From positions 1 through 64,000 of the forward strand of contig JAEUIH010000003.1 of NCBI GenBank assembly GCA_016795105.1: a DNA stretch of 64,000 bases, written 5' to 3'. How positions within the stretch are numbered: position 1 is the first letter of the stretch; the number at the start of each line of letters is the position of its first letter. The notes beneath the pieces are model-generated. The model searched no databases and had not been told where the DNA came from. It was given only the letters and a program-made list of their open reading frames with translations. Origin of the DNA: Planctomyces sp. GTDB taxonomy: Bacteria; Planctomycetota; Planctomycetia; Planctomycetales; Planctomycetaceae. The position numbers and the translations under genes were made by a program. Below, in pieces: positions 1-64,000 of the stretch.

Positions 1-2
1 GC

Positions 3-596
3 TGCATCGGCACGGATCGTAGTCGTCGCGAAGAACAAGCTGTCTGCACCAACCCTTCGATTCAAGGACTTGATCTGGAGTCATGCGTCTGGGACGAATT
101 GTGTTCGATGCTCAATCATCCTGATCGTCTCGTCGCAGAACTGGAGCGTCGCCGCGCCGAACGACTTCCGTCACGGTCGGAACTGGAAAATACTCAACGT
201 CGTGTCAAAGATCTTCGAAGTCGCCTCGATCGCCTGATCGATGCATGGACATCCGGACTGCTCGAACGCGCAGAGTTCGAATCTCGCATGGGGCCGCTCC
301 GCGATCGCCACGACCGTGAAGCCGCCGCACTTGCGAGTCTCAGCGGCGAATATGCCCGCGATGAAACAACGGACGTTACAGCCGGTCTTCACTGTCTCTC
401 AAAGGCCATCAAGTCGAGCCTGACGTCCGCAACCAATGAGCTGAAACGCAAACTGCTGCAACTGCTGATCAAGCAAATCGAGATCCATCGCCACGAAGTT
501 CGAATAGTGTACAAAGTCCCCGCTACCATCGCACTCGCCGACACTGCCGCAAACAACTTGTTACAACATTGCTCACGGAGTCACGACGGAGCGTGA
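3..596 (+). CDS. Serine recombinase, C-terminal part (5' end outside window)
   Basis: The frame is open from the first bases of the window, so the gene starts upstream. The visible part begins with a recombinase zinc-ribbon remnant (CIGTDRSRREEQAVC, then a DLESCVWDELC segment) and continues as a long charged coiled coil (LRSRLDRLIDAW, then ELKRKLLQLLIKQIEIH). This is the layout of the C-terminus of large serine recombinases of phages, integrative elements and transposons, which catalyse site-specific DNA exchange; the catalytic Ser domain is not in view. The stop codon TGA (594-596) lies inside a family A repeat, so the last residues (SRSHDGA) are repeat-encoded and the native end may have been replaced. 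No integrase target or att site is visible. The family is fairly sure, the element type is not. Confidence 0.75.
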   Translation, partial: CIGTDRSRREEQAVCTNPSIQGLDLESCVWDELCSMLNHPDRLVAELERRRAERLPSRSELENTQRRVKDLRSRLDRLIDAWTSGLLERAEFESRMGPLRDRHDREAAALASLSGEYARDETTDVTAGLHCLSKAIKSSLTSATNELKRKLLQLLIKQIEIHRHEVRIVYKVPATIALADTAANNLLQHCSRSHDGA

Positions 597-607
597 TGAG
601 TACTTTG
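581..607 (+). repeat. Family A REP-like hairpin repeat, copy 1
   Basis: TCACG, a short GGAG-containing loop, then CGTGATG and GAGTACTTTG. The arms are complementary and form a small hairpin. The copy supplies the stop codon of the recombinase fragment. Confidence 0.85.
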
Positions 608-617
608 GTGGGGGCGA

Positions 618-646
618 CATCACGACGGAGTATGATGAGTACTTTG
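618..646 (+). repeat. Family A REP-like hairpin repeat, copy 2 (degenerate arm)
   Basis: Same element as the copy just upstream, in the same orientation. The right arm reads TATGATG instead of CGTGATG, so two stem pairs are lost while GAGTACTTTG is intact. Confidence 0.85.
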
Positions 647-737
647 AAATTTGAATTCTGGGCTTTTCTTGTTTGGGGTAAATGTATAGTCTTGATGTGT
701 TGATTGTGGCGGCACTTTTTGTTTTGGAGTCCTTCAG

Positions 738-1166
738 GTGAAGACGCGTCGAAGATTATCCGCGATATTTACCTGCCTCGTGATGGGGCTGCTGGTGCTC
801 GCGCCGGCGCTTGTTCACGCGGATTGTTGTTGTACTCGGGCTCTGAAGGCCGGGCGTGACTCCACAGATTGTTGTGCTCAAAAAAGCTGCTGCACAAAAC
901 CGGCGTCTGATGCGGGTAAGTCCTGCTGTGACGGGAAGTCACGGAAGCTGCCGTGCGAATGTTGTCTTGAGAAGGCACCCGATCCGGTTGATGCTATTCC
1001 AACCATCAAGCCAAAACCCGAACGATCGCTCGATGTTGTTCTGCTGAATGACTCCGAACCCCCGTTCCCCACATCCAGTACGGTGCCGGGCGCATTGCGT
1101 CCTGATGTGCCGTTACCCAAATCCCATAATCAGCTCCAGGCAATGCTCTGCGTCTGGCGGAATTAA
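738..1166 (+). CDS. Exported Cys-rich protein of unknown function
   Basis: 142 residues from a GTG start with a TTGGAG ribosome-binding site about eight bases upstream. A Sec signal peptide (LVMGLLVLAPALVHA) is followed at once by a Cys-rich segment: DCCCT, DCCAQKSCC, KSCCDGKS and CECCLEK, about 14 Cys within roughly 55 residues. The remaining half is Pro-rich with one Cys near the end (MLCVWRN). I do not recognise a family. The pairs of neighbouring Cys suggest disulfide cross-linking or metal binding in the periplasm or at the cell surface; this is inference. A second exported Cys-rich gene follows 64 bp downstream, and a terminator closes the pair, so they probably form one transcript. Confidence 0.7.
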   Translation: MKTRRRLSAIFTCLVMGLLVLAPALVHADCCCTRALKAGRDSTDCCAQKSCCTKPASDAGKSCCDGKSRKLPCECCLEKAPDPVDAIPTIKPKPERSLDVVLLNDSEPPFPTSSTVPGALRPDVPLPKSHNQLQAMLCVWRN

Positions 1167-1230
1167 CTCAGGCTTTCACAAACAGCGGTTTCTTTCTTCT
1201 TGTTTGTGTTTGTTCTTTGGAGTATTTCCG

Positions 1231-1590
1231 ATGAAGAAGTTTTTCCTTCTCCTGGGTGTTGCTGCGCTTGTTTCTCCTGTTGGTTTCGCTGCTTATCGTG
1301 GCGTGGCCTCAGGAAGTCAGTCTGCGACTGGAACTCAGTCCGCGTCTCCCTGTGATTGCTGTACTGTCTGCAATTGCGATAACTGCGTTTGCGAAATCGC
1401 AGGTTGTGCGTGCAATACCGGTGGCGATTGCGCTTGTACGGGTGATTGCTGCGAAAGCGGCGGTTGCTGCGATTCTGGTGACTGCTGCGAACAGGCGGGT
1501 GCTTCCTGCACCATGACCAACGATTGCTGCACAGATGGTGCGGCGTGTTGTGAAGCGGGGGCGGCCTGCTGTTTGGAATCTGCTGAATAG
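1231..1590 (+). CDS. Exported protein with dense CC-pair repeats
   Basis: 119 residues from an ATG with TTTGGAG about eight bases upstream. A signal peptide (FFLLLGVAALVSPVGFAAY) leads into a mature part with 24 Cys in about 80 residues, mostly as CC or CxC pairs separated by Gly, Asp, Glu and Ala (GDCCESGGCCDSGDCC). The composition resembles metallothionein-like or disulfide-rich proteins, but no named family is recognised. Acidic residues between the pairs would fit divalent metal binding. It follows another Cys-rich exported protein and ends just before a strong intrinsic terminator. Later genes on the same strand encode an ECF sigma factor and a membrane partner, which could regulate it; no direct sign of that is seen. 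Confidence 0.75.
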   Translation: MKKFFLLLGVAALVSPVGFAAYRGVASGSQSATGTQSASPCDCCTVCNCDNCVCEIAGCACNTGGDCACTGDCCESGGCCDSGDCCEQAGASCTMTNDCCTDGAACCEAGAACCLESAE

Positions 1591-1620
1591 CTGAGTACGC
1601 TCGTGTTTGGTTGATACTTG

Positions 1621-1657
1621 CCGCCCGGTCGTGAAAACGACCGGGCGGTTTCGTTTT
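1621..1657 (+). terminator. Rho-independent terminator after the Cys-rich genes
   Basis: Perfect 11-bp stem CCGCCCGGTCG / CGACCGGGCGG with a six-base TGAAAA loop, followed by TTTCGTTTT. It lies 31 bp after the stop of the second Cys-rich gene. Confidence 0.9.
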
Positions 1658-1706
1658 CCGGCTGGCTGGATTGCATCCAGCGTGCGCGGGTGATTGGAGT
1701 GTTCGA

Positions 1707-1735
1707 CATCACGGCGGAGCGTGATGAGTACTTTG
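1707..1735 (+). repeat. Family A REP-like hairpin repeat, copy 3
   Basis: CATCACG, GCGGAG loop, CGTGATG, then GAGTACTTTG. Perfect 7-bp arms. It lies between the terminator and the ECF sigma gene. Confidence 0.9.
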
Positions 1736-1828
1736 GGGGAGCGTGATTTTTTTCTTTTTTTGAAGGGAATGATTGAGTGGGGGCGTGTATAGGGTGAGAG
1801 GTTTTGTTCAATGCAGGACGATTCAGAC

Positions 1829-1872
1829 AATTTGAACACTGGTAACCTGATTGCAGGCCATTTGAACACAGG
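1829..1872 (+). promoter_or_regulatory. Direct repeats upstream of the ECF sigma gene
   Basis: TTTGAACACTGG and TTTGAACACAGG lie exactly 30 bp apart (1831 and 1861), the second ending nine bases before the GTG start. Each is preceded by a related ATGCAGG or TTGCAGG word. The arrangement could be a promoter or operator region; no function is established. Confidence 0.3.
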
Positions 1873-1880
1873 GGCAGCTC

Positions 1881-2375
1881 GTGCGAAGTGAGCTGGAACA
1901 GGTCTATCGGACTCACCGGCGGTCACTGTTCGCGCTTGCGCTGTCCATTGCGGGGTCATCGGAGCTGGCTGAGGATGCTGTTCATGATGCGTTTGTGCGT
2001 CTCATGAAATCGTCCGCAGTACCGACGGGTCGGCTGGATTCGTATGTGTTCGCTGCTGTCAGAAACTCTGCCCTGGACATCGGACGGCGTCTTCAGCGAT
2101 CGCAGTCCACGACCTCTTTGTTTGGTGAACCCGAGATTGCCGCAGATGGTGAGCCGGCGTGTTCGCTTGAACGTGCCGAAGAAAACAATCAGCTGCGGCA
2201 GGCAATTGATTCGCTCGAACCCGCCAGTCGGGAAATCGTCATTCTGCGAACGTTCGCCGAATTGCCGATGAGCGAGATTTCTCAAATTACCGGAACACCA
2301 CTCAAGACTGTTGAAACACGATATCGGCGAGCCCTGTTCGTTTTGGAAGAACGATTGCGAGGACATGTGGGATGA
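1881..2375 (+). CDS. ECF-type RNA polymerase sigma factor
   Basis: 164 residues from GTG. Region 2 (about residues 7-72) includes the AEDAVHDAFVRLM and LDSYVFAAVRNSALD core-binding and -10-recognition helices. Region 4 (about 103-155) carries the MSEISQITGTPLKTVE helix-turn-helix for the -35 element. Regions 1 and 3 are absent, as usual in the ECF group, and the length fits. It would direct RNA polymerase to a small regulon. Its stop overlaps the ATG of the next gene (ATGA), so the two are translationally coupled, as is common for an ECF factor and its membrane-bound regulator. Confidence 0.9.
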   Translation: MRSELEQVYRTHRRSLFALALSIAGSSELAEDAVHDAFVRLMKSSAVPTGRLDSYVFAAVRNSALDIGRRLQRSQSTTSLFGEPEIAADGEPACSLERAEENNQLRQAIDSLEPASREIVILRTFAELPMSEISQITGTPLKTVETRYRRALFVLEERLRGHVG

Positions 2376-3025
2376 ATATTGAACAACTGGAACAGAAGAT
2401 TCGCAGTCTGCCGCTTCGGACTCCATCCAGCGATCTGGATGAGTCACTGGCGGAGTTGTTTCATTCCGAGAATCTGCCGACAACTTCGGTGCCGGTTCAG
2501 TCCGGGAGCAAACCGGTTCAGTCCGGAACTCATCGATTCGTCTGGATTGCTGCCAGTTTGCTGGCGGGACTCGTGGCCGGGTTTGTCATTGGGTCGCAAC
2601 AATCCGATGGGCTAAGTGCTCAAGCTGGAGGGCTGAGTGCTCAAGCTGGCGGGCAGCCGGGCGGGCAATTTGCGGGAAGCGGTGGGACCGGAAGCCGTGG
2701 GCCGGAAAATCAGGGCCTGACTGGGGCTGCGATGGGGGCTGAGTCCCTTGAAGATCGCCGGAATCCCACGGAAATCGCGTCAAATGGGGCGTCCACGGGA
2801 GTCGGCCGGGACCCTCAGACGGCCATTTTTCCTGAGACAGGGTTTGCTGAGGGGATTCCGACCTCGATTTTCCTGGAAGCTGAAAAGCGGGGAATTGCTC
2901 GTACGGCTGCGGCTCGGGCGGCATTTTGGCAGGAAAAAACGGGCGAATCCTTTGATGTTCGTTCGCATCTGGCGGATGGCCGGTTCGATTTTTGCCGTCT
3001 ATGCCACCTTGCTGACGGTTCTTAA
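2372..3025 (+). CDS. Putative membrane partner (anti-sigma-like) of the ECF factor
   Basis: 217 residues. A short acidic cytoplasmic N-terminus (about 1-52) is followed by one membrane segment (FVWIAASLLAGLVAGFVIG, about 55-73) and a Gly/Gln-rich extracytoplasmic stretch with an internal duplication (GLSAQAGG twice). The C-terminal part is Ala/Arg-rich. Start by 4-bp overlap with the sigma gene. The topology and coupling fit an anti-sigma factor, but no zinc-binding HxxxCxxC motif is seen, so the call rests on context. It could instead be another membrane protein of the same operon. Confidence 0.6.
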   Translation: MNIEQLEQKIRSLPLRTPSSDLDESLAELFHSENLPTTSVPVQSGSKPVQSGTHRFVWIAASLLAGLVAGFVIGSQQSDGLSAQAGGLSAQAGGQPGGQFAGSGGTGSRGPENQGLTGAAMGAESLEDRRNPTEIASNGASTGVGRDPQTAIFPETGFAEGIPTSIFLEAEKRGIARTAAARAAFWQEKTGESFDVRSHLADGRFDFCRLCHLADGS

Positions 3026-3155
3026 GCGACTTCCCGGGCAGAGTTCCGTGATTTTGGAGTCCTGCGACCGTAGAATTGGTTCCCCACCGACAAAATCCGC
3101 CTGAATTTTCAGAACCAGGTTTGAAGCATCTCTGTTTCAGCCAACGAACTTCCTC

Positions 3156-3713
3156 ATGAAACAATTCCATCAACGTTCAATCTGCCTCGTGACCATCATT
3201 TTGCTGAGTGGTTGTGGCCAGACGACAGAAATCCGCGAATACGTTGCAGATCGTGAGATCGAACGTGTTGTGACAACGGATGTGCTCCGCGACGACTATC
3301 CGCGGCTGCCATTTGACTGGCCTGCCGCGGAAAACTGGCGAACGGCAGAAAACGATCAGTTTAGTCTCGTGGCGTGGACTGCCGGGCCAAAAACTTCAGA
3401 AGCCCGAATCACCGTCAGCAATGTGAATGCGGCATCCGGAATAGAAGCTCAGGTTGCACGCTGGCGGGGTCAGATCGGGATGCCGGAAGTTTCGGACCCG
3501 GAAGAGCTGAAAAAGGCATTAACTGAGATTCGACTGGGTGAAGTCACGGGAACGTGGGTTGAATTGAAAGGGGGGGCGGAAACAATTCTGGCGATGCTCG
3601 TCCCCTACGAGAACAAGCTTTGGGTTTTTCGATACCGCAGCTCCAATGAAACAGCCACAGCAGAAGCAAAATCCTTCCGTGGGTGGTGCGAAGCAATTCG
3701 CATCAAAAATTAA
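3156..3713 (+). CDS. Lipoprotein of unknown function
   Basis: 185 residues. A lipoprotein signal ends in LLSGC at about residue 20 (SICLVTIILLSGCGQ). The mature part has a LPFDWPAAENWR segment and a mixed alpha/beta pattern but no motif I can name. It ends 44 bp before the likely start of the cytochrome c assembly gene, on the same strand, so the two are probably co-transcribed. A role in the same envelope pathway is inference from position only. Confidence 0.7.
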   Translation: MKQFHQRSICLVTIILLSGCGQTTEIREYVADREIERVVTTDVLRDDYPRLPFDWPAAENWRTAENDQFSLVAWTAGPKTSEARITVSNVNAASGIEAQVARWRGQIGMPEVSDPEELKKALTEIRLGEVTGTWVELKGGAETILAMLVPYENKLWVFRYRSSNETATAEAKSFRGWCEAIRIKN

Positions 3714-3757
3714 GCCTACGACAAGACATTACACCAAGGAATGAAAGAGACACTCGC

Positions 3758-6700
3758 ATGTCTTCAACAGCACTTCCTGGCCAGCCGTCCAAGCGTTCAC
3801 AGACAACGGCCGCGGTCGACAGTGTCAACGATTTTCTGATTCGTTGTCTGTCGATGCTCGCATCACTGAAACTGACCATTGTTCTGTTTTCACTGGCGAT
3901 GTTCATCGTCTTCGTCGGCAGCCTTGCTCAGGGACGACGCGATGTGTGGCTGGTAGTCAATCAGTATTTCCGAGTCTATGTGGCGACGATCGAAGTCAAA
4001 GACTTCTTCCCGCCGTCACTGTTTCCATCGCTGACAAACTATAAATGGGAGGAACTTGGGGCACTACAGTCGTTTCCATTCCCTGGAGGCTGGACGATTG
4101 GCTGGCTGATGCTGTTCAACCTGCTGGCTGCTCACTTCCTGAAGTTTCGAGTTCAGGCTCGTGGTCGCCAGTTGTGGACAGGGATTGGCGTGATTGCTCT
4201 GGGTGTGATCGCAACCACGATCGTGGTGATCACCGGGAATGCTCAGATGGGCGTTGAATCCGGGAACTTCCTGCTGAGTGCCACACAGATCTGGTTTACT
4301 TTGTTGGCGATCCTGGCGAATTCTTCAGTGGTTTCTATCGGATTAGCGATGCTGCGAACTGCCGACAGTCGGGCTGCTCGGCTGGTGCTGGGAACAACCG
4401 GAATCGCACTGGGGATCGTCTGCTTTTACTTTGTCTACGGAGGCAAAGAAGCACAGCTCAATATGTCGTCCATGAGAATTCTCTGGCAGCTGCTTAAAGG
4501 CGGCGTTTGTTCGCTGATTCTCCTGCTGGGCTGCAATCTGTTATTCGACAAGCGTGGTGGAATCGTATTGCTGCACAGTGGTGTTGCCTTGCTGATGATC
4601 AGTGAGTTGCAGGTGGGGTTGATCGGGAAAGAGAGTTTACTGACTTTGCAGGAAGGTCAAAAGCTCAACTACACTCGCGATGTACGTGAGCGAGAACTGG
4701 CCATCATTGTGCCAATCACGGAAGGTGCGGATAGGGGCAAGGACCGAGTTGTCGTAATTCCTGAACAACAACTGGTTGCAGCCGCTGAGGCAACAGACGC
4801 GGACTCAAAGAAGATTCTCGTCGAAAGCCTTCCATTCGATCTGGCTGTTCGAGACTTTTATCGCAACAGTCGACTGCGTCCGATGCTACCCAGTGACAAG
4901 CCGCTGGCTTCAACCGGGCTGGGTGAATTTGTGATGCCCCAGCGACTTGAGCCGGTCACCGGGATGAACAATTCGCATGATATGAGTTGTCTTGCGATTG
5001 ATTTGCTGGATCGAACCAGCGGTAAAGTTCTTCACAGTCTGCTTGTGTCTCAGACAGCCAGTGAAATGATGACTCGGCCTCTGGCAGAACAGATTCGCTA
5101 TTCCGACAACGACTATCAGTTCTACCTGCGATTCCATCGTGACTACAGTGATTATCATGTCGAGCTGGTCGATGCGACTCAGACAAATTACGTCGGGTCA
5201 TCCACACCTCGAGACTTCCGCAGTAAGATCCGAATCTACGATCCGGCTGCTTCAGAGCCATCCGAATTTACTTTGTGGATGAACAATCCGCTTCGATACC
5301 GAGGACGCACATTTTACCAGTCGGGACTGGAGCAGTTGCCAAATGGTACAGCGATCTCAACCTTGTCCGTGGTTCGCAATGCAGGCTGGATGCTTCCGTA
5401 TATTGCCTGCATGATTGTGTCATTTGGAATGTATGCTCAGTTCTGGCAGACGCTGAATCGATTCCTGAGCCGAACTGAACGAGTAACTTCGGGCGGTGTT
5501 GTTCTGCAGGCGGCAGGACCTGCCGGATCGGCGAGTCTGGAATTGCTGCGTGAGAAGGCAAAAGCTGCATCACGGGAGACTCGGGACGATGCGATCGCAC
5601 CTGCGACCGGCGGACCGGCAGTAGCCCCCGCAACTGCGATCAGCGCAGAACGAATGAATTCAAAGGCCGCGATCTTCATTCCGCTGGCGGTTGTGTTGCT
5701 GTTTGCAGTCTGGCTGGGCCGGTCTGCCAAAGCTCCGGCCCCGACACCTGGCAGTATGAATCTGTATCAGTTTGCTCAGATACCAATTGCATGGAATGGC
5801 CGCCCGCAGCCGATCGACTCGTTTGCTCGAACTCAGCTGTTGATTTCTTCTCATAAGTCGACGTTTGAAGGCGAGCTGAATCGTTTGGAGCTGGATGCGA
5901 TTCGTGACACGGAAATCCTTCCGATGTTCAAAGCCTACTGGCCGACCATCAAGGGTGCTGAATCGCTCGAAAAGTTTTCAGGCAGCTATGAAGAATGGAT
6001 CGCTGAGCTGGTTCGACTCACATCATCGAGTGAAGAAGCCGTAGAACAAAGAATGCGGCCCGTCTTGACTCGGAGGATGCCGGCCGTTCGCTGGTTCCTT
6101 GACACTGCAGCCGATCCGGCACTGGCGGCTCGGCACCGAGTCATCAAGATTGAAGACGACCAGTTGTTGTCTGCCCTTGAACTTCCCAAACGCGGCGGGC
6201 TGACGTTTTCGCTGCTGGAAGTACAGAAGAATCTGGACAAGCTTCAGCCGGTCAATGCCAAGGCAATGCAGCTTCAGCGTGACAATCAGGAGAACCTGAT
6301 GTCGACAATGGAGCGTCGCGTGGCGGCGTTGTTTGAGACGGTGGGGCGACTGGAATCTGTTCACAATATGTTTCAGATTCGTGAGCAGGAGAACATTGTT
6401 GTTGCTCTCACGAATGCATGGAGAATCTTTACGATCCTTGGAAAGCGGCCGGCCGTAATGGGTGTGCCCACCGGAGCAGAGGAAGAGACTCAGGCGTGGG
6501 AAACCCTTGTTGGCTCGAGTGCGCTGGCACAGCTGACGGGCCAGATGAAAGCCAGAGGGATTACGACGTTCGAAGAATTCCGGACGTATATGAAAGACAA
6601 GCTGCCACAGGAGACTGTGGAAGGTTCGCTGCGAATGGCTGTTCAGGCGCTGAATGCGATGCCATCGGATGGCCAGGCCGGAGGCGATTCGGCACTGCAG

Positions 6701-8173
6701 CAGAAAGCGGCCCGCGCTGTCTCCAGCGTGGATGACCTGTATCTGCGACGAATCCTTGCAGTGGTTGCGGCCGCGAAACCAGGATCAACCGTGGATGAGA
6801 TGATTGCATCACTTCCGCCGGAACAGGTCAAGGACCTCGCATCAGAGCGGATTTCATCGGACCTGTTTGAAATCTTCCAGATGCTGAATACCCGCGATCA
6901 GGCAGATCCGCGACTGAATGAAATCCGCAGGAAGCTTCAGCCGCTGGCAGCAACGGATGAGAAGGCTCTGGCCGAAGTGATGAATCAGGAACTTGCGAAG
7001 CTGGCATGGGAAGACCTTCAGGCTCGAGCCGGTCATCTGATGCCAGGCGGAGCGAATTCAGAAGTGTTTGAGGCCAATACGGGATCGGTTGTGTCGCTGA
7101 TTGAGGCGTGGAGAACCGGTGACGTAGAGAGATTCAATGAGACACTGAGTACGTATCAGACTCGACTTGCTGAAAAGCCGCTTCCGCATCTGGAGCCGGC
7201 GAAGGTGCGGATGGAGTCATGGTTTAACTTCTACGATCCGTTCTTTAAGGCAATCTACCTGTATGTGCCCGTGATGCTGCTTTCGTTCTTCGGTTGGCTG
7301 GCATGGGGCAAGGTTCTGCATCGATCGGCGTTCTGGCTGATGGTGCTGGCATTTGCACTGCATACCGTAGCGCTGGGGATTCGCATGTGGATTTCCGGAC
7401 GACCGCCGGTCACAAATCTGTATTCATCGGCCATCTTCATTGGGTGGGCGGCAGTGGTTGCGGCGTTTGTGATTGAACGGCTGCTGAAGAACGGGATTGG
7501 GAACATTGTTGGAGCGGTGAGTGGTGCATCGACGCTGATTATTGCTCACTATCTGGCTCGTGAGGGCGATGATACTTTGAGTGTGATGCAGGCTGTGCTG
7601 GACACGACATTCTGGCTGGCAACTCATGTGGTCTGTATTACTCTGGGATACGCGGCAACGTTCCTTGCCGGGGGCATTGGGATTGCGTACTGCGTGAAGT
7701 CCTGGTTCGCCAAATCAGAGAAGCAGGAAGACCTGCAGATGCTCGGCAAGCTGGTTTATGGCGTGTTGTGCTTTGCCGTATTCTACAGCCTTGTGGGGAC
7801 CGTGTTGGGTGGTCTGTGGGCAGATGACTCGTGGGGGCGATTCTGGGGATGGGACCCGAAGGAAAACGGGGCCATGCTGATCGTGATCTGGAACGCGATC
7901 GTTCTGCATGCCCGCTGGGATAAGATGGTGCGGGATTACGGGACTTCGGTTCTGGCGGTTGGCGGAAACATCGTGACCGCCTGGAGCTGGTTTGGAGTCA
8001 ATGAACTTCAGGCTGGGCTGCATACTTATGGATTTACGGAAGGTCGACTTCTGGCATTGCTGGCGTTTGTTGCATCTCAGTTTGTCTTCGTTGTGCTGGC
8101 AGTTGCTGTGTCCATGGTGTTCAGAACGAAATCCAGTGCGAGTTCAGCGGTCAGTCAAACAGCCCATGGATAA
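3758..8173 (+). CDS. Fused ResB/CcsA cytochrome c biogenesis protein (System II)
   Basis: 1471 residues from the ATG at 3758; longer starts would overlap the preceding lipoprotein gene. The N-terminal third has ResB-type membrane helices (about 33-58, 110-128, 140-300) and an extracytoplasmic ResB domain closed by a helix near 544-564. A helix at about 637-655 leads into a soluble segment of about 500 residues. The C-terminal third (about 1163-1460) is CcsA with the haem-handling WWD motif (WGRFWGWDPKENG, about 1359-1371). The protein would carry haem across the membrane and attach it to apocytochromes c. Fused ResB-CcsA proteins are known from several phyla; the large middle segment makes this one long. 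The 3' end overlaps the convergent imuB by 23 bp. Confidence 0.9.
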   Translation: MSSTALPGQPSKRSQTTAAVDSVNDFLIRCLSMLASLKLTIVLFSLAMFIVFVGSLAQGRRDVWLVVNQYFRVYVATIEVKDFFPPSLFPSLTNYKWEELGALQSFPFPGGWTIGWLMLFNLLAAHFLKFRVQARGRQLWTGIGVIALGVIATTIVVITGNAQMGVESGNFLLSATQIWFTLLAILANSSVVSIGLAMLRTADSRAARLVLGTTGIALGIVCFYFVYGGKEAQLNMSSMRILWQLLKGGVCSLILLLGCNLLFDKRGGIVLLHSGVALLMISELQVGLIGKESLLTLQEGQKLNYTRDVRERELAIIVPITEGADRGKDRVVVIPEQQLVAAAEATDADSKKILVESLPFDLAVRDFYRNSRLRPMLPSDKPLASTGLGEFVMPQRLEPVTGMNNSHDMSCLAIDLLDRTSGKVLHSLLVSQTASEMMTRPLAEQIRYSDNDYQFYLRFHRDYSDYHVELVDATQTNYVGSSTPRDFRSKIRIYDPAASEPSEFTLWMNNPLRYRGRTFYQSGLEQLPNGTAISTLSVVRNAGWMLPYIACMIVSFGMYAQFWQTLNRFLSRTERVTSGGVVLQAAGPAGSASLELLREKAKAASRETRDDAIAPATGGPAVAPATAISAERMNSKAAIFIPLAVVLLFAVWLGRSAKAPAPTPGSMNLYQFAQIPIAWNGRPQPIDSFARTQLLISSHKSTFEGELNRLELDAIRDTEILPMFKAYWPTIKGAESLEKFSGSYEEWIAELVRLTSSSEEAVEQRMRPVLTRRMPAVRWFLDTAADPALAARHRVIKIEDDQLLSALELPKRGGLTFSLLEVQKNLDKLQPVNAKAMQLQRDNQENLMSTMERRVAALFETVGRLESVHNMFQIREQENIVVALTNAWRIFTILGKRPAVMGVPTGAEEETQAWETLVGSSALAQLTGQMKARGITTFEEFRTYMKDKLPQETVEGSLRMAVQALNAMPSDGQAGGDSALQQKAARAVSSVDDLYLRRILAVVAAAKPGSTVDEMIASLPPEQVKDLASERISSDLFEIFQMLNTRDQADPRLNEIRRKLQPLAATDEKALAEVMNQELAKLAWEDLQARAGHLMPGGANSEVFEANTGSVVSLIEAWRTGDVERFNETLSTYQTRLAEKPLPHLEPAKVRMESWFNFYDPFFKAIYLYVPVMLLSFFGWLAWGKVLHRSAFWLMVLAFALHTVALGIRMWISGRPPVTNLYSSAIFIGWAAVVAAFVIERLLKNGIGNIVGAVSGASTLIIAHYLAREGDDTLSVMQAVLDTTFWLATHVVCITLGYAATFLAGGIGIAYCVKSWFAKSEKQEDLQMLGKLVYGVLCFAVFYSLVGTVLGGLWADDSWGRFWGWDPKENGAMLIVIWNAIVLHARWDKMVRDYGTSVLAVGGNIVTAWSWFGVNELQAGLHTYGFTEGRLLALLAFVASQFVFVVLAVAVSMVFRTKSSASSAVSQTAHG

Positions 8174-10064
8174 ACCAGCGACCGTTTGATAAATCTCTGA
8201 ACAGCCAGAACAGACTGCCCTGAGCGGTTTCTGCTCGATAGTAGTCGCGGTGGACAGGTTGCTCTGTCCACCAGCTGGTCTGGAATCGTTCCGGACCATA
8301 GATGGCCACAATGCGTTCTCGCCGTCCCTGCCAGTGCAGGCCTTCCGACATCAGCGTGGCGCTGTCGAGTGTTGGGAGCAGCCATGGAACTGGCAGGAGT
8401 CGGAGAGGACGATCGCTGTGTGCCTGTGCCGAGGGTTTGATGGTCTGGTCGGATTCAGAGGGCGTGACCAGACGGTGAAGGACTTCCTGTGATTCGGCGT
8501 TTTCGCTTCGACTCGCACCGCTGTTGAGAACGGGGCGAACCTCAATGGTATGTTCGGGTCTTGGGTCGGTTGTGATTCGGACCGTACCTACAGCTGCGGG
8601 ACCAAGTCGACTGCTGAGTCGATTGACGAGAGCCGCAAGTTCGTCCTGAGGAACAAGATGATCGGCTGTGCTGAACAGATCTTTTTGTCTGGCCTGCGGA
8701 AGCGGGGACGTGGTGGCATGCATTCGGATGCGAAACACGGGCGATGAGATCGGAATGGATTCCAGCCTCAACTGAAGGACTTCCAGCAGAATGGATTGAT
8801 CCTGGGTTGCTCGAATGACTTCGGCCGCGAGCTGTATCGTTTCCGATGAGCCTGGAATTCCTGACCCACTGGTGAGTTCGCATTCGATACGGATGCAGCC
8901 GAGGCGGCGGCGGTCGAGTTGTTCCGTGATTTGCGTGAGAAGATGCTGCAGGACTTCGCAGATTTCGTTGCGGTTTTCTGCGGGATATTCGGAGCTCCAT
9001 GAAGTGCAGACGGGATCTGCCTCGGGGAGCGGGATCATGAGTTCATCAGCGGCCCCGATCAGCTGCAGAATTCGCGTGACGCCATCGGCCGAGAGTCTGG
9101 CAGGAAGGTCTTCGCGTGGCAGATTGAGGAGTGCCTTGAGTGTGCGAACCCCCAGCTGGTGCAGGATGTCGATATCTGCGGGCTGAAGTCGTGCGGCGGA
9201 TAACGGAAGTGGACCGAAGTATTCTGACTGAAGGCCAGGAGGTATGACGGACAGCGGTACGTCCCACGAAGGCCCGTCAATGTGAGCAAACGCCCATGCG
9301 CCGGCAACTGAGTCCGCGATCGCGACTCGGCAGCGATATCCGACCTGACGCATTTGGGCAATGAGTTGTTCGCCGAGTGACGATTCACTTCCGAACAGTG
9401 GCGCACAGCCGGTGATGTCGAGGAGAAGTGAGTCAGGTGCCGGAAGTTCATCCAGTGAGACAATGGGAGCGAAGCGTCGAGTGTGTTCGGCCGCTTCGCA
9501 GAGTCCTTTTCGATCTTCGGCGGGTTCCCAGAGTCGAAATTGAACGGCGTCGTGGTTTGGTTGAGTGCTTTCTTTGTGCTTGGTTGTTTTCTTTGATGTC
9601 GGACGACGGTGAGTCGGTTGAGCCATACTGCGAGCTTCGGCAAGAGGCATGCCGGGGCGAACTCCCAGGTGCCATGCCTGTTCGGACGCTGCAATGATGC
9701 AGGGGCCACTGCGGGCGGATGGGTAGATGAGACGAATGTACTTCAGGTCCGGATCGCTGGCGGTACTTCGACGTGATGGTGTGGAGTCTTCTGACGATGG
9801 CGAAGCCGTTTGAGCTGACGGTGGCGGAGCCGTATGCACAGCGAGCGCCTTCAACGACGGCGGAGCCATATTTACTGAAGAAGGCGGAGCCATATTTACT
9901 GAAGACGGCGGATCAGCCGGCCGCTGCTGCTCGTGTTGTGGCTCCAGCTGCTGTAGCCCCGGCTGTTGTTGTTCGTGCAGCAGACGTTGTTGTTGCAGCC
10001 TGTGCTGTTGCTGGAGCCGCTGAATCGGCCAGTTCGGGAACCGTACACACATGACCCGTTTCAT
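8151..10064 (-). CDS. imuB: ImuB-like inactive Y-family DNA polymerase
   Basis: 637 residues from ATG at 10064 (MKRVMCVRFPNWPIQ). After the first strand comes an insert of about 80 residues: a Gln-rich stretch (HRLQQQRLLHEQQQPG), then two copies of PPSSVNMA from a 24-bp duplication (9859-9906), then a Ser/Pro-rich spacer. The family fold resumes at YIRLIYPSARSGPCI and continues through SLLLDITGCAPLFG and the helix-hairpin-helix region (LHQLGVRTLKALLNLP). The usual pair of catalytic acidic residues of active Y polymerases is not evident, as is known for ImuB. It works with ImuA and DnaE2 in damage-induced mutagenic translesion synthesis; no dnaE2 is in the window. The 5' end overlaps imuA by about 150 bp. 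Confidence 0.85.
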   Translation of the reverse strand: MKRVMCVRFPNWPIQRLQQQHRLQQQRLLHEQQQPGLQQLEPQHEQQRPADPPSSVNMAPPSSVNMAPPSLKALAVHTAPPPSAQTASPSSEDSTPSRRSTASDPDLKYIRLIYPSARSGPCIIAASEQAWHLGVRPGMPLAEARSMAQPTHRRPTSKKTTKHKESTQPNHDAVQFRLWEPAEDRKGLCEAAEHTRRFAPIVSLDELPAPDSLLLDITGCAPLFGSESSLGEQLIAQMRQVGYRCRVAIADSVAGAWAFAHIDGPSWDVPLSVIPPGLQSEYFGPLPLSAARLQPADIDILHQLGVRTLKALLNLPREDLPARLSADGVTRILQLIGAADELMIPLPEADPVCTSWSSEYPAENRNEICEVLQHLLTQITEQLDRRRLGCIRIECELTSGSGIPGSSETIQLAAEVIRATQDQSILLEVLQLRLESIPISSPVFRIRMHATTSPLPQARQKDLFSTADHLVPQDELAALVNRLSSRLGPAAVGTVRITTDPRPEHTIEVRPVLNSGASRSENAESQEVLHRLVTPSESDQTIKPSAQAHSDRPLRLLPVPWLLPTLDSATLMSEGLHWQGRRERIVAIYGPERFQTSWWTEQPVHRDYYRAETAQGSLFWLFRDLSNGRWFIHGLFD

Positions 10065-10740
10065 AATCAATCTTCAGCAGAGCATGTCCCTGATGATGAA
10101 CCGCATTTCGGGATCGTAGCAGTTCGACAAGAATGAATCGCTGATTTCCGGCGAGTAGTTTTTGTTGATGTTGACGATCGGAGAGACGTACGAAGAAGCG
10201 GAGGTCAGCCCAGGAGGGTTGTTTCAGGGCCGAGTGAGGTCGGACCATATGTAGTGAGACGCCGCTGCGTTCGACGGCCAGCTGCAGGCGGCGCATTGCG
10301 GTGGATGAAATGCGATCGATCCAGCAGAGAACAGCTCGGATGCCGGAGCACCGAGTTGCCTGTTCCAGAGCCCAGAGAAAATCGGCCTGATGCGACGAAC
10401 CTCGGCCGGAGGGTGGTCGGATGAGGAGGAGTCGTGCGGCGGGGATACCCTGTCGCAGAGCTGCTTCGGCGTGGAATTCGTTTTGTCCATCAACAACGGC
10501 AATGCAGCCCGGTTTTGCGAGCATTGGAGCGAGGCAGCGGAGTGCTGTGGTGGCGACTGGCAGGCCTGGTGCATGCTGAACCCATTCCACGATGGTGGAA
10601 CCGGAGAAACCGCCGCCCGGAAGAAGACGATCAAGGGCCAGCAGCCCGGATGGGGTGCACGCGTTTTCAGACATCACAGGCTGGCTTTTTGCCAGCTGAC
10701 GTCGAAGTTCGCTGAGAATGGTAGAGCGTTCCGGGCCCAT
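9913..10740 (-). CDS. imuA: ImuA-like RecA-fold protein
   Basis: 275 residues from ATG at 10740 (MGPERSTILSEL). A RecA-related core is visible: LLPGGGFSGSTIVEW replaces a classical Walker A, followed by GCIAVVDGQ and the RAVLCWIDRIS strand. This is the usual partner of ImuB in the mutasome. The last 50 or so residues form an Ala/Thr-rich tail (TTTSAARTTTAGATAAGATT) written in another frame over the Gln-rich insert of ImuB. Normal ImuA proteins lack such a tail, so the overlap probably grew by triplet-like repeat expansion. Co-transcribed with imuB. No LexA box was recognised upstream. Confidence 0.8.
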   Translation of the reverse strand: MGPERSTILSELRRQLAKSQPVMSENACTPSGLLALDRLLPGGGFSGSTIVEWVQHAPGLPVATTALRCLAPMLAKPGCIAVVDGQNEFHAEAALRQGIPAARLLLIRPPSGRGSSHQADFLWALEQATRCSGIRAVLCWIDRISSTAMRRLQLAVERSGVSLHMVRPHSALKQPSWADLRFFVRLSDRQHQQKLLAGNQRFILVELLRSRNAVHHQGHALLKIDYETGHVCTVPELADSAAPATAQAATTTSAARTTTAGATAAGATTRAAAAG

Positions 10741-10890
10741 GAAAAATCGCCTGCCGCACAACAAAAAATTGCGACAAAACGGTTTCCCTACCCCAAAACA
10801 GCCGTCTGTCCTGACCGATCATCGGCCAGAACCAGCGGCATTCTTAACGATGTTGATAGTTGCTGTCAACTTCAGTACGGCTCGTGTCTT

Positions 10891-11368
10891 TCGTGGTTGA
10901 AAAGTACTCATCACGCTCCGCCGTGATGACGAGTCCCCGAGTCCGCCCCTGATGGCATCCATCGCGTCGCCAGTGTGATGGGTAACCACGGAATAGACGG
11001 AAGACGCGGAAAAGGACAACCGGGTGGTGGTGTGGTTCTTTCGTGGTTAAGAAAGTCCTCATCACGCTCCGTCGTGATGTCGAGTCCAGAGTTTGCCCCT
11101 GATGGTATCCATCGCGTCGCCAGTGTGAGGGTAACCACGGAATAGACGGAAGACGCGGAAAAGGACAACCGGGTGGTGGTGGGGTACTTTCGTGGTTAAG
11201 AAAGTCCTCATCACGCTCCGTCGTGATGTCGAGTCCCCGAGTCCGCCCCTGATGGCATCCATCGCGTCGCCAGTGTGATGGGTAACCACGGAATAGACGG
11301 AAGACGCGGAAAAGCACAACCGAGTGTTGCTGTGATTCTTCCGTTTCTTCCGCGTCTTCCGTGGTTAA
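10891..11368. repeat. Composite tandem repeat, three units of about 150 bp
   Basis: Three units start at 10901, 11052 and 11201 (spacing 151 and 149 bp). Each has a family A hairpin in reverse orientation (AAAGT[A/C]CTCATCACG), a spacer with CATCCATCGCGTCGCCAG, and then a family C palindrome whose left arm begins ACCACGGAATAGACGG and whose right arm ends CGTGGTT. The third unit keeps the longest right arm (to 11366). This fills the gap between imuA and the next gene. Open frames across it are repeat translation and not genes. Confidence 0.85.
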
Positions 11369-11431
11369 AACGCCAGCCCTGCCTGCGATTAGAATTCAAC
11401 ACCGCGAACTGTGTCACTTGGCAGGGCTCGA

Positions 11432-11460
11432 CATCACGACGGAGCGTGATGAGTACTTTG
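11432..11460 (+). repeat. Family A REP-like hairpin repeat
   Basis: CATCACG, ACGGAG loop, CGTGATG, GAGTACTTTG. Forward orientation, opposite to the three copies in the composite array just upstream. It ends eight bases before the 3' end of the neighbouring minus-strand gene. Confidence 0.9.
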
Positions 11461-11467
11461 GGGGGCA

Positions 11468-12988
11468 CTACTCGTCTTTTTCGAGCTGTTTCAGCAGATC
11501 GGCAGCGTCTTTGGGGAGTTCAACGCCGGGCGGAAGGTCGGGAATCAGGGAGTTCTTCTTTCCGGGTTTCTTGTCTGTTCCGCTCTTCTTGTCCGACGAG
11601 TCTTTCTTATCGCTGCCTGAAGACTTCTTTGGTTCTTCACCCTTCAGAATGATCTTAAATGAGCCGCTGACTCGGACTTCGGCGTCAGAGAATCCAATAT
11701 CATCAAACGAAACATCCAGCGAGTCTTCGCCTTTCTTCAGTCGTACTTGTCCGACCTGTTCTTCGACCACGCCGGCATCTTCGTCTTCGGTCCATTTTGA
11801 CGCGACAAGTTTCTTGCGGATGAAGTCGAATGCCGCTTTGCCTTTGCCCGCGGGGAGCACATATTCAATAGTCTGTTCGCTGACGACTTCAAGCGACTTT
11901 GCACCCGGGGGAGCGGGGATCGAGACAGTTGTCTTCTGGTTTTCCTTCTCCATCTGAGCTTTCTTTTGCTCAGCCAGTTCTTTGGCTCGTTTGTCCATCT
12001 CTTCAACTTCCGCTTCGGTGCTGAAGGTCACGGAAACGTCGGTCTTGTCGTTGAACGATTGAATGTCCACAGACATCATGTCATTGGCTGCATTGCGGAA
12101 GATCTGAAAGCCGGTTCCTTCGTCGGCATCTTCCACCGGTTGTTCTGTTGTGGCCTTCCATCCAGCCTTCGTGAATGCATCCGCATAGAACTGAAACATT
12201 TCTGACTTCTTCTCGTTTGGGATTGAGAAGTTCAGAACAGGAGGAGTATCCCGGTAATCCGGATGGTCTGACCCCGGGAACATCGGGATGTCGGCGGTCA
12301 GCAGTTCTGTACTGAGTCGCAGCATGGTTCGATTGTTCAGACCGGATGCCTTTGAACCCCAAACCATGATGCGAATGGCGTTCTTTCGAAAGTAGAGCAT
12401 CGGTTGTTCAGGAACCTGGCTGGCAGAGCCATATGGAGCCCAGCCTGCTTCAGTTAACAACTTTGCACAGTCATCAACGAGCTTCGCGGGTTCAATGTCT
12501 GAAAGATAGGATGCATCCGCCGGAGAAGAGTGATTAAAAACTTCGAGACCTTTGGGAACAGGCAGAGTCTTCGGATCCACGTTGCCGACATTCCCAAGGT
12601 AGACACTGGTGGATTCGCCTGGTTTTGTATACCCGGCAGATGTGGAGAGCGAAAGGCGAAAGCCTTCTTTCATCAGATGGCAGGAAGCACTGTCATCGGA
12701 AATGTATGCATTCGGCAATTCCTTCCAGCCCGCCTTTTTGAACTTTGCCTGCAGCTCTGTGAAGACCGGTTTCGGTTTTCCGGGGACTTCATACATGAGT
12801 GTCCCAAGGGATTTCATCGAAACGGAAATCACATCTTTCGGGACTTCCCATTTGCGGAGGTCCAGAACCTTCGCGGCCACTTCTGCAGTGGCAGGTTCGT
12901 CAGCAAAACAAGGGAAACAGGCAACGGAAACGATCGTCCACAAACACGCAGACGCGACTACGATCTGCCGAAAACTTGAATACATCAT
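11468..12988 (-). CDS. Exported protein with four related GW modules, function unknown
   Basis: 506 residues. A signal peptide (VVASACLWTIVSVACFPCFA) is followed by about four related modules of 90-100 residues, each ending in a helix and a Gly-Trp turn: FKKAGWKEL, LLTEAGWAPYG, FTKAGWKATT and the divergent LVASKWTED. A coiled-coil linker (about 325-345) separates modules three and four. The C-terminus is Lys/Ser-rich (KKSSGSDKKDSSDKKSGTD) and ends with an amphipathic helix. I do not recognise the family; similar long exported proteins are common in planctomycetes. The AT-rich stretch before the start (13001-13020) probably holds the promoter. Confidence 0.75.
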   Translation of the reverse strand: MMYSSFRQIVVASACLWTIVSVACFPCFADEPATAEVAAKVLDLRKWEVPKDVISVSMKSLGTLMYEVPGKPKPVFTELQAKFKKAGWKELPNAYISDDSASCHLMKEGFRLSLSTSAGYTKPGESTSVYLGNVGNVDPKTLPVPKGLEVFNHSSPADASYLSDIEPAKLVDDCAKLLTEAGWAPYGSASQVPEQPMLYFRKNAIRIMVWGSKASGLNNRTMLRLSTELLTADIPMFPGSDHPDYRDTPPVLNFSIPNEKKSEMFQFYADAFTKAGWKATTEQPVEDADEGTGFQIFRNAANDMMSVDIQSFNDKTDVSVTFSTEAEVEEMDKRAKELAEQKKAQMEKENQKTTVSIPAPPGAKSLEVVSEQTIEYVLPAGKGKAAFDFIRKKLVASKWTEDEDAGVVEEQVGQVRLKKGEDSLDVSFDDIGFSDAEVRVSGSFKIILKGEEPKKSSGSDKKDSSDKKSGTDKKPGKKNSLIPDLPPGVELPKDAADLLKQLEKDE

Positions 12989-13340
12989 CTTTTTACCCTG
13001 ATTCTATAATATATATGTGTGTTCAGTGCTGGTGGCTGGCGGATGTTGAAAAGTCAACATTGGCCTATCGAGTGCTGTGAGTGACGTCGTCCAAAAGCCC
13101 GACATATTCTGCGGAATTTTGCTCGCGATGGCAGCAAGTATCCATAAAACAGCGATGATCAGCAATAAGAAACAATGGATCACCTGGGGTTGCCGGAAAT
13201 GGCAGTGGGGCAGGACGGCGATGACTCAGGGAGCGAGGTGCAGTTGGTGAGAAGGGGCGGCTTTGATGAGCGGGAGCGAGCAGGGGTGTGGACGGGCAGA
13301 GGATGCACTGGTGGGCGAGCAGGGGTGTGGACGGGCAGGA
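12989..13340. other. Intergenic region with short direct repeat
   Basis: No convincing gene in about 350 bp. It holds an AT-rich block at 13001-13020 that could serve as promoter for the minus-strand gene, and a 24-bp direct repeat (core GCAGGGGTGTGGACGGGCAG) at 13276-13299 and 13315-13338. The second copy runs into the family B repeat. Confidence 0.5.
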
Positions 13341-13361
13341 ATGCCCATCCTACAAGTTTTG
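13331..13361 (-). repeat. Family B repeat (GGGCA/TGCCC hairpin), copy 1
   Basis: Read on the minus strand it is TTGTAGGATGGGCATTCCTG followed by CCCG. The GGGCA and TGCCC arms pair across TTCC. A close copy lies at 26026-26052. The likely start codon of the downstream gene (13341) falls within it. Confidence 0.7.
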
Positions 13362-14204
13362 ATTGTCTGTGGGGTAGTGCTGTCGGTGACATTGATTGCT
13401 GCGGCGCAGTTGGGGGAGCCGGGTGGACGTCAGCGTCGAGGTGGTGGGCGGTTCAATTATGGTGGAGCTCCTAGGGAGATTGATCGGAGTCAGTATCCAC
13501 AGTGGGAGATTCAGCCCGACTTTCGTGAAGATGTGTTTACGTTTGCACGAATCCAATATGGCAATTCGGGTAACACCCCGGATGCTCGCTGGAACAATGA
13601 CTTTCCGGATGCCGACTTGAATCTGTCGTATCGTCTGCAGCAACTGACGTCGATGCAGGTGAATCCGGACGGAGCAGTCATCAGGCTCGACGACCCAAAG
13701 CTGTTTGACTATCCGTTTATCTTTATGATCGGAGTCACGGGTGTGGATTTCAGCCCGAAGGAGGCATCAGCGCTTAGAGAATATCTGTTGAGCGGCGGCT
13801 TCCTGATGGTTGATGACTTCTGGACACCTCGAGAATGGCGTCACATCCAGGCCGAGATGCAAAAGGTGTTTCCTGACCTGAAGCCTCGTGAGCTGACCGC
13901 CGAGCATCCAATTTTTCACATCGTCTATGAACTCAAAGGGATTCCTCGAGTTCCCAGCATTCGTGCCTGGGAGCAGGGGCATATGTTTGAGTACTGGCAT
14001 GGCGACCCTGAAGGCGACGAGGATCCTCACTTTATGGCCTACTATGATACTCAGGGTCGGATCATGGCTATCTTCTGCTACAACAACGACATTTGCGATG
14101 GCTGGGAACGCGAGGGCGAAAACCGCGAGTACTTCGAACTGTTCTCAGAGAAGTGCTCGTACCCGCTCGGGATCAATATTATCACCTACGTCCTGACCCA
14201 TTGA
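13341..14204 (+). CDS. DUF4159-type exported protein
   Basis: 287 residues from the ATG at 13341, giving a signal peptide (LIVCGVVLSVTLIAAAQ). The core reads FTFARIQYGNSGNTPDARW, then FDYPFIFMIGVTGVDF, LREYLLSGGFLMVDDFW and a C-terminal GREY-like segment (REYFELFSEKCSYPLG). These match the DUF4159 family, which has a glutamine-amidotransferase-like fold and no known function. The start codon lies in a family B repeat (AGGAATGCCC), so the N-terminus is partly repeat-encoded; upstream in-frame sequence is also repeat. An inverted pair of family A hairpins follows six bases after the stop. Confidence 0.8.
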   Translation: MPILQVLIVCGVVLSVTLIAAAQLGEPGGRQRRGGGRFNYGGAPREIDRSQYPQWEIQPDFREDVFTFARIQYGNSGNTPDARWNNDFPDADLNLSYRLQQLTSMQVNPDGAVIRLDDPKLFDYPFIFMIGVTGVDFSPKEASALREYLLSGGFLMVDDFWTPREWRHIQAEMQKVFPDLKPRELTAEHPIFHIVYELKGIPRVPSIRAWEQGHMFEYWHGDPEGDEDPHFMAYYDTQGRIMAIFCYNNDICDGWEREGENREYFELFSEKCSYPLGINIITYVLTH

Positions 14205-14209
14205 TCAAA

Positions 14210-14296
14210 AAAGTACTCATCACGCTCCGCCGTGATGTTGAGTACCTGTCTGCGATTTTGCGTTCGTCATCACGGCGGAGCGTGATGAGTACTATG
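14210..14296. repeat. Inverted pair of family A repeats (REPIN-like)
   Basis: A reverse copy (14210-14237, AAAGTACTCATCACG...) and a forward copy (14268-14296, ...GAGTACTATG) face each other across 30 bp. The whole block could fold as one long hairpin. It sits between two convergent genes, where it could also act as a bidirectional terminator or mRNA stabiliser. Confidence 0.85.
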
Positions 14297-14299
14297 GGG

Positions 14300-16909
14300 T
14301 TATTCGTTTTCTTTGTTCTGAGCTGCGGGGGTTGGGAAGACGGGTTGCCATGTTGCAGCGCCTGCCGGGAAGCGGCCGAAGGCGACGTCTTTCGTTTGCT
14401 TTTCGAACGAAATCTGATCCAGAACTGTGACACCATCACGATCGACGAGATAAAGATCTTCACCGGATGCACTCAGCTTGAAATTCAGGTGAAGTCCTTC
14501 TTCTGCCTTGCCATCTTCATCGGCCCAGACGATCAGGTAGCCTTTGGGTTCGATTGAGGCGCCTTCGGGGAACGTCCACTTTGTCAGCACTTTTGCTGAA
14601 TCCGACAGGTACATACCGCTCAGGTCGACCGGCTTGTCGCTGGTGTTGTGAAGTTCAATCCAGTCATCGAATTCGCCCTGAGGATCTGCATTTGAGGCTG
14701 CGTTTGATGCAAGGAGTTCGTTGAGCAGTACAGACGACCCGGGTTTGACTTCGACGACTGGTTCTGTTGGTTCTGTTGCAGGTTCCTGAACGGATGGTTC
14801 AGCGTTCACAACATCAAGGTTCGCGATTTCCGCATGAGCCAGCAGGTATGTGCGGCGGCGATCAAAGAAGGTGCGAAGCGGCAGATGGCGTCCGGCTCGT
14901 TCGTCTTCTCCCGGATCATCTGCAGTTGCAATCTGGAATTCATCCCATGACGTCAGTTTGCGAGTTTCACCTTCAACGACTGGTCCAATCAATTCTCGGT
15001 TCTGTGCAATGAAAGGTCCGATGACTTTCCAGTCCATCGACTTTTCGGCAATTGTTCGGACACACCGCAGATAGCGATTTCGAAGTGATGGCGATGCAAG
15101 AACTTTACTGCGAAGCGGTTTGCTTTGATCATCCATTCCTGTGAGTGGATCGAGTTCAACAGAGCCGCCGCCACCGAATCCTCGAGGACCGCCTGGCCCA
15201 CCAAAACCAGGACCACCCCCAAAACCAGGGCCACCCCCAAAACCAGGACCACCAGATCCCGGCGGCTGATTACCGCGAGGCTCGCCGACCTGAATCATTG
15301 CTGGTTGTGCATCACCTGGGTTTCGTTCGCCGCCTGGCCCGCCAGGAAATCCGCCAGGTCCACCTGGGAATCCACCGGGCCCACCGGGGAATCCGCCGGG
15401 TCCACCAGGAAATCCACCTGGCCCGCCCGGGAATCCGCCTCTGCCACCCCGACCGCCGCCACCGGGACCGCTCATTGCTCCGTTGAAGGCTTCGTTCATA
15501 TCGTGGGGGATGAAGTGGAATTTTCCGGCATCGGACAGGTAGATACTGTAGTCGCTGGCCCTTACCCAATAGCCGTCATTGTTGATGAGTGCACAGTCCA
15601 GAGCCAGGAACCAGATGAGGCTGTTGAGGTCAACCATCGGTTCGAGGGCAGCTTCGAGTTCTTCGGCCGGTGTTTCGTCGATGGTTCGGCAAAGAGCAAC
15701 CAGCGCTTTCCATGCGTCTTCGTTTTCTTCGGACTTGAGGTCGTAACGGCGTCGATATTCTTCAATGTCATCTCCGAGATATCGCAATCCACCATCGCCC
15801 ATTGGGCTGCCGCTGACTTTCCATCTTGAGCCTTTGGAGGTCTGGTAGTTTTCTTTGAGGAAATCTTTGTTGAACTGCTGAACGCTCGGGTAGATTCCCC
15901 AGTCTTCGCCATTGATAACAACTCGCACGAAGTTCGCTTTGGGTGCAGCGGTGTATTGTCGAGCAATGTGAGAGTAGAGCACGCTGCTCATGAATGATGG
16001 GTCTTCGTGAGCATTGAGGAGGTTCAAAGTCTTGTAGCCGTAGAGTCGCTGATCTTCATCAACGAAATCCATCGTCAGATTCAGTGAACGCTTATAGCTG
16101 CTGGGCACCATTCCAAACGACGACATTCCTCGAAAGTGAACCCCCACATTTGGATATGTCTTTCCATCGACTTCAAGTGTCGCGGGTAGTTCCACATCGG
16201 TGTTATTAAAGGTCTCCATTTCCTTCTCCCAGTTTGGGGTGTCGAAGGTCAGGAAGAGAGTTCTGAGTACGTTCGTGTCGTAGAGTTCAGCATCAGGATA
16301 GTTCAGCACATCTCGGGGAGACACCTCTTTGCCGGGTTGAGCAGGCTCCTGATTCTGTCGCCCGAACCCAGGACCGCGACCCATGCGACCGCCTCGCTGA
16401 GGCATGTTTTCCATGGCCACTTTTCGTTCTTCGGCGTTGAGTCGACCGTCGCCATCTTTGTCGTATTCGTCCACGATCTTCAGATTGGCACCACCCATCA
16501 TTCCGCCCGGAGGCCCCCCGAAACCGCCTCGACCACCAGGCCCGCCCTGACCACCTCCGAACGGAAACTGTGGCATGGTTTCTTCGCCCACCAGTTTCCC
16601 GTCGGAGTTCTTATCCAGACCTCTCAGTGCAGCGGGCGCAGCTTCAAGTTCTTCGGCCGAAATTTCCCCGTCGAGATTCTTATCCAATGCTTCCATCAGC
16701 GGAAACGGCGGCGGACCAAATCCCGGGCCACCAAATCCTGGTCCACCAAATCCTGGTCCACCCGGACCCTGGCCGCCTGGTGGTTGTGATCCCTGAGGAG
16801 GTTGTACGAGAGACGCCTGAAGCGGCACTTCCGAAGAATTCAAACCGATCCAGAAGATGGCTCCGCCGACGGCTGAAAGTGCAGCAAGGCCGTACATCAA
16901 ACGCTTCAT
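14300..16909 (-). CDS. CotH-like protein with EF-hands, collagen-like Gly repeats and lamin-tail domain
   Basis: 869 residues. Signal anchor (GLAALSAVGGAIFWIGL), then three EF-hand calcium loops: DKNLDGEISAEE (76-87), DKNSDGKLVGEE (99-110) and DKDGDGRLNAEE (150-161). The CotH kinase-like domain follows (about 200-490: LFLTFDTPNWEKEM, FRGMSSFGM, YGYKTLNLLNA, WFLALDCALINNDGYW, FHFIPHDMNEAF). It is interrupted by a Gly/Pro-rich region of about 100 residues built on GGFPGGP units. A lamin-tail domain (SSVLLNELLASNAASN onward) ends the protein. CotH homologues phosphorylate spore-coat proteins; here an envelope role is likely. The EF-hands, Gly repeats and LTD suggest a calcium-dependent surface protein. 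Confidence 0.85.
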   Translation of the reverse strand: MKRLMYGLAALSAVGGAIFWIGLNSSEVPLQASLVQPPQGSQPPGGQGPGGPGFGGPGFGGPGFGPPPFPLMEALDKNLDGEISAEELEAAPAALRGLDKNSDGKLVGEETMPQFPFGGGQGGPGGRGGFGGPPGGMMGGANLKIVDEYDKDGDGRLNAEERKVAMENMPQRGGRMGRGPGFGRQNQEPAQPGKEVSPRDVLNYPDAELYDTNVLRTLFLTFDTPNWEKEMETFNNTDVELPATLEVDGKTYPNVGVHFRGMSSFGMVPSSYKRSLNLTMDFVDEDQRLYGYKTLNLLNAHEDPSFMSSVLYSHIARQYTAAPKANFVRVVINGEDWGIYPSVQQFNKDFLKENYQTSKGSRWKVSGSPMGDGGLRYLGDDIEEYRRRYDLKSEENEDAWKALVALCRTIDETPAEELEAALEPMVDLNSLIWFLALDCALINNDGYWVRASDYSIYLSDAGKFHFIPHDMNEAFNGAMSGPGGGGRGGRGGFPGGPGGFPGGPGGFPGGPGGFPGGPGGFPGGPGGERNPGDAQPAMIQVGEPRGNQPPGSGGPGFGGGPGFGGGPGFGGPGGPRGFGGGGSVELDPLTGMDDQSKPLRSKVLASPSLRNRYLRCVRTIAEKSMDWKVIGPFIAQNRELIGPVVEGETRKLTSWDEFQIATADDPGEDERAGRHLPLRTFFDRRRTYLLAHAEIANLDVVNAEPSVQEPATEPTEPVVEVKPGSSVLLNELLASNAASNADPQGEFDDWIELHNTSDKPVDLSGMYLSDSAKVLTKWTFPEGASIEPKGYLIVWADEDGKAEEGLHLNFKLSASGEDLYLVDRDGVTVLDQISFEKQTKDVAFGRFPAGAATWQPVFPTPAAQNKENE

Positions 16910-17201
16910 TTATATGCTCCGTGGATCCTTCGGATCGCAAATCGATTGGGAGACAGGAATTGTCGATGGGTTTTGGTTAATTTCTGATGAAGGTTAAACC
17001 AGCAAGGCTCATGAAAGTGTTGGACGCGAAACGAGAAATCTTAAGATTTTTTCGAAACTCTCCAATTGCGTTGCAACATCACAATTCACACTGCGACCGG
17101 AAGGCTTGCACTACCCTCTGATGTCTGTAACAATCACACGTAAGGTGTGTGTGTTTGTGTTTCCTAGTGTATTCTTGGCGAAAGTTTAGGTCGAGCTAAG
17201 G

Positions 17202-17609
17202 ATGTGCCCCAAATTCCCTGCAATGGAGTCTGCAATGGCGTTGTTGTTTGAGGATGAAACGTATCCGATTCTGGGTGCGTGCTTTGAGGTCTACAAAGAA
17301 AAAGGCTGTGGGTTCTTCGAAAAGGTTTACCACGAATGTCTGGAATTGGAGTTTGAGCTTCAGGGCATCCCTTTTTTTGGTGAGGCTCAACACCGGCTGT
17401 TTTACAAAGGGCGACAACTTAACCAGTCGTACGTTGCCGACTTTATTTGCTGTGGCAAAGTGATCGTTGAAGTCAAAGCTCTAGCACAGTTGAGCGATGA
17501 TCATCGAGCGCAAGTACACAACTACCTGAAGGCAACCGACCTACGAGTTGGGCTGCTCGTCAATTTCGGCCATTATCCAAGACTCGAATACGAGCGAATC
17601 ATTCGCTGA
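17202..17609 (+). CDS. GxxExxY family protein (PD-(D/E)XK-like)
   Basis: 135 residues. The family motif is seen as GFFEKVY, preceded by GACFEVYKEKGCG. The nuclease-like core follows: YKGRQLNQSYVADFIC, then VIVEVKALAQLSDDHRAQVHNYLKAT and LRVGLLVNFG. The D...ExK spacing (ADF ... VEVKA) fits a PD-(D/E)XK fold, so nuclease activity is possible but unproven for the family. A start at 17223 (MESAMALLF) is an alternative. It is followed 11 bp later by a tandem array of palindromic 101-bp units, a neighbourhood that invites a functional link (inference). Confidence 0.85.
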   Translation: MCPKFPAMESAMALLFEDETYPILGACFEVYKEKGCGFFEKVYHECLELEFELQGIPFFGEAQHRLFYKGRQLNQSYVADFICCGKVIVEVKALAQLSDDHRAQVHNYLKATDLRVGLLVNFGHYPRLEYERIIR

Positions 17610-17620
17610 CTTGTTCGGCT

Positions 17621-18157
17621 GACCACGGAAGACACGGAGTTCACGGAACTGGAGAGTGTCGGTTTTTGTTGCCTGGAGTTCCGTGTGTTCGGTGTATTCC
17701 GTGGTGAATGAAGGCAAGGCTGACCACGGAAGACACGGAGTTCACAGAAGTGGAGAGTGTCGGTTTTTGTTGCCTGGAGTTCCGTGTGTTCGGTGTATTC
17801 CGTGGTGAATGAAGGCAAGGCTGACCACGGAAGACACGGAGTTCACGGAATTGGAGAGTGTCGGCTTTTGTTGCCTGGATTTCCGTGTGTTCGGTGTATT
17901 CCATGGTGAATGAAGACAAGGTAGACCACGGAAGACACGGAGTTCACGGTATTGGAGAGTGCTGGTTTTTGTTGCCTGGATTTCCGTGTGTTCGGTGTAT
18001 TCCGTGGTGAATGAAGGCAAGGTAGACCACGGAAGACACGGAGTTCACGGAAGTGGAGAGTGTCGGCTTTTGTTGCCTGGAGTTCCGTGTGTTCGGTGTA
18101 TTCCGTGGTGAATGAAGACAAGGTAGACCACGGAAGGCACGGAGTTCACGGAAGTGA
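17621..18157. repeat. Tandem array of five 101-bp palindromic units plus partial sixth
   Basis: Units begin at 17621, 17722, 17823, 17924, 18025 and 18126 with an exact 101-bp period. Each has a left arm starting ACCACGGAAGACACGGAG, a central GTTGCCTGGA stretch, and a right arm TTCCGTGTGTTCGG then TATTCCGTGGT that is nearly complementary to the left arm, so each unit can form one long hairpin. Spacers between palindromes read GAATGAAGGCAAGG. Unit differences are few point changes. Because 101 is not divisible by three, open minus-strand frames shift from unit to unit. It fills the gap between the GxxExxY gene and the rluB-like gene. Confidence 0.95.
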
Positions 18158-18177
18158 AGGCTTGTCAGGCGGCTATT

Positions 18178-19701
18178 TTATCGGCGGCGGTCGCGGCCTT
18201 TTTCTGCAGGCGGTTTTTTCTTTGTACCGGTGCGTGTGACGGGACGTCGTTTGCCTTTGGTTACCGGGCGTCGTTTTGGTTGTCCAGACTGACGCTCAAA
18301 GCGATTCTCGTTCTGTCCTCGATCCGATGACCGCGAACTCTCCTGAACCTGGCCTTCGTGTCGCGTTCGTCGAGGACGTTCGGTGGGAACCTGATTTGAT
18401 TCTGAGCGCCGCGAAGCCGGGCGTGATGGTCTTGAGTCGTCCCTCTCAGGTCGCTGAGGTCGGCGATTTCCTGTTGCTGGCTTTCGGCCAGCAGCTGGTC
18501 GCCGTTCAGGTCGAGTATCGGCCGTTCTGTCGGTTGCCATACCACCATCGGATATCGCCGGATGACGACGCGCAGTAGAAGACTCGTTGCGTGTTGACGA
18601 ACGTTCGGTTCCAGTGGCCGAGCGATCTCGGGCGTTCGGCGAGCGATCTCGTGATGTCGAAGATCGATCTCTGATGGAAGAAGATCGATCTCTTGATGAC
18701 ATTGAGCGGTCTCCTGCAGCCGAGCGGTCTCGTGGAGTCGCGGACCGATCTCGTGAAGCAGCCGACCGTTCCCTTGATGCTGCGGATCGATCTCGCGAGG
18801 TGGCCGAGCGATCTCTGTTTGCTGATGAGCGATCTGGATTGCTTGGAGTGAAATCGGGGTTTTGTGAGTCGGCATTTGGGCGAGTTGAGGGTCGGCGACG
18901 GCCAGCGGATGCTCCACGGCGAGGTCGTTCGCCAGGACGTCGGCGATCACCGAATTCTTCGCGGCCAGCTTCCATCAGTGCTTTCTTGAGTTCGTTGACT
19001 TCTTCGTTTCGAAGTTCACGGAAACGGCCTGGTGGTATGTGACCAATCCTGAGAGGACCGAACGCAATACGTTCGAGTGCGATCACTTTATGACCGACCT
19101 TCGCCAGCAGTCGGCGAATTTCGCGGTTCTTTCCTTCTTTCATTTCGAGTTCAAGAAGAACGCTTCGGCCTTTCCGTTTGAGAATGCGGACACCTCGAAA
19201 GCGGAAGAAGCCGTCGGAGAAATACATCCCTTCGCGCAGTTGCTGCAGAGTTTCGTCATTTGGGATACCGGCAACGTGAGCTCGATAGCGACGAACGACT
19301 TCGAACCGCGGATGGGCCATGCGTTCAGCGAGTTCTCCGTCATTGGTGATCAGCAGCAGACCTTCAGTGCTTTCGTCGAGGCGGCCCACGGTGAACAGTT
19401 TGTTTCCGTTGGACGGCACCAGATCCACAGCACGAGGTCGTCCCTGTGGGTCGCTGTTGGTACACAACACGCCCTTGGGTTTATTGAGCAGATAGTATCT
19501 CTTGCGAGGCATCCGAAGCTTTTCGCCATCCAGCTTCAGGTCCTGAGTTTCCGGATCGACCGACGTGGCGGGATCGGAAACAACTTCTCCGTCAACCGTA
19601 ACGCGTCCCTGCCGGATGTACTCTTCGCAATTACGGCGGGAGTCAATTCCTGCGGCTGCGAGGAATTTTTGGAGCCGCATACTGGTTTTGGGAGTGTTCA
19701 T
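18178..19701 (-). CDS. RluB/RsuA-type rRNA pseudouridine synthase with long Arg/Ser-rich tail
   Basis: 507 residues from ATG at 19701. An S4 RNA-binding domain (about 8-60: [19 protein letters not shown]) precedes the synthase core with catalytic Asp109 in [17 protein letters not shown] and the [18 protein letters not shown] motif. It would isomerise a uridine in rRNA. The core ends near residue 260. A disordered tail of about 240 residues follows, with some twelve RDRS-type units at a 7-residue period ([18 protein letters not shown]) and then basic PRRTRHEG-like sequence. A GTG at 19752 with GGAG seven bases upstream is an alternative start adding 17 residues; homology favours the ATG. Family assignment is firm, the exact target base is not. 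Confidence 0.88.
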
Positions 19702-19940
19702 AGGAATTGCTAAACGAGAGTAAAAAAACTGGCTGGGAGAATCCGGAAGCACCGGAAAACTCCATTTTAATCATACGGGGTTCGAAAATTTGCAGGTGCT
19801 GCCGTCTATGACACGAAATTCCCGGAATGTTCGATTCTTTCCGCAGTTTCGATTGTTAGACTTTCTGAGAGCCCGTCCATTTCTGCGATAATAACAGGAA
19901 GGATTGGTGATCGTCTCCGGAAAGCCGAGTTTTCGAAAGG

Positions 19941-20687
19941 ATGTGGACCGTGAAAATCACTCTGAAATCGATTGGTTCGGCACTTCTTTTCCTGGGAATT
20001 GTAACAGTTTCGGACAATGCGTTCGGCCAGAGCGGCACCGGCGGTCGGACAACGACAAGCGGTTCAACAACTGGTGGTTCATCGAGCAGCGGATCGACGA
20101 CGAGCTCATTCGGCGGCCAGACAAGTAGCCTTAGCGGATCGACATCATCAGGATTCGGTTCGGGATCATCATCAGGATCCGGGTCTGGATCGACAAACAC
20201 GAACAGCTCAACTGGGCGGACCACAGGGACGACCGGCGGCACGGGTGGTGGCGGCACTGGTGGGACTCAGACGTTTGTCGGCGGCAACGGATCACAAACA
20301 TTCGTGGGTGGTGGTCGGCAGTCGACTGGCAATTCGGTAACGGGTAACCGGCAGTTTCAGGGTATCACCGACAACCGACAGGTTCCAGGATCGAATGGTC
20401 AGCAGACCGGGACACCTCGACGCGTTTCTGCCCCGATCAGAATTGGATTTGATTTCCCATCTCCATCCGCATCACCGGGAATGGCGTCCTCCAACGCTCC
20501 TTCGCTGGATCGATTTTTCGGTGCGAATCCGGAGTTGTCGGAAATCAGCGTTGCGGTTTCCCCTCAGGGAATCGCCATTCTGACAGGTGCAGCCCGTTCT
20601 ACAGAGACTCGCCGACTTGCAGCGAACCTGATACGACTTCAGCCGGGTGTGCGAAAAGTCGAGAATCAAATCGAAGTTGCTGAATAA
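19941..20687 (+). CDS. Exported BON-domain protein with Ser/Gly/Thr-rich linker
   Basis: 248 residues. Signal peptide (SIGSALLFLGIVTVSDNAFG) is followed by about 80 residues of almost pure Ser, Gly and Thr, then a GTQTFVGGNG repeat pair (TFVGG twice). The C-terminal 70 residues form a BON domain: ELSEISVAVSPQGIAILTG, then ETRRLAANLIRLQPGVRKVENQIEV. BON domains bind phospholipids or envelope structures, so an outer-membrane or surface location is likely. An alternative start is GTG at 19950. Apparently monocistronic. Confidence 0.8.
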   Translation: MWTVKITLKSIGSALLFLGIVTVSDNAFGQSGTGGRTTTSGSTTGGSSSSGSTTSSFGGQTSSLSGSTSSGFGSGSSSGSGSGSTNTNSSTGRTTGTTGGTGGGGTGGTQTFVGGNGSQTFVGGGRQSTGNSVTGNRQFQGITDNRQVPGSNGQQTGTPRRVSAPIRIGFDFPSPSASPGMASSNAPSLDRFFGANPELSEISVAVSPQGIAILTGAARSTETRRLAANLIRLQPGVRKVENQIEVAE

Positions 20688-20781
20688 TAGCACCCGCTGA
20701 GCCGCTTTTCACTCCACCCTGGTCAGACTACAACACGCACTTCAGGTTCGTTTGTGAGTTGAAGACGGGAGTAGTGAGTCA

Positions 20782-22632
20782 GTGTGGAGTCGTGAAATCC
20801 CATTCAAGGTGGATATCGCGGGTGTGATTGAGATCATGGGTTCATCCCTCTACAGCAGGATGGACACCCCCATACGTGAACTCATTCAGAATGCTCACGA
20901 TGCAATCATGCGGCGTCGAAGTCGAGACCTGGATTTTCGAGGTCGAATTGACGTACAGCAGGATGCCGCAGCTGGAACATTGACGTTCGTTGATGACGGT
21001 ATTGGGTTGACCCCCAATGATGCCGAACTGTTTCTGGGAACGCTTGGGATTGGGATTACCGGGCTACTGAAAGGCCGAGGCTCGGATGCTCAGCGAAGCA
21101 CAGTCTCCGGCGATGGGGATCAGCTGATTGGCCAGTTTGGCATCGGGCTGTTCAGTGCATTTATGCTGGCTGATCGGCTGGTAGTGGAAAGTCGTCGAGC
21201 GGACTGTGAAGAGGGAGTGCGTTGGGAAGCGGGGCCGGGTACGTCCATCCTGTTATCGCATTCAGATCGCGCGGAGACGGGAACGTCCGTAACGTTGTGG
21301 CTGAAAGAGGACTTTCGGAATCTGGCGACGGATTCTGAATTGCTCGAACATGCCATCAAGGAGTACGCCGATTTTCTGGCGATTCCGATTCATCTGAATC
21401 GACAGGCATCTCGTGTCAACCTGATCAACGCGGCCTGGTTTCAGCCGACTCCGGACACAGAGACAGTGGAGCTGGAGTTAGCGAGTTACTTCAATGAGTC
21501 ACCTCTGGATGTGATTCCGATTCGAATCGAGAAACCATCTCCGATAGCTGGTGCACTCTACGTGTCGCCTCAGCGAACACCTGGGTTTGCGGACGACGCG
21601 ACCGTCGCGGTCACAGTTCGTCGCATGGTGATTTCACGCCGCATTCGTGATCTGATTCCTTCATGGGCCAGTTTTGTTCGTGGTGTGCTGGAACTGGAAG
21701 GCTGCAACCCGACAGCCAGTCGTGAAGACCTGGTCCGCGATGAGAGCTTTCGCACGATTCAGATTGCTCTGAATGAGTATCTGTACGATCATCTCGAGCG
21801 ACTTGCCGAACAACAGCCGACTCGACTTGAAGCCATTGTGAACTGGCACCGCTATACGCTTGCAGGTGCGGCGCTGGGTGAGCGCAGGTTGAGGAACATT
21901 TTGCGTCGAGTGTATCGGTGGCAGACATCGAGAGGCCAGCTGACGTTTGAGCAGTGTCTGGCATCCTCGAAGTCCGATCCTTTGTTTGAGTCTGATGCTG
22001 AGTTTGTGATCTGGTACAATGCGGATCGTCGGCAGGAACGTTATCTGGATGAAGTGTTTGCATCCGGGTCGACCACCTGCGTTCATACACTGCGAAGTTT
22101 CGAAGAGTCGCTGCTGGCATCAATGATCGCTGACACGACAGGTCAGGTTGTTGATCTTCGAGCAGCAACACCCTCGTCGGTGAATTTTTCTGAAGCGATC
22201 CTTGGACTGACGGATGTTGAAGAGTGTCCGGCGGTGTGGGAAGAATACTTTGCCGCAACGGGTGCGAAAGTCAAAACGGGACTCTTCCAGACGAGTCAGC
22301 CCGTGATGGCATTTCTCAACGAACGCTTTGAACTCGCTCAGACGTTTGAAGAACTTCGCAAGGGCGGCGAGATTCCTCAGGGATTTCAACGACTGATTGA
22401 TGCTCATTTTCAGCAGTCGCCGACCGGTCGCAACGAAGTCATGCTGAATCGCAGTCATCGGCTGGTGAAACGAGCTCTTCAGCAGGGCGTGCATAGTCCG
22501 CTGGCCAGCGTATTGCGGCTGTTGGTGATCAATGCTCTGCATACCGCGGGTGCCGGTCGCAGCCACGATCTTTCGAAAACCCAGGCTGGCGATCTCGACT
22601 GGATCGCAGATGCGTTGTGGGGGCGAGACTGA
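20782..22632 (+). CDS. Hsp90/HtpG-family ATPase
   Basis: 616 residues from GTG. The N-terminal Bergerat ATP-binding fold is complete: IRELIQNAHDAI (Mg/ATP-contacting E and N), FVDDGIGLTPND, GQFGIGLFSAFM and GTSVTLWLKEDF. A middle domain follows (about 200-430), including the MVISRRIRDLIPSWASFVRGVLE and NPTASREDLVRD segments known from HtpG. The C-terminal third is divergent. Total length is near HtpG (about 620), so it is a full-size but diverged chaperone. The stop overlaps the ATG of a SUI1 gene (TGATG), so the two are translationally coupled; two further genes follow closely. The substrate is unknown. Confidence 0.85.
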   Translation: MWSREIPFKVDIAGVIEIMGSSLYSRMDTPIRELIQNAHDAIMRRRSRDLDFRGRIDVQQDAAAGTLTFVDDGIGLTPNDAELFLGTLGIGITGLLKGRGSDAQRSTVSGDGDQLIGQFGIGLFSAFMLADRLVVESRRADCEEGVRWEAGPGTSILLSHSDRAETGTSVTLWLKEDFRNLATDSELLEHAIKEYADFLAIPIHLNRQASRVNLINAAWFQPTPDTETVELELASYFNESPLDVIPIRIEKPSPIAGALYVSPQRTPGFADDATVAVTVRRMVISRRIRDLIPSWASFVRGVLELEGCNPTASREDLVRDESFRTIQIALNEYLYDHLERLAEQQPTRLEAIVNWHRYTLAGAALGERRLRNILRRVYRWQTSRGQLTFEQCLASSKSDPLFESDAEFVIWYNADRRQERYLDEVFASGSTTCVHTLRSFEESLLASMIADTTGQVVDLRAATPSSVNFSEAILGLTDVEECPAVWEEYFAATGAKVKTGLFQTSQPVMAFLNERFELAQTFEELRKGGEIPQGFQRLIDAHFQQSPTGRNEVMLNRSHRLVKRALQQGVHSPLASVLRLLVINALHTAGAGRSHDLSKTQAGDLDWIADALWGRD

Positions 22633-22973
22633 TGCGACTGCTGGCCGGAACGAAGTTTGATCGACCTCCGCGCTGTGAGCGATGTGATCAGCTGGAAGTT
22701 GAGTGTACGTGTCCTCCACCGGAGCCTGTTCGGGTTCCTCCGCAGAAACAGACAGCAAAGCTTGCCGTTGAAAAGCGAAAGCATGGCAGAGTTGTCACGG
22801 TTGTACGCGGGTTGAAGCCGGACGAGACGGACCTTGTTGCTTTGCTGACTCAGCTCAAAAATGCGTGCGGAGCCGGAGGTGCCGTTCAGGACGACTGTCT
22901 TGAAGTCCAGGGGACTCATCTGGAACGCATTCAGCAGCTGCTGGCAAAGCTTGGATATAAGGTGAAAGCCTGA
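22632..22973 (+). CDS. SUI1/eIF1-like translation factor (YciH family)
   Basis: 113 residues. The N-terminal 35 residues contain a small Cys cluster (CERCDQLEVECTC) that may bind zinc. The SUI1 domain follows: HGRVVTVVRGLKPDETDL, ALLTQLKNACGAGGAVQDD, LEVQGTHLERIQQLLAKLGY. In bacteria such YciH-type proteins bind the small ribosomal subunit and can influence start selection; the cellular role is unsettled. Start chosen by the TGATG overlap with the Hsp90-like gene. The next gene starts about 30 bp downstream. Confidence 0.85.
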   Translation: MRLLAGTKFDRPPRCERCDQLEVECTCPPPEPVRVPPQKQTAKLAVEKRKHGRVVTVVRGLKPDETDLVALLTQLKNACGAGGAVQDDCLEVQGTHLERIQQLLAKLGYKVKA

Positions 22974-23003
22974 GTATTTAGTTCAATCGGCTGACGTGGA
23001 GAC

Positions 23004-24371
23004 ATGCAAATGGACCGCCGCGCTTTTCTGGCCAATTCAGCTCTGGCGGCAACTGTTTCCGCCGCGAATACAAGACCAGCAGCCGGTGAAGACGGAGCCG
23101 CTCATGAAGTCGGCGCCGCTCGTGAAGACGGGGCAGACCGAATTCGCCTGATGACCGAGAATCTCAACCCTGTGATTCAGCAAAACCGGGAAGCGGCCTT
23201 AAAAGCGTTGAAGCCAACTCCGAAGGAAATGGAACGAGGACTGCGACTGCACGCTGAGTCCGTCGTGTTTGACTCCTATGGATTTGCACCTCGAGCAGCG
23301 GTCGATGGAGCTGCGATGCGGCGGGCGATCGAGGCGGGAGCAGATTCAGACGAGATCGAAGATCTGCAGGAAGAGTTCACAATGACTCGCTGGGTGACCG
23401 ATGCGGTTGAGCAGCAGGAATATCGTTCTGCGTGGGCTGCATCCGGAGTCACCAGCGTTTTTCAGAATGCCGGTCAGGAATGTCAGGATCCCCTTCGACT
23501 GCTAAAACGGTTGGCTCGATTTACGTTCGTGACAGATCGGATGAGCGAGTTTGTTTCGAAGGCCTCGATACCTGCGGATGTTGAAGCCGCTCATCGTGAC
23601 GGTCGACATGTTCTGTACTTCACGGGCAATGGAATACCGCTGACACAGGCGTGGAACTCCAAAGAAGACGAGCTGAAATATGTGCGGGTCTTCTATCAGT
23701 TGGGGATTCGCATGATGCACCTGACCTATCAGCGTCGCAACATGATCGGAGATGGATGTGGTGAGACCGCTAATGCCGGGTTGAGTGATTTTGGGAGAAC
23801 CGCAATTGCAGAACTCAACCGTGTTGGGATCATTCCGGACTGTGCTCATTCTGGCTGGCAGACGAGTCTTGAGGCTGCTCAGGTTTCTACTCGACCAGTA
23901 GTCGCCAGCCATACGACGTGTGCCGCCATTCATCCACATATTCGCAGCAAGCCGGACGAGGTGATTCGGGCGATCGTGGATTCGGGTGGTTACATTGGCA
24001 TTTGCTGTATTCCACAGTTTCTAAGAGGCACTGGTGATATTCGCGCTATGCTGGACCACATCGACATGGCCTGTCGCAAATTCGGAACCGAATCTGTCGC
24101 GATTGGAACAGATGTTGCGTATTCATCACAGAACTCAGCGGCAGAAAGTCGACTTGTGGGCGTTCGTCCTGGTTCACGAGAACCGTTTCGGTCGTTGTGG
24201 CCGAAAGAGGATTTTGAAGTGACCGCAGAGATGACAGCGAGCCTTGCATGGACAAACTGGCCACTATTTACTGTTGGACTTGTTCAGCGAGGATACTCGG
24301 ATGATGACATTCGCCGAATCATTGGCCAGAATGTACTCCGTGTTGCCCGCGAGACACTCTCGGAGAATTGA
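23004..24371 (+). CDS. Membrane dipeptidase (M19) homologue with altered active site
   Basis: 455 residues; ATG at 23010 is an alternative start. The N-terminus is twin-arginine-like (DRRAFLANSALAATVSAA). The family scaffold is clear: FYQLGIRMMHLTYQRRN, GLSDFGRTAIAELNRVGIIPDCAHSGW, STRPVVASHTTCAA, SGGYIGICCIPQFL, VAIGTD. The two distal metal-binding His (CAH, SHTT) are kept. The N-terminal HxD of the family is replaced by FDSYG, and the bridging Glu region reads LYFTGNGIPL. The enzyme may bind one metal, act on another substrate, or be non-catalytic. It lies in the operon with the Hsp90-like and SUI1 genes. Confidence 0.8.
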   Translation: MQMDRRAFLANSALAATVSAANTRPAAGEDGAAHEVGAAREDGADRIRLMTENLNPVIQQNREAALKALKPTPKEMERGLRLHAESVVFDSYGFAPRAAVDGAAMRRAIEAGADSDEIEDLQEEFTMTRWVTDAVEQQEYRSAWAASGVTSVFQNAGQECQDPLRLLKRLARFTFVTDRMSEFVSKASIPADVEAAHRDGRHVLYFTGNGIPLTQAWNSKEDELKYVRVFYQLGIRMMHLTYQRRNMIGDGCGETANAGLSDFGRTAIAELNRVGIIPDCAHSGWQTSLEAAQVSTRPVVASHTTCAAIHPHIRSKPDEVIRAIVDSGGYIGICCIPQFLRGTGDIRAMLDHIDMACRKFGTESVAIGTDVAYSSQNSAAESRLVGVRPGSREPFRSLWPKEDFEVTAEMTASLAWTNWPLFTVGLVQRGYSDDDIRRIIGQNVLRVARETLSEN

Positions 24372-24385
24372 CTCGGAGAATCAGA

Positions 24386-25996
24386 ATGCAACTCATTGAG
24401 ACCTGGATTGCCGTTCAGCGTGTAGCAATTTGCAGCATCGCTCTGTTCGTGAGTATGGTGGGCATTCAGAGCGAAGGTATGTGCGCTGGGCCGCCTTCCA
24501 TTGGATGGACTCCATTCGGTGCGGAGACAACTGCAGGGTATATCGGCCCGGATGGTCGGCTGCTGTTGTTTGACGGTGGAGCAGGTGGCTGGCGACTTCG
24601 TCCGGACAGTTTTCCTCATTTGCTTGTTCCCGGATCCCCACTGGTACTGACACCACAGGCTGCCGGAGACATCTGGCCAACTGCTGTCACGGTGAGGCCC
24701 GACAATCGGCTGGTGCGTATGGTGGACGGGGGAAGCCCGCATGTGTTATTGCCGAGTCAGGAGTTTCCGGTTGGCGCGCATCTGGACTATGTGAAAAACG
24801 GGCCGCAGTCACTGGTTACGGTTGTCAGTGGCATGGGCGATCTTTGGCTTGTGGATTTATCAACCGGGACAGGCCATCAGGTGAATGGTCCCGCGGAGAA
24901 GTTTCCATATGGTTCATCGACGGCAATTGTGTCGACAGGAGCTGAGCTGGAGATCTTTGCGGTTGATGACTTTGGAACTTTGCAGTGGTACTCCGGTGGA
25001 GGCGGGCTGTGGACGTCGGCTGCGATTGCAGGTGGACTGTTGCCGGGGGCGCCTGTGGCGGGCGACTTCTTTGATCTGACGCCCACGCCGGGACCTGAGT
25101 TAATCGTTACGACAATTGATGTGGGCGGGCAGTTGAGTGTATGGAGCAAGTCCGCGGGACATCCGTGGTCGCTTCCGATGCCGATTGCTTCCGGACAAGT
25201 ACCGGGCACTACCGTAGAAATCGGTCAGACGACGATTGGTCCAGTGCTGTCCACGATTGGGCCTGGAGGAAACTGGAATCTTTGGACTCAGAATCCAATG
25301 GGGCTGTGGAACGGTCACGTTGTTGGTCCAGGGTTTTCGATAGGAGCTCCGATCGCCTTTGCACCAGCCGTGGGAACCGTCTGGACAATCGATCCTCTGG
25401 GGCGACTGGTATGTGCCGTCTGGGGTCCCAAAGGCTGGGGCGCGAGTTATGTGATTCCAACACTGGAGTATGCTCCGGTTGTTGTCAGTCGGAAATATGT
25501 TGCTCGAGAGGAGCTAACTCCTGCAAGAGTCACGTTAGTGAACACCGGGACGGACCCTCTTCTGGTTCAGATTGTGGATCTGTTTGATCCTCGACAACCA
25601 CGAGAAGAGAAGATTCCGGCTCGGGGTCGAATTCAAATTGAGTTCCGCAGAGATTCAGGTGGGTACCTTGAAGAGGTGTTTCTGATCCCGGGACCGGGGG
25701 GCACATTGATTGAAGAACGAGAACGACACCCGATCCCGCCCGAGCAGCGATTTACTTTGGCGGTTTGGTCCGATCGGGAAACTTACAAAGTACTTCCATT
25801 CAAGAAAGCTCCCAAAGGAGCGCCCAAGTCGGTGACCGAAGGCTTCAGTCGACGTTCGCAGGTGAGTCTCGGCGTGATTCCGATCATGCCGGGTGAATTG
25901 CTTCGCGACGGCGAACAGCTGGACCTGGTGGAACTCTGCAAACGAATGAGAAACCCCGGCGCCGTGGTCCACTTCCCGAAACCAATTCAGCAGTAA
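24386..25996 (+). CDS. Exported beta-propeller-like protein of unknown function
   Basis: 536 residues from ATG at 24386, with GGAG ten bases upstream. A signal peptide (VAICSIALFVSMVGIQSEGMC) is followed by seven or so loosely repeating units with Gly/Trp turns and G-D/G-R-L strands (GPDGRLLLFDGG, RPDNRLVRMVDGG, DPLGRLVCAVWGP). This suggests a beta-propeller (inference). The last 150 residues are different, starting at GTDPLLVQIVDLFDP. Fourteen bases follow the M19 gene, so it belongs to that operon. Its TAA stop overlaps the first bases of a family A repeat. Confidence 0.7.
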   Translation: MQLIETWIAVQRVAICSIALFVSMVGIQSEGMCAGPPSIGWTPFGAETTAGYIGPDGRLLLFDGGAGGWRLRPDSFPHLLVPGSPLVLTPQAAGDIWPTAVTVRPDNRLVRMVDGGSPHVLLPSQEFPVGAHLDYVKNGPQSLVTVVSGMGDLWLVDLSTGTGHQVNGPAEKFPYGSSTAIVSTGAELEIFAVDDFGTLQWYSGGGGLWTSAAIAGGLLPGAPVAGDFFDLTPTPGPELIVTTIDVGGQLSVWSKSAGHPWSLPMPIASGQVPGTTVEIGQTTIGPVLSTIGPGGNWNLWTQNPMGLWNGHVVGPGFSIGAPIAFAPAVGTVWTIDPLGRLVCAVWGPKGWGASYVIPTLEYAPVVVSRKYVAREELTPARVTLVNTGTDPLLVQIVDLFDPRQPREEKIPARGRIQIEFRRDSGGYLEEVFLIPGPGGTLIEERERHPIPPEQRFTLAVWSDRETYKVLPFKKAPKGAPKSVTEGFSRRSQVSLGVIPIMPGELLRDGEQLDLVELCKRMRNPGAVVHFPKPIQQ

Positions 25997-26022
25997 AGTA
26001 GTCATCACGCTCCGCCGTGATG
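25995..26022 (-). repeat. Family A REP-like hairpin repeat
   Basis: Reverse copy: AAAGTAGTCATCACG, then CTCCGC, then CGTGATG. It starts within the stop codon of the upstream gene. Confidence 0.85.
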
Positions 26023-26025
26023 AAA

Positions 26026-26052
26026 GATTGTAGCTTGGGCATTCCTGCCCGA
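26026..26052 (+). repeat. Family B repeat, copy 2
   Basis: TTGTAGCTTGGGCATTCCTG then CCCG, matching the copy at 13331-13361 except for a few bases. GGGCA and TGCCC pair across TTCC. Confidence 0.7.
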
Positions 26053-26093
26053 GCCCACCCCAGGTCCGCGACCACCGTGCGCAAGGGAGTGCT

Positions 26094-26205
26094 CATCACG
26101 GCGGAGCGTGATGAGTACTTTTGCCGGGTGCTCGACATCACGACGGAGCGTGATGAGTACTTTTGCCGGGTGCTCGACATCACGACGGAGCGTGATGAGT
26201 ACTTT
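26094..26205 (+). repeat. Three family A repeats in tandem, 42-bp period
   Basis: Copies at 26094-26121, 26136-26163 and 26178-26205, all forward, separated by TTGCCGGGTGCTCGA. The first has a GCGGAG loop and the others ACGGAG. They end 45 bp before the apbE start. Confidence 0.9.
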
Positions 26206-26250
26206 GGAAATTGCTACAATCTGCGGCGAGTGGAGGGTACTATTTGTGGG

Positions 26251-27378
26251 ATGAACAGTACTGAGCCATCTCGACGGGACCTGCTGAAATTCGTGCGAGG
26301 GATACCGAAGCCATCGGGATCACCTGAGCCGATTGTGGAAGATGAACCGCAATTGCGGGGGCGTGCGCAGCCGGTGGGAGGGAACACTGTTCGGCTGGGG
26401 ATCCGAGCGATGGCCTGTGAGTTTGCAGCGATACTCAATCCGGGATCGCCCGAGCAGATTCCGGTTGTGGGCGAGGCGCTGGAATGTGTACCTCAGATAG
26501 AGAACTGGCTCAGTATCTATCGTCCGGGAAGTGAGATTTCCGAATTGAATCGGCGAGCAGTCGACGAGCAGATTCGGGTGAATCCGTCGTTTTTCCGTCT
26601 TCTGTCCCTGTCGAAGGATCTCTCAGAGAAGACAGCAGGCGCCTTTGACCTTGCAGCAGGCGCTTTGAATCGTATCTGGAAGGGTGCCAGACATCGCCAG
26701 AGCATCCCGGAGGAGCACGAGATTGTAGATGCACTGGCGGCCAGTGGAAGCAGGCATCTGGAGTTGGACGAGTCGACGATGGGTGTTCGATTCCTGCGGC
26801 CGGGAGTTTCGCTGGACCCGGGGGCGATTGGGAAAGGGTTTGCGCTGGATGAAGCCTGTGAATGGCTGGAGCGGGATGTTGCTGGCGGGAAGCGAGTGGA
26901 ATCGTTTCTTTTACATGGAGGACATAGCAGCCTGATTGCACGTGGGACGCACAACGGGTTGCCGGGATGGCCGGTGGGAATTGGGAATCCGTTGTTTACG
27001 AACCGTCGGCTGGGAACGATTTTGCTTTGTGATCAGGCGATGGCCACCAGCGGCTCGAACATCCAGTTTTATCGATATGAAGGCCGCAGATACGGCCATA
27101 TTCTCGATCCTCGCAATGGCTGGCCGGTGGATGGAATGCTGTCCGTGACTGTTTTGGCAGCATCCGCAGCGGTCGCAGATGCCGTTTCGACCGCGTTTTT
27201 CGTGCTCGGCATCGAAAAAGCGGTCCTTTGTTGCAAGAATCTGCCTGAAGTCGGTGTTATCCTGATTCCTTTTCCGGAACAGGGACGTCGAGTCCGGCCC
27301 CACCTGATCGGCATTTCGCCTGATCAAATTTTCTGGGATTCTGAGCAGGTTGACCCTGTTCAGGTCGTGGAAATCTGA
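26251..27378 (+). CDS. apbE: FAD:protein FMN transferase (ApbE family)
   Basis: 375 residues from ATG at 26251; upstream in-frame sequence is repeat translation. The N-terminus has a twin-arginine-like PSRRDLLKFVRG. ApbE landmarks are in order: GIRAMACEFAAIL, IYRPGSEISELN, AGAFDLAAGALN, LDPGAIGKGFALDEACEWL, LLHGGHSSLIARG, ATSGSNIQFY, YGHILDPRNGWPV, and ASAAVADAVSTAFFVLG with the metal-binding Asp. The enzyme flavinylates extracytoplasmic Thr/Ser residues of redox proteins such as Nqr/Rnf subunits; no target is in the window. A DoxX-like gene follows closely. Confidence 0.9.
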   Translation: MNSTEPSRRDLLKFVRGIPKPSGSPEPIVEDEPQLRGRAQPVGGNTVRLGIRAMACEFAAILNPGSPEQIPVVGEALECVPQIENWLSIYRPGSEISELNRRAVDEQIRVNPSFFRLLSLSKDLSEKTAGAFDLAAGALNRIWKGARHRQSIPEEHEIVDALAASGSRHLELDESTMGVRFLRPGVSLDPGAIGKGFALDEACEWLERDVAGGKRVESFLLHGGHSSLIARGTHNGLPGWPVGIGNPLFTNRRLGTILLCDQAMATSGSNIQFYRYEGRRYGHILDPRNGWPVDGMLSVTVLAASAAVADAVSTAFFVLGIEKAVLCCKNLPEVGVILIPFPEQGRRVRPHLIGISPDQIFWDSEQVDPVQVVEI

Positions 27379-27421
27379 ACTCAACCAACGGCATGGGTTA
27401 TCCGTGCGGGAGCTTGAAGTC

Positions 27422-28597
27422 GTGTCTGAAATTCGTCGTTATTCAACCGCAGCCGTCGTTTTCCTTGTGATACTGCGGCTCGGGATTGGCTGGCAGCTGG
27501 TTTACGAAGGCCTGTGGAAGATTGATACTCAGCGGACACCCACCCCGTGGACGTCCGAGGGTTATCTGAAGAATTCGCAGGGGCCGATGCGTTCATTTTT
27601 TCGTTCGCTCACCGGGGATCCGGATGACCTGAACTGGCTGAATGAGGATGCAGTTGTAGCTCGGATGGATGACTGGAAAACGCGGTTTGTTGCTCATTTC
27701 GGACTCAACGAACGTCAGATTCGAAATCTGGACAACATCATCAATGGTCCCGAACGATTTGCAGTCAAGCTTGCTGCGCTTCCTCCGGAAGTGGACTTTG
27801 ATGCGTTGAAGCTGAAAGACACGATTTGGTATGACGCGAAGACCGGAGACTTGATTGTCAGTGGCGACAAGCATCTGACACCGACGGAGAAGCAAACGAT
27901 TGAAGCCGCGATTGCCGGCAAAGAGGGTCCTGAGTATGCGGCATTCCAGACAGCATTGGATGCTGTTTTTAAGCGTTCAATTTCATTGTCTGCGAAGGAG
28001 CGAGTTCGAGCCCATTTGATGGGGAATCCGGAGAATGCCGGAACGATTGACGGGCGAATCAGTGAGCTCGATTTATATCGGCAGATGGTTGATCGTTATG
28101 AGCAGAAGCTGACCAAAGCGGATGTGGCATTCGAATTCGACCATCTCACAAAAGTCTGGTCTGATACTCGATCCAAGGCGACCGAAGTTGCAGGCCCGGT
28201 CAAAGCGATTGAAGCGGAAGTGCGTGCTGAAGCTCAGCAATTGTTAACGGTTGAGCAGCTTCAGCGGGGGCCAATGCCGGAACCCTGGACAGCTCTGCGA
28301 GTTGTAGACTACCTGACAATTGCCGGGTTGACGGTTTTGGGCGCATTGCTGATGCTGGGACTGATGACTCGGTTTGCCGCATTTTCAGCAGCATTCATGG
28401 TGTTTGGGTTTTATATGGCAATGCCACCGTGGCCCGGCGTGCCAGAAGCCGCTGGCACGGAGCATAGTTTCATCATCAACAAAAATATGATTGAAGTTCT
28501 GGCGTTGCTGGCTTTGGCCTGCATGCCGAGCGGCCAGTGGTTTGGACTGGACGCCATTGCAGGTCGAATCTTCCGTCGCAAGTCGCGATCAGCTTAG
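27422..28597 (+). CDS. DoxX-like membrane protein with large extracytoplasmic insert
   Basis: 391 residues from GTG at 27422 (GGGAG about ten bases upstream). First membrane helix at about 12-30 ([24 protein letters not shown], the DoxX-type start). About 270 soluble residues with several helices follow. Three more helices come near the end ([55 protein letters not shown]). DoxX proteins are small four-helix membrane proteins; here the first and second helices are pushed apart by the insert. Role unknown, perhaps redox-linked given ApbE upstream and a Gfo/Idh oxidoreductase downstream. Confidence 0.75.
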
Positions 28598-28613
28598 AAA
28601 CAGGAATACTCCA

Positions 28614-30161
28614 ATGTTGCTTACTCCGGAACAGGAACAGATCGGCAAGGATAATTTCCATGAAGCCGTCGGGATTACTCGACGTGACTTCGTGAAAACC
28701 GCAGCTGCTGCAGGTACAGGACTTGGTGCACTCTACTTTGGCTATGAAAAGCTTCAGGGTGAACCGGTTCGTACGGCATTCATCGGATGTGGTGATGAAG
28801 CCAACGTGTTGATCACTGAACATCCATCAGACTACATGAAGATTGTTGCGATCGCGGATCCTCGACCCGCAAATCTCGATCGCACATTCAAAGGCAGTCA
28901 TCCGGAAGTCCGAATCGGGCTCAACAAGAAGCTCGGTATCGCGACTGCGTCGCAGATCAAGACGTATCCGGACCATCTGGAACTTTTGAAGGCAAAGGAT
29001 GAACTGGGGCTGGAGGCGGTCGTGATCGCCGTTCCACTCAGCCAGCATGCTCCGATTGCGATGGCTTGCCTGGAAGCCGGACTGCATGTTCTGACCGAGA
29101 AGTTGATGGCCCACAATATTACTCAATGTAAGGAGATGATCCGCAAAGCAGAGCAGAAGGGGCTGTTTCTTGCGGTTGGACATCAGCGACACTACAGCGT
29201 GCTTTACGAAAACGCGAATGAGCTGATTAAGCTGGGCCTGCTTGGAGACCTGAAGTTTCTGCGTGCTCAGTGGCACCGTAACAACAGTTTTCCTGGCCGC
29301 GACAGCTGGCGCAACTGGGATCGAACAGCAGAAGCTCGCCAGGACAAAGAACATTTGCTGGGGCTCGAAAAATCAGGGCGGCTGAAGGAGCTTGGCTACG
29401 ACAGTGCTCAGCAGCTTGTCGACTGGCGCCTGTACAACAAAACGGGCGGCGGGCTGATGGCCGAACTGGGCAGCCATCAGATGGATGCATGCAGTATCTT
29501 TCTGGGCAAGAAGCATCCGCTGGCTGTTCAGGGATTTGGCGGAAAGAACTTTTACGGGGTCAAGGGTGTCGGTCCGGAAGAGAACTGGAACGATGACCGC
29601 GACATTGATGACCACATCTATGTGACACTGGAGTTTCCTGGCCGACACTATGAGACGGACCAGAACGATCTTTCCATCGTGACGTATTCTTCAATCAACA
29701 CCAATCGCTGGGAACCATACGGAGAAACCGTGTTTGGCAGCCGAGGCACTCTGGTGATGAAGACAGAATCAGATGCATTGCTGTATAAGGAAGCATCTGC
29801 GACGAGTGGCGGAGGTGTTGAGCAGCGTCTGTGGGTCATCAATAGTGCGGGCGAAGGTGGCGGTCCGGTTCTGGACAGCTACAACACGACGGCACCATCA
29901 GCTGGAGCAGGAGCTGCGAAGGCGGGCATGGGAGAGAAGATCAGCCGCGGGTACCGCGAAGAGATGGAACACTTCTGTTATTGCATTCGCACAGGAAAGA
30001 ACGAACTTCGCTGTCCGGGTAAGGTCGCGATGGCCGATGCGATTATGGCATTGACGGCCAACATGGCGATGAAGCTGAAGAAGCGAATTGTCTTTAAAGA
30101 AGAGTGGTTTGATCCTGCAAGCGATGCTGTGCCTGAGACTGATGAACAGGTGCTGACCTGA
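28614..30161 (+). CDS. Gfo/Idh/MocA family oxidoreductase, Tat-exported
   Basis: 515 residues from ATG at 28614 (AGGA nine bases upstream). Twin-arginine leader [17 protein letters not shown]. The Rossmann fold follows ([30 protein letters not shown]). The EKxxA-type motif of the family appears as [11 protein letters not shown], with the catalytic-type [11 protein letters not shown] after it. The C-terminal alpha/beta domain contains [14 protein letters not shown] and [10 protein letters not shown]. It would oxidise or reduce a sugar-like substrate with NAD(P) outside the cytoplasm. It follows the DoxX gene by 16 bp. Planctomycetes hold many paralogues, so the substrate cannot be named. Confidence 0.85.
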
Positions 30162-30214
30162 GTTGTTTTTCACTGTTGGCAAAGAGTCATCTCTGGCTGT
30201 AGGGAAGAAGTATC

Positions 30215-30322
30215 ATGGGGCGATGGCCGGATAACAGCCGCTCGACGCTCATTACGTTCGGACTGATCTTTCTGCTGTTTCCGCTGCTGGCATGGCTGTG
30301 CGTCATGTTCATGCGGTCATAG
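30215..30322 (+). CDS. Small single-span membrane peptide (35 residues)
   Basis: ATG at 30215 with AGGGAAGAAG just upstream, stop TAG at 30320. The peptide has a basic N-terminus (MGRWPDNSRSTL) and one hydrophobic helix (FGLIFLLFPLLAWLCVMF), ending MRS. The layout is typical of bacterial small membrane proteins. It lies between the oxidoreductase gene and the MFS gene, 26 bp before the latter. Conservation was not tested. Confidence 0.55.
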   Translation: MGRWPDNSRSTLITFGLIFLLFPLLAWLCVMFMRS

Positions 30323-30348
30323 TTGAGTGAGCATCGAAAAGGCTGATT

Positions 30349-31788
30349 GTGTCCTCTGCAAATAAGTCGACCCTGTTTATTGTCTTTCTGACAGTATTTA
30401 TTGACCTGCTTGGATTCGGCATCGTACTACCGCTGTTGCCCCGTTACGGCACGTACTTCAGCGCTTCGGAATCGATGCTGGGTCTCCTGATGGCATCGTT
30501 CTCGGCGATGCAGTTTGTATTTGCTCCAATTTGGGGAGGAGTCTCTGACCGAATCGGACGACGGCCCATATTGTTGCTGGGGTTATTCGGTTCAACAGTG
30601 TCCTATGCGATGTTTGGAGTCGCTTCGTCACTTGGACGTGATGGGATTCTGATTGGGCTGAGTCCACTGGCATGGCTGTTCATCACTCGGATTGCGGCTG
30701 GAATCTCCGGAGCAACAATTTCCACCGCCCAGGCCGTGATTGCGGATTCGACCGGCGTGGAGAATCGAGGGCGGGGAATGGCCCTGATTGGAGCTGCGTT
30801 TGGAATGGGATTTACGTTTGGTCCCATGATTGGTGCAGCATGTACATGGTCTGATATGGCATCCGTGGGATTGTCAAACAAGCAGTATCGGGAAGTCCTG
30901 TCCTGGGAAGCTCGGTCCGAACTGATTGATCTTCCGACGTTTGTTCGAGAGATGCGTGACAAAGACATCTTCCGTGGAGCTGACGAGCGAGCGGCAGCGA
31001 TCTTACTGGAGAAGCCTGTACCAAGACAGCAACTGCGATCGGTCCTGATGCAGCCTCCATCAGCGCTGCCGGGGTATGTTGCCAGCGCCATGTCGGCAAT
31101 CGCCTTTTGTCTGGCGCTCGTGCGTCTGAAGGAAACTCGACCACAGGAAGGCCCGATCGCATCCGCCCATGGCAAACGATCTCTTCTGAATCTGACTTCG
31201 GTACTCCGAGGCAGTTCTTCAGGACCGCTGCTGATGATCCTTGTTTCGGTGTTTGTGACGACCTTTGGATTTGCGCAATTTGAAAGCACGCTTTCATTGC
31301 TGACTCGCGAATTTGGTTACGGTTCGCGTTCGAACTTCCTGTTGTTTGCGTACGTTGGTTTTGTGCTTTCACTTGGGCAGGGCATGCTGGTTCGCAGATT
31401 CCTGCCTCGGATCGGCGAATATCGAATGGCGCTGGCCGGAGTCGTAATGATGGCCGCTGGATTTTGTCTGACCGGACTTACCGGACTGAAGGTTCTTCCT
31501 CCTGGAAGTCTATGGGCAATCCTGCCCGTGATTGTCATTGGCTTTTCTGCAGTGACTCCGTCGCTGCAGTCCCTGCTTTCACAGGCCGCCACCAGGGATG
31601 AGCAGGGGTCGATTTTGGGTGCCGGACAGAGTTTGTCTTCACTGGCTCGAATCCTTGGCCCGTTCCTTGGCGTGCAGTTGTTAGCGATTTCGACGGCCAC
31701 TCCCTACTTTTTGGGTGCCGGTTTGATCGTGTTGTCGGGGCTGCTGATACGCATGATTCCGCGAACTCCAGCAAAGAACGCTGCCTGA
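30349..31788 (+). CDS. MFS transporter (TetA/multidrug-like)
   Basis: 479 residues from GTG. Twelve hydrophobic helices are discernible. Motif A in the loop between helices 2 and 3 is clear (GGVSDRIGRRPILLLG). A cytoplasmic insert of about 80 polar residues lies between helices 6 and 7 (about 180-240). FIDLLGFGIVLPLLPRY at the start and GIGF-like sequences point to the drug:H+ antiporter branch. The substrate is unknown. The gene follows a predicted small membrane peptide by 26 bp. Confidence 0.85.
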   Translation: MSSANKSTLFIVFLTVFIDLLGFGIVLPLLPRYGTYFSASESMLGLLMASFSAMQFVFAPIWGGVSDRIGRRPILLLGLFGSTVSYAMFGVASSLGRDGILIGLSPLAWLFITRIAAGISGATISTAQAVIADSTGVENRGRGMALIGAAFGMGFTFGPMIGAACTWSDMASVGLSNKQYREVLSWEARSELIDLPTFVREMRDKDIFRGADERAAAILLEKPVPRQQLRSVLMQPPSALPGYVASAMSAIAFCLALVRLKETRPQEGPIASAHGKRSLLNLTSVLRGSSSGPLLMILVSVFVTTFGFAQFESTLSLLTREFGYGSRSNFLLFAYVGFVLSLGQGMLVRRFLPRIGEYRMALAGVVMMAAGFCLTGLTGLKVLPPGSLWAILPVIVIGFSAVTPSLQSLLSQAATRDEQGSILGAGQSLSSLARILGPFLGVQLLAISTATPYFLGAGLIVLSGLLIRMIPRTPAKNAA

Positions 31789-32014
31789 GCCGCATGGACT
31801 TTTCGCGAGCACCGAGCCTACCGGAATACCCCTCGTGGCGGGAAGGTATGGTGCGAGCAATCCGAATCATCGGAATTTGCGGTATGGGGGAAAATCCGGA
31901 AAGCCGAGGATTATCCAAACCTGTCAGCGTCATCCCCCCAGGGGCGAACCGATCGAAAGGACGTGCCGCAGGGTTGGCGACGGTCATAGATTGGCCGCGT
32001 GCAGCCGACGGGCA

Positions 32015-32042
32015 TTGATGGCAGAAGGGTGTCTGCCATCAA
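32015..32042 (+). promoter_or_regulatory. Hairpin in the leader of the porin gene
   Basis: Perfect 11-bp inverted repeat TTGATGGCAGA / TCTGCCATCAA with the hexaloop AGGGTG, ending just before the CGGAGG ribosome-binding site of the porin gene. No T-run follows, so it is not a typical terminator; an RNA control element is possible. The remaining sequence from 31789 shows no convincing gene. Confidence 0.5.
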
Positions 32043-32057
32043 CACGGAGGCTGCTCT

Positions 32058-33419
32058 ATGAGTCGAGGGCGACGGATGGTATCGGCACATTCCTGGCGAC
32101 AGGCTGGAATAGTCACACTGCTGCTCCTGATGGCAGCTGAAAATTCTGCACAAGCTCAGCGGACTCTCCCGATACCCGCATGTCCTGGCCGAGGAATCAT
32201 GGCACCGGGTGGTGAAGCTGCGCCGTTTGTAACGCGCCGGTACGGCTGTTCGCTGGCCAGCCCGGACGTCTTGGCTTCAGGTGAGGATGCGCCCGGTTCG
32301 CTGTTCCTTCTGCCCGACAACTTCCATGAGTATCGCGGCATAACGGGCGAATACATTTACACCGGAGAAGTCTTCACGAATACTCGCGGCGGGCTCAATA
32401 CCAAAGGTGCCACACGATATCGCGGCAACCTGGATATCGTGTTGAATGTCGATACGGCTGCGATGGATATGTGGGATGGCGGACGTTTCTTTATCTATGG
32501 CAACACGTTCCATGGCAAGACCCTGACACCGGAAGACGTTGGTGACTTCCAGCTCTACAGCAACATTGACGGGACTCCTCGGCCTGACGCAGCGTTTCAA
32601 ATCACAGAGTACTGGTATGAACACTCATTTGCTGACGGCAACATTCTGTTGAAAGTTGGCAAGCAGGACGCAAACGCAGACTTTGCATATGTGGATCTGG
32701 GTGGTGACTTCATCAATTCATCATTCGGACTGATTCCGACGGTTGTGCTTCCCACCTGGCCGAATCCCGGAATGGGTGCGGCCGTGTTTGTGGACTTGAC
32801 GGATTTGATTCATGTGAAGACCGGAGTGTACGACGGAGCCCCGTCTCTCGGTGAACAAACCGGAGGGCGATCGGGATTTGAGACTCTGGGTGACTTCGGA
32901 GCGATGACACTCCACGAGTGGTCACTGACACCACAGTTCGGCACCGATGGCGAATTGCCGGGAACGTATCGAATTGGCGTATGGCATCATTCGAAGGAGT
33001 TCGAGAACCTCGATCTGGGAACAGGCGAGATGGAATCTCAGAACTACGGATTCTACATGAGTGCCGACCAGTTGTTGTGGCGTGAGACCGGTAGTGAAGA
33101 CGATCCTCAGGGACTTGGAACCTTCATTCAGTATGGCTGGTCGCCTCGTGATCGAAACGAGATGTTTCAATATTTCGGAACAGGCTTAACGTATCGTGGT
33201 CCGATTGCGACACGTGACGCAGACGTCATGGGAATTGGACTTGCTTCTGCAAAGTTCCGGGACTCTTCGCTTTCGTCCGAGCAGGCAGTGGAGCTGTTCT
33301 ATAAGGCACAGATCAATGACTGGGCCATCGTGCAGCCGGACATGCAGTATATTGCAAGTCCGAGTGGCACCGGGCGGGACGCACTTGTGGTGGGGCTGCG
33401 GACGGAACTGGCGTTCTGA
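32058..33419 (+). CDS. OprB-family carbohydrate-selective porin
   Basis: 453 residues. A signal peptide (QAGIVTLLLLMAAENSAQA) is followed by a mature part full of alternating aromatic beta-strand patterns (RYRGNLDIVLNVDTAAMDMW, GRFFIYGNTFHG, NILLKVGKQDAN, YGFYMSADQLLW, GTFIQYGWSPRD), ending in the outer-membrane signature LRTELAF. The DADFAYVDLGGDFINSSFG region is typical of OprB. It would let sugars cross the outer membrane. CGGAGG lies nine bases before the ATG, and a hairpin precedes it. Confidence 0.88.
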   Translation: MSRGRRMVSAHSWRQAGIVTLLLLMAAENSAQAQRTLPIPACPGRGIMAPGGEAAPFVTRRYGCSLASPDVLASGEDAPGSLFLLPDNFHEYRGITGEYIYTGEVFTNTRGGLNTKGATRYRGNLDIVLNVDTAAMDMWDGGRFFIYGNTFHGKTLTPEDVGDFQLYSNIDGTPRPDAAFQITEYWYEHSFADGNILLKVGKQDANADFAYVDLGGDFINSSFGLIPTVVLPTWPNPGMGAAVFVDLTDLIHVKTGVYDGAPSLGEQTGGRSGFETLGDFGAMTLHEWSLTPQFGTDGELPGTYRIGVWHHSKEFENLDLGTGEMESQNYGFYMSADQLLWRETGSEDDPQGLGTFIQYGWSPRDRNEMFQYFGTGLTYRGPIATRDADVMGIGLASAKFRDSSLSSEQAVELFYKAQINDWAIVQPDMQYIASPSGTGRDALVVGLRTELAF

Positions 33420-33518
33420 AAAATCGGGAATCTGTGCGGCTTTGGCGCGAAAACCGACGCTCTTCAGGAGACAATCACCCCTGTTTGTTGATCTGAATTG
33501 CTTTGAGGGGATGTGGGC

Positions 33519-33923
33519 ATGAAATTCGTGCGTCTGGCTGGCTCCACGCTGTTGGCGCTTTTGACCTCCGGCATACTCGCGATGGTCGTTCAGGCGATCA
33601 GCAACATTCTCTATCCGCTTCCGGAGGGGATTGACACATCGGACCTCGATGCGCTGAAGAAGCACATCAGTACGCTGCCTGCAGGGGCATTTGGACTGGT
33701 ACTTCTGTCTTATGTCGCGGGAACCACAGCTGGCAGCTGGGTGGGAGTGCGATCAAGTGCAGCAAGGAGTGCGATCCCGGCGTGGATTCTGGTCGGTCTG
33801 AATCTGCTTGCCGGAATTGCCAATATGGTGATGATCCCTCATCCACCGTTATTTATGGCGGCCTGCTTGGCTGTATTTCCGATCTGCGGTTACCTTGGAA
33901 TTCGTCTGGGTCGTCGATCCTGA
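33519..33923 (+). CDS. Small four-helix membrane protein, function unknown
   Basis: 134 residues from ATG at 33519 (GAGGGG nine bases upstream). Four hydrophobic segments: about 5-27, 55-75, 85-105 and 110-128. The loop after helix 1 is acidic and Lys-containing (TSDLDALKKHISTLP). No family recognised. It stands alone between the porin and aminotransferase genes. The 187 bp after it hold no visible feature. Confidence 0.65.
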   Translation: MKFVRLAGSTLLALLTSGILAMVVQAISNILYPLPEGIDTSDLDALKKHISTLPAGAFGLVLLSYVAGTTAGSWVGVRSSAARSAIPAWILVGLNLLAGIANMVMIPHPPLFMAACLAVFPICGYLGIRLGRRS

Positions 33924-34110
33924 CAGTGTGGTTCCGTCGAAGCGGACAGGGTGGCGGAGATCGACGGGTCTCAAGGCGGAGAACCGAAATTGAATTCCGG
34001 TGTCTTAATCGCCAGTCATCTCGCGGATCAGGGCGGATTTCGTTATTCTGAGCTGATTCAAAGCCGTCAGATGAGTTCAGTGTGAAATACAGGTCTAAAG
34101 CGTTCGGAGA

Positions 34111-35328
34111 ATGATTGGAATGACGCAGGTTGAAATGACTCGAAGCCAGGCCACCATTGACTTGTTTGACCAGTACGTGGTGCCCAACTACCGTCGTTAT
34201 CCAATCGCACTTGTCCGGGGCGAAGGTTCACATGTCTGGGACGCTGACGGCAAAAAATACCTGGACCTGTTTCCGGGCTGGGGCTGCAACATCCTCGGAT
34301 ATTCACCTCCGGCTGTTGTTAAAGCGATTCAGGAGCAGGCAGCTCGACTCATTCATGTTCCGAATACCTGGTACATCGAGCAGCAGGGACGATTTGCTGA
34401 ATTTCTCTGCAGTCGGAGTTTTGGCAAGGCATTTTTCTGTAACAGTGGTGCAGAAGCGAATGAGGCAGCAATCAAGCTGGCAAGACTCCATGGTTCAGCA
34501 GCGGGCAAATATCGGATCATAACGTTTGAACACGGTTTTCATGGTCGAACGTTTGGAGCACTGACTGCAACAGCTCAGCCAAAATACCATGAAGGGCTGG
34601 GGCCGATGATGGCTGGGTTTCGGTATGCGAAGCTGAATGATCTTGAGGGTGTTCGAAGTCTTGTTGATAACGAAACCTGTGCGATCATGCTGGAGCCGGT
34701 TCAGGGTGAAGGTGGAGTACGAATTCCGGACCCGGTGTTTCTGCAGGCGTTAAGAGACCTGTGTGATGAGCGAGGGATGCTGCTGATTTTTGATGAAGTG
34801 CAGACAGGGATGGGGCGAACCGGCACCTGGTTTGGATATCAGCAAACCGGAGTGATGCCGGACGTGATGACGATGGCGAAAGGGTTGGCCGGAGGCGTTG
34901 CCTGCGGAGCCATGATTTGCCGAAGTGAAATTGCGGGAGATCTGAAACCGGGGATGCACGCGAGTACCTTTGGAGGGAATTCCCTGGCGATGGCAGCTGG
35001 CCTTGCCACAGGGGAGACAATCGAGCGTGAGGGATTGCTGGAGCACGTTCAGGATCTCGCCGCCGAGGTTTTGGTTTACCTGAAATCGCTTCAACAGTCG
35101 CTTTCAATTATTCAGGAAGTGCGAGTTTGTGGAATGATGATCGGGATCGAACTTTCGATTCCGGCGACTCCGGCAGTTGGGAAATGCATGGACCGGGGAG
35201 TCCTGATCAACGCAACCCAGTCGACGGTGGTGCGATTGCTGCCTGCTTTAAACATTTCGAAAGCCGATCTTTTCGAGGGTTTGGAGGTTATTGCTGGCGT
35301 CCTTCGAGAGATGGCAAACGAGACCTGA
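34111..35328 (+). CDS. argD: Class III aminotransferase (acetylornithine aminotransferase-like)
   Basis: 405 residues; ATG at 34120 fits a GGAG better and may be the true start. The PLP-binding fold is complete: [64 protein letters not shown] and [14 protein letters not shown] with the Schiff-base Lys. The [14 protein letters not shown] and IHVPNTWY motifs are those of ArgD, which makes N-acetylornithine in arginine synthesis. Other argenine genes are not nearby, so a related omega-aminotransferase is possible. Confidence 0.8.
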
Positions 35329-35451
35329 CCGGAATGAATTGTTAACTTCGGGCAGTAACAGCAATTCGACGACTGAGACCTGTTTCGGGGACTGTTAGAA
35401 TGCAGCGACCTTGAGTCCGTCTGTGTTTGCAGCACCCTGAGGGTTTTTGTT

Positions 35452-37269
35452 GTGTTTTGGGCCAGATCTCAGCTATTTTGGAAAACCATGGGCATTTATG
35501 TCCTGTTTTCTATGCTGGCGCTGATCGGACTGGTTGCTACATTGCGGTCTCGCACAGTTCAGCAGATCGAAGGCTTTCATCGAACTGCCGTCATTGAGCT
35601 GGGTGAACGAATTGCGGGTGAGCTTCGACAAAGTACGGACTCTGAGCGTTTGTATGCTCGGTGGCAGGAAACGCTCAGGACTCAGGGTTCATCAATCTGG
35701 ATTGTTGACCGTGAGCTTCAGCATCAATTACCGTCTTCAGAGCAGATTCCACCGAGGGAAGTGATCGGATCGGCGGTTCGGGCTGCCTCCAGGACAGGTG
35801 AATCGGTACGCTGGTATCGTACGGAGACTGAGAATCGGACGATGGTGATTGCGATTGCGATCACCGATGATCAGCCGCGTCAGGTATTGTTGCTGTTGAG
35901 CCCGCTGGCGAACGCTCATGGTGAATTGCCATTGATTGCAGACGCTGCGACGCAGGGTGCGATCTTCATGTGGGGCATCGGTGTGCTCTGCGTTGGTTTT
36001 GCCGCATCCCGCCTCATTCGTCCGATTCATGCAATGACGCAGAACCTCGATACCGGCGTTGAACGGACGGCCCGCCAGGATATGCTGCTCAGGATTTCAG
36101 ATCGTCGAGATGAGCTTGGTAATGTTGCGCAATCGCTGACTCAGCTGGAAGACGATCGAGAACAGCAGATGCTGGCATTGGGGAAAGCCGAGCAAAGTTC
36201 GCGATCCGGACTTGAGCTGTTATCCGCCGTCCTTGACTCAATGATGGAGGGCGTGATTGCGGTTGATGTTGAAGAACGGATTCTGTTCCTCAATGCAGGG
36301 GCTCGGAGGCTTCTTGGAATTCGGCCTTTGATCGGCATTCGCCACAGGCTGTATGAAGCTGTTCGGTTGCCTGTCTTTGAGGAGACAGTGCGAGAAGCGT
36401 TGTTGTCGAGGTCAATGCAGCAGGCCGAATTCCGAATTCCGCTGAACAATGTGTTTTTGTCAATCGTCGTAAGTCCAATTGTTCGCGAAGAATACTCCGG
36501 TGCTGTGATTGTGGTTCGTGACGTTTCAGAACTTAGGCGTCTCGAAGCCATGAGGCGTGACTTCGTCAGCGGTGTTTCCCATGAATTGAAAACGCCGCTG
36601 ACCGTGATTCAGGCCTGCACCGACACATTGCTTTCCGGAGCAATGGATGACCCGGATGATGCTCGTCGATTTCTGTCCCAAATCGATGAACAGTCTGAAC
36701 GATTGCTGCAGTTGATTATTGGTATGCTGCAGTTGTCGCGAGTGGAGTCCGGCGCGGAAGTCTTTCATTTTGAGCCTGTTGACCTCGCAGCGATTGTCGA
36801 TCAGACCTTTCGGATGCTCTCAACGGTTGCTGAAAGCCATCAGGTGACTCTGGAGCGAAAGGGGCTCGACTGCTTTATTCTTTCGGCTGACGCTCAGGCC
36901 ATTCGAACGGTGTTCTCCAACTTGATCGACAATGCCATCAAGCATACGCCGGCAGGTGGTCATGTGACGGTCACCTTTGGGCAGATCGACGACAAGCCGA
37001 GTGTGCTGGTACAGGACTCGGGAGTTGGAATTGCGAAAGAGCATCTGTCGCGGATCTTCGAGAGGTTTTATCGGGTGGACAGGGACAGATCCCGAGCGAG
37101 TGGCGGTACCGGACTGGGATTGGCGATCGTTAAACACCTGTGTCAGACGCTGGGAATCGCGATTCAGGTATCGAGCGAAGTGGGGAAGGGGACAGAGTTC
37201 CGTTTGGTCTGGAAAGAGCAGGTCCTGGCGGATCCGGAGAGCACCCAGCTTCTGGCCGATGAGTGTTGA
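35452..37269 (+). CDS. phoR: PhoR-type phosphate sensor histidine kinase
   Basis: 605 residues from GTG; ATG at 35488 is an alternative. Two membrane segments (about 12-30, 160-182) frame an extracytoplasmic domain. HAMP-like linker, PAS domain (about 260-360), HisKA with His near 376 (SGVSHELKTPLTVIQA), and HATPase with N and G boxes (NLIDNAIKHTP, VQDSGVGIAKEHL, GGTGLGLAIVKHL). Its place at the head of the pst-phoU-phoB cluster identifies it as the phosphate-responsive kinase. The cluster runs on the same strand for 7.4 kb. Confidence 0.85.
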   Translation: MFWARSQLFWKTMGIYVLFSMLALIGLVATLRSRTVQQIEGFHRTAVIELGERIAGELRQSTDSERLYARWQETLRTQGSSIWIVDRELQHQLPSSEQIPPREVIGSAVRAASRTGESVRWYRTETENRTMVIAIAITDDQPRQVLLLLSPLANAHGELPLIADAATQGAIFMWGIGVLCVGFAASRLIRPIHAMTQNLDTGVERTARQDMLLRISDRRDELGNVAQSLTQLEDDREQQMLALGKAEQSSRSGLELLSAVLDSMMEGVIAVDVEERILFLNAGARRLLGIRPLIGIRHRLYEAVRLPVFEETVREALLSRSMQQAEFRIPLNNVFLSIVVSPIVREEYSGAVIVVRDVSELRRLEAMRRDFVSGVSHELKTPLTVIQACTDTLLSGAMDDPDDARRFLSQIDEQSERLLQLIIGMLQLSRVESGAEVFHFEPVDLAAIVDQTFRMLSTVAESHQVTLERKGLDCFILSADAQAIRTVFSNLIDNAIKHTPAGGHVTVTFGQIDDKPSVLVQDSGVGIAKEHLSRIFERFYRVDRDRSRASGGTGLGLAIVKHLCQTLGIAIQVSSEVGKGTEFRLVWKEQVLADPESTQLLADEC

Positions 37270-37496
37270 ATTGGCCTTCTCTTTATGCGCCACTGCCAGA
37301 CAATGTCTGCAATTCAGGCTCTGCGCGTCGACGGCCAAATCTGTGAAGATTGTGTTAATGTTCTGGTGTCCGGCTAAACTTGTGTTTGGATTTTGAGCGC
37401 CCACGATACGATATCCCGGTAATGCGACGACTCTTCGATTTGCGTAACATGTTTCCTGCCAGTGCCTTGCATCGATTTGTCAAAAGATCGCGTATT

Positions 37497-37524
37497 CTTA
37501 ACACAACTTCACATTCCCTTAACA
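37497..37524 (+). promoter_or_regulatory. Candidate Pho box upstream of pstS
   Basis: CTTAACA at 37497, CTTCACA at 37507 and CTTAACA at 37518 repeat at 10-11 bp spacing, about 64 bp before the pstS ATG. This resembles the tandem TTAACA-type boxes bound by PhoB/PhoP in Gram-positive bacteria and cyanobacteria. The rest of the 37270-37587 gap holds nothing recognised. Confidence 0.55.
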
Positions 37525-37587
37525 AATTCGTCGTTGAATGTGGCGAGTTGAAGTTTTGGAAGCAGTGAAACTGAGTGGAGCGAACAG

Positions 37588-38541
37588 ATGAGTCGCATGA
37601 GATGCGTGTTTGGTATGTTGGCGGTACTCGCGATTGCGGGTTGTACTGTGGAGGACACAACACCTGGTGATGTTGCGGGTGGCGGGGATGTGAAGAGGAT
37701 TATGGTTGACGGTTCAAGTACAGTTGAGCCAATCACTTCGCGGATCGCTGAGAAGTTCGAGGTCGAATTCAGTGACGTTCAGGTCCCGGTGAAGGTGACA
37801 GGGACAGGGACCGGGTTCAAAGAGCTGATTGCTGGCCGCATTGATATTGCAAATGCTTCACGTCCGATTAAGGACAGTGAGAAAGAGGAATGTCAGAAGA
37901 ACGGCATCGAGTTTGTGGAGCTGAAGATTGCGATCGACGGTTTGTCAGTTGTGGTGCACCCTGAGAACGACTGGGTGACATCACTGACAGTTGCCCAGTT
38001 GAAGAAGATCTGGGAGCCGGGTAGTACAGTCACGAAGTGGAGTGACGTTGATCCATCGTGGCCGGACCACAAGATATCTCTGTTTGGCGCTGGTGAAGAG
38101 TCCGGCACGTTCAACTATTTCACGGAAGCAATCAATGGCAAGGATGGGGCGATCACAGAAAACTACAGCCCGAGTGGCGACGACAATGTGATTGCGACTG
38201 GTGTCGCAGGTGACAAGTATGCCATGGGTTTCTTTGGTTATGCGTACTATTCGAGAAACAAAGAGAAGCTGAAAGTTGTCGCAGTTTCTCCGACTGAGAA
38301 CCTGGCTGACGCAGTGGCTCCGACGCCGGAGACGATCGAAGCAGGAACTTATACGCCGCTGTCTCGACCGTTGTTTATCTACGTCAAGAAGGCTTCGTTG
38401 TCTCGACCAGAGGTTGAGGACTTCGTGCGATTCTATCTGGGAGCCGGGCAGGCGGAAGTTGCAGCTGCCGGTTATGTGGCACTGAGTGCTGCGGAAGTCG
38501 AAGCATCGAAGGCGGCGTTTGAGTCGGCAGTTGGCAAGTAA
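37588..38541 (+). CDS. pstS: Phosphate ABC transporter substrate-binding lipoprotein
   Basis: 317 residues with lipobox LAIAGC at about residue 19. PstS core: MVDGSSTVEPITSRIAEKF, KVTGTGTGFKELIAGRIDIANASRPIK, GAGEESGTFNYFTEAI, GFFGYAYYSRN, RPLFIYVKKASL. The Ser/Thr-rich loops DGSST and SGTF bind phosphate. It captures phosphate in the periplasm for PstCAB. It starts a run of four transport genes and follows a candidate Pho box. Confidence 0.93.
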   Translation: MSRMRCVFGMLAVLAIAGCTVEDTTPGDVAGGGDVKRIMVDGSSTVEPITSRIAEKFEVEFSDVQVPVKVTGTGTGFKELIAGRIDIANASRPIKDSEKEECQKNGIEFVELKIAIDGLSVVVHPENDWVTSLTVAQLKKIWEPGSTVTKWSDVDPSWPDHKISLFGAGEESGTFNYFTEAINGKDGAITENYSPSGDDNVIATGVAGDKYAMGFFGYAYYSRNKEKLKVVAVSPTENLADAVAPTPETIEAGTYTPLSRPLFIYVKKASLSRPEVEDFVRFYLGAGQAEVAAAGYVALSAAEVEASKAAFESAVGK

Positions 38542-38565
38542 CTGAAGTTGCCTGGGGGCAAAGAA

Positions 38566-39546
38566 ATGTCAACTGCTCGACCATCAATGTTTCAGCGCAG
38601 TCGTTCGGCAAATCCGAAGGAGCAGCTGATCCATGTATTGTTATTGTGTTGTGCGCTCGTTTCAATTCTGACGACATTGGGGATTGTGGTCGTACTGCTT
38701 CGCAGTGCGGTCTACAATCCGGGTCCGAAGACGGCGTTCTTCGAAGAGGTATCGCTGGGCGAGTTCCTGACCGATACGAGGTGGAAGCCGGTTGAGCGAT
38801 CGCAGCTGTCTCCGGAGGCTGATCAGGGGCACTTCGGAATCTGGCCGTTGTTGAGTGGAACTCTGATGGTTGCTGTCATTGCTTCGTTGGTGAGTGTACC
38901 GACGGGGTTGGGTGCTGCGATTTACATGAGTGAATATGCAGGGCCTCGAGAGCGTTCGTTTCTTAAGCCTGTTCTCGAGATCCTGGCCGGGATCCCAACA
39001 GTTGTTTACGGATTCTTTGCGCTGCACTTTATCACACCCATGATCCTTCAGCCGGTGTTGAAGCATGTGTTTGGTATTGAGATCGGGCTGTTTAATGTGG
39101 CGAGTGCTGGCATCGTGGTTGGAATTATGGTGACGCCGATGATTGCATCTCTCAGCGAGGATGTGCTCAGATCGGTGCCTCGAAGTCTGCGAGAAGCCGG
39201 CTATGCTCTGGGAAGTACTCGGTTTGACGTGTCCATGCGAGTCGTTGTGCCGGCTGCATTATCGGGAATACTGGCCGCATTCCTGCTCGCATTTTCTCGC
39301 GCAATTGGCGAGACGATGGCGGTTACGATCGCTGGGGGGCACAAGGTGCTGTTCTCTGTAAACCCGTTTGAAGAGATGCGAACGATGACGGGTTATATGG
39401 TGCATCAGAGTTTCGGAGACAATTCGGCGGACTCAATTCAGAATAAAAGCATCTACGCAATCGGCCTGGCCCTGTTTGTGATTACTCTGTCGATCAACAT
39501 CGCGTCGCAGTGGATTCTGCGGAAGTTCCGCGAGGTGTATCAATGA
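38566..39546 (+). CDS. pstC: Phosphate ABC transporter permease PstC
   Basis: 326 residues from ATG at 38566 (GGGGG eleven bases upstream). Six hydrophobic helices. The permease EAA loop is seen as [26 protein letters not shown], and [12 protein letters not shown] and [12 protein letters not shown] are PstC hallmarks. An extra extracytoplasmic segment (about 55-85) sits after helix 1. The stop overlaps the pstA start (ATGA). Confidence 0.93.
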
Positions 39547-40601
39547 GCACACCGCCGCTTTCAGTGACACCGCAGCCTTCAGATGTGCAGTCACTCAAGT
39601 CTGTGAATTTCATTTCCGGCTCGGATTCAACGATTCGGCGTCGGTTGTTTCTGTCTCGCGTTTTCGCGTGGTGTTGTCGGATTGCAACTTATTCGGCACT
39701 TGCAGCTCTCGTCGCATTGCTGGCAAGTATTATTGTGAATTGTCTTGGGCGGTTGAATCTGAGCTTCATTACCTCGGTCAATTCGGTGGATCCGGCAGAA
39801 GCCGGAATTCTGGCGGGGCTGTGGGGATCGTTCTGGCTGATCTCTCTGACAACTCTGATGTCGGTTCCACTTGGAATCGGGTCAGCCGTTTATCTTGAAG
39901 AATATGCGAAGGACACCTGGCTGACTCGAGTCATCAAGGTAAACCTGTCGAATCTGGCTGGTGTTCCGTCGATTGTGTATGGGATGCTGGGATTGACGGT
40001 GTTTGTGCGAATGTTCGACCTGTTTGGGTCATCAGCGGCGAAGTCAAAAGCAATCAACCTGCTGGGGATTGTGAAGATCCCACTTCCGCTGGGCGACATT
40101 ATTCTGGCGGGCGCGTTGACGATGACACTTGTGATTCTGCCGATCATTATTATTGCTTCGCAGGAAGCACTTCGAGCAGTTCCGTCGTCGATTCGGACCG
40201 CATCGCTGGCTCTGGGAGCGACACGATGGCAGACGATTCGCCATCAGGTGCTTCCTGCGGCGATGCCCGGGATTTCCACTGGCGTGATCCTGGCGGTGTC
40301 CAGGGCGATCGGAGACACGGCACCACTCATTATGATTGGAGCATTAACAGTCGCTCGATTCTGTCCTGCGGGCATTGATTCTCCTGTGAAGCTCCTGACG
40401 GAACCTCAAAGAATTCTGCAGGCTCCGATGGATCAGTTTACTGCAATGCCGATTGAAATTTTTCACTGGGCCAAACAGCCTGGTGACGACTTCAGTCCCG
40501 TGGCAGCATCAGGAATTGTAGTGCTCCTGCTGGTACTTTCTGTGTTCAACGGTTTCGCGGTCTGGATTCGTTACCGTACGAGTCGAGGTCTCAAATGGTG
40601 A
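39543..40601 (+). CDS. pstA: Phosphate ABC transporter permease PstA
   Basis: 352 residues from ATG at 39543, in the 4-bp overlap with pstC. About 45 polar N-terminal residues precede the helices. PstA signatures: [47 protein letters not shown] (EAA loop), [16 protein letters not shown]. It forms the membrane channel with PstC. The stop overlaps pstB by 7 bp. Confidence 0.93.
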
Positions 40602-41476
40602 CATTTATTGAAACGCTTCGTTCCCCAATCGAGCGAAAAGCTATGGCTACAAGTCCGACGACAGTTCTGAGGGTACCGCCGGCGGTTGCCGGTGTTGACC
40701 GAGACATGGACATGTCACAGCATCCGGCAGCGATTACTGCTCGCGGGATGAATTTTTACTACGGAGAAAACCAGGTCCTGTTTGACGTGAATCTGACGGT
40801 CCCGGAGCGATCTGTGACTGCGCTTATCGGTCCTTCGGGGTGTGGGAAAAGTACGTTCCTGCGGACTTTGAACCGAATGAATGACCTGATTGAAGGGACT
40901 CGCTGCACAGGCGAGGTTCTGATTCAGGGGCAGAACATCATGGAGCCAGCTGTCGATGTCGTGCTGCTCAGGAAGCATGTGGGGATGGTGTTTCAAAAAT
41001 CAACCCCGTTTCCAAAGTCGATTTTTGACAATGTCGCGTATGGCCCTCGCGTTGCCGGTGAACGGAATCGTGCGATTCTTGCGGACCTTGTAGAGTCCTG
41101 TCTGCAGAAAGCCGCGTTGTGGGAGGAAGTGAAAGATCGTCTGGGTGAATCCGCGATGGCTCTGTCCGGTGGTCAGCAGCAGAGACTTTGTATTGCTCGA
41201 GCCCTTGCCACCAATCCACAGATTCTGCTGATGGACGAACCTGCATCGGCGCTGGATCCGGCGAGTACTTCGAGGATTGAAGACCTGATTGGCGAGTTGT
41301 GTGCGAACTACACGATTGTAATTGTTACCCACAATATGCAGCAGGCATCTCGCGTCAGTCATCAGACGGCATTCTTCTTTGAGGGAAATCTGGTGGAAGT
41401 TGGTCCAACGACGCAAATCTTCACGAGCCCTTCACAGAAAAAGACAGAAGACTACATCACAGGTCGATTCGGCTGA
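40595..41476 (+). CDS. pstB: Phosphate ABC transporter ATPase PstB
   Basis: 293 residues. Walker [10 protein letters not shown] (79-87), Q-loop VFQKSTPFP, signature [16 protein letters not shown], Walker [14 protein letters not shown]-loop VTHNM. The N-terminal 45 residues are longer than usual for PstB (about 250 residues); ATG at 40643 (MATSPTTV) is an alternative start, but the first ATG overlaps pstA and favours coupling. It powers phosphate import. Confidence 0.93.
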
Positions 41477-41516
41477 TCGAAGTTGAATCGACCCTAACTG
41501 AGCAAAGATCGGTTTA

Positions 41517-42212
41517 ATGACAGCACATTTCTTTATCGAAATGGAACGCCTTCATCGTCACATTCTCAGCATGTGTTCCGCGGCTGAAGAGCTCATCTGT
41601 GATGCGCTTGACGGACTGCGCAAAAATCGCAGTGAACTTGCGATGGAGCTTTCGGGAAGAGATCGGGTTGTTGACGAGTGGGATATTCGAATTGAAGAAG
41701 AGTGTCTGAAAATTCTGGCCTTGTATCATCCGGTTGCGAACGACCTTCGTCGAGTCGCAGTCGTGATGAAGATTGCACTGGAACTGGAGCGGGTGGCTGA
41801 TCTTGCGGTCAGTATCGCGGAGCGATCTTCGGCGATGTCACAGTTTGTGACGTTTCCGATGCCATCACGGCTCGATGAAATGGCTCGCGAAGCACTGTCC
41901 ATGCTCCACGACAGCATAGATGCGTTTGTTGAACAGAACTCGCGAGGCGCGAGGGATATCTGCAAGCGAGACGATCACGTTGATCAGCTGAATGACGAAT
42001 TGATTCAGGAAGTTGTCGATGTGATGAAACAACGACCTGAACTGATTGAACCTGCAATGCACTTATTCTCAGTCATACGTCATGTTGAACGTGTGGCTGA
42101 TCATGCGACGAACATCGCAGAGGATGTGGTGTACCTTGTTGAGGGAGCCATTATACGGCATCCTCGACTTCCTCGAAATGCCGGCGGGTTGCTGGCGTCA
42201 CGGGATTCCTGA
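41517..42212 (+). CDS. phoU: Phosphate signalling protein PhoU
   Basis: 231 residues, all helical. Two related halves carry the metal-binding ExxxD motifs: LELERVADLAVSIAE and RHVERVADHATNIAEDVVYL. It links PstB to PhoR and dampens signalling when phosphate is ample. It lies 40 bp after pstB and 11 bp before phoB. Confidence 0.92.
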   Translation: MTAHFFIEMERLHRHILSMCSAAEELICDALDGLRKNRSELAMELSGRDRVVDEWDIRIEEECLKILALYHPVANDLRRVAVVMKIALELERVADLAVSIAERSSAMSQFVTFPMPSRLDEMAREALSMLHDSIDAFVEQNSRGARDICKRDDHVDQLNDELIQEVVDVMKQRPELIEPAMHLFSVIRHVERVADHATNIAEDVVYLVEGAIIRHPRLPRNAGGLLASRDS

Positions 42213-42223
42213 ACGGTGTGATT

Positions 42224-42910
42224 ATGCAAAAGCAAACCATTCTGGTGATTGAAGATGAACAGGCCATCGCGGATGTCGTCATCTACAACCTGCAGAAGGA
42301 AGGTTATTCGGTTGTCTGGGAACGCGATGGACGTACCGGGCTTCAGCGGGCTCAGTCCATGATGCCCGACCTGATCGTTCTGGATTTGATGCTGCCGGGA
42401 ATTGATGGTCTGCAGATCTGCAGAAACCTCAAATCAGACCCCAGAACCAGAGACATTCGTGTCCTGATGCTGACGGCCCGGGGAGCCGAAACAGATGAAA
42501 TTGTCGGCTTCAATATGGGTGCTGATGACTATGTGACCAAGCCATTTCGAGTCACACCACTGATTCACCGGATCAAGGCTCTGTTGCGTCGTGCTGAAAC
42601 CGAAGATACTCCCAAAGCTCTTCTGGCGGCCCATGGGATCGAGATCGACAGAACAAACCATATTGTCAAAGTGGATAGTCAGGAACTGGAACTGACACCA
42701 ACGGAATTCCGAATGTTGTGGACTCTGATGTCACAGCCAGGCCGACCGTTTTCCCGAAATGAGCTAATGGAGACATCTCGCGGGGAAGATGCGAATTCCC
42801 TCGAACGAACAATCGATGTTCACGTACGAGCATTGCGTAAGAAACTTGGCAGTCAGGCAGATGTGATCGAAACCGTTCGAGGTATCGGCTACCGTTTCAT
42901 TAGGCGCTAA
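42224..42910 (+). CDS. phoB: PhoB-type response regulator
   Basis: 228 residues from ATG at 42224; a GTG two codons earlier is also possible. Receiver domain with D10/D11 acidic pair, phospho-acceptor Asp54 (IVLDLMLPGIDG), MLTAR and YVTKPF. OmpR-type winged helix follows (about 135-228: LTPTEFRMLWTLM, ERTIDVHVRALRKKLG, ETVRGIGYRF). It would bind Pho boxes when phosphorylated by PhoR. The regulator sits at the far end of the cluster from its kinase. Confidence 0.9.
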   Translation: MQKQTILVIEDEQAIADVVIYNLQKEGYSVVWERDGRTGLQRAQSMMPDLIVLDLMLPGIDGLQICRNLKSDPRTRDIRVLMLTARGAETDEIVGFNMGADDYVTKPFRVTPLIHRIKALLRRAETEDTPKALLAAHGIEIDRTNHIVKVDSQELELTPTEFRMLWTLMSQPGRPFSRNELMETSRGEDANSLERTIDVHVRALRKKLGSQADVIETVRGIGYRFIRR

Positions 42911-42946
42911 TCTGCTCGTCAGGCGCTGATCTAACTCATCAGGGGT

Positions 42947-44008
42947 CTAGCTCATCAGACGCTGATCCAGCTCAACCTGTTGTTCCCGGTTGAGTCTCAG
43001 CTGTCCGCAGGCCGCATCGATATCTGCGCCCTTTCGCTTTCGAACGGTGGCCGTGATACCTCGCTGTTCCAGAACACTCCGGAAGTGCTCGGTATCCGGT
43101 TCGCCGGGTGCCGTCATCACCAGTTCACTGACGCCGTTCATGGGAATCAGATTCACATGAGCATTGCGCCCTCGTAGTCGATCGGCCAGTTCCGCAGCGT
43201 GATGTGGCTGATCGTTGATTCCGGATAACAGAACATACTCGTAAGAAATTCGCCGTCCTGTCTGTTCAAAGTAGTCATCCGCTGCCGCAAGGATTTCGTC
43301 GATTCCAATGTTCCGGTTCACCGGTACGATTTCAGTTCTTAGCGAATCGTTGGGTGCATGCAGCGATACGGCGAGATTGAACTGTTTGCCGGACTGAGCA
43401 AACTCGCGGATCTTCTCCGGCAGGCCAACTGTGGAGACTGTGATTCGTCTGGCACCCAGTCCGAATCCCTCGTCCGATGTCAGGACTTCGAGAGCGTCCA
43501 TCAGGTTCCGGTAGTTTGCGAGTGGTTCGCCGATTCCCATAACAACGATGTTCGTGATCTGTTCGTCGTCTTTCATCAGGCGGTGCAGGACAAGAACTTG
43601 TTCATAGATTTCAGAGGCGGTCAGATTTCGTTTCACACCCAGTAAGCCGCTCGCGCAAAAAACGCATCCCATAGCACAACCGACCTGAGTACTGATGCAG
43701 ACAGTTCGGCGACCAGGATCCCGCATCAATACACACTCTACCAATTCACTGTCTTTGAGTTTAAGCAGCAGTTTTTCGGTTTGGTCTTTCGCGGTCTGAT
43801 GTCCGGTGACCTCAAAACAGGAGAACGAAAACTCCTGACTAAGTCGCAGTCGTAGATCCGCCGGAAGATCGGTCATCTGCTCAAAACCTGAAATCCGCCG
43901 ACGAATCAGCCATTTACGAATCTGCTTCGCGCGAAATAGGGGCTGAGAATGGCTGCGAAGCCATTCTGTAAGTTCAGAGTCCGTCAGATCCAGAATTGGC
44001 CGTAACAG
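42947..44008 (-). CDS. rlmN: 23S rRNA/tRNA adenine C2 methyltransferase RlmN, probable CTG start
   Basis: 353 residues if translation starts at CTG 44008; the first ATG (43876) would give only 309. The upstream codons encode the normal RlmN N-terminal domain: ILDLTDSELTEWLRSHSQ, then LFRAKQIRKWLIRRRISGF before EQMTDLP. No ATG, GTG or TTG occurs in frame there. AAGGGG lies seven bases before the CTG. Radical-SAM Cys motif CAMGCVFC, GIGEPLANY, SLHAPNDSLR and the catalytic C-terminal Cys (DIDAACGQL) are present. It methylates A2503 of 23S rRNA and A37 of some tRNAs. The preceding gene ends three bases before, so translation is likely coupled. ATT or other CTG codons are alternative starts. Confidence 0.85.
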   Translation of the reverse strand: MLRPILDLTDSELTEWLRSHSQPLFRAKQIRKWLIRRRISGFEQMTDLPADLRLRLSQEFSFSCFEVTGHQTAKDQTEKLLLKLKDSELVECVLMRDPGRRTVCISTQVGCAMGCVFCASGLLGVKRNLTASEIYEQVLVLHRLMKDDEQITNIVVMGIGEPLANYRNLMDALEVLTSDEGFGLGARRITVSTVGLPEKIREFAQSGKQFNLAVSLHAPNDSLRTEIVPVNRNIGIDEILAAADDYFEQTGRRISYEYVLLSGINDQPHHAAELADRLRGRNAHVNLIPMNGVSELVMTAPGEPDTEHFRSVLEQRGITATVRKRKGADIDAACGQLRLNREQQVELDQRLMS

Positions 44009-44011
44009 TTT

Positions 44012-44671
44012 TCAGCCCCTTAGTATCACGAGTATTTCAAATGCGGTTTGAAGCAGTTTTTCAACCTCTTCCGGTTTTCGGCGTCCGCCAGTATACCAGC
44101 AGAGAAATCGGTCACCGCGAGCTTCGAGGTGAATCCCTCGAAATGCTTCCAGACGGTGGAGCCGTTCGACGTTCATAAACTCTCGAATCGATGCTTCCTC
44201 CGATCCCCGAAGCAGAAACATCTTCGAAAATACGGGTGCTTCCGCGAAGTTAATGTCCTGGTAGCCGAAGGCAGATGCAATTCGATGCATCACATTCTCA
44301 GGCGACATCGTAAAAAAAGGCAACCGCAGGTCCTCAGAACGCATCGACACCACTGTTTGGTGGTGCGTGTGGGAGTTCTTTCCCGACCCGGTTGTATAGC
44401 GATAGTCAAAAATTGCGACCTGAACACCATCGTTTTCACGTGTCAGGGAATTACTGAACAAACGTGCTCGACCGCGAGTCATCAGCTCAAAGGTATTGAG
44501 CTGGTTTACTTGTTCCGGTGGATGGTTGGAAAAGTACTGGAAGCCCAGCTGATTTGCGAGAGCTTCCAGTTTTTGCGATCGTTTACTGTTGGATATGCCG
44601 GTCAATATGCCCCCAATGATGAGGAGCAGAATAACGCCGCCAACAATATACAGTCCGATTTCAGGTCCCAC
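44012..44671 (-). CDS. Membrane-anchored protein of unknown function
   Basis: 219 residues from GTG at 44671, with GAGG eight bases upstream. One N-terminal helix (YIVGGVILLLIIGGILTGI), then a basic coiled segment and an alpha/beta domain (GVQVAIFDYRYTTGSGKNSH, then HHQTVVSM). It may be related to DUF3137-like proteins, but this is uncertain. It ends in CTAAGGGGCTGA, whose AAGGGG also serves rlmN, three bases ahead of the rlmN CTG. Confidence 0.65.
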   Translation of the reverse strand: MGPEIGLYIVGGVILLLIIGGILTGISNSKRSQKLEALANQLGFQYFSNHPPEQVNQLNTFELMTRGRARLFSNSLTRENDGVQVAIFDYRYTTGSGKNSHTHHQTVVSMRSEDLRLPFFTMSPENVMHRIASAFGYQDINFAEAPVFSKMFLLRGSEEASIREFMNVERLHRLEAFRGIHLEARGDRFLCWYTGGRRKPEEVEKLLQTAFEILVILRG

Positions 44672-44790
44672 TTGCTGATCCTCACCTCGAAAATTGCGAA
44701 GATGAACAACATGCCCATTTGCATTTCACGCATTATGGTCAGATTTTTTCTTTTCGCACATCGAAGTTTTCAGTCCGCAGGCCGAAGTTT

Positions 44791-45276
44791 TCAGCGAAGC
44801 AAACCCGGTGTAAAGTCGAGTTCGATTCTGGTGTCGTCAGACGTCCCGAAGAACCCCATCAGTTTCTGCATGAAACTACGTTTGCTTCTGGCAATCCGAA
44901 TACACTTTGACAAACCTTCGACCTGAGTGTCGGTTTCTTCTCCAAGTTCCGCAAGGAGGCTCGTCGCCCCGGACAGGTTTCCTGCCAGTGCCAGAGCGAC
45001 TGCAAAATTTGACTTATATGCGGTTGGGATATCCTGTCTCATCAATACCCCGGTCTGATCGATCACAACGGAGCGAAGTACACGAACTGCTTCGTCCGCC
45101 TTTCCGAGTCTCATCAGGCAAACGGCACGGGCGTTTGACTGAGCCGGATTCCCGGAACTTTGTGATGTCGCGATATGGAGCGCGTCTTCGATACGGCCGA
45201 GTTCAAGCAGATGCTCGACCTTCTTCAACAGTTCAGCAACATGACCTGGAATTGACATTGTTCTACTCGTATTCAT
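44791..45276 (-). CDS. TPR-like small protein of unknown function
   Basis: 161 residues from ATG at 45276; ATG at 45258 is equally possible. Helical repeats resemble tetratricopeptides (LLKKVEHLLELGRIEDALHI, NARAVCLMRLGKADEAVRVL, YKSNFAVALALAGNLSGA). The C-terminus is basic then acidic. It follows no operon partner closely. A protein-binding scaffold is likely; nothing more specific can be said. Confidence 0.6.
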   Translation of the reverse strand: MNTSRTMSIPGHVAELLKKVEHLLELGRIEDALHIATSQSSGNPAQSNARAVCLMRLGKADEAVRVLRSVVIDQTGVLMRQDIPTAYKSNFAVALALAGNLSGATSLLAELGEETDTQVEGLSKCIRIARSKRSFMQKLMGFFGTSDDTRIELDFTPGLLR

Positions 45277-45386
45277 TCTGAAACATGAAGGATACGAGGC
45301 AGTGCGCAGCAGTTCATACAGTCCGAGAACCACTGGCTTCCCATGATCTGCCTCGAAACGAAATCAGGAATTCGTTTCGAGGACGT

Positions 45387-45881
45387 CTATATGATCAAAG
45401 GCAGATTTCGGCCCGACGTCAGAGAGCATTGCAGACTCTGCTGAGCATTCAGAATCTGTGGACGTCGGTTTGGATGGACTCCCGCAGTAGCGGCACCGGC
45501 CGCTGTCGACTGAATGTCAGGAGTTGATACGCTGGTATGACGTCCACAGCGAATGACGTGAGGAGCATCAGTATTTGGTTTGATGAGCAGATTACGAGGG
45601 AGATTGTGACGCACCAAAAACGTCGCACCGGACAATTGAGGCGTACCGGACGATTGAGGCGTACCGGACGATTGAGGCGTACCGGATGATTGAGGCGTAC
45701 ACACCCCTGATTCGGATCCAGCGTTTGTCTGACTGTAAGTCTCGTGGCCAGACCGGAGATCTCCCTGCAGCCTGGAGAAAGGTCGACTGGAACAGAATGG
45801 CGACAGAAACAGACTCGCGACGACCAGCAGTACCGGTAGACGTCTGGATGTTGATTGGGATCGAAATGTTCTGGAATACAT
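45387..45881 (-). CDS. Possible exported protein with TPQSSG repeats
   Basis: 164 residues from ATG at 45881. A plausible signal peptide (RRLPVLLVVASLFLSPFCSS) is followed by four TPQSSG-type hexapeptides encoded by an 18-bp tandem repeat (45641-45694 plus partial flanks). The rest is low in recognisable structure. No good ribosome-binding site and no known family, so it may be non-coding. Otherwise the 45277-46029 gap is empty. Confidence 0.35.
   Translation of the reverse strand: MYSRTFRSQSTSRRLPVLLVVASLFLSPFCSSRPFSRLQGDLRSGHETYSQTNAGSESGVCTPQSSGTPQSSGTPQSSGTPQLSGATFLVRHNLPRNLLIKPNTDAPHVIRCGRHTSVSTPDIQSTAAGAATAGVHPNRRPQILNAQQSLQCSLTSGRNLPLII
45623..45700. repeat. 18-bp tandem repeat
   Basis: Units GCGTACCGGACGATTGAG at 45641, 45659 and (one change) 45677, with a degenerate copy before and a partial copy after. 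The period is a multiple of three, so it reads as a hexapeptide repeat in the minus-strand frame. Confidence 0.85.
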
Positions 45882-46029
45882 CCGGGGCTTCTGCACGAGT
45901 CGAACTACCTTCTTCCGGAAATGGTATCCAACTGACGTGGGCGGGGCAAGAACGCTATCATACGGCGATAATCAGTTTTTCTGTCATGCCCTTTTGTCGC
46001 CGCAACCCTCAAGTCGCCCCAGGAAATCA

Positions 46030-46965
46030 ATGAAGCCACAGGCAGATTCAACTCCTGAAGGATCACTGTCACCCCGCCCACTCTACCGACAGGCCATGAG
46101 GGCCGCATGGCTGGGTGTTTTCGTGAATCTGGGGCTGGGTGGCATTAAGTTGTTTGGTGGAATTGCAGGAAACTCATTCGGGCTGATCTCGGATTCGGTC
46201 AATTCTCTGGGAGATTCATTGACTTCAGTCGTGACATTGATGGCACTTTGGTACGCCCAGCAGCCAGCCGATGAAGAACATCCGTATGGACATACTCGAG
46301 TTGAAACCGTAGCCGGCGCGTATCTTTCACTGTTCATTGTTGCTTCGGCACTCTACGTCGGCTGGGAAGCATTTCGCCGGATGGGCGCTCAGCATCAGAT
46401 TCCCCCCGAGTGGACTCTGTGGATTGCCGCCGGCAACGTTGCCATCAAAGAATCGCTCTATCGCTATAAACGAAATGTTGGAAGACGGACAGGGTCGACC
46501 TCAATTCTTGCCAGTGCTGTCGATCACCGCAGCGATGCACTCTGTTCACTGGCCGTCCTGATTGGGCTGGGAGTGATTCGCTGGGGAGGGCCAGCCTGGA
46601 TATGGGCCGATGAAGTTGCGGCCCTGGTCGTCGTTGCCGCAATTCTGTGGACAGGCGGACGAATGCTGCAACAAAGTACAAGTGAGTTACTGGATCCTCA
46701 GGCAGACTCTGAAGTTGTTGCTCACATCCGTCAACTTGCGGAGGAGATCCCCGATGTTCGAGCAGTCGAAAAGCTCTGGGTTCGCAAGACGGGGATTGAA
46801 TATCTTGTGGACATTCACATTCAGGTTGATGCACGTTTAACAGTAGACGAAGGCCACCGAATCGGTCATCTCGTTAAGCGTCGCCTGGTTTCGGAAATCG
46901 CTGCGGTCCGTGATGTACTCGTACATCTTGAACCCTGGCCACACATGCACGGGCCGGGCGAATAG
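46030..46965 (+). CDS. Cation diffusion facilitator metal exporter
   Basis: 311 residues from ATG at 46030 (AGGAAA just upstream). Six membrane helices, then a cytoplasmic ferredoxin-like domain (about 215-300: VAHIRQLAEEIPDVRAVEKL, DIHIQVDARLTVDEGH). Site A in helix 2 reads SDSVNSLGD, so the usual His of HxxxD is Asn; helix 5 keeps DHRSD. Zinc exporters have HxxxD; non-His variants occur in Mn- or Fe-linked members, so manganese or iron is possible. It exports a divalent metal in exchange for protons. Confidence 0.85.
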   Translation: MKPQADSTPEGSLSPRPLYRQAMRAAWLGVFVNLGLGGIKLFGGIAGNSFGLISDSVNSLGDSLTSVVTLMALWYAQQPADEEHPYGHTRVETVAGAYLSLFIVASALYVGWEAFRRMGAQHQIPPEWTLWIAAGNVAIKESLYRYKRNVGRRTGSTSILASAVDHRSDALCSLAVLIGLGVIRWGGPAWIWADEVAALVVVAAILWTGGRMLQQSTSELLDPQADSEVVAHIRQLAEEIPDVRAVEKLWVRKTGIEYLVDIHIQVDARLTVDEGHRIGHLVKRRLVSEIAAVRDVLVHLEPWPHMHGPGE

Positions 46966-47037
46966 GTTAGCTGACTGTTCCGTAAGCTGGGACAATCTCT
47001 GGAGGCCGAGACAGTACACCGGGAAGCGGCAGGGCAC

Positions 47038-47775
47038 TTACGCAGCAGATCGATGGTCTGAGTTCTTCGACGTTGATGTTTCCGAATCTGCTTTGGCAGG
47101 TGGCTCAGTCGCATTTCGAGGCTCAGCCCAAGCGAAGCACTTATTAAAGATGGCAGGGAGCGGAAACGATCTGCGTCCGAGCGATTTCTGAACGAGAACC
47201 GATGCCGTTGTGAAGATGACACCAACATCTGACCAGACTGTTTGTCGGCCCAGATACTCAAGGTCGACCTTCATTTTCAGTGGCAGGAGTCGTTCTACAT
47301 AAACTTCTTCAGCAGCGCCATCGGGAAGCAACTGCTCGCCGTGAGTATAATAGAACACGCTGCCGGGACTGGTGAGTCCGGGAGCAACCTGCAGCGATTT
47401 GAGATACTCTGGGGTGTAGTGCATTTGAACGATATCGGGAGCTTCAGGTCGAGGACCAACGATCGACATATCACCTCGCACGATATTCCAGAGCTGCGGC
47501 AATTCATCGATCTTCAGGGCTCGCAGAATTCTTCCGGCAGCGAAGACACGTGAATCATTGGCGGCCGTGATCGAGCTGCCTGCGGACGAGCGGATGTGCA
47601 TCGAACGCAGTTTGTACATGGTGAATTCTGCACCGTTTCGGCCTACGCGACGTGCGCAATAGAAGGCGGGCCCTGGGCTGGACAGTCGTACCGCGATCGC
47701 ACCGCAGGCGATGAATGGCGCTGCGATGAGTCCCAGAGTGAGCGTGAGAATGAGGTCAAGAATACGGCGAGCCAT
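47038..47775 (-). CDS. Polyprenyl-phosphate sugar-phosphate transferase (bacterial sugar transferase)
   Basis: 245 residues. N-terminal membrane helix (LILTLTLGLIAAPFIACGAIAV), then the catalytic domain: SPGPAFYCARRVGRNG, FTMYKLRSM, LRALKIDELPQLWNIVRGDMSIVGPRPE and PGLTSPGSVFY. It transfers a sugar phosphate to undecaprenyl phosphate and starts an exopolysaccharide or O-unit. It is the short form without the N-terminal four-helix region of WbaP/WcaJ. No other polysaccharide genes flank it. Confidence 0.88.
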   Translation of the reverse strand: MARRILDLILTLTLGLIAAPFIACGAIAVRLSSPGPAFYCARRVGRNGAEFTMYKLRSMHIRSSAGSSITAANDSRVFAAGRILRALKIDELPQLWNIVRGDMSIVGPRPEAPDIVQMHYTPEYLKSLQVAPGLTSPGSVFYYTHGEQLLPDGAAEEVYVERLLPLKMKVDLEYLGRQTVWSDVGVIFTTASVLVQKSLGRRSFPLPAIFNKCFAWAEPRNATEPPAKADSETSTSKNSDHRSAA

Positions 47776-48041
47776 CAGTCGTCCCGCAAATGGAGAAACG
47801 GAGAAAATTGAGACAGGAATGGACGGTGAAGGGAACAGAGATTCGGAAGATGTAATGTCGTCTGGAACCGGTATTTAGGTCAAGATTGGAAAAAAAATGG
47901 GAGAATTGTCCTGTTTTTGCGGTGGATTTAAGGCTTTTCGACGCCGCTTCGTCTGAGAGCGGCGGGCATGTTCCGAAGTTTGTCCGCGATCGCTTGAAAG
48001 TTACCGAATGAGATCGAGCTGTACTCGCAGAGGAAATCGCC

Positions 48042-50894
48042 GTGCAACAATTTGTGACTGTGCCGTGTTCCGGGTGCAAGGCAGCTCTCAGGACCTCTGT
48101 GCGGAACGCCGGTCGAAAGCTCAAGTGTCCGAAATGTGGCGTTCAGATTGAAGTACCGCAGCAGTCCGAGTCTTCGCCAGAGATCGTTGAACGTAAGGCC
48201 GTCCCGAGTTTTCGGCGCAAAGGGATCATCATCTCTGTAGCAGCAACTCTGCTGGTTGGATTGTTTCTGTTGTCGTGGGAAATGATTCGTCGAAACGGGA
48301 GGCCTGAGCCTGTTGAGCTAGCCGGAACTGATCCACTGCGATCACCGGCTGGCATCGCAGATGAAGGTGAGAAGACAAAGCCGAAGCAGGAGGCACCGAA
48401 ATCGCCGGACATCAGCGCAGAGGAAGTTCTGAAGGCCGAGAAGCTGAAAGCGAGGAAAGAGGTCCTGACACAGGTGGATCAGTATCTGGAAGCTGATGAG
48501 TACGAGAAGGCACTCGATGCCTGCGATGACCTGGTAAAGCTGGGTGAGACTGCTGCCGAGTTGTCTGATGTTCGAGGCAGAGTGCTGGATGAGTGGATCG
48601 CAGGCGCGGAGACCGTCAGCGAACTCTCCACGATTCTCTCGCGGATTGATGGCCTGACTGTTTCAAAAGGTTCTCAGAGATTCAGTGCCAGGCGAGACAA
48701 GGCTCGGATTCAAAGAGTGAGAACTGCTCTGCTGGAGGATAAGCCTCGATTTGCACTGGACTGCTATCGCAGCTTGTACGAAGACCGGAAGACTCATCCG
48801 GCAATGCCGGAACTTGGGATTGAGTTGCTGACAGAGTTCACAAGTCGGTACGAGGAATCAAAGAGCCGTCACTCCGAAATTCAAGTCCGTGAAATCGCCA
48901 CGATCCTGATGGACCCCGAATATCAGATTCTGAGTGTTCGGCCTGGCCTGTTGCGACTTGCCAGCGCCATTGCTGACAAACTCGAAGCACCGAGTCCTGA
49001 ATTGGGACAGCTGGCTGGTGACATTGTTCTGACAGTTCAGGATCGTGGAGAAGATACTCAGGGTTTGAAAGAACTTAGTAGACGTCTTGCGATTCAGAGT
49101 GCAGATCGCGGTTTGGCTCAATGTCGTGAAGGGCGTTTGTCGGATGCCATGAAGAGTTTTGATCGAGCGATCCGACTGGATCCGAATCAGCGGACAGTGA
49201 TTCAGGCGATAGTTAGGACATTGCCATCGAATGATCGGCGACAACTGGGACGATACCTGCCGGAGTCTGAAGCCGACTTTGAAGAATATCTGGACTTCGT
49301 TTCGGACGAAACGGTGGGATATTCCGTGGTCTTCAGCATGTCCGAATTCAGTACGAAAATCGATGAACTGTGCACAATGCTGGGTTGGAAACCTCTGAGT
49401 GCCCTGGCAATGGCGCAGGAGTATTCTGGAATCAGAAAGGGCATCAATACTGAAGGAAATTTGATTTTTCTAAAGTCCAGCAGTCAGCCTCAATCAAGCT
49501 GGGGAGCTCCGAAAGAGATTATTTACCTGATTGCGTCGAGTAATGCGGAGGCACTGATCTACAACATCCGTCGCCCTCGGGGAAACCGGAGATTTGATGC
49601 GGGAATCAATTTAACTCCTGTACACATGAATTCGCATGAGGGATTTGCGCGCCCCTTTGGATCATTTGTTGCGTTTGCCGAAGTCTCGGATGAGAGGCTG
49701 TTAAGAACTCTGAATCGACAAACAGAGCGTCGCGCCGAAACGTATTTGCCACTCAACGGCTGGAATGTCCCTCTGGATGCCTTCTTCGTCATTTCGAGAC
49801 GAGGGCTCCGGGAAGGTGTTGCGGGCCTTGAGGTGCCGTTTGTGACATTACCAGTCGGAGTATATCCTGGTGCTTCTATGCAGCCGCCCGGCGAACTTCA
49901 ACAGTTTGCCGGTGGCGTGCGTCTTGATCCGAAGGGCGGAGTCCTCCTCAGCGGTCGCTCGTGGATAGAATCACCTGAGAATCAGATCGACACCTTCCAA
50001 CTTCCGGCAGGGCAGCGGGAGGGGAATCTGAATCGACTTCCTCTCATGCCTGCGATTGTTTCACTTGGAGGCCCAGTCAATCCTGAGCTTTCAAGAGAAA
50101 TCGCAAATACTGTTGAGATGCTGACTGAACTGCCGCTGGATGATCTCCAAATAACATCGATACAGGCTTCAGTTTCCATGCCGATCCTTGATTTGTTTCC
50201 AGGTGATACTCTCATCGGAAAATTCTGGAACGACACGATGTTGCGAACACCGCGAGGTGTAATGGTCCTGTCAGTGAAAGACTCTGCTTTCGCATTTCAG
50301 GCCATCGAAAACTGGTTTCGAAAGGCCCGAATAGAGTTACCTGCGATGCTGCAATTCCCTGAACTGCAGAACATTGATCGCAATGGGATGAGAGTGCGAC
50401 GAATACCGATCGGAGTCATCACTGGAATGAATCAGTTTGCGCCAGTGGTGTTGGACCTCGCTGTGACGGCAGGTGATGAGATTCTGATTGTCATTGGAAA
50501 CTCGACGGAACTGGATGCGATACTGCAGGCTCGGCAGAACCCAGCCCGGCTCAATGAATCCAGATTCGTGCGATCGTCTTCATCTCTATTGCCGAAAAAC
50601 ACTTCATGGCTTCTGGCAATCAATATGAAGAACCTCGCGAAGCTGGTCGTCTTGATGCTGCGGCTGGCTGAAACAGAGGCTATTCAGGAAGATGATCGCG
50701 AACGGAAGTTCGTTGAGTCGATGGAAGGCAGAATTGAACAGATGGGTGATGATGCGGGACTGGGGGTTGGACTGAACTGGAAAGACAGGGTGGTCGACCT
50801 GAACATCAATGGGTCGCCCGAGGCAGTCAAATTTGTCATTCCGACTGCGGTGGAGTGGATTCGGTATATGCTGAGATTCCCTGATTCCAACTGA
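48042..50894 (+). CDS. Large membrane protein with zinc ribbon and TPR-like region, function unknown
   Basis: 950 residues from GTG with AGAGGAA seven bases upstream. A zinc-ribbon of the MJ0042 type is at the N-terminus (CSGCKAALRTSV, then KCPKCGVQIEVP). One membrane helix (about 61-80), a Lys/Glu-rich coiled region, TPR-like repeats up to about 400 (ADRGLAQCREGRLSDAMKSF), then a long extracytoplasmic domain with alternating strands. The architecture, a finger facing the cytoplasm and a large outer domain, is common in planctomycetes. The function is unknown. The 267-bp gap before it shows no clear feature. Confidence 0.7.
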   Translation: MQQFVTVPCSGCKAALRTSVRNAGRKLKCPKCGVQIEVPQQSESSPEIVERKAVPSFRRKGIIISVAATLLVGLFLLSWEMIRRNGRPEPVELAGTDPLRSPAGIADEGEKTKPKQEAPKSPDISAEEVLKAEKLKARKEVLTQVDQYLEADEYEKALDACDDLVKLGETAAELSDVRGRVLDEWIAGAETVSELSTILSRIDGLTVSKGSQRFSARRDKARIQRVRTALLEDKPRFALDCYRSLYEDRKTHPAMPELGIELLTEFTSRYEESKSRHSEIQVREIATILMDPEYQILSVRPGLLRLASAIADKLEAPSPELGQLAGDIVLTVQDRGEDTQGLKELSRRLAIQSADRGLAQCREGRLSDAMKSFDRAIRLDPNQRTVIQAIVRTLPSNDRRQLGRYLPESEADFEEYLDFVSDETVGYSVVFSMSEFSTKIDELCTMLGWKPLSALAMAQEYSGIRKGINTEGNLIFLKSSSQPQSSWGAPKEIIYLIASSNAEALIYNIRRPRGNRRFDAGINLTPVHMNSHEGFARPFGSFVAFAEVSDERLLRTLNRQTERRAETYLPLNGWNVPLDAFFVISRRGLREGVAGLEVPFVTLPVGVYPGASMQPPGELQQFAGGVRLDPKGGVLLSGRSWIESPENQIDTFQLPAGQREGNLNRLPLMPAIVSLGGPVNPELSREIANTVEMLTELPLDDLQITSIQASVSMPILDLFPGDTLIGKFWNDTMLRTPRGVMVLSVKDSAFAFQAIENWFRKARIELPAMLQFPELQNIDRNGMRVRRIPIGVITGMNQFAPVVLDLAVTAGDEILIVIGNSTELDAILQARQNPARLNESRFVRSSSSLLPKNTSWLLAINMKNLAKLVVLMLRLAETEAIQEDDRERKFVESMEGRIEQMGDDAGLGVGLNWKDRVVDLNINGSPEAVKFVIPTAVEWIRYMLRFPDSN

Positions 50895-51068
50895 CGCGAT
50901 CTGCTCCTGGACAGCAGAATCGCTTGTGATGTAACCTTGAATAGACGATATTTCCTGCGAGTATTCATCTGGAGTTTCATCACCTGCAATTCGAATAATG
51001 CCCGCCAGTTCAGGCTGGGTGAGTAGGCGAATCCCCAGAAATCTGGTTCGGGGTTTGGAGAATTGCAG

Positions 51069-54000
51069 ATGTCCAGCTTCGATGCAACGGGTGTACTGAG
51101 TGTACTCAGGGAAAGCCCATTTCATGAACTGGTGAGTCGCTTCACGGCATTTTCCGTGATGGTGACCGACGCAAACAGTCGTGTTGTCTGGGTGAATTCT
51201 TCATTTGAGACGCTTTCGGGATGGCCGCTCGCAGAAGTGATTGGTCGAACACCGATGGAATTTCTCCATGGACCGGAGACGAATCCGGAGACGACCCACG
51301 AGATATTGGAGAAGGCATCGCTCGGACAGAATATCCAGGCCGAAATTGTGAACTACCGACGGGATGGTTCCCTGTACTGGGTTTCGATTGATGCTCAGCC
51401 AATCATGGCAGAAAACGGCGAGCTGGCAGGTTACTTTTCGATCCAGACGGACGTTACATCCAGAAAGCGGACAGAGCAGCAGCTGGACCGTGAACACCGA
51501 CTCATCAAGGCGCTCAGTGAAGCTCGTTCGCAGTTCATTGCCAGCGATAGTGCACGTGCAGTATTCGAGCAGTTGCTGCAGCAGCTTCAGTCCTTGACCG
51601 AGAGTCCATATGGTTTTATTGGTGAGGTCTGTCGTGAAGCGGATCAGACACCATGGCTGAGAATTCATGCCATTACAGATATTTCCTGGGACGAATGGTC
51701 AAGGCGACTCTATCAAAACATCCACAATGAGGGACTTGAGTTTCGTGCGCTCGACAATCTGATCGGAGTCTCGCTGAGAACTGGTGCCCCGGTGATCTCT
51801 AATCAGGTTGACTTGTCGCAACAGCAGATGCGATTACCACCCGGTCATCCACCTCTTTACTGTTATGCGGGACTCCCGATTTACTATCGCGGTCGATTTC
51901 TGGCGGTCGCCGGGATTGGAAATCGCACCGAAGGATATGACGAGGAACTCCTCAGGTTTATCAGTCCTTTACTGGAGACCATTGGTGAACTCATTGATGC
52001 CAGGAACAGAGATCTTCAGCGCAGGGCTGTCGAGCAGCATCTGAAGCAGACTGAGGCATGGCTCGAAGAGACTGGACGTGTTGCCGGTGTCGGAGGATGG
52101 CAGTTCAACACCGAAACAAATGAACTCAGGTGGACCACGCAGACTCGAAGATTACACCGTGTCTCGGAGTCGTATGTTCCAACTATTGAAGACGCAATTC
52201 AGTTTTACGACGAGCCGGGAAGGTCGCTGATCAGAGCTGCTGTGAACAATGCCATTCTGGAAGGAATCGGCTGGGACCTGGAGTTGCCCCTGACGTCCAG
52301 CGATGGGCAAAAGCTCTGGGTGCGGTCTAAAGGGCAGGCAGCGTATGAAGACGGCCGAGTTGTTCGGTTGTTTGGGACATTTCAGGACATTACTGAACGA
52401 ATACAGGCGGAACATCGCGCAGCTGCTCAGCGACGTATACTCGAGATGATCGCCAATCGTGCGAGACTTCCGCAAATCCTTGAGCAGCTCTGTGCTGTTG
52501 TCGACAGTCAAATCCCGTCGGCTGGCTCCGGCTTCATTCTGGTCGATGACTCGGGACGAGTGAGACTTCCGGGCGAACCGGGAACGGATTGTTTCCGGGA
52601 GTCTTCAGACTTTCGGGAAGAGTCTTTGACGGGGTACGTTCTGCCCATCCCGGAACTTTTTCGGCAACATCGCGGATGGTTGGTTCTGACGACGTTAGAG
52701 GGTGCTCCCGAGTGTCCCCGACAACAACAACTCCTCGCAGAGTGTTGTGCGCTTGCCGCCATTGCCATCAATCGATTTCTCGAAGACGAGCATCTGCGCC
52801 GAAGCGAGACGACTCTGAAGGATGCAGTTCGCCGGGCACGGCTCGGTTATTGGATGCTGAATGCACTCACCGGTCGCCTTGCATGGTCCGACGGCGTGTT
52901 TGAGATTCTGGGACGTGATCCGAGCTTTCTGCCGGATCTGGAGACCTTTTTCTGTGAAATCCTGCATCCCGATGACGTAGAAGGGCTTCGGGATGAACAG
53001 ATGCGGGCCTTTCAGAATCCTGGCGTTGTTCATGAGATGGACGTCCGCTGCATTCTTCCGGACGGTTCGATTCGCTGGGTTGCCCTCGAGGGAACTGGTG
53101 AAGTTGATCCGGAAGGGCACCCGGTTCGTATGAGAGGAACGATTCAGGATATCACTGAGCGAAAGCGAGAGAGTGATGAACGGTCCAAACTGCAGTCACA
53201 ACTGCTTCAGGCACAGAAAATGGAGTCCATCGGACGACTTGCGGGCGGCGTTGCTCACGACTTCAACAACATGCTGGCAGTGATTCTAGGTCATGCGGAA
53301 GTCGCTGTTTTCGAGCCATCACTTCCAAAGAACGTTTATGAAAGTCTGAAAGCGATTCAACATGCCGGCCAGCGTTCCGCTGAACTGACTCGACAACTTC
53401 TCGCGTTTGCCAGACGTCAGGCCGTGACTCCACAGAAAACGGATCTGAATCAGGCGATCAACAGTATGTTGCTGATGCTTCAGCGTTTGATCGGAGTGAA
53501 CATCGAGTTGGTCTGGAATCCAGGAACTAATCTCTGGCCGGTGTTTGTTGATCCAGTGCAGATTGATCAGATCCTTGCCAACCTTCTGGTCAATGCTCGC
53601 GACGCAATTTCCGGTTCAGGAAGAATTGAGATCAGTACGCAAAATGAATGGCTCACGGATGTGTCGAACGCCGAAACCGAATCTGCAGATGCTTATCCCT
53701 GTGTTTCCCTGAAAGTCTCTGATACCGGCCACGGAATTGAACCGGAGCTGCTCAGTCAAATCTTTGAACCATTCTTCACAACGAAGGACATTGGCAAAGG
53801 GACGGGTCTTGGTCTTGCGACAGTCTTTGGAATCGTTGAGCAGAATCGAGGGTTCCTTCGAGTTTCAAGTCAGCCCGGCAAAGGAACCTCGTTTCAGGTG
53901 TGTCTTCCACGGTTTTCAGACACTGCTGTTTCACACACTTTGCCCGCAGCAGAAGAGCCAATTCGCGAATTCACAGGTTGTATTTTGCTTGTCGATGATG

Positions 54001-54395
54001 AACCCGAGATTCTTCGAATCGGTCGGATTCATCTGCAGCAGTTAGGTCACTCTGTGTTTGTGGCTTCACATCCATTCGAGGCATTGCGAATCTTCTCGTC
54101 CCATTCCGACGCCATCACGGCGGTCGTGACAGATGTTGTCATGCCGCTGATGTCAGGATGGGAAATGGCTGCTTCCATGAGACGTTCGCGACCGAATCTC
54201 CGTTGCGTGTTCATGTCAGGCTACGGAGATGACCTGTCCGGATGTCCTTCCGAAGACAGTTCGGATGTCACGTTTCTCAACAAGCCATTTGAGATTACTC
54301 AACTGGCTGCCGCGATTCGCAGAGCTTTCGGGAAAAATGCCTCTCCGGCGAATAGCGTTACTGCCCCGCGACTTCTTCCATCCGGCGAACAATGA
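51069..54395 (+). CDS. Hybrid sensor histidine kinase with PAS and GAF domains
   Basis: 1108 residues from ATG at 51069 (GGAG eight bases upstream). No membrane segments. Domains: PAS (about 20-140), GAF (about 165-305), PAS (about 320-450), GAF (about 460-570), PAS (about 580-705), HisKA with His near 730 (RLAGGVAHDFNNMLAVILGH), HATPase (NLLVNARDAISG, DTGHGIEPELL, GTGLGLATVFGIV) and a C-terminal receiver with Asp near 1021 (VVTDVVMPLMSGW). The first PAS resembles a LOV domain but has GRTPMEFL where LOV has the flavin-binding Cys. A cytoplasmic signal is likely. It overlaps the convergent next gene by 38 bp. Confidence 0.88.
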   Translation: MSSFDATGVLSVLRESPFHELVSRFTAFSVMVTDANSRVVWVNSSFETLSGWPLAEVIGRTPMEFLHGPETNPETTHEILEKASLGQNIQAEIVNYRRDGSLYWVSIDAQPIMAENGELAGYFSIQTDVTSRKRTEQQLDREHRLIKALSEARSQFIASDSARAVFEQLLQQLQSLTESPYGFIGEVCREADQTPWLRIHAITDISWDEWSRRLYQNIHNEGLEFRALDNLIGVSLRTGAPVISNQVDLSQQQMRLPPGHPPLYCYAGLPIYYRGRFLAVAGIGNRTEGYDEELLRFISPLLETIGELIDARNRDLQRRAVEQHLKQTEAWLEETGRVAGVGGWQFNTETNELRWTTQTRRLHRVSESYVPTIEDAIQFYDEPGRSLIRAAVNNAILEGIGWDLELPLTSSDGQKLWVRSKGQAAYEDGRVVRLFGTFQDITERIQAEHRAAAQRRILEMIANRARLPQILEQLCAVVDSQIPSAGSGFILVDDSGRVRLPGEPGTDCFRESSDFREESLTGYVLPIPELFRQHRGWLVLTTLEGAPECPRQQQLLAECCALAAIAINRFLEDEHLRRSETTLKDAVRRARLGYWMLNALTGRLAWSDGVFEILGRDPSFLPDLETFFCEILHPDDVEGLRDEQMRAFQNPGVVHEMDVRCILPDGSIRWVALEGTGEVDPEGHPVRMRGTIQDITERKRESDERSKLQSQLLQAQKMESIGRLAGGVAHDFNNMLAVILGHAEVAVFEPSLPKNVYESLKAIQHAGQRSAELTRQLLAFARRQAVTPQKTDLNQAINSMLLMLQRLIGVNIELVWNPGTNLWPVFVDPVQIDQILANLLVNARDAISGSGRIEISTQNEWLTDVSNAETESADAYPCVSLKVSDTGHGIEPELLSQIFEPFFTTKDIGKGTGLGLATVFGIVEQNRGFLRVSSQPGKGTSFQVCLPRFSDTAVSHTLPAAEEPIREFTGCILLVDDEPEILRIGRIHLQQLGHSVFVASHPFEALRIFSSHSDAITAVVTDVVMPLMSGWEMAASMRRSRPNLRCVFMSGYGDDLSGCPSEDSSDVTFLNKPFEITQLAAAIRRAFGKNASPANSVTAPRLLPSGEQ

Positions 54396-55989
54396 GCTTT
54401 TGGCAGAGACCACAAAGCAGAATTTCGACGACCATCAGTCCCATCGGGATCAGGAATCGAAAGACGGCTTCCGAGCCCGGGCCTGCTGCACTTCGCAAGG
54501 CAAATGCCATGATCCCGATCACAACGATCGAAAACATCGGCATGACGATCCAGAGAATTGCGGCCGCAATGACCATGCCCCCATAACGAAGTACGGTCGA
54601 CAATGCGGTTCCCAGGTGCACTGTGAACAGGAACCAGGTAAACAAATGCAGGAACCAGGGTTCGATAAAGACCTCGATGGCATTCGACGTGTCAGAATGT
54701 GTAAACGTTGCGAACATCAGAATCCAGCCCGTAACGAACCAGAACAGCGATGGCAACAGGCCTGGAATAACACCTGCAGTGAGACCCACTGCGATGCTGT
54801 AAGGAGACTTGGGCAGCATCATCAGCGATGACAGGGTCTTTTGGTAGATTTCCACATTCAGGACGCTTCCAAACAGTCTCGCACATTCGATCAGAAACAG
54901 AACAAACGAACCGAAAAGCAAGGCACCGACCAGGACTTCACTATCGATGTTTTCACCGAGGAAGAGCAAAAATATTGCAACCAGACCCATGGAGAACATC
55001 GGGATTGAAATAAACCGAATGATTAGCCACGGCCAGCCTCCGGACGCAAACTGCCAGGACTTCCAAAGAAGCGCATCTCCTGCGACTCTGCTCGACGTTC
55101 GACGACTCCTGAAGATGTCCAGAATCCTGTGACCTGATTCCTGTGTCAGTCCCTGACCAATCGCTCGTTGATTGAAGAAGTCGAAGCTGATCCAGCTGAG
55201 AATCAGGAATCCAAGACCAGAGCACGCCTGAAACGTCATTTGGGATGACCAGATTGCGTCACCACGATTCAGCATCTGATATCCGGAGAGAGTCCTCATC
55301 AGAGTTCTTTCCTGGAAATACAGTGCACAATCGACCATAAACGATGCCGTGGATTCGCTCAGAAATGTTGTTCGCGCTACTTCCGCAAGCACAAAGAAAC
55401 CCAGATACCCGAGTTCAAAGATCGCCCACAAAAAGGTCATCAATGTGAAGGCTCGTCGATTATTCATCGCCACTGTGCTGGCGAAGGCCCCCATCTGGCA
55501 CAGCATAAACGCATAGCACATAAGTGCCAGCACGGATGCAAGCAGTTGTTCAATGACAACCCCGCCCATGGTGATCGACAGTACCAGAAAAGGCAGGACG
55601 ACCAGGAGGAACAAAATGACCATCGCGAGTCGAGGGATCGATTTTCCGATCAGGAGACCCAGGTTGGAAACGCCTGTCATCCGCAAAAGCGCAAGCGTGT
55701 CTTCTTCCTTCTCTTCGGTGATCGCCACGGAAAAATACAATCCGCCAACAAGCGAAAGGAACCAATAGCAACAGGTCAGGATCATTCCGGAGAATCGTGC
55801 ACCTGCTGAACCGAAGAATGCAACTGTTTCAAGCTGAAGAATGAAGAACGCCATGACGGTAAACGCCAGGCCTCCCCGAATCACATGAAATAAGAAGACT
55901 CTCGATTCCTGCCGGATTGATCGAGTCAGGAAGGAACTGATTCTGTGGAGCGATTCCATGAATCCGTTTGAGTCGGCTCTCGATTTCAT
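54358..55989 (-). CDS. ABC-2-type membrane permease-like protein
   Basis: 543 residues with about twelve hydrophobic helices. The first third has the ABC-2 pattern: helix, then YFSVAITEEKEEDTLALLRMTGVSNLGLLIGKSIPRL, a cytoplasmic loop seen in export permeases with gene-fused or separate ATPases. No ATPase gene is adjacent. The start codon overlaps the RraA-like stop by 4 bp, so it is the last gene of a minus-strand operon with NAD synthetase. Its 3' end overlaps the sensor kinase. Confidence 0.75.
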   Translation of the reverse strand: MKSRADSNGFMESLHRISSFLTRSIRQESRVFLFHVIRGGLAFTVMAFFILQLETVAFFGSAGARFSGMILTCCYWFLSLVGGLYFSVAITEEKEEDTLALLRMTGVSNLGLLIGKSIPRLAMVILFLLVVLPFLVLSITMGGVVIEQLLASVLALMCYAFMLCQMGAFASTVAMNNRRAFTLMTFLWAIFELGYLGFFVLAEVARTTFLSESTASFMVDCALYFQERTLMRTLSGYQMLNRGDAIWSSQMTFQACSGLGFLILSWISFDFFNQRAIGQGLTQESGHRILDIFRSRRTSSRVAGDALLWKSWQFASGGWPWLIIRFISIPMFSMGLVAIFLLFLGENIDSEVLVGALLFGSFVLFLIECARLFGSVLNVEIYQKTLSSLMMLPKSPYSIAVGLTAGVIPGLLPSLFWFVTGWILMFATFTHSDTSNAIEVFIEPWFLHLFTWFLFTVHLGTALSTVLRYGGMVIAAAILWIVMPMFSIVVIGIMAFALRSAAGPGSEAVFRFLIPMGLMVVEILLCGLCQKLIVRRMEEVAGQ

Positions 55990-56669
55990 AGAACACCAAA
56001 TGTTTCAAAGGCCTGTGTGGCTGACATTCCGCCTCGAATTGCATCCCGGACCTGGTTCTCTGCATGGACTTTATCCCATGCGGCACGGACAACTTCCGCT
56101 TCCACGTCCTGCGGAACAAAAACAATACCATCCTGATCGGCGGCAACCAGATCGCCAGGACGAATTGACACGCCATCAAGTTCGATTTGCACGTCGAAAT
56201 CCGTGACTCTCTGTCGATCCCGACTGTCATAAGGATTTGTTCCGCGAGCAAACACGGGAAACTGCATACGAGTCATTTGAGCCACGTCGCGAACTGCTCC
56301 ATCAACAATGACACCCACGCAACCCGAATTCTTTGCAGCTGTCGATAACAGCTCGCCCCAGATTCCACTTCGAAACGAACCCGATGCCGCGCAAATCAGG
56401 ACATCGTCCAGGCGACAGGAATCGACAGCCAGCAGTTCGAGCTTGTATGGCTCGGGATCCGTATGAGCCATATCGGACCAGAGTGTTGTGCGACAGCGTC
56501 CGATGAGTGTCAGCCCCGGCATTGTGATCGGGTGAACCGGGATTCGTGGCGACTGGTGCCTGTAACCAAATCCATCGAGCGCATCACAAAGCAACGGAAC
56601 CGTCAGGTATTCGCGCATCATCGCGAGCGTGATCGGACGATTGTCTGCTGTCATAGCGTGCTGGGTCAT
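55986..56669 (-). CDS. RraA-like / HMG aldolase family protein
   Basis: 227 residues from ATG at 56669, in a 4-bp overlap with the NAD synthetase stop. Core motifs: LCDALDGFGYRHQ, GRCRTTLWSD, GELLSTAAKNSGCVGVIVDGAVRDV, FPVFARGTNPYDS, and GDLVAADQDGIVFVP. The GxxxxxAxxxGxxGxVxDGxxRD pattern is that of class II pyruvate/4-hydroxy-4-methyl-2-oxoglutarate aldolases and RraA, which binds RNase E. The substrate cannot be told. Confidence 0.82.
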   Translation of the reverse strand: MTQHAMTADNRPITLAMMREYLTVPLLCDALDGFGYRHQSPRIPVHPITMPGLTLIGRCRTTLWSDMAHTDPEPYKLELLAVDSCRLDDVLICAASGSFRSGIWGELLSTAAKNSGCVGVIVDGAVRDVAQMTRMQFPVFARGTNPYDSRDRQRVTDFDVQIELDGVSIRPGDLVAADQDGIVFVPQDVEAEVVRAAWDKVHAENQVRDAIRGGMSATQAFETFGVL

Positions 56670-58642
56670 TTGTTTTCTTTCTTCAGTTCTCTGAGCTCTT
56701 TTCCAAATCCTCCGGACAGGATCGGAAACCGGCACCATGTTCGTGGATCGAGATTCTTGTCGTCGACATGAAACGAAGGTGCGTATCTTTCCCGTTTCCA
56801 TTGGTTGCGTGACCAGAGTCGAAAGAATCGCTCAAGCCAGATCACGAGCTGCTCACGTGGCCACGGACTCGCTTCTCGCATCAACGTTTCAAGGATCTCT
56901 GCGGGGCTCAGCTTGTCTCGTATCGCAAGTCGCTCAATCTGATCCAGCAGCGGGTATGGCATCAGGTCGCCTTCGTCCGTTTGCTCATAACTTGCCGGGC
57001 GCAGTTCGGCTGTCGGCTGCTGCTCGTTGACGAGCTTCAGCACCGGCAATGGACTGCATTCAGCCGATCCCTCCGTTTCAAGCGTTTTGAGCCATCGACG
57101 CAGGAAAGCTTTGTCGATTCCCGCGATTGGGCTGAGTCCGCCCGAGGTATCTCCGTCCATTGTGGCATAGCCGACAGCGGCCTCTGATCGATTACTGGTT
57201 GAAAGCAGCAGCGAATTGCCTATGTTTGCCAACATCCAGACGCTGGGAGATCGAGTTCTGGCCTGAATATTCTGAAGTGCAATGTCATCCTGATCCCACG
57301 TCAGCCTGCGACCCAGGGCATTTTCGATTGTCTGAGTGTAAAGTTCCACGAGTGGATCGACGTTAAGTTCGTACCAGGTTCCGCCGACCGCCTGCGTGAC
57401 AGATCGTGCGGCAGTTCGAGTAACTTCGCCGCTGTTTCTGGTTGCCTGATATACACCTGTTAACAATCGAGCCATGATCTGGTCGGATGTTGAGCAGAGT
57501 TCGATCCCGCGGATATAGCTGAGTCGATCTCGGAAGCCCTCGATCCCAAGATCCCGCAGTGCCAGATCGGTCATGCATCGGATCAGACACGCAACGGCCG
57601 AAGAGTCCGCACCTCCGCTCATGGAGACCACAAACCCATGTGACCGACTCTTGCGAAGATAATCAAACAGAGCGAGGCTGACGGCTCTGGTAAATTCTTC
57701 TTCTCGAGGCATGATCGCGGCATCAACTCGTGTTTCAGTTCCGGTGTTCGGACAGACAAGTCGACCGGGAATACGCGCAATCCTGTGATGAACTTCATCC
57801 CTGACTTCGGCCCGCATTGAATGAACAGCAGCCCGGCGAGTACGAGTCAGTTCGACGTCTACATCAGCAGTCGTGACATGGACTTCATGAAACCCGAATC
57901 GGGGACCGGTTGCCAGGAGCGAACCGCTGGATGCAATCAACGCTCCGCCATCGTAGATTGCTCTGCCCGCTTCGTTGCCAATCAGATTTGCATAAATGTA
58001 GCTGACGCCAAATGATCGTGAGCCTTCAAGTACAAAGCGCTTTCGAACTTCGTGCTTGCCAAATGCAAAGTGACTGGCACTGGGGTTAAAGATGACGTCA
58101 ACCCCGCACTCGGCCATTCTGTTCCCGGGACGTCCGGCGACCCAGGCATCTTCGCAGATCTCAAAGCCAGCTCGAACACCGTCGACTTCAAACAACAGAT
58201 CGCCGAGTGGCCAGGACTGCTCACCATGAGTGTATTCTGTAATTGTTTCGGCCGGCCATGCCCGAAACCATCGAGGTTCGTAGTGCAGTCCATCACCGGC
58301 AAGATGCTGCTTCGGTACAAAGCCTGCGATTTTTCCGTTCGCTGCGACACAGGCAACGTTGTAAACACCATTCGTGACATATAGCGGAAGGCCGATGGCA
58401 ACCATCATGCCGTCAGTCTCAGGGACGATCCTCTGCAGCATCTCCCACGACGTATGCCAGACGTTAGGGGACAGGAACATATCTTCGCAGCCGTAACCCG
58501 GAATACACAGTTCCGGCAGACACAGCATGCTCACCTGTTGTCGTCGAGCTTCTTCAATTGCCAGCAGAATTCGTGACGCATTGCCTTCCCAATCGAGCGG
58601 CATCTGGTTCAAAATGGCAGCGCCAAGTCGCAGGCGTTTCAT
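56666..58642 (-). CDS. nadE: Glutamine-dependent NAD synthetase
   Basis: 658 residues. N-terminal nitrilase-type glutaminase with Glu (CLPELCIPGYG), Lys (FVPKQHLAGDG) and Cys (FEICEDAW) of the catalytic triad. C-terminal ligase with the ATP-pyrophosphatase loop VSMSGGADSSAVACL, near residue 340, and LLSTSNRSEAAVGYATMDGD. It converts deamido-NAD to NAD using glutamine ammonia. Head of an operon with the RraA-like and ABC-2 genes. The length fits the eukaryote/actinobacterial-like glutamine form. Confidence 0.92.
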   Translation of the reverse strand: MKRLRLGAAILNQMPLDWEGNASRILLAIEEARRQQVSMLCLPELCIPGYGCEDMFLSPNVWHTSWEMLQRIVPETDGMMVAIGLPLYVTNGVYNVACVAANGKIAGFVPKQHLAGDGLHYEPRWFRAWPAETITEYTHGEQSWPLGDLLFEVDGVRAGFEICEDAWVAGRPGNRMAECGVDVIFNPSASHFAFGKHEVRKRFVLEGSRSFGVSYIYANLIGNEAGRAIYDGGALIASSGSLLATGPRFGFHEVHVTTADVDVELTRTRRAAVHSMRAEVRDEVHHRIARIPGRLVCPNTGTETRVDAAIMPREEEFTRAVSLALFDYLRKSRSHGFVVSMSGGADSSAVACLIRCMTDLALRDLGIEGFRDRLSYIRGIELCSTSDQIMARLLTGVYQATRNSGEVTRTAARSVTQAVGGTWYELNVDPLVELYTQTIENALGRRLTWDQDDIALQNIQARTRSPSVWMLANIGNSLLLSTSNRSEAAVGYATMDGDTSGGLSPIAGIDKAFLRRWLKTLETEGSAECSPLPVLKLVNEQQPTAELRPASYEQTDEGDLMPYPLLDQIERLAIRDKLSPAEILETLMREASPWPREQLVIWLERFFRLWSRNQWKRERYAPSFHVDDKNLDPRTWCRFPILSGGFGKELRELKKENK

Positions 58643-58748
58643 AATTGCAGCGGATTCCGGTTAAATGTCGCCAGGATTTTGTGTTCCATGAGTGTACACA
58701 ACCAGGTTCGTTGCAGACAACGAGTCCTTGAAAGCGGGAGCTGAGAAT

Positions 58749-60053
58749 ATGTCAACGCGTCGCAGATTTCTTCAGTCGACTCTGGTTGGTGCTGCTGCCG
58801 CATATACCGGAAAGCTGAGGGCCGCCGGTCGATCGTCGTCGGATCAGATTGTGCTTGGTCTGATTGGACCGGGCGGGATGGGAATGAATCATGTCCGTGA
58901 ATTATGCAAACGAACCGATGTGACGATTGCCGCCGTATGCGATGTGGATTCCCAGAGAGCCGGAGCAGCCGCCGAAGAAGTTGCAAAATCCAGACCAAAA
59001 CCACGAATCGAAAGCGATCTTCGAAAAGTCCTCGACGACCCGGAGATCGATGCTGTTTTCATCGCGACTCCCGATCACTGGCATGCCCCGGCATCCATCC
59101 TTGCTCTCGATGCCGGTAAGCATGTCTATGTCGAAAAGCCCTGCTGCCACAATATTCGGGAGGGTCGTTTGATGGCTGACGCTGTTGAACGAAGCGGAAA
59201 GCTCCTTCAGGTGGGGACTCAGAGTCGCAGCGGCGATTTTATCCAGGAGGCAATTCAGCGGATTCACGAAGGTGAGATTGGAGAAGTGATCGTTGCTAAG
59301 GCATGGAATAGTCAGAGGCGAGGCTCGATCGGCAGGACTCAGCCCTCCGATCCTCCTTCAAATCTCGACTTCGATACCTGGGTCGGCCCGGCTCCACTCG
59401 TCCCGTATCGGACGAATCTGCTCCATGGTGTTTGGCGATGGTGGTATGACTTTGGCTGCGGAGACATCGGAAATGATGGTGTTCACGATATTGATGTCGC
59501 TCTATGGGGATTGAACGTGAAGTCTCACCCGGAACGCATGACGTGTCTGGGAGGCCGTTATGTGGTCGAGGACGATCAGCAGTTTCCGGATACTCAATAC
59601 GCCGTCTGCGAGTATCCCAATGGAGACCAGAATCGCAAGAGGCAAATGATCTTTGAGCAGCGAGACTGGTCGCCTTATACACAGGAAGGTTATGAAAACG
59701 GTTCTGCGTGGTACGGCACCAAAGGCCTTCTGGTCATGGGGCACGTGACCGGCTGGAAGATGTTCCGTGAACGAAATGAACTCGTCGCTGAACGCACGGG
59801 TTCGCTGTCACTCGAGCCTCATCACACGAATTTCTTTGACGGTATTCGCGGAACCTCTTCAAAGCTGAATGCAGATATCCAGGCTGGACTGCTGGCAGCC
59901 GGAGTCGTGCATTTTGCAAACATTGCGGCACGCCAGCGAGCGGTTCTCGAGATCAATGCAGCTGCCGAACAGATCACAAATCATGTCGAAGCGAACGCGA
60001 TGATCCGCAGGAAATATCGTGACTCACACTGGGCCGTTCCAAAGAATGTGTGA
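58749..60053 (+). CDS. Gfo/Idh/MocA family oxidoreductase, Tat-exported
   Basis: 434 residues from ATG at 58749 (GGGAG ten bases upstream). Twin-arginine leader STRRRFLQSTLVGAAAAYTG. Rossmann fold with GLIGPGGMGMNHV, AAVCDVDSQR and IATPDHWHAPASILALDAGKHVYVEKP, the EKP motif of the family. NVGTQSRSGDF-type and WWYDFGCGDIGNDGVHDIDVALWG motifs complete the C-terminal domain. Sugar or inositol-like oxidoreductase; substrate unknown. A second, more distant paralogue is at 28614. Confidence 0.88.
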   Translation: MSTRRRFLQSTLVGAAAAYTGKLRAAGRSSSDQIVLGLIGPGGMGMNHVRELCKRTDVTIAAVCDVDSQRAGAAAEEVAKSRPKPRIESDLRKVLDDPEIDAVFIATPDHWHAPASILALDAGKHVYVEKPCCHNIREGRLMADAVERSGKLLQVGTQSRSGDFIQEAIQRIHEGEIGEVIVAKAWNSQRRGSIGRTQPSDPPSNLDFDTWVGPAPLVPYRTNLLHGVWRWWYDFGCGDIGNDGVHDIDVALWGLNVKSHPERMTCLGGRYVVEDDQQFPDTQYAVCEYPNGDQNRKRQMIFEQRDWSPYTQEGYENGSAWYGTKGLLVMGHVTGWKMFRERNELVAERTGSLSLEPHHTNFFDGIRGTSSKLNADIQAGLLAAGVVHFANIAARQRAVLEINAAAEQITNHVEANAMIRRKYRDSHWAVPKNV

Positions 60054-60126
60054 GAATCCGAAGAACATTTGAAGATCTGAAAGGTATGCCACGTTTCGAA
60101 AGTGGTGTGTCCCGAAGGCACACTAC

Positions 60127-60561
60127 TTATTCGACAACAGCACCGGTGTCCGATCGAACGACCACCAGTTTGTGGTTTGGTACGTCGTATTGATACGCCA
60201 GTCCGGCTGGAAGGGACGGCAGTCGCATATTGTTTTCCACAATGATTCGCTGCATGAATTCATCGTAGTCTTTTGGGTAGCGACCTTCGAGTGCCTGAAA
60301 GAGGTTGACAGCGTGTTCAACTCCCAGCCCTGCAATCTGTTGCTTCAGAGGCTGATAGGCTTCGAGCGCAGCAGTGAGAGGATTTGTGATCTGAACCTTG
60401 TTTGAAACAACTTCCGCTCCGGCGTTTGGATCAAATTCACCGATGTCCTGAGTCGTTTTCGGCTTTGCGGGGGTAGTGGATTGAGTTTGCGATTCGAGTC
60501 CGCAGCCACAGGCCAGAATCAGCATTAGAGAGGTTGCCAAATGTGTCGTGCCGAATCTCAT
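60127..60561 (-). CDS. Lipoprotein of unknown function
   Basis: 144 residues from ATG at 60561, with GGGGAG about eight bases upstream. Lipobox LILAC at about residues 14-18 (SLMLILACGCGLE). The mature part begins with a Thr/Gln/Pro linker and has helical sequence (VEHAVNLFQALEGRYPKDYDEFM), which resembles planctomycete lipoproteins near type II secretion components; uncertain. It is divergent from the next gene. Confidence 0.7.
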   Translation of the reverse strand: MRFGTTHLATSLMLILACGCGLESQTQSTTPAKPKTTQDIGEFDPNAGAEVVSNKVQITNPLTAALEAYQPLKQQIAGLGVEHAVNLFQALEGRYPKDYDEFMQRIIVENNMRLPSLPAGLAYQYDVPNHKLVVVRSDTGAVVE

Positions 60562-60701
60562 TTCCGATCTCCCCTGGACAAACGAACGCGTTTCAAGGAA
60601 CCTCCCGGATTGTACGGACTGCTGCGATGGAAACAAACTCACCAGGTTCTGCCCGCAGTCGTCGGTTCAGGTTCGTGACAGGCGAATTCGAGGAGATCAC
60701 G

Positions 60702-63008
60702 GTGATACGATATTCAATCATGGTACTTGCAGCACTTGTGAGCCTGAGTCCTGTTGGGATGTCGGACTCGCGTGCAGCTGTTCATGTCGTTGGTGGCACA
60801 CTTCAGGAGCAGACAGCAATTCAGATCTCTGCACCGCGTCCGTGGCAGGTCGTTCAGCGAAAGGGATTTGTTCCCGGGCATTCTCACGAAAATCAGCCGG
60901 GTGGCCCTGCCATGGGGTTTGGTGATGTTCGAGTTGTGCTCAATGGAGTGCCTTCAGAGTGGACCCCACTTCTGGAATATCGAATTCGGGATCTGAAAAC
61001 TGACGATAACGCGCAGGCTCATCAGACGTCAGCAGCCTTTCAGCCATTGATTACAAGTGCGGTCGGAGGTGGTGCCGATTCGGCAACTCAGGTAGCTGCC
61101 GAGTTACGACTTCCGGCAGGGGGTTGGTATCGGCTTGATGTTCGGGTCGTTCGTGGTGAGGAGATTCTCGCTGAGGCAACTGTTGAGCCGATCGGAGTGG
61201 GCGAAGTCTTCGTTGTCGCGGGGCAATCCTATGCAACGAACTGCAATGATCGTCAGTTTCAGGTAGAGGACCAACGCAAAAGAGTGTCAGCATGGAACTG
61301 GCGAACCGGAGAATGGCAGCTGGCCAATGATCCTCAGCCGTGCGCGGATGAAAGTACGGGAGGTACGATCTGGCCGGTGACCGGAGACATGCTGGTATCT
61401 GTGTTAAATGTTCCTGTGGGATTCGTCAACGTTGCATACGGAGGCACATCAAGTCAGCAATGGATGCCGGACGGCGATCTTCACAACAGGCTGATGGCGG
61501 CTGCCGGTACAATCGGGAGTTGCCGCGCAGTGCTCTGGCAGCAGGGGGAGTCGGACGTCATCGCGAACGCATCAACAGAAGAATACGTTCAGCGAATGCG
61601 GACTATCAGAGACCATGCGGCTACGGCATGGGAATATCCTGTGCCATGGATGCTGGCAAAGTCGACACTGCATCCAACCGTCTATGTCCGGCCGACTGAA
61701 GAGCAGAGGATTCGGGATGGAATCGAACAGCTGATCCTCAAACACGAATATCTCCGCGGGCCGGATACCGATATTCTGGGCGCTGAAAATCGCGGTGGGC
61801 CGGATACGCGACGGCACTTTTCTGAGATCGGTCAGCGGCGAGCAGCTTCTATGTGGTTTGCCTCGATCATGCAGCACGTAATGAACCCACAGCCGGACGA
61901 TGATCGAGTGGCCTCTTTACTTTCGGAGATGAACCTGTCGCAAGCCCCATGGAATTCTTCGCTGGTGTGGAGAGAAAGCAGTATTCTGTTTAAAAGAGAC
62001 GGGAATAGTCTTCCTGTGGCTCGACTCGGATTTCCGGCCGTGAAGATTCTTGAAGTTCGATCGGCAGATGGCCGGCAGCGATTTTCCGAAGGTCGACATT
62101 ATCGAGTTTCAGAAGATCGACTCTCGCTGATCTTCATGGATTCCGGGAAGACTCCTGTCATTGCTGAATCCGACTTGTTTGTCCCGCGAGATTCACCAAA
62201 CAGCTATCGTCACCGGACATCGAATCCGGAGCAGAATCTGCTTTATGCACCTGGTCGGTGGTTTCACGACCGCAATATTGAGATTACCTATGAGCGAGCG
62301 GATGTCGCAGATCAGTCGACGGAAACACCGTCAGAGCCTGGTGTGTATGGCAGCCTTGAGCGAATCAGGCAGAGACTCAAAAGCGGACAACGCATTCGAC
62401 TTGGTGTCAGTGGTGACAGCATCTCAACGGGACTAGATGCCTCAGCGTTGACCTATGCGTGGCCAAATCAACCCGGATATCCGGACCTGGTTGCGGCGGA
62501 ACTTCAGGCGGTGTCCGGAGCCGGAATTGATGTAACAAACCGAGCAGTGGCTGGCTGGAGCGTAGCGAACGGGGTTCAGGACCTGGATGCTCTGCTTCAG
62601 AGTGAACCACATCTTGTCATCATTGCGTACGGGATGAATGATGTCGGGCGAAAGGATCCAAAGTGGTTTCGCGAGCAGACTCAACTCATGATCGAGCGAA
62701 TCCAGAAGCAGCTTCCACAGACAGACATCGCACTGGTCTCACCAATGCTGGGGAATTCAGAGTGGGTCCACACACCTCGGGAAATGTTTGCACTCTATCG
62801 GAATGAGCTGAAGTCTCTGTGTGGTCCCGGAGTCGCCATGGCCGATGTGACGGCTGTCTGGTCCATGATGCTCGAGCACAAGCATGATCACGACCTGACC
62901 GGAAACGGACTCAATCACCCAAATGACTATGGGCATCGATTGTATGCGATGACCATTCTCGAATTGTTCAAAGACATAAAGGTGTCAGATGGAGCTGGGG
63001 CTCAGTAA
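60702..63008 (+). CDS. Double SGNH esterase: SASA-type plus GDSL-type domain
   Basis: 768 residues from GTG at 60702, with GAGGAG six bases before it, giving a clean signal peptide (RYSIMVLAALVSLSPVGM). The first esterase is of the sialate O-acetylesterase/SASA type: EVFVVAGQSYATN (about 167-180) with the nucleophile Ser, AYGGTSSQQW, and LWQQGESDV. The second is GDSL-type: LGVSGDSISTG (about 567-577), IAYGMNDVG and NHPNDYGH near 738 with the catalytic Asp/His. It would deacetylate sugars outside the cell; two domains may act on different acetyl groups. The start at 60627 is possible. An SDR gene overlaps the end by 20 bp. Confidence 0.82.
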   Translation: MIRYSIMVLAALVSLSPVGMSDSRAAVHVVGGTLQEQTAIQISAPRPWQVVQRKGFVPGHSHENQPGGPAMGFGDVRVVLNGVPSEWTPLLEYRIRDLKTDDNAQAHQTSAAFQPLITSAVGGGADSATQVAAELRLPAGGWYRLDVRVVRGEEILAEATVEPIGVGEVFVVAGQSYATNCNDRQFQVEDQRKRVSAWNWRTGEWQLANDPQPCADESTGGTIWPVTGDMLVSVLNVPVGFVNVAYGGTSSQQWMPDGDLHNRLMAAAGTIGSCRAVLWQQGESDVIANASTEEYVQRMRTIRDHAATAWEYPVPWMLAKSTLHPTVYVRPTEEQRIRDGIEQLILKHEYLRGPDTDILGAENRGGPDTRRHFSEIGQRRAASMWFASIMQHVMNPQPDDDRVASLLSEMNLSQAPWNSSLVWRESSILFKRDGNSLPVARLGFPAVKILEVRSADGRQRFSEGRHYRVSEDRLSLIFMDSGKTPVIAESDLFVPRDSPNSYRHRTSNPEQNLLYAPGRWFHDRNIEITYERADVADQSTETPSEPGVYGSLERIRQRLKSGQRIRLGVSGDSISTGLDASALTYAWPNQPGYPDLVAAELQAVSGAGIDVTNRAVAGWSVANGVQDLDALLQSEPHLVIIAYGMNDVGRKDPKWFREQTQLMIERIQKQLPQTDIALVSPMLGNSEWVHTPREMFALYRNELKSLCGPGVAMADVTAVWSMMLEHKHDHDLTGNGLNHPNDYGHRLYAMTILELFKDIKVSDGAGAQ

Positions 63009-63771
63009 TCGCGTGGCCGTCGTAACCGGGGGCGGCAGCGGGATCGGACAAGCGACCGCGGATATGCTGTTGGCCGAGGGTTGTCGAGTTGCCGTTTGGG
63101 ATCTGAACGTGTCAGAACCTTCGAAGGCATCTCAGATCAGTGTTCGTTGCGATGTCACGAACAGAACGACACTCGAGGATGCACTTCGGGAAACCGAATT
63201 ACAGCTTGGGTCGGTTGACATCGTCGTTCACGCCGCCGCAATTGGATCGGGCTATTTTGGATTTCCGTTTACTCGAGTACCACCGGAAGCCTGGCAAAGA
63301 GTTCTTGAGGTCAACGTCATGGGCATGGTTAATATTGCTCACCTGTTTGCCCCTCGAATGCTTGAACGTAAGCAGGGATGTTTTGCGTTTCTGGCCAGCG
63401 TCGCGGGGCAGATGGGATCTCAGACAGATCCGCCGTATAGTGCCAGCAAAGCAGCGAACATCAATTTTGCTCAGTGTCTGGCAAAGGACCTGGCTCCGAG
63501 TGGAATTCGCGTGAATACAGTGTGCCCAGGAATGGTCAAAACACCGCTGAATGAGTCTGTCTGGAAGGCGTGGGTTGAACAGCAGCCTGTCGGAGACCAG
63601 CGGACCTACGAACAATGGGCCTCGGAGAAGATAGGGAGTGTGATCCCTTTGAAGCGATGGCAGACGGCCGATGATGTTGCCGCGATGCTCGTTTTCCTGT
63701 GCAGCGATCGTTGTCGGGAAGTCACCGGTCAGACCATCAATGTCGATGGTGGTTGCGTGATGCACTGGTGA
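62989..63771 (+). CDS. Short-chain dehydrogenase/reductase
   Basis: 260 residues. NAD(P) motif VTGGGSGIGQAT, VHAAAIGS (NAG-type position), catalytic SVAG and YSASKAANINF, and the PGMVKTPL loop. INVDGG closes the fold. It is translated with the esterase (20-bp overlap), so a sugar or acyl ketone substrate released by that pathway is possible (inference). Confidence 0.88.
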   Translation: MELGLSNRVAVVTGGGSGIGQATADMLLAEGCRVAVWDLNVSEPSKASQISVRCDVTNRTTLEDALRETELQLGSVDIVVHAAAIGSGYFGFPFTRVPPEAWQRVLEVNVMGMVNIAHLFAPRMLERKQGCFAFLASVAGQMGSQTDPPYSASKAANINFAQCLAKDLAPSGIRVNTVCPGMVKTPLNESVWKAWVEQQPVGDQRTYEQWASEKIGSVIPLKRWQTADDVAAMLVFLCSDRCREVTGQTINVDGGCVMHW

Positions 63772-63802
63772 AGGACTGTGGGAATTTAGGATTGGCAGAA
63801 AC

Positions 63803-64000
63803 ATGGGAGTTTCATTCATCCTGCTGGCCGGGATTGTCGTTTCTTTGGTCATTGGTTTCCTGATCGTCTGGATAGCCGCCCATTTTTCGACTCGTGAAGG
63901 GCAAAAACATCGAGCCGCGATTCTCCTTCCGGGTGTCCTGTTTGCATTGATGGTCAATTCGTGGTGGGTTTTCCTGACACTGATGGTGTTTTTCCAACTT
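63803..64000 (+). CDS. Membrane protein, N-terminal part (3' end outside window)
   Basis: The frame is open from ATG at 63803 to the window end (66 codons). The visible part has a hydrophobic helix (FILLAGIVVSLVIGFLIVWI), a basic loop (HFSTREGQKHRAA) and the start of a second helix (ILLPGVLFALMVNSWWVFLT). No family can be assigned. It lies 31 bp after the SDR stop. Confidence 0.6.
   Translation, partial: MGVSFILLAGIVVSLVIGFLIVWIAAHFSTREGQKHRAAILLPGVLFALMVNSWWVFLTLMVFFQL

Follow-up and report, generated by a model that had tools for sequence, protein, structure and literature searches.

Translation starts at CTG are already known in bacteria and are very uncommon, and the rlmN gene described here, read in this way, is one more case of them. 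In the passages of the literature cited here, CUG accounts for 0.024% of bacterial starts, and its yield in Escherichia coli is given as about 0.86% of that of AUG (PMC11497404, carrying the figures of Hecht, 2017). Among reconstructed changes of start codon, those leading to CUG amount to 2 of 61,358 AUG starts, 1 of 5,080 GUG starts, and 1 of 2,468 UUG starts (Belinky et al., 2017; PMC5622118). As far as these texts describe them, the rare CUG-initiated genes have an NTG codon read by fMet-tRNA and a Shine-Dalgarno (SD) site upstream, features which the present locus would share (PMC5622118; PMC11497404). It may differ from the cases of Belinky et al. in that its start could stem from a new upstream neighbor and not from a point change in the start codon itself. 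A second related system is the gene V–gene VII junction of M13, in which, according to the cited passage, a start near the upstream stop is presumably used by ribosomes directly after they terminate (PMC2268962); the arrangement described here is similar. The non-AUG reporters of that source, in contrast, used initiators with mutated anticodons on UAG and GUC, whereas here CUG would be read with an ordinary anticodon. Papers on CTG in connection with rlmN or with Planctomycetes, judged by title and by the start of the abstract, included nothing relevant.

The gene, a housekeeping one that contributes to ribosome modification, lies on the minus strand of the window, that is, the whole stretch of 64,000 nucleotides of Planctomyces sp. 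that was analyzed. Judged from its sequence and from that of its relatives, it is probably a functional gene whose translation begins at CTG 44008. If this is real, a natural gene depends on a very weak start codon and employs the end of its neighbor as its ribosome-binding site. In practical terms, gene callers limited to ATG, GTG, and TTG would remove 44 residues from the protein, including most of the RlmN N-terminal domain.

The rlmN reading frame and its product

Counted from CTG 44008, the rlmN coding sequence extends over positions 42947–44008 (minus strand) and encodes 353 amino acids. The frame, read directly, is open from the TGA of the upstream gene (44014–44012) to 42947, and the junction on the minus strand is ...ATA CTA AGG GGC TGA(44014–44012) AAA CTG(44008–44006) TTA CGG CCA ATT CTG GAT CTG..., all of it in one frame. 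The first in-frame ATG (43874–43876, minus strand) corresponds to Met45 and is located 45 codons from the upstream stop and 44 codons from CTG 44008. An earlier note on this DNA had claimed that no ATG, GTG, or TTG precedes that ATG and that the stop of the preceding gene lies in the rlmN frame, which confines the start to 44 codons; both points are borne out by direct reading. Its further claim, that the conserved N-terminal domain is encoded upstream of the first ATG, also stands, as most of the RlmN_N domain falls within the start-free segment (43877–44005, minus strand). The lack of a canonical start before the conserved core of rlmN is therefore confirmed as a real property of the sequence.

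An open gap of this kind is, by itself, ordinary. In 851 kb of the same genome, 474 open reading frames (ORFs) reach a length of 200 codons or more; a start-free gap spans at least 20 codons in 90 of them and at least 40 codons in 26, rlmN being included in both counts. What goes beyond chance is the presence of a conserved domain within the rlmN gap. Ten of the other 89 ORFs with a gap of at least 20 codons, chosen by hand among the 18 that ranked highest in coding score, were compared with Pfam, and no domain reached into the start-free gap when the best stretch per family was considered (four of the ten ORFs had several stretches). CTG starts as a genome-wide habit were rejected within this sample, since the ten candidates held no second case, and the rlmN gene looks singular among the sampled ORFs.

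The product is the predicted dual-specificity RNA methyltransferase RlmN, which would methylate A2503 of the 23S rRNA and A37 of tRNA. The CTG-started protein scores 393 bits against TIGR00048, for which the curated NCBIfam cut-off is 290, and it matches the Pfam family RlmN_N (PF21016) over residues 5–59, counted from the CTG, with 47.6 bits against a cut-off of 24; PF04055 is matched above its cut-off as well. The closest solved RlmN chain is PDB 6fz6 (E 1e-85), aligned from residue 5 on, and in this alignment the conserved catalytic cysteines are intact, namely those of the cluster motif CAMGCVFC (CxxxCxxC), of VCIS, and of the C-terminal ACGQLR.

Placement of the start codon

Two lines of evidence point to CTG 44008 (44006–44008, minus strand) as the start of rlmN. 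The first is the SD-like sequence TAAGGGG (44016–44022, minus strand), located within the end of the upstream gene and separated from the CTG by a seven-base gap; the earlier note had placed AAGGGG (44021–44016) seven bases before CTG 44008, which agrees with direct reading. The duplex energy, calculated with what we take to be the sequence of the 16S rRNA tail, is -6.5 kcal/mol for both CTG 44008 and TTA 44005, -6.1 for CGG 44002, -3.7 for ATG 43876, -1.7 for CTG 43993, and 0 for ATT 43996. In the control sets, 936 of 15810 internal codons equal or surpass CTG 44008, and 35 of 724 internal CTG codons have an SD as strong; among the first canonical starts in the window, four of 37 have one as good or better and 33 a weaker one. 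In view of these controls, the SD-like site, which is not rare by itself, is only moderate evidence. A search for the 16S rRNA gene, which would confirm the anti-SD sequence, gave no match in this genome or in three relatives (two of them single-contig), and as the same search succeeded in no more than nine of the 14 genomes used as controls, this absence says nothing about the assembly. No sigma-70-like site was found on either strand between 43700 and 44900, in a phylum for which a sigma-70 scan is not informative.

The second line is provided by the relatives, and the start-column alignment is the stronger evidence for CTG 44008. Of 185 genomes with a match, 168 entered the survey of rlmN, 150 of the 163 from the family and 18 of the 22 from elsewhere in the class; the 17 genomes left out comprise 13 of the family and four of the other families. 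The survey covered 169 loci, two of which (L109 and L015) belong to one genome (G006), and in 166 of the 168 genomes the contig extends far enough to include the upstream in-frame stop. A canonical start is available in 164 of the 168; the other four are the window, G039, and two in which rlmN is truncated at the end of a contig. In three relatives, G114 (ATG), G092 (GTG), and G034 (GTG), the single canonical start available is aligned with CTG 44008 (loci L110, L114, and L116). Some canonical codon occupies this column in 31 surveyed loci, of which two (L205 and L208) are weakly aligned, and in 6 of the 29 nearest relatives. All 29 carry canonical codons ahead of the core, in most cases at a distance of at least ten codons, and in many other relatives the start likely lies further upstream than the CTG column. 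From the SD spacing, in which it is tied only with TTA 44005, together with the column of the relatives, CTG 44008 is the best-placed start, in support of the CTG start originally suggested for this gene. The CTG is not shared by the relatives, a point the earlier note had raised: apart from the window, no genome relies on a CTG start among the 166 in which the 5′ side can be read.

Of these 166 genomes, two lack any ATG, GTG, or TTG ahead of the core, namely the window and G039 (L211), a single-contig genome from another family of the class. In the latter (L211 626–700), an ATT is found at 668, eight bases after AAGGA, and an out-of-frame ATG at 640. A frameshift error after ATG 640 would be at least as possible in L211 as an ATT start.

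The upstream gene and the alternative readings

The gene preceding rlmN (44012–44671, minus strand) encodes a protein of 219 amino acids from a GTG start, ends with the TGA in the rlmN frame, and belongs to an unnamed family. The protein has no Pfam match and shows an N-terminal membrane-like segment. The family is scattered, being present in 36 of 170 genomes of the taxonomic family (this one and 35 others), sometimes in several copies. A homologue in G003 stops at the corresponding final residue, and therefore TGA 44014–44012 is the upstream gene's own end. The gene adjoins rlmN in none of the 168 other rlmN stretches, most of which include between a few hundred and 1,500 bases of upstream sequence, and the arrangement is therefore specific to this lineage. 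Among nine relatives and the window, only 1 of 45 pairs has a gene besides rlmN in common at an identity of at least 40%, and that pair shares a single gene (two of the nine relatives' stretches are shorter than 8 kb). Since the neighbors of rlmN are not shared among relatives, a new neighbor is unremarkable, and the event that brought it there can be neither placed nor reconstructed.

These observations bear on the main rival to the CTG start, an assembly error. A sequencing error could conceal a true ATG, GTG, or TTG, or a wrong join could hide the real 5′ end of rlmN. The canonical codons that every one of the 29 nearest relatives has upstream of the core speak for such an artefact, as do a neighbor seen beside rlmN nowhere else and a genome in 391 contigs, and the bases of the CTG start are known from one assembly of the species. 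On the other hand, the upstream gene is kept to its natural last residue, rlmN is kept to its core, and the SD lies at the right spacing between them, which is not expected of a random join; moreover, a new neighbor is ordinary in a sample with so few shared genes. On balance, an artefact seems unlikely.

The initiation could also take place at another near-cognate codon, that is, TTA 44005, ATT 43996, or CTG 43993. ATT is a known rare start codon, as in infC, and TTA 44005 is served by the same SD at a distance of nine bases. However, ATT 43996 and CTG 43993 are without a usable SD, and a start at either would remove part of the conserved RPILDL segment, while TTA would be a poorer match to the initiator anticodon, so that a start at any of the three is improbable.

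Highly improbable is the decay of rlmN, or its production only as a 309-amino-acid form from ATG 43876. This shorter protein still passes TIGR00048 with 346.8 bits, about 46 fewer than the CTG-started one, entering the model only at position 49, and the genome has a second RlmN/Cfr-like gene, which also speaks for this reading. Nevertheless, ATG 43876 has a weak SD and encodes an invariant internal methionine, present in 29 of 29 relatives, and therefore it is not the rlmN start. Nor is the constraint on the N-terminal segment relaxed, as indicated by a comparison with these 29 close relatives, which belong to genera g1, g72, g53, and g30 and are 71–81% identical. Up to residue 46, 13 columns are at least 90% conserved among them, and 12 of these are unchanged in the window, which has Ser in place of Gly21. 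The ratio of N-terminal divergence to that of the rest is 2.15 for the window and ranges from 1.78 to 2.44 among the relatives (420 of 435 pairs used, the 15 pairs less than 10% divergent being dropped), and since the window falls inside the relatives' range, its N-terminal constraint is not relaxed. In the same segment, pN is lower than pS against all 18 sequences compared. Pseudogene decay consequently found no support, the N-terminal constraint at the protein level being equal to that of the relatives.

Finally, readthrough of TGA 44014–44012 to yield a membrane-anchored fusion of the upstream protein with RlmN, which the earlier note offered as an alternative, is extremely improbable and gained no support: the two genes do lie in one frame, but the upstream gene is neither beside nor fused to rlmN in any of the 168 other stretches, and the SD-like site is positioned for initiation.

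Under the preferred reading, in which CTG 44008 is the start, ribosomes that complete the upstream protein at TGA 44014–44012 would be held near the stop by TAAGGGG and would re-initiate at the CTG, three bases past the stop codon, which would couple the translation of the two genes. The initiating residue would be fMet. The yield from such a start would be low, and a modification enzyme of low abundance could tolerate so weak a start. The origin of the arrangement is less certain. A lineage-specific rearrangement may have brought the upstream gene, with its 3′ end, up to the rlmN core, an older start further upstream being lost; alternatively, a previous start at the CTG column may have become CTG by point mutation, which the canonical codon in that column in some of the nearest relatives makes a possible origin.

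The initiator tRNA and a second RlmN/Cfr-like gene

The three G-C pairs of the initiator tRNA are described as highly conserved across all domains of life (PMC7949028), and the initiators of mycoplasmas, which lack them, are published exceptions (PMC10568206). In the genome of the window, the initiator tRNA (L266 1744–1818; G000:C66:16331–16404, minus strand) has A29-U41 in place of the conserved G29-C41, its anticodon stem being CGAGG/CCTCG, and a second copy with both the motif and an Rfam match is found at G000:C364:2–75. Rhizobia are also exceptions to the three G-C pairs. A pattern search for the initiator stem gave a match in 135 of 149 relatives' genomes; among the matches listed, every genome has a AGGCTCATAACCT copy and a few have other forms as well. 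In 29 of 30 loci ARAGORN predicted a tRNA-Met at the matched position, while the remaining locus has a G-C match and is not a tRNA; an initiator-type D arm was present in 31 of 36 matches by a strict text test. The A29-U41 initiator would thus appear to extend largely across the class. Among the matches listed for initiator tRNA with Planctomycetes, no paper was on A29-U41, judging by title.

The host of the window therefore resembles the mycoplasmas in departing from the three G-C pairs; it differs from them, as the cited text presents them, in that only the 29–41 pair is A-U, in that the change is widespread in its class, and in that the sampled part of its genome has no second unusual start (PMC10568206). 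If the CTG start is real, it sits in bacteria with an initiator tRNA off a near-universal rule. The A29-U41 pair might loosen start-codon checking, so that CUG in the window, and perhaps AUU in G039, were tolerated once the normal start had been lost, which we consider quite unlikely. As the same pair is common to relatives with ordinary rlmN starts, the tRNA alone cannot explain the CTG start.

The second RlmN/Cfr-like radical SAM gene of the genome (L010 1498–2532, minus strand; G000:C342) encodes 344 amino acids from an ordinary ATG. It scores 264 bits against the RlmN cut-off of 290 and falls far below the cut-offs for Cfr; many of the relatives likewise have a second match of this type.
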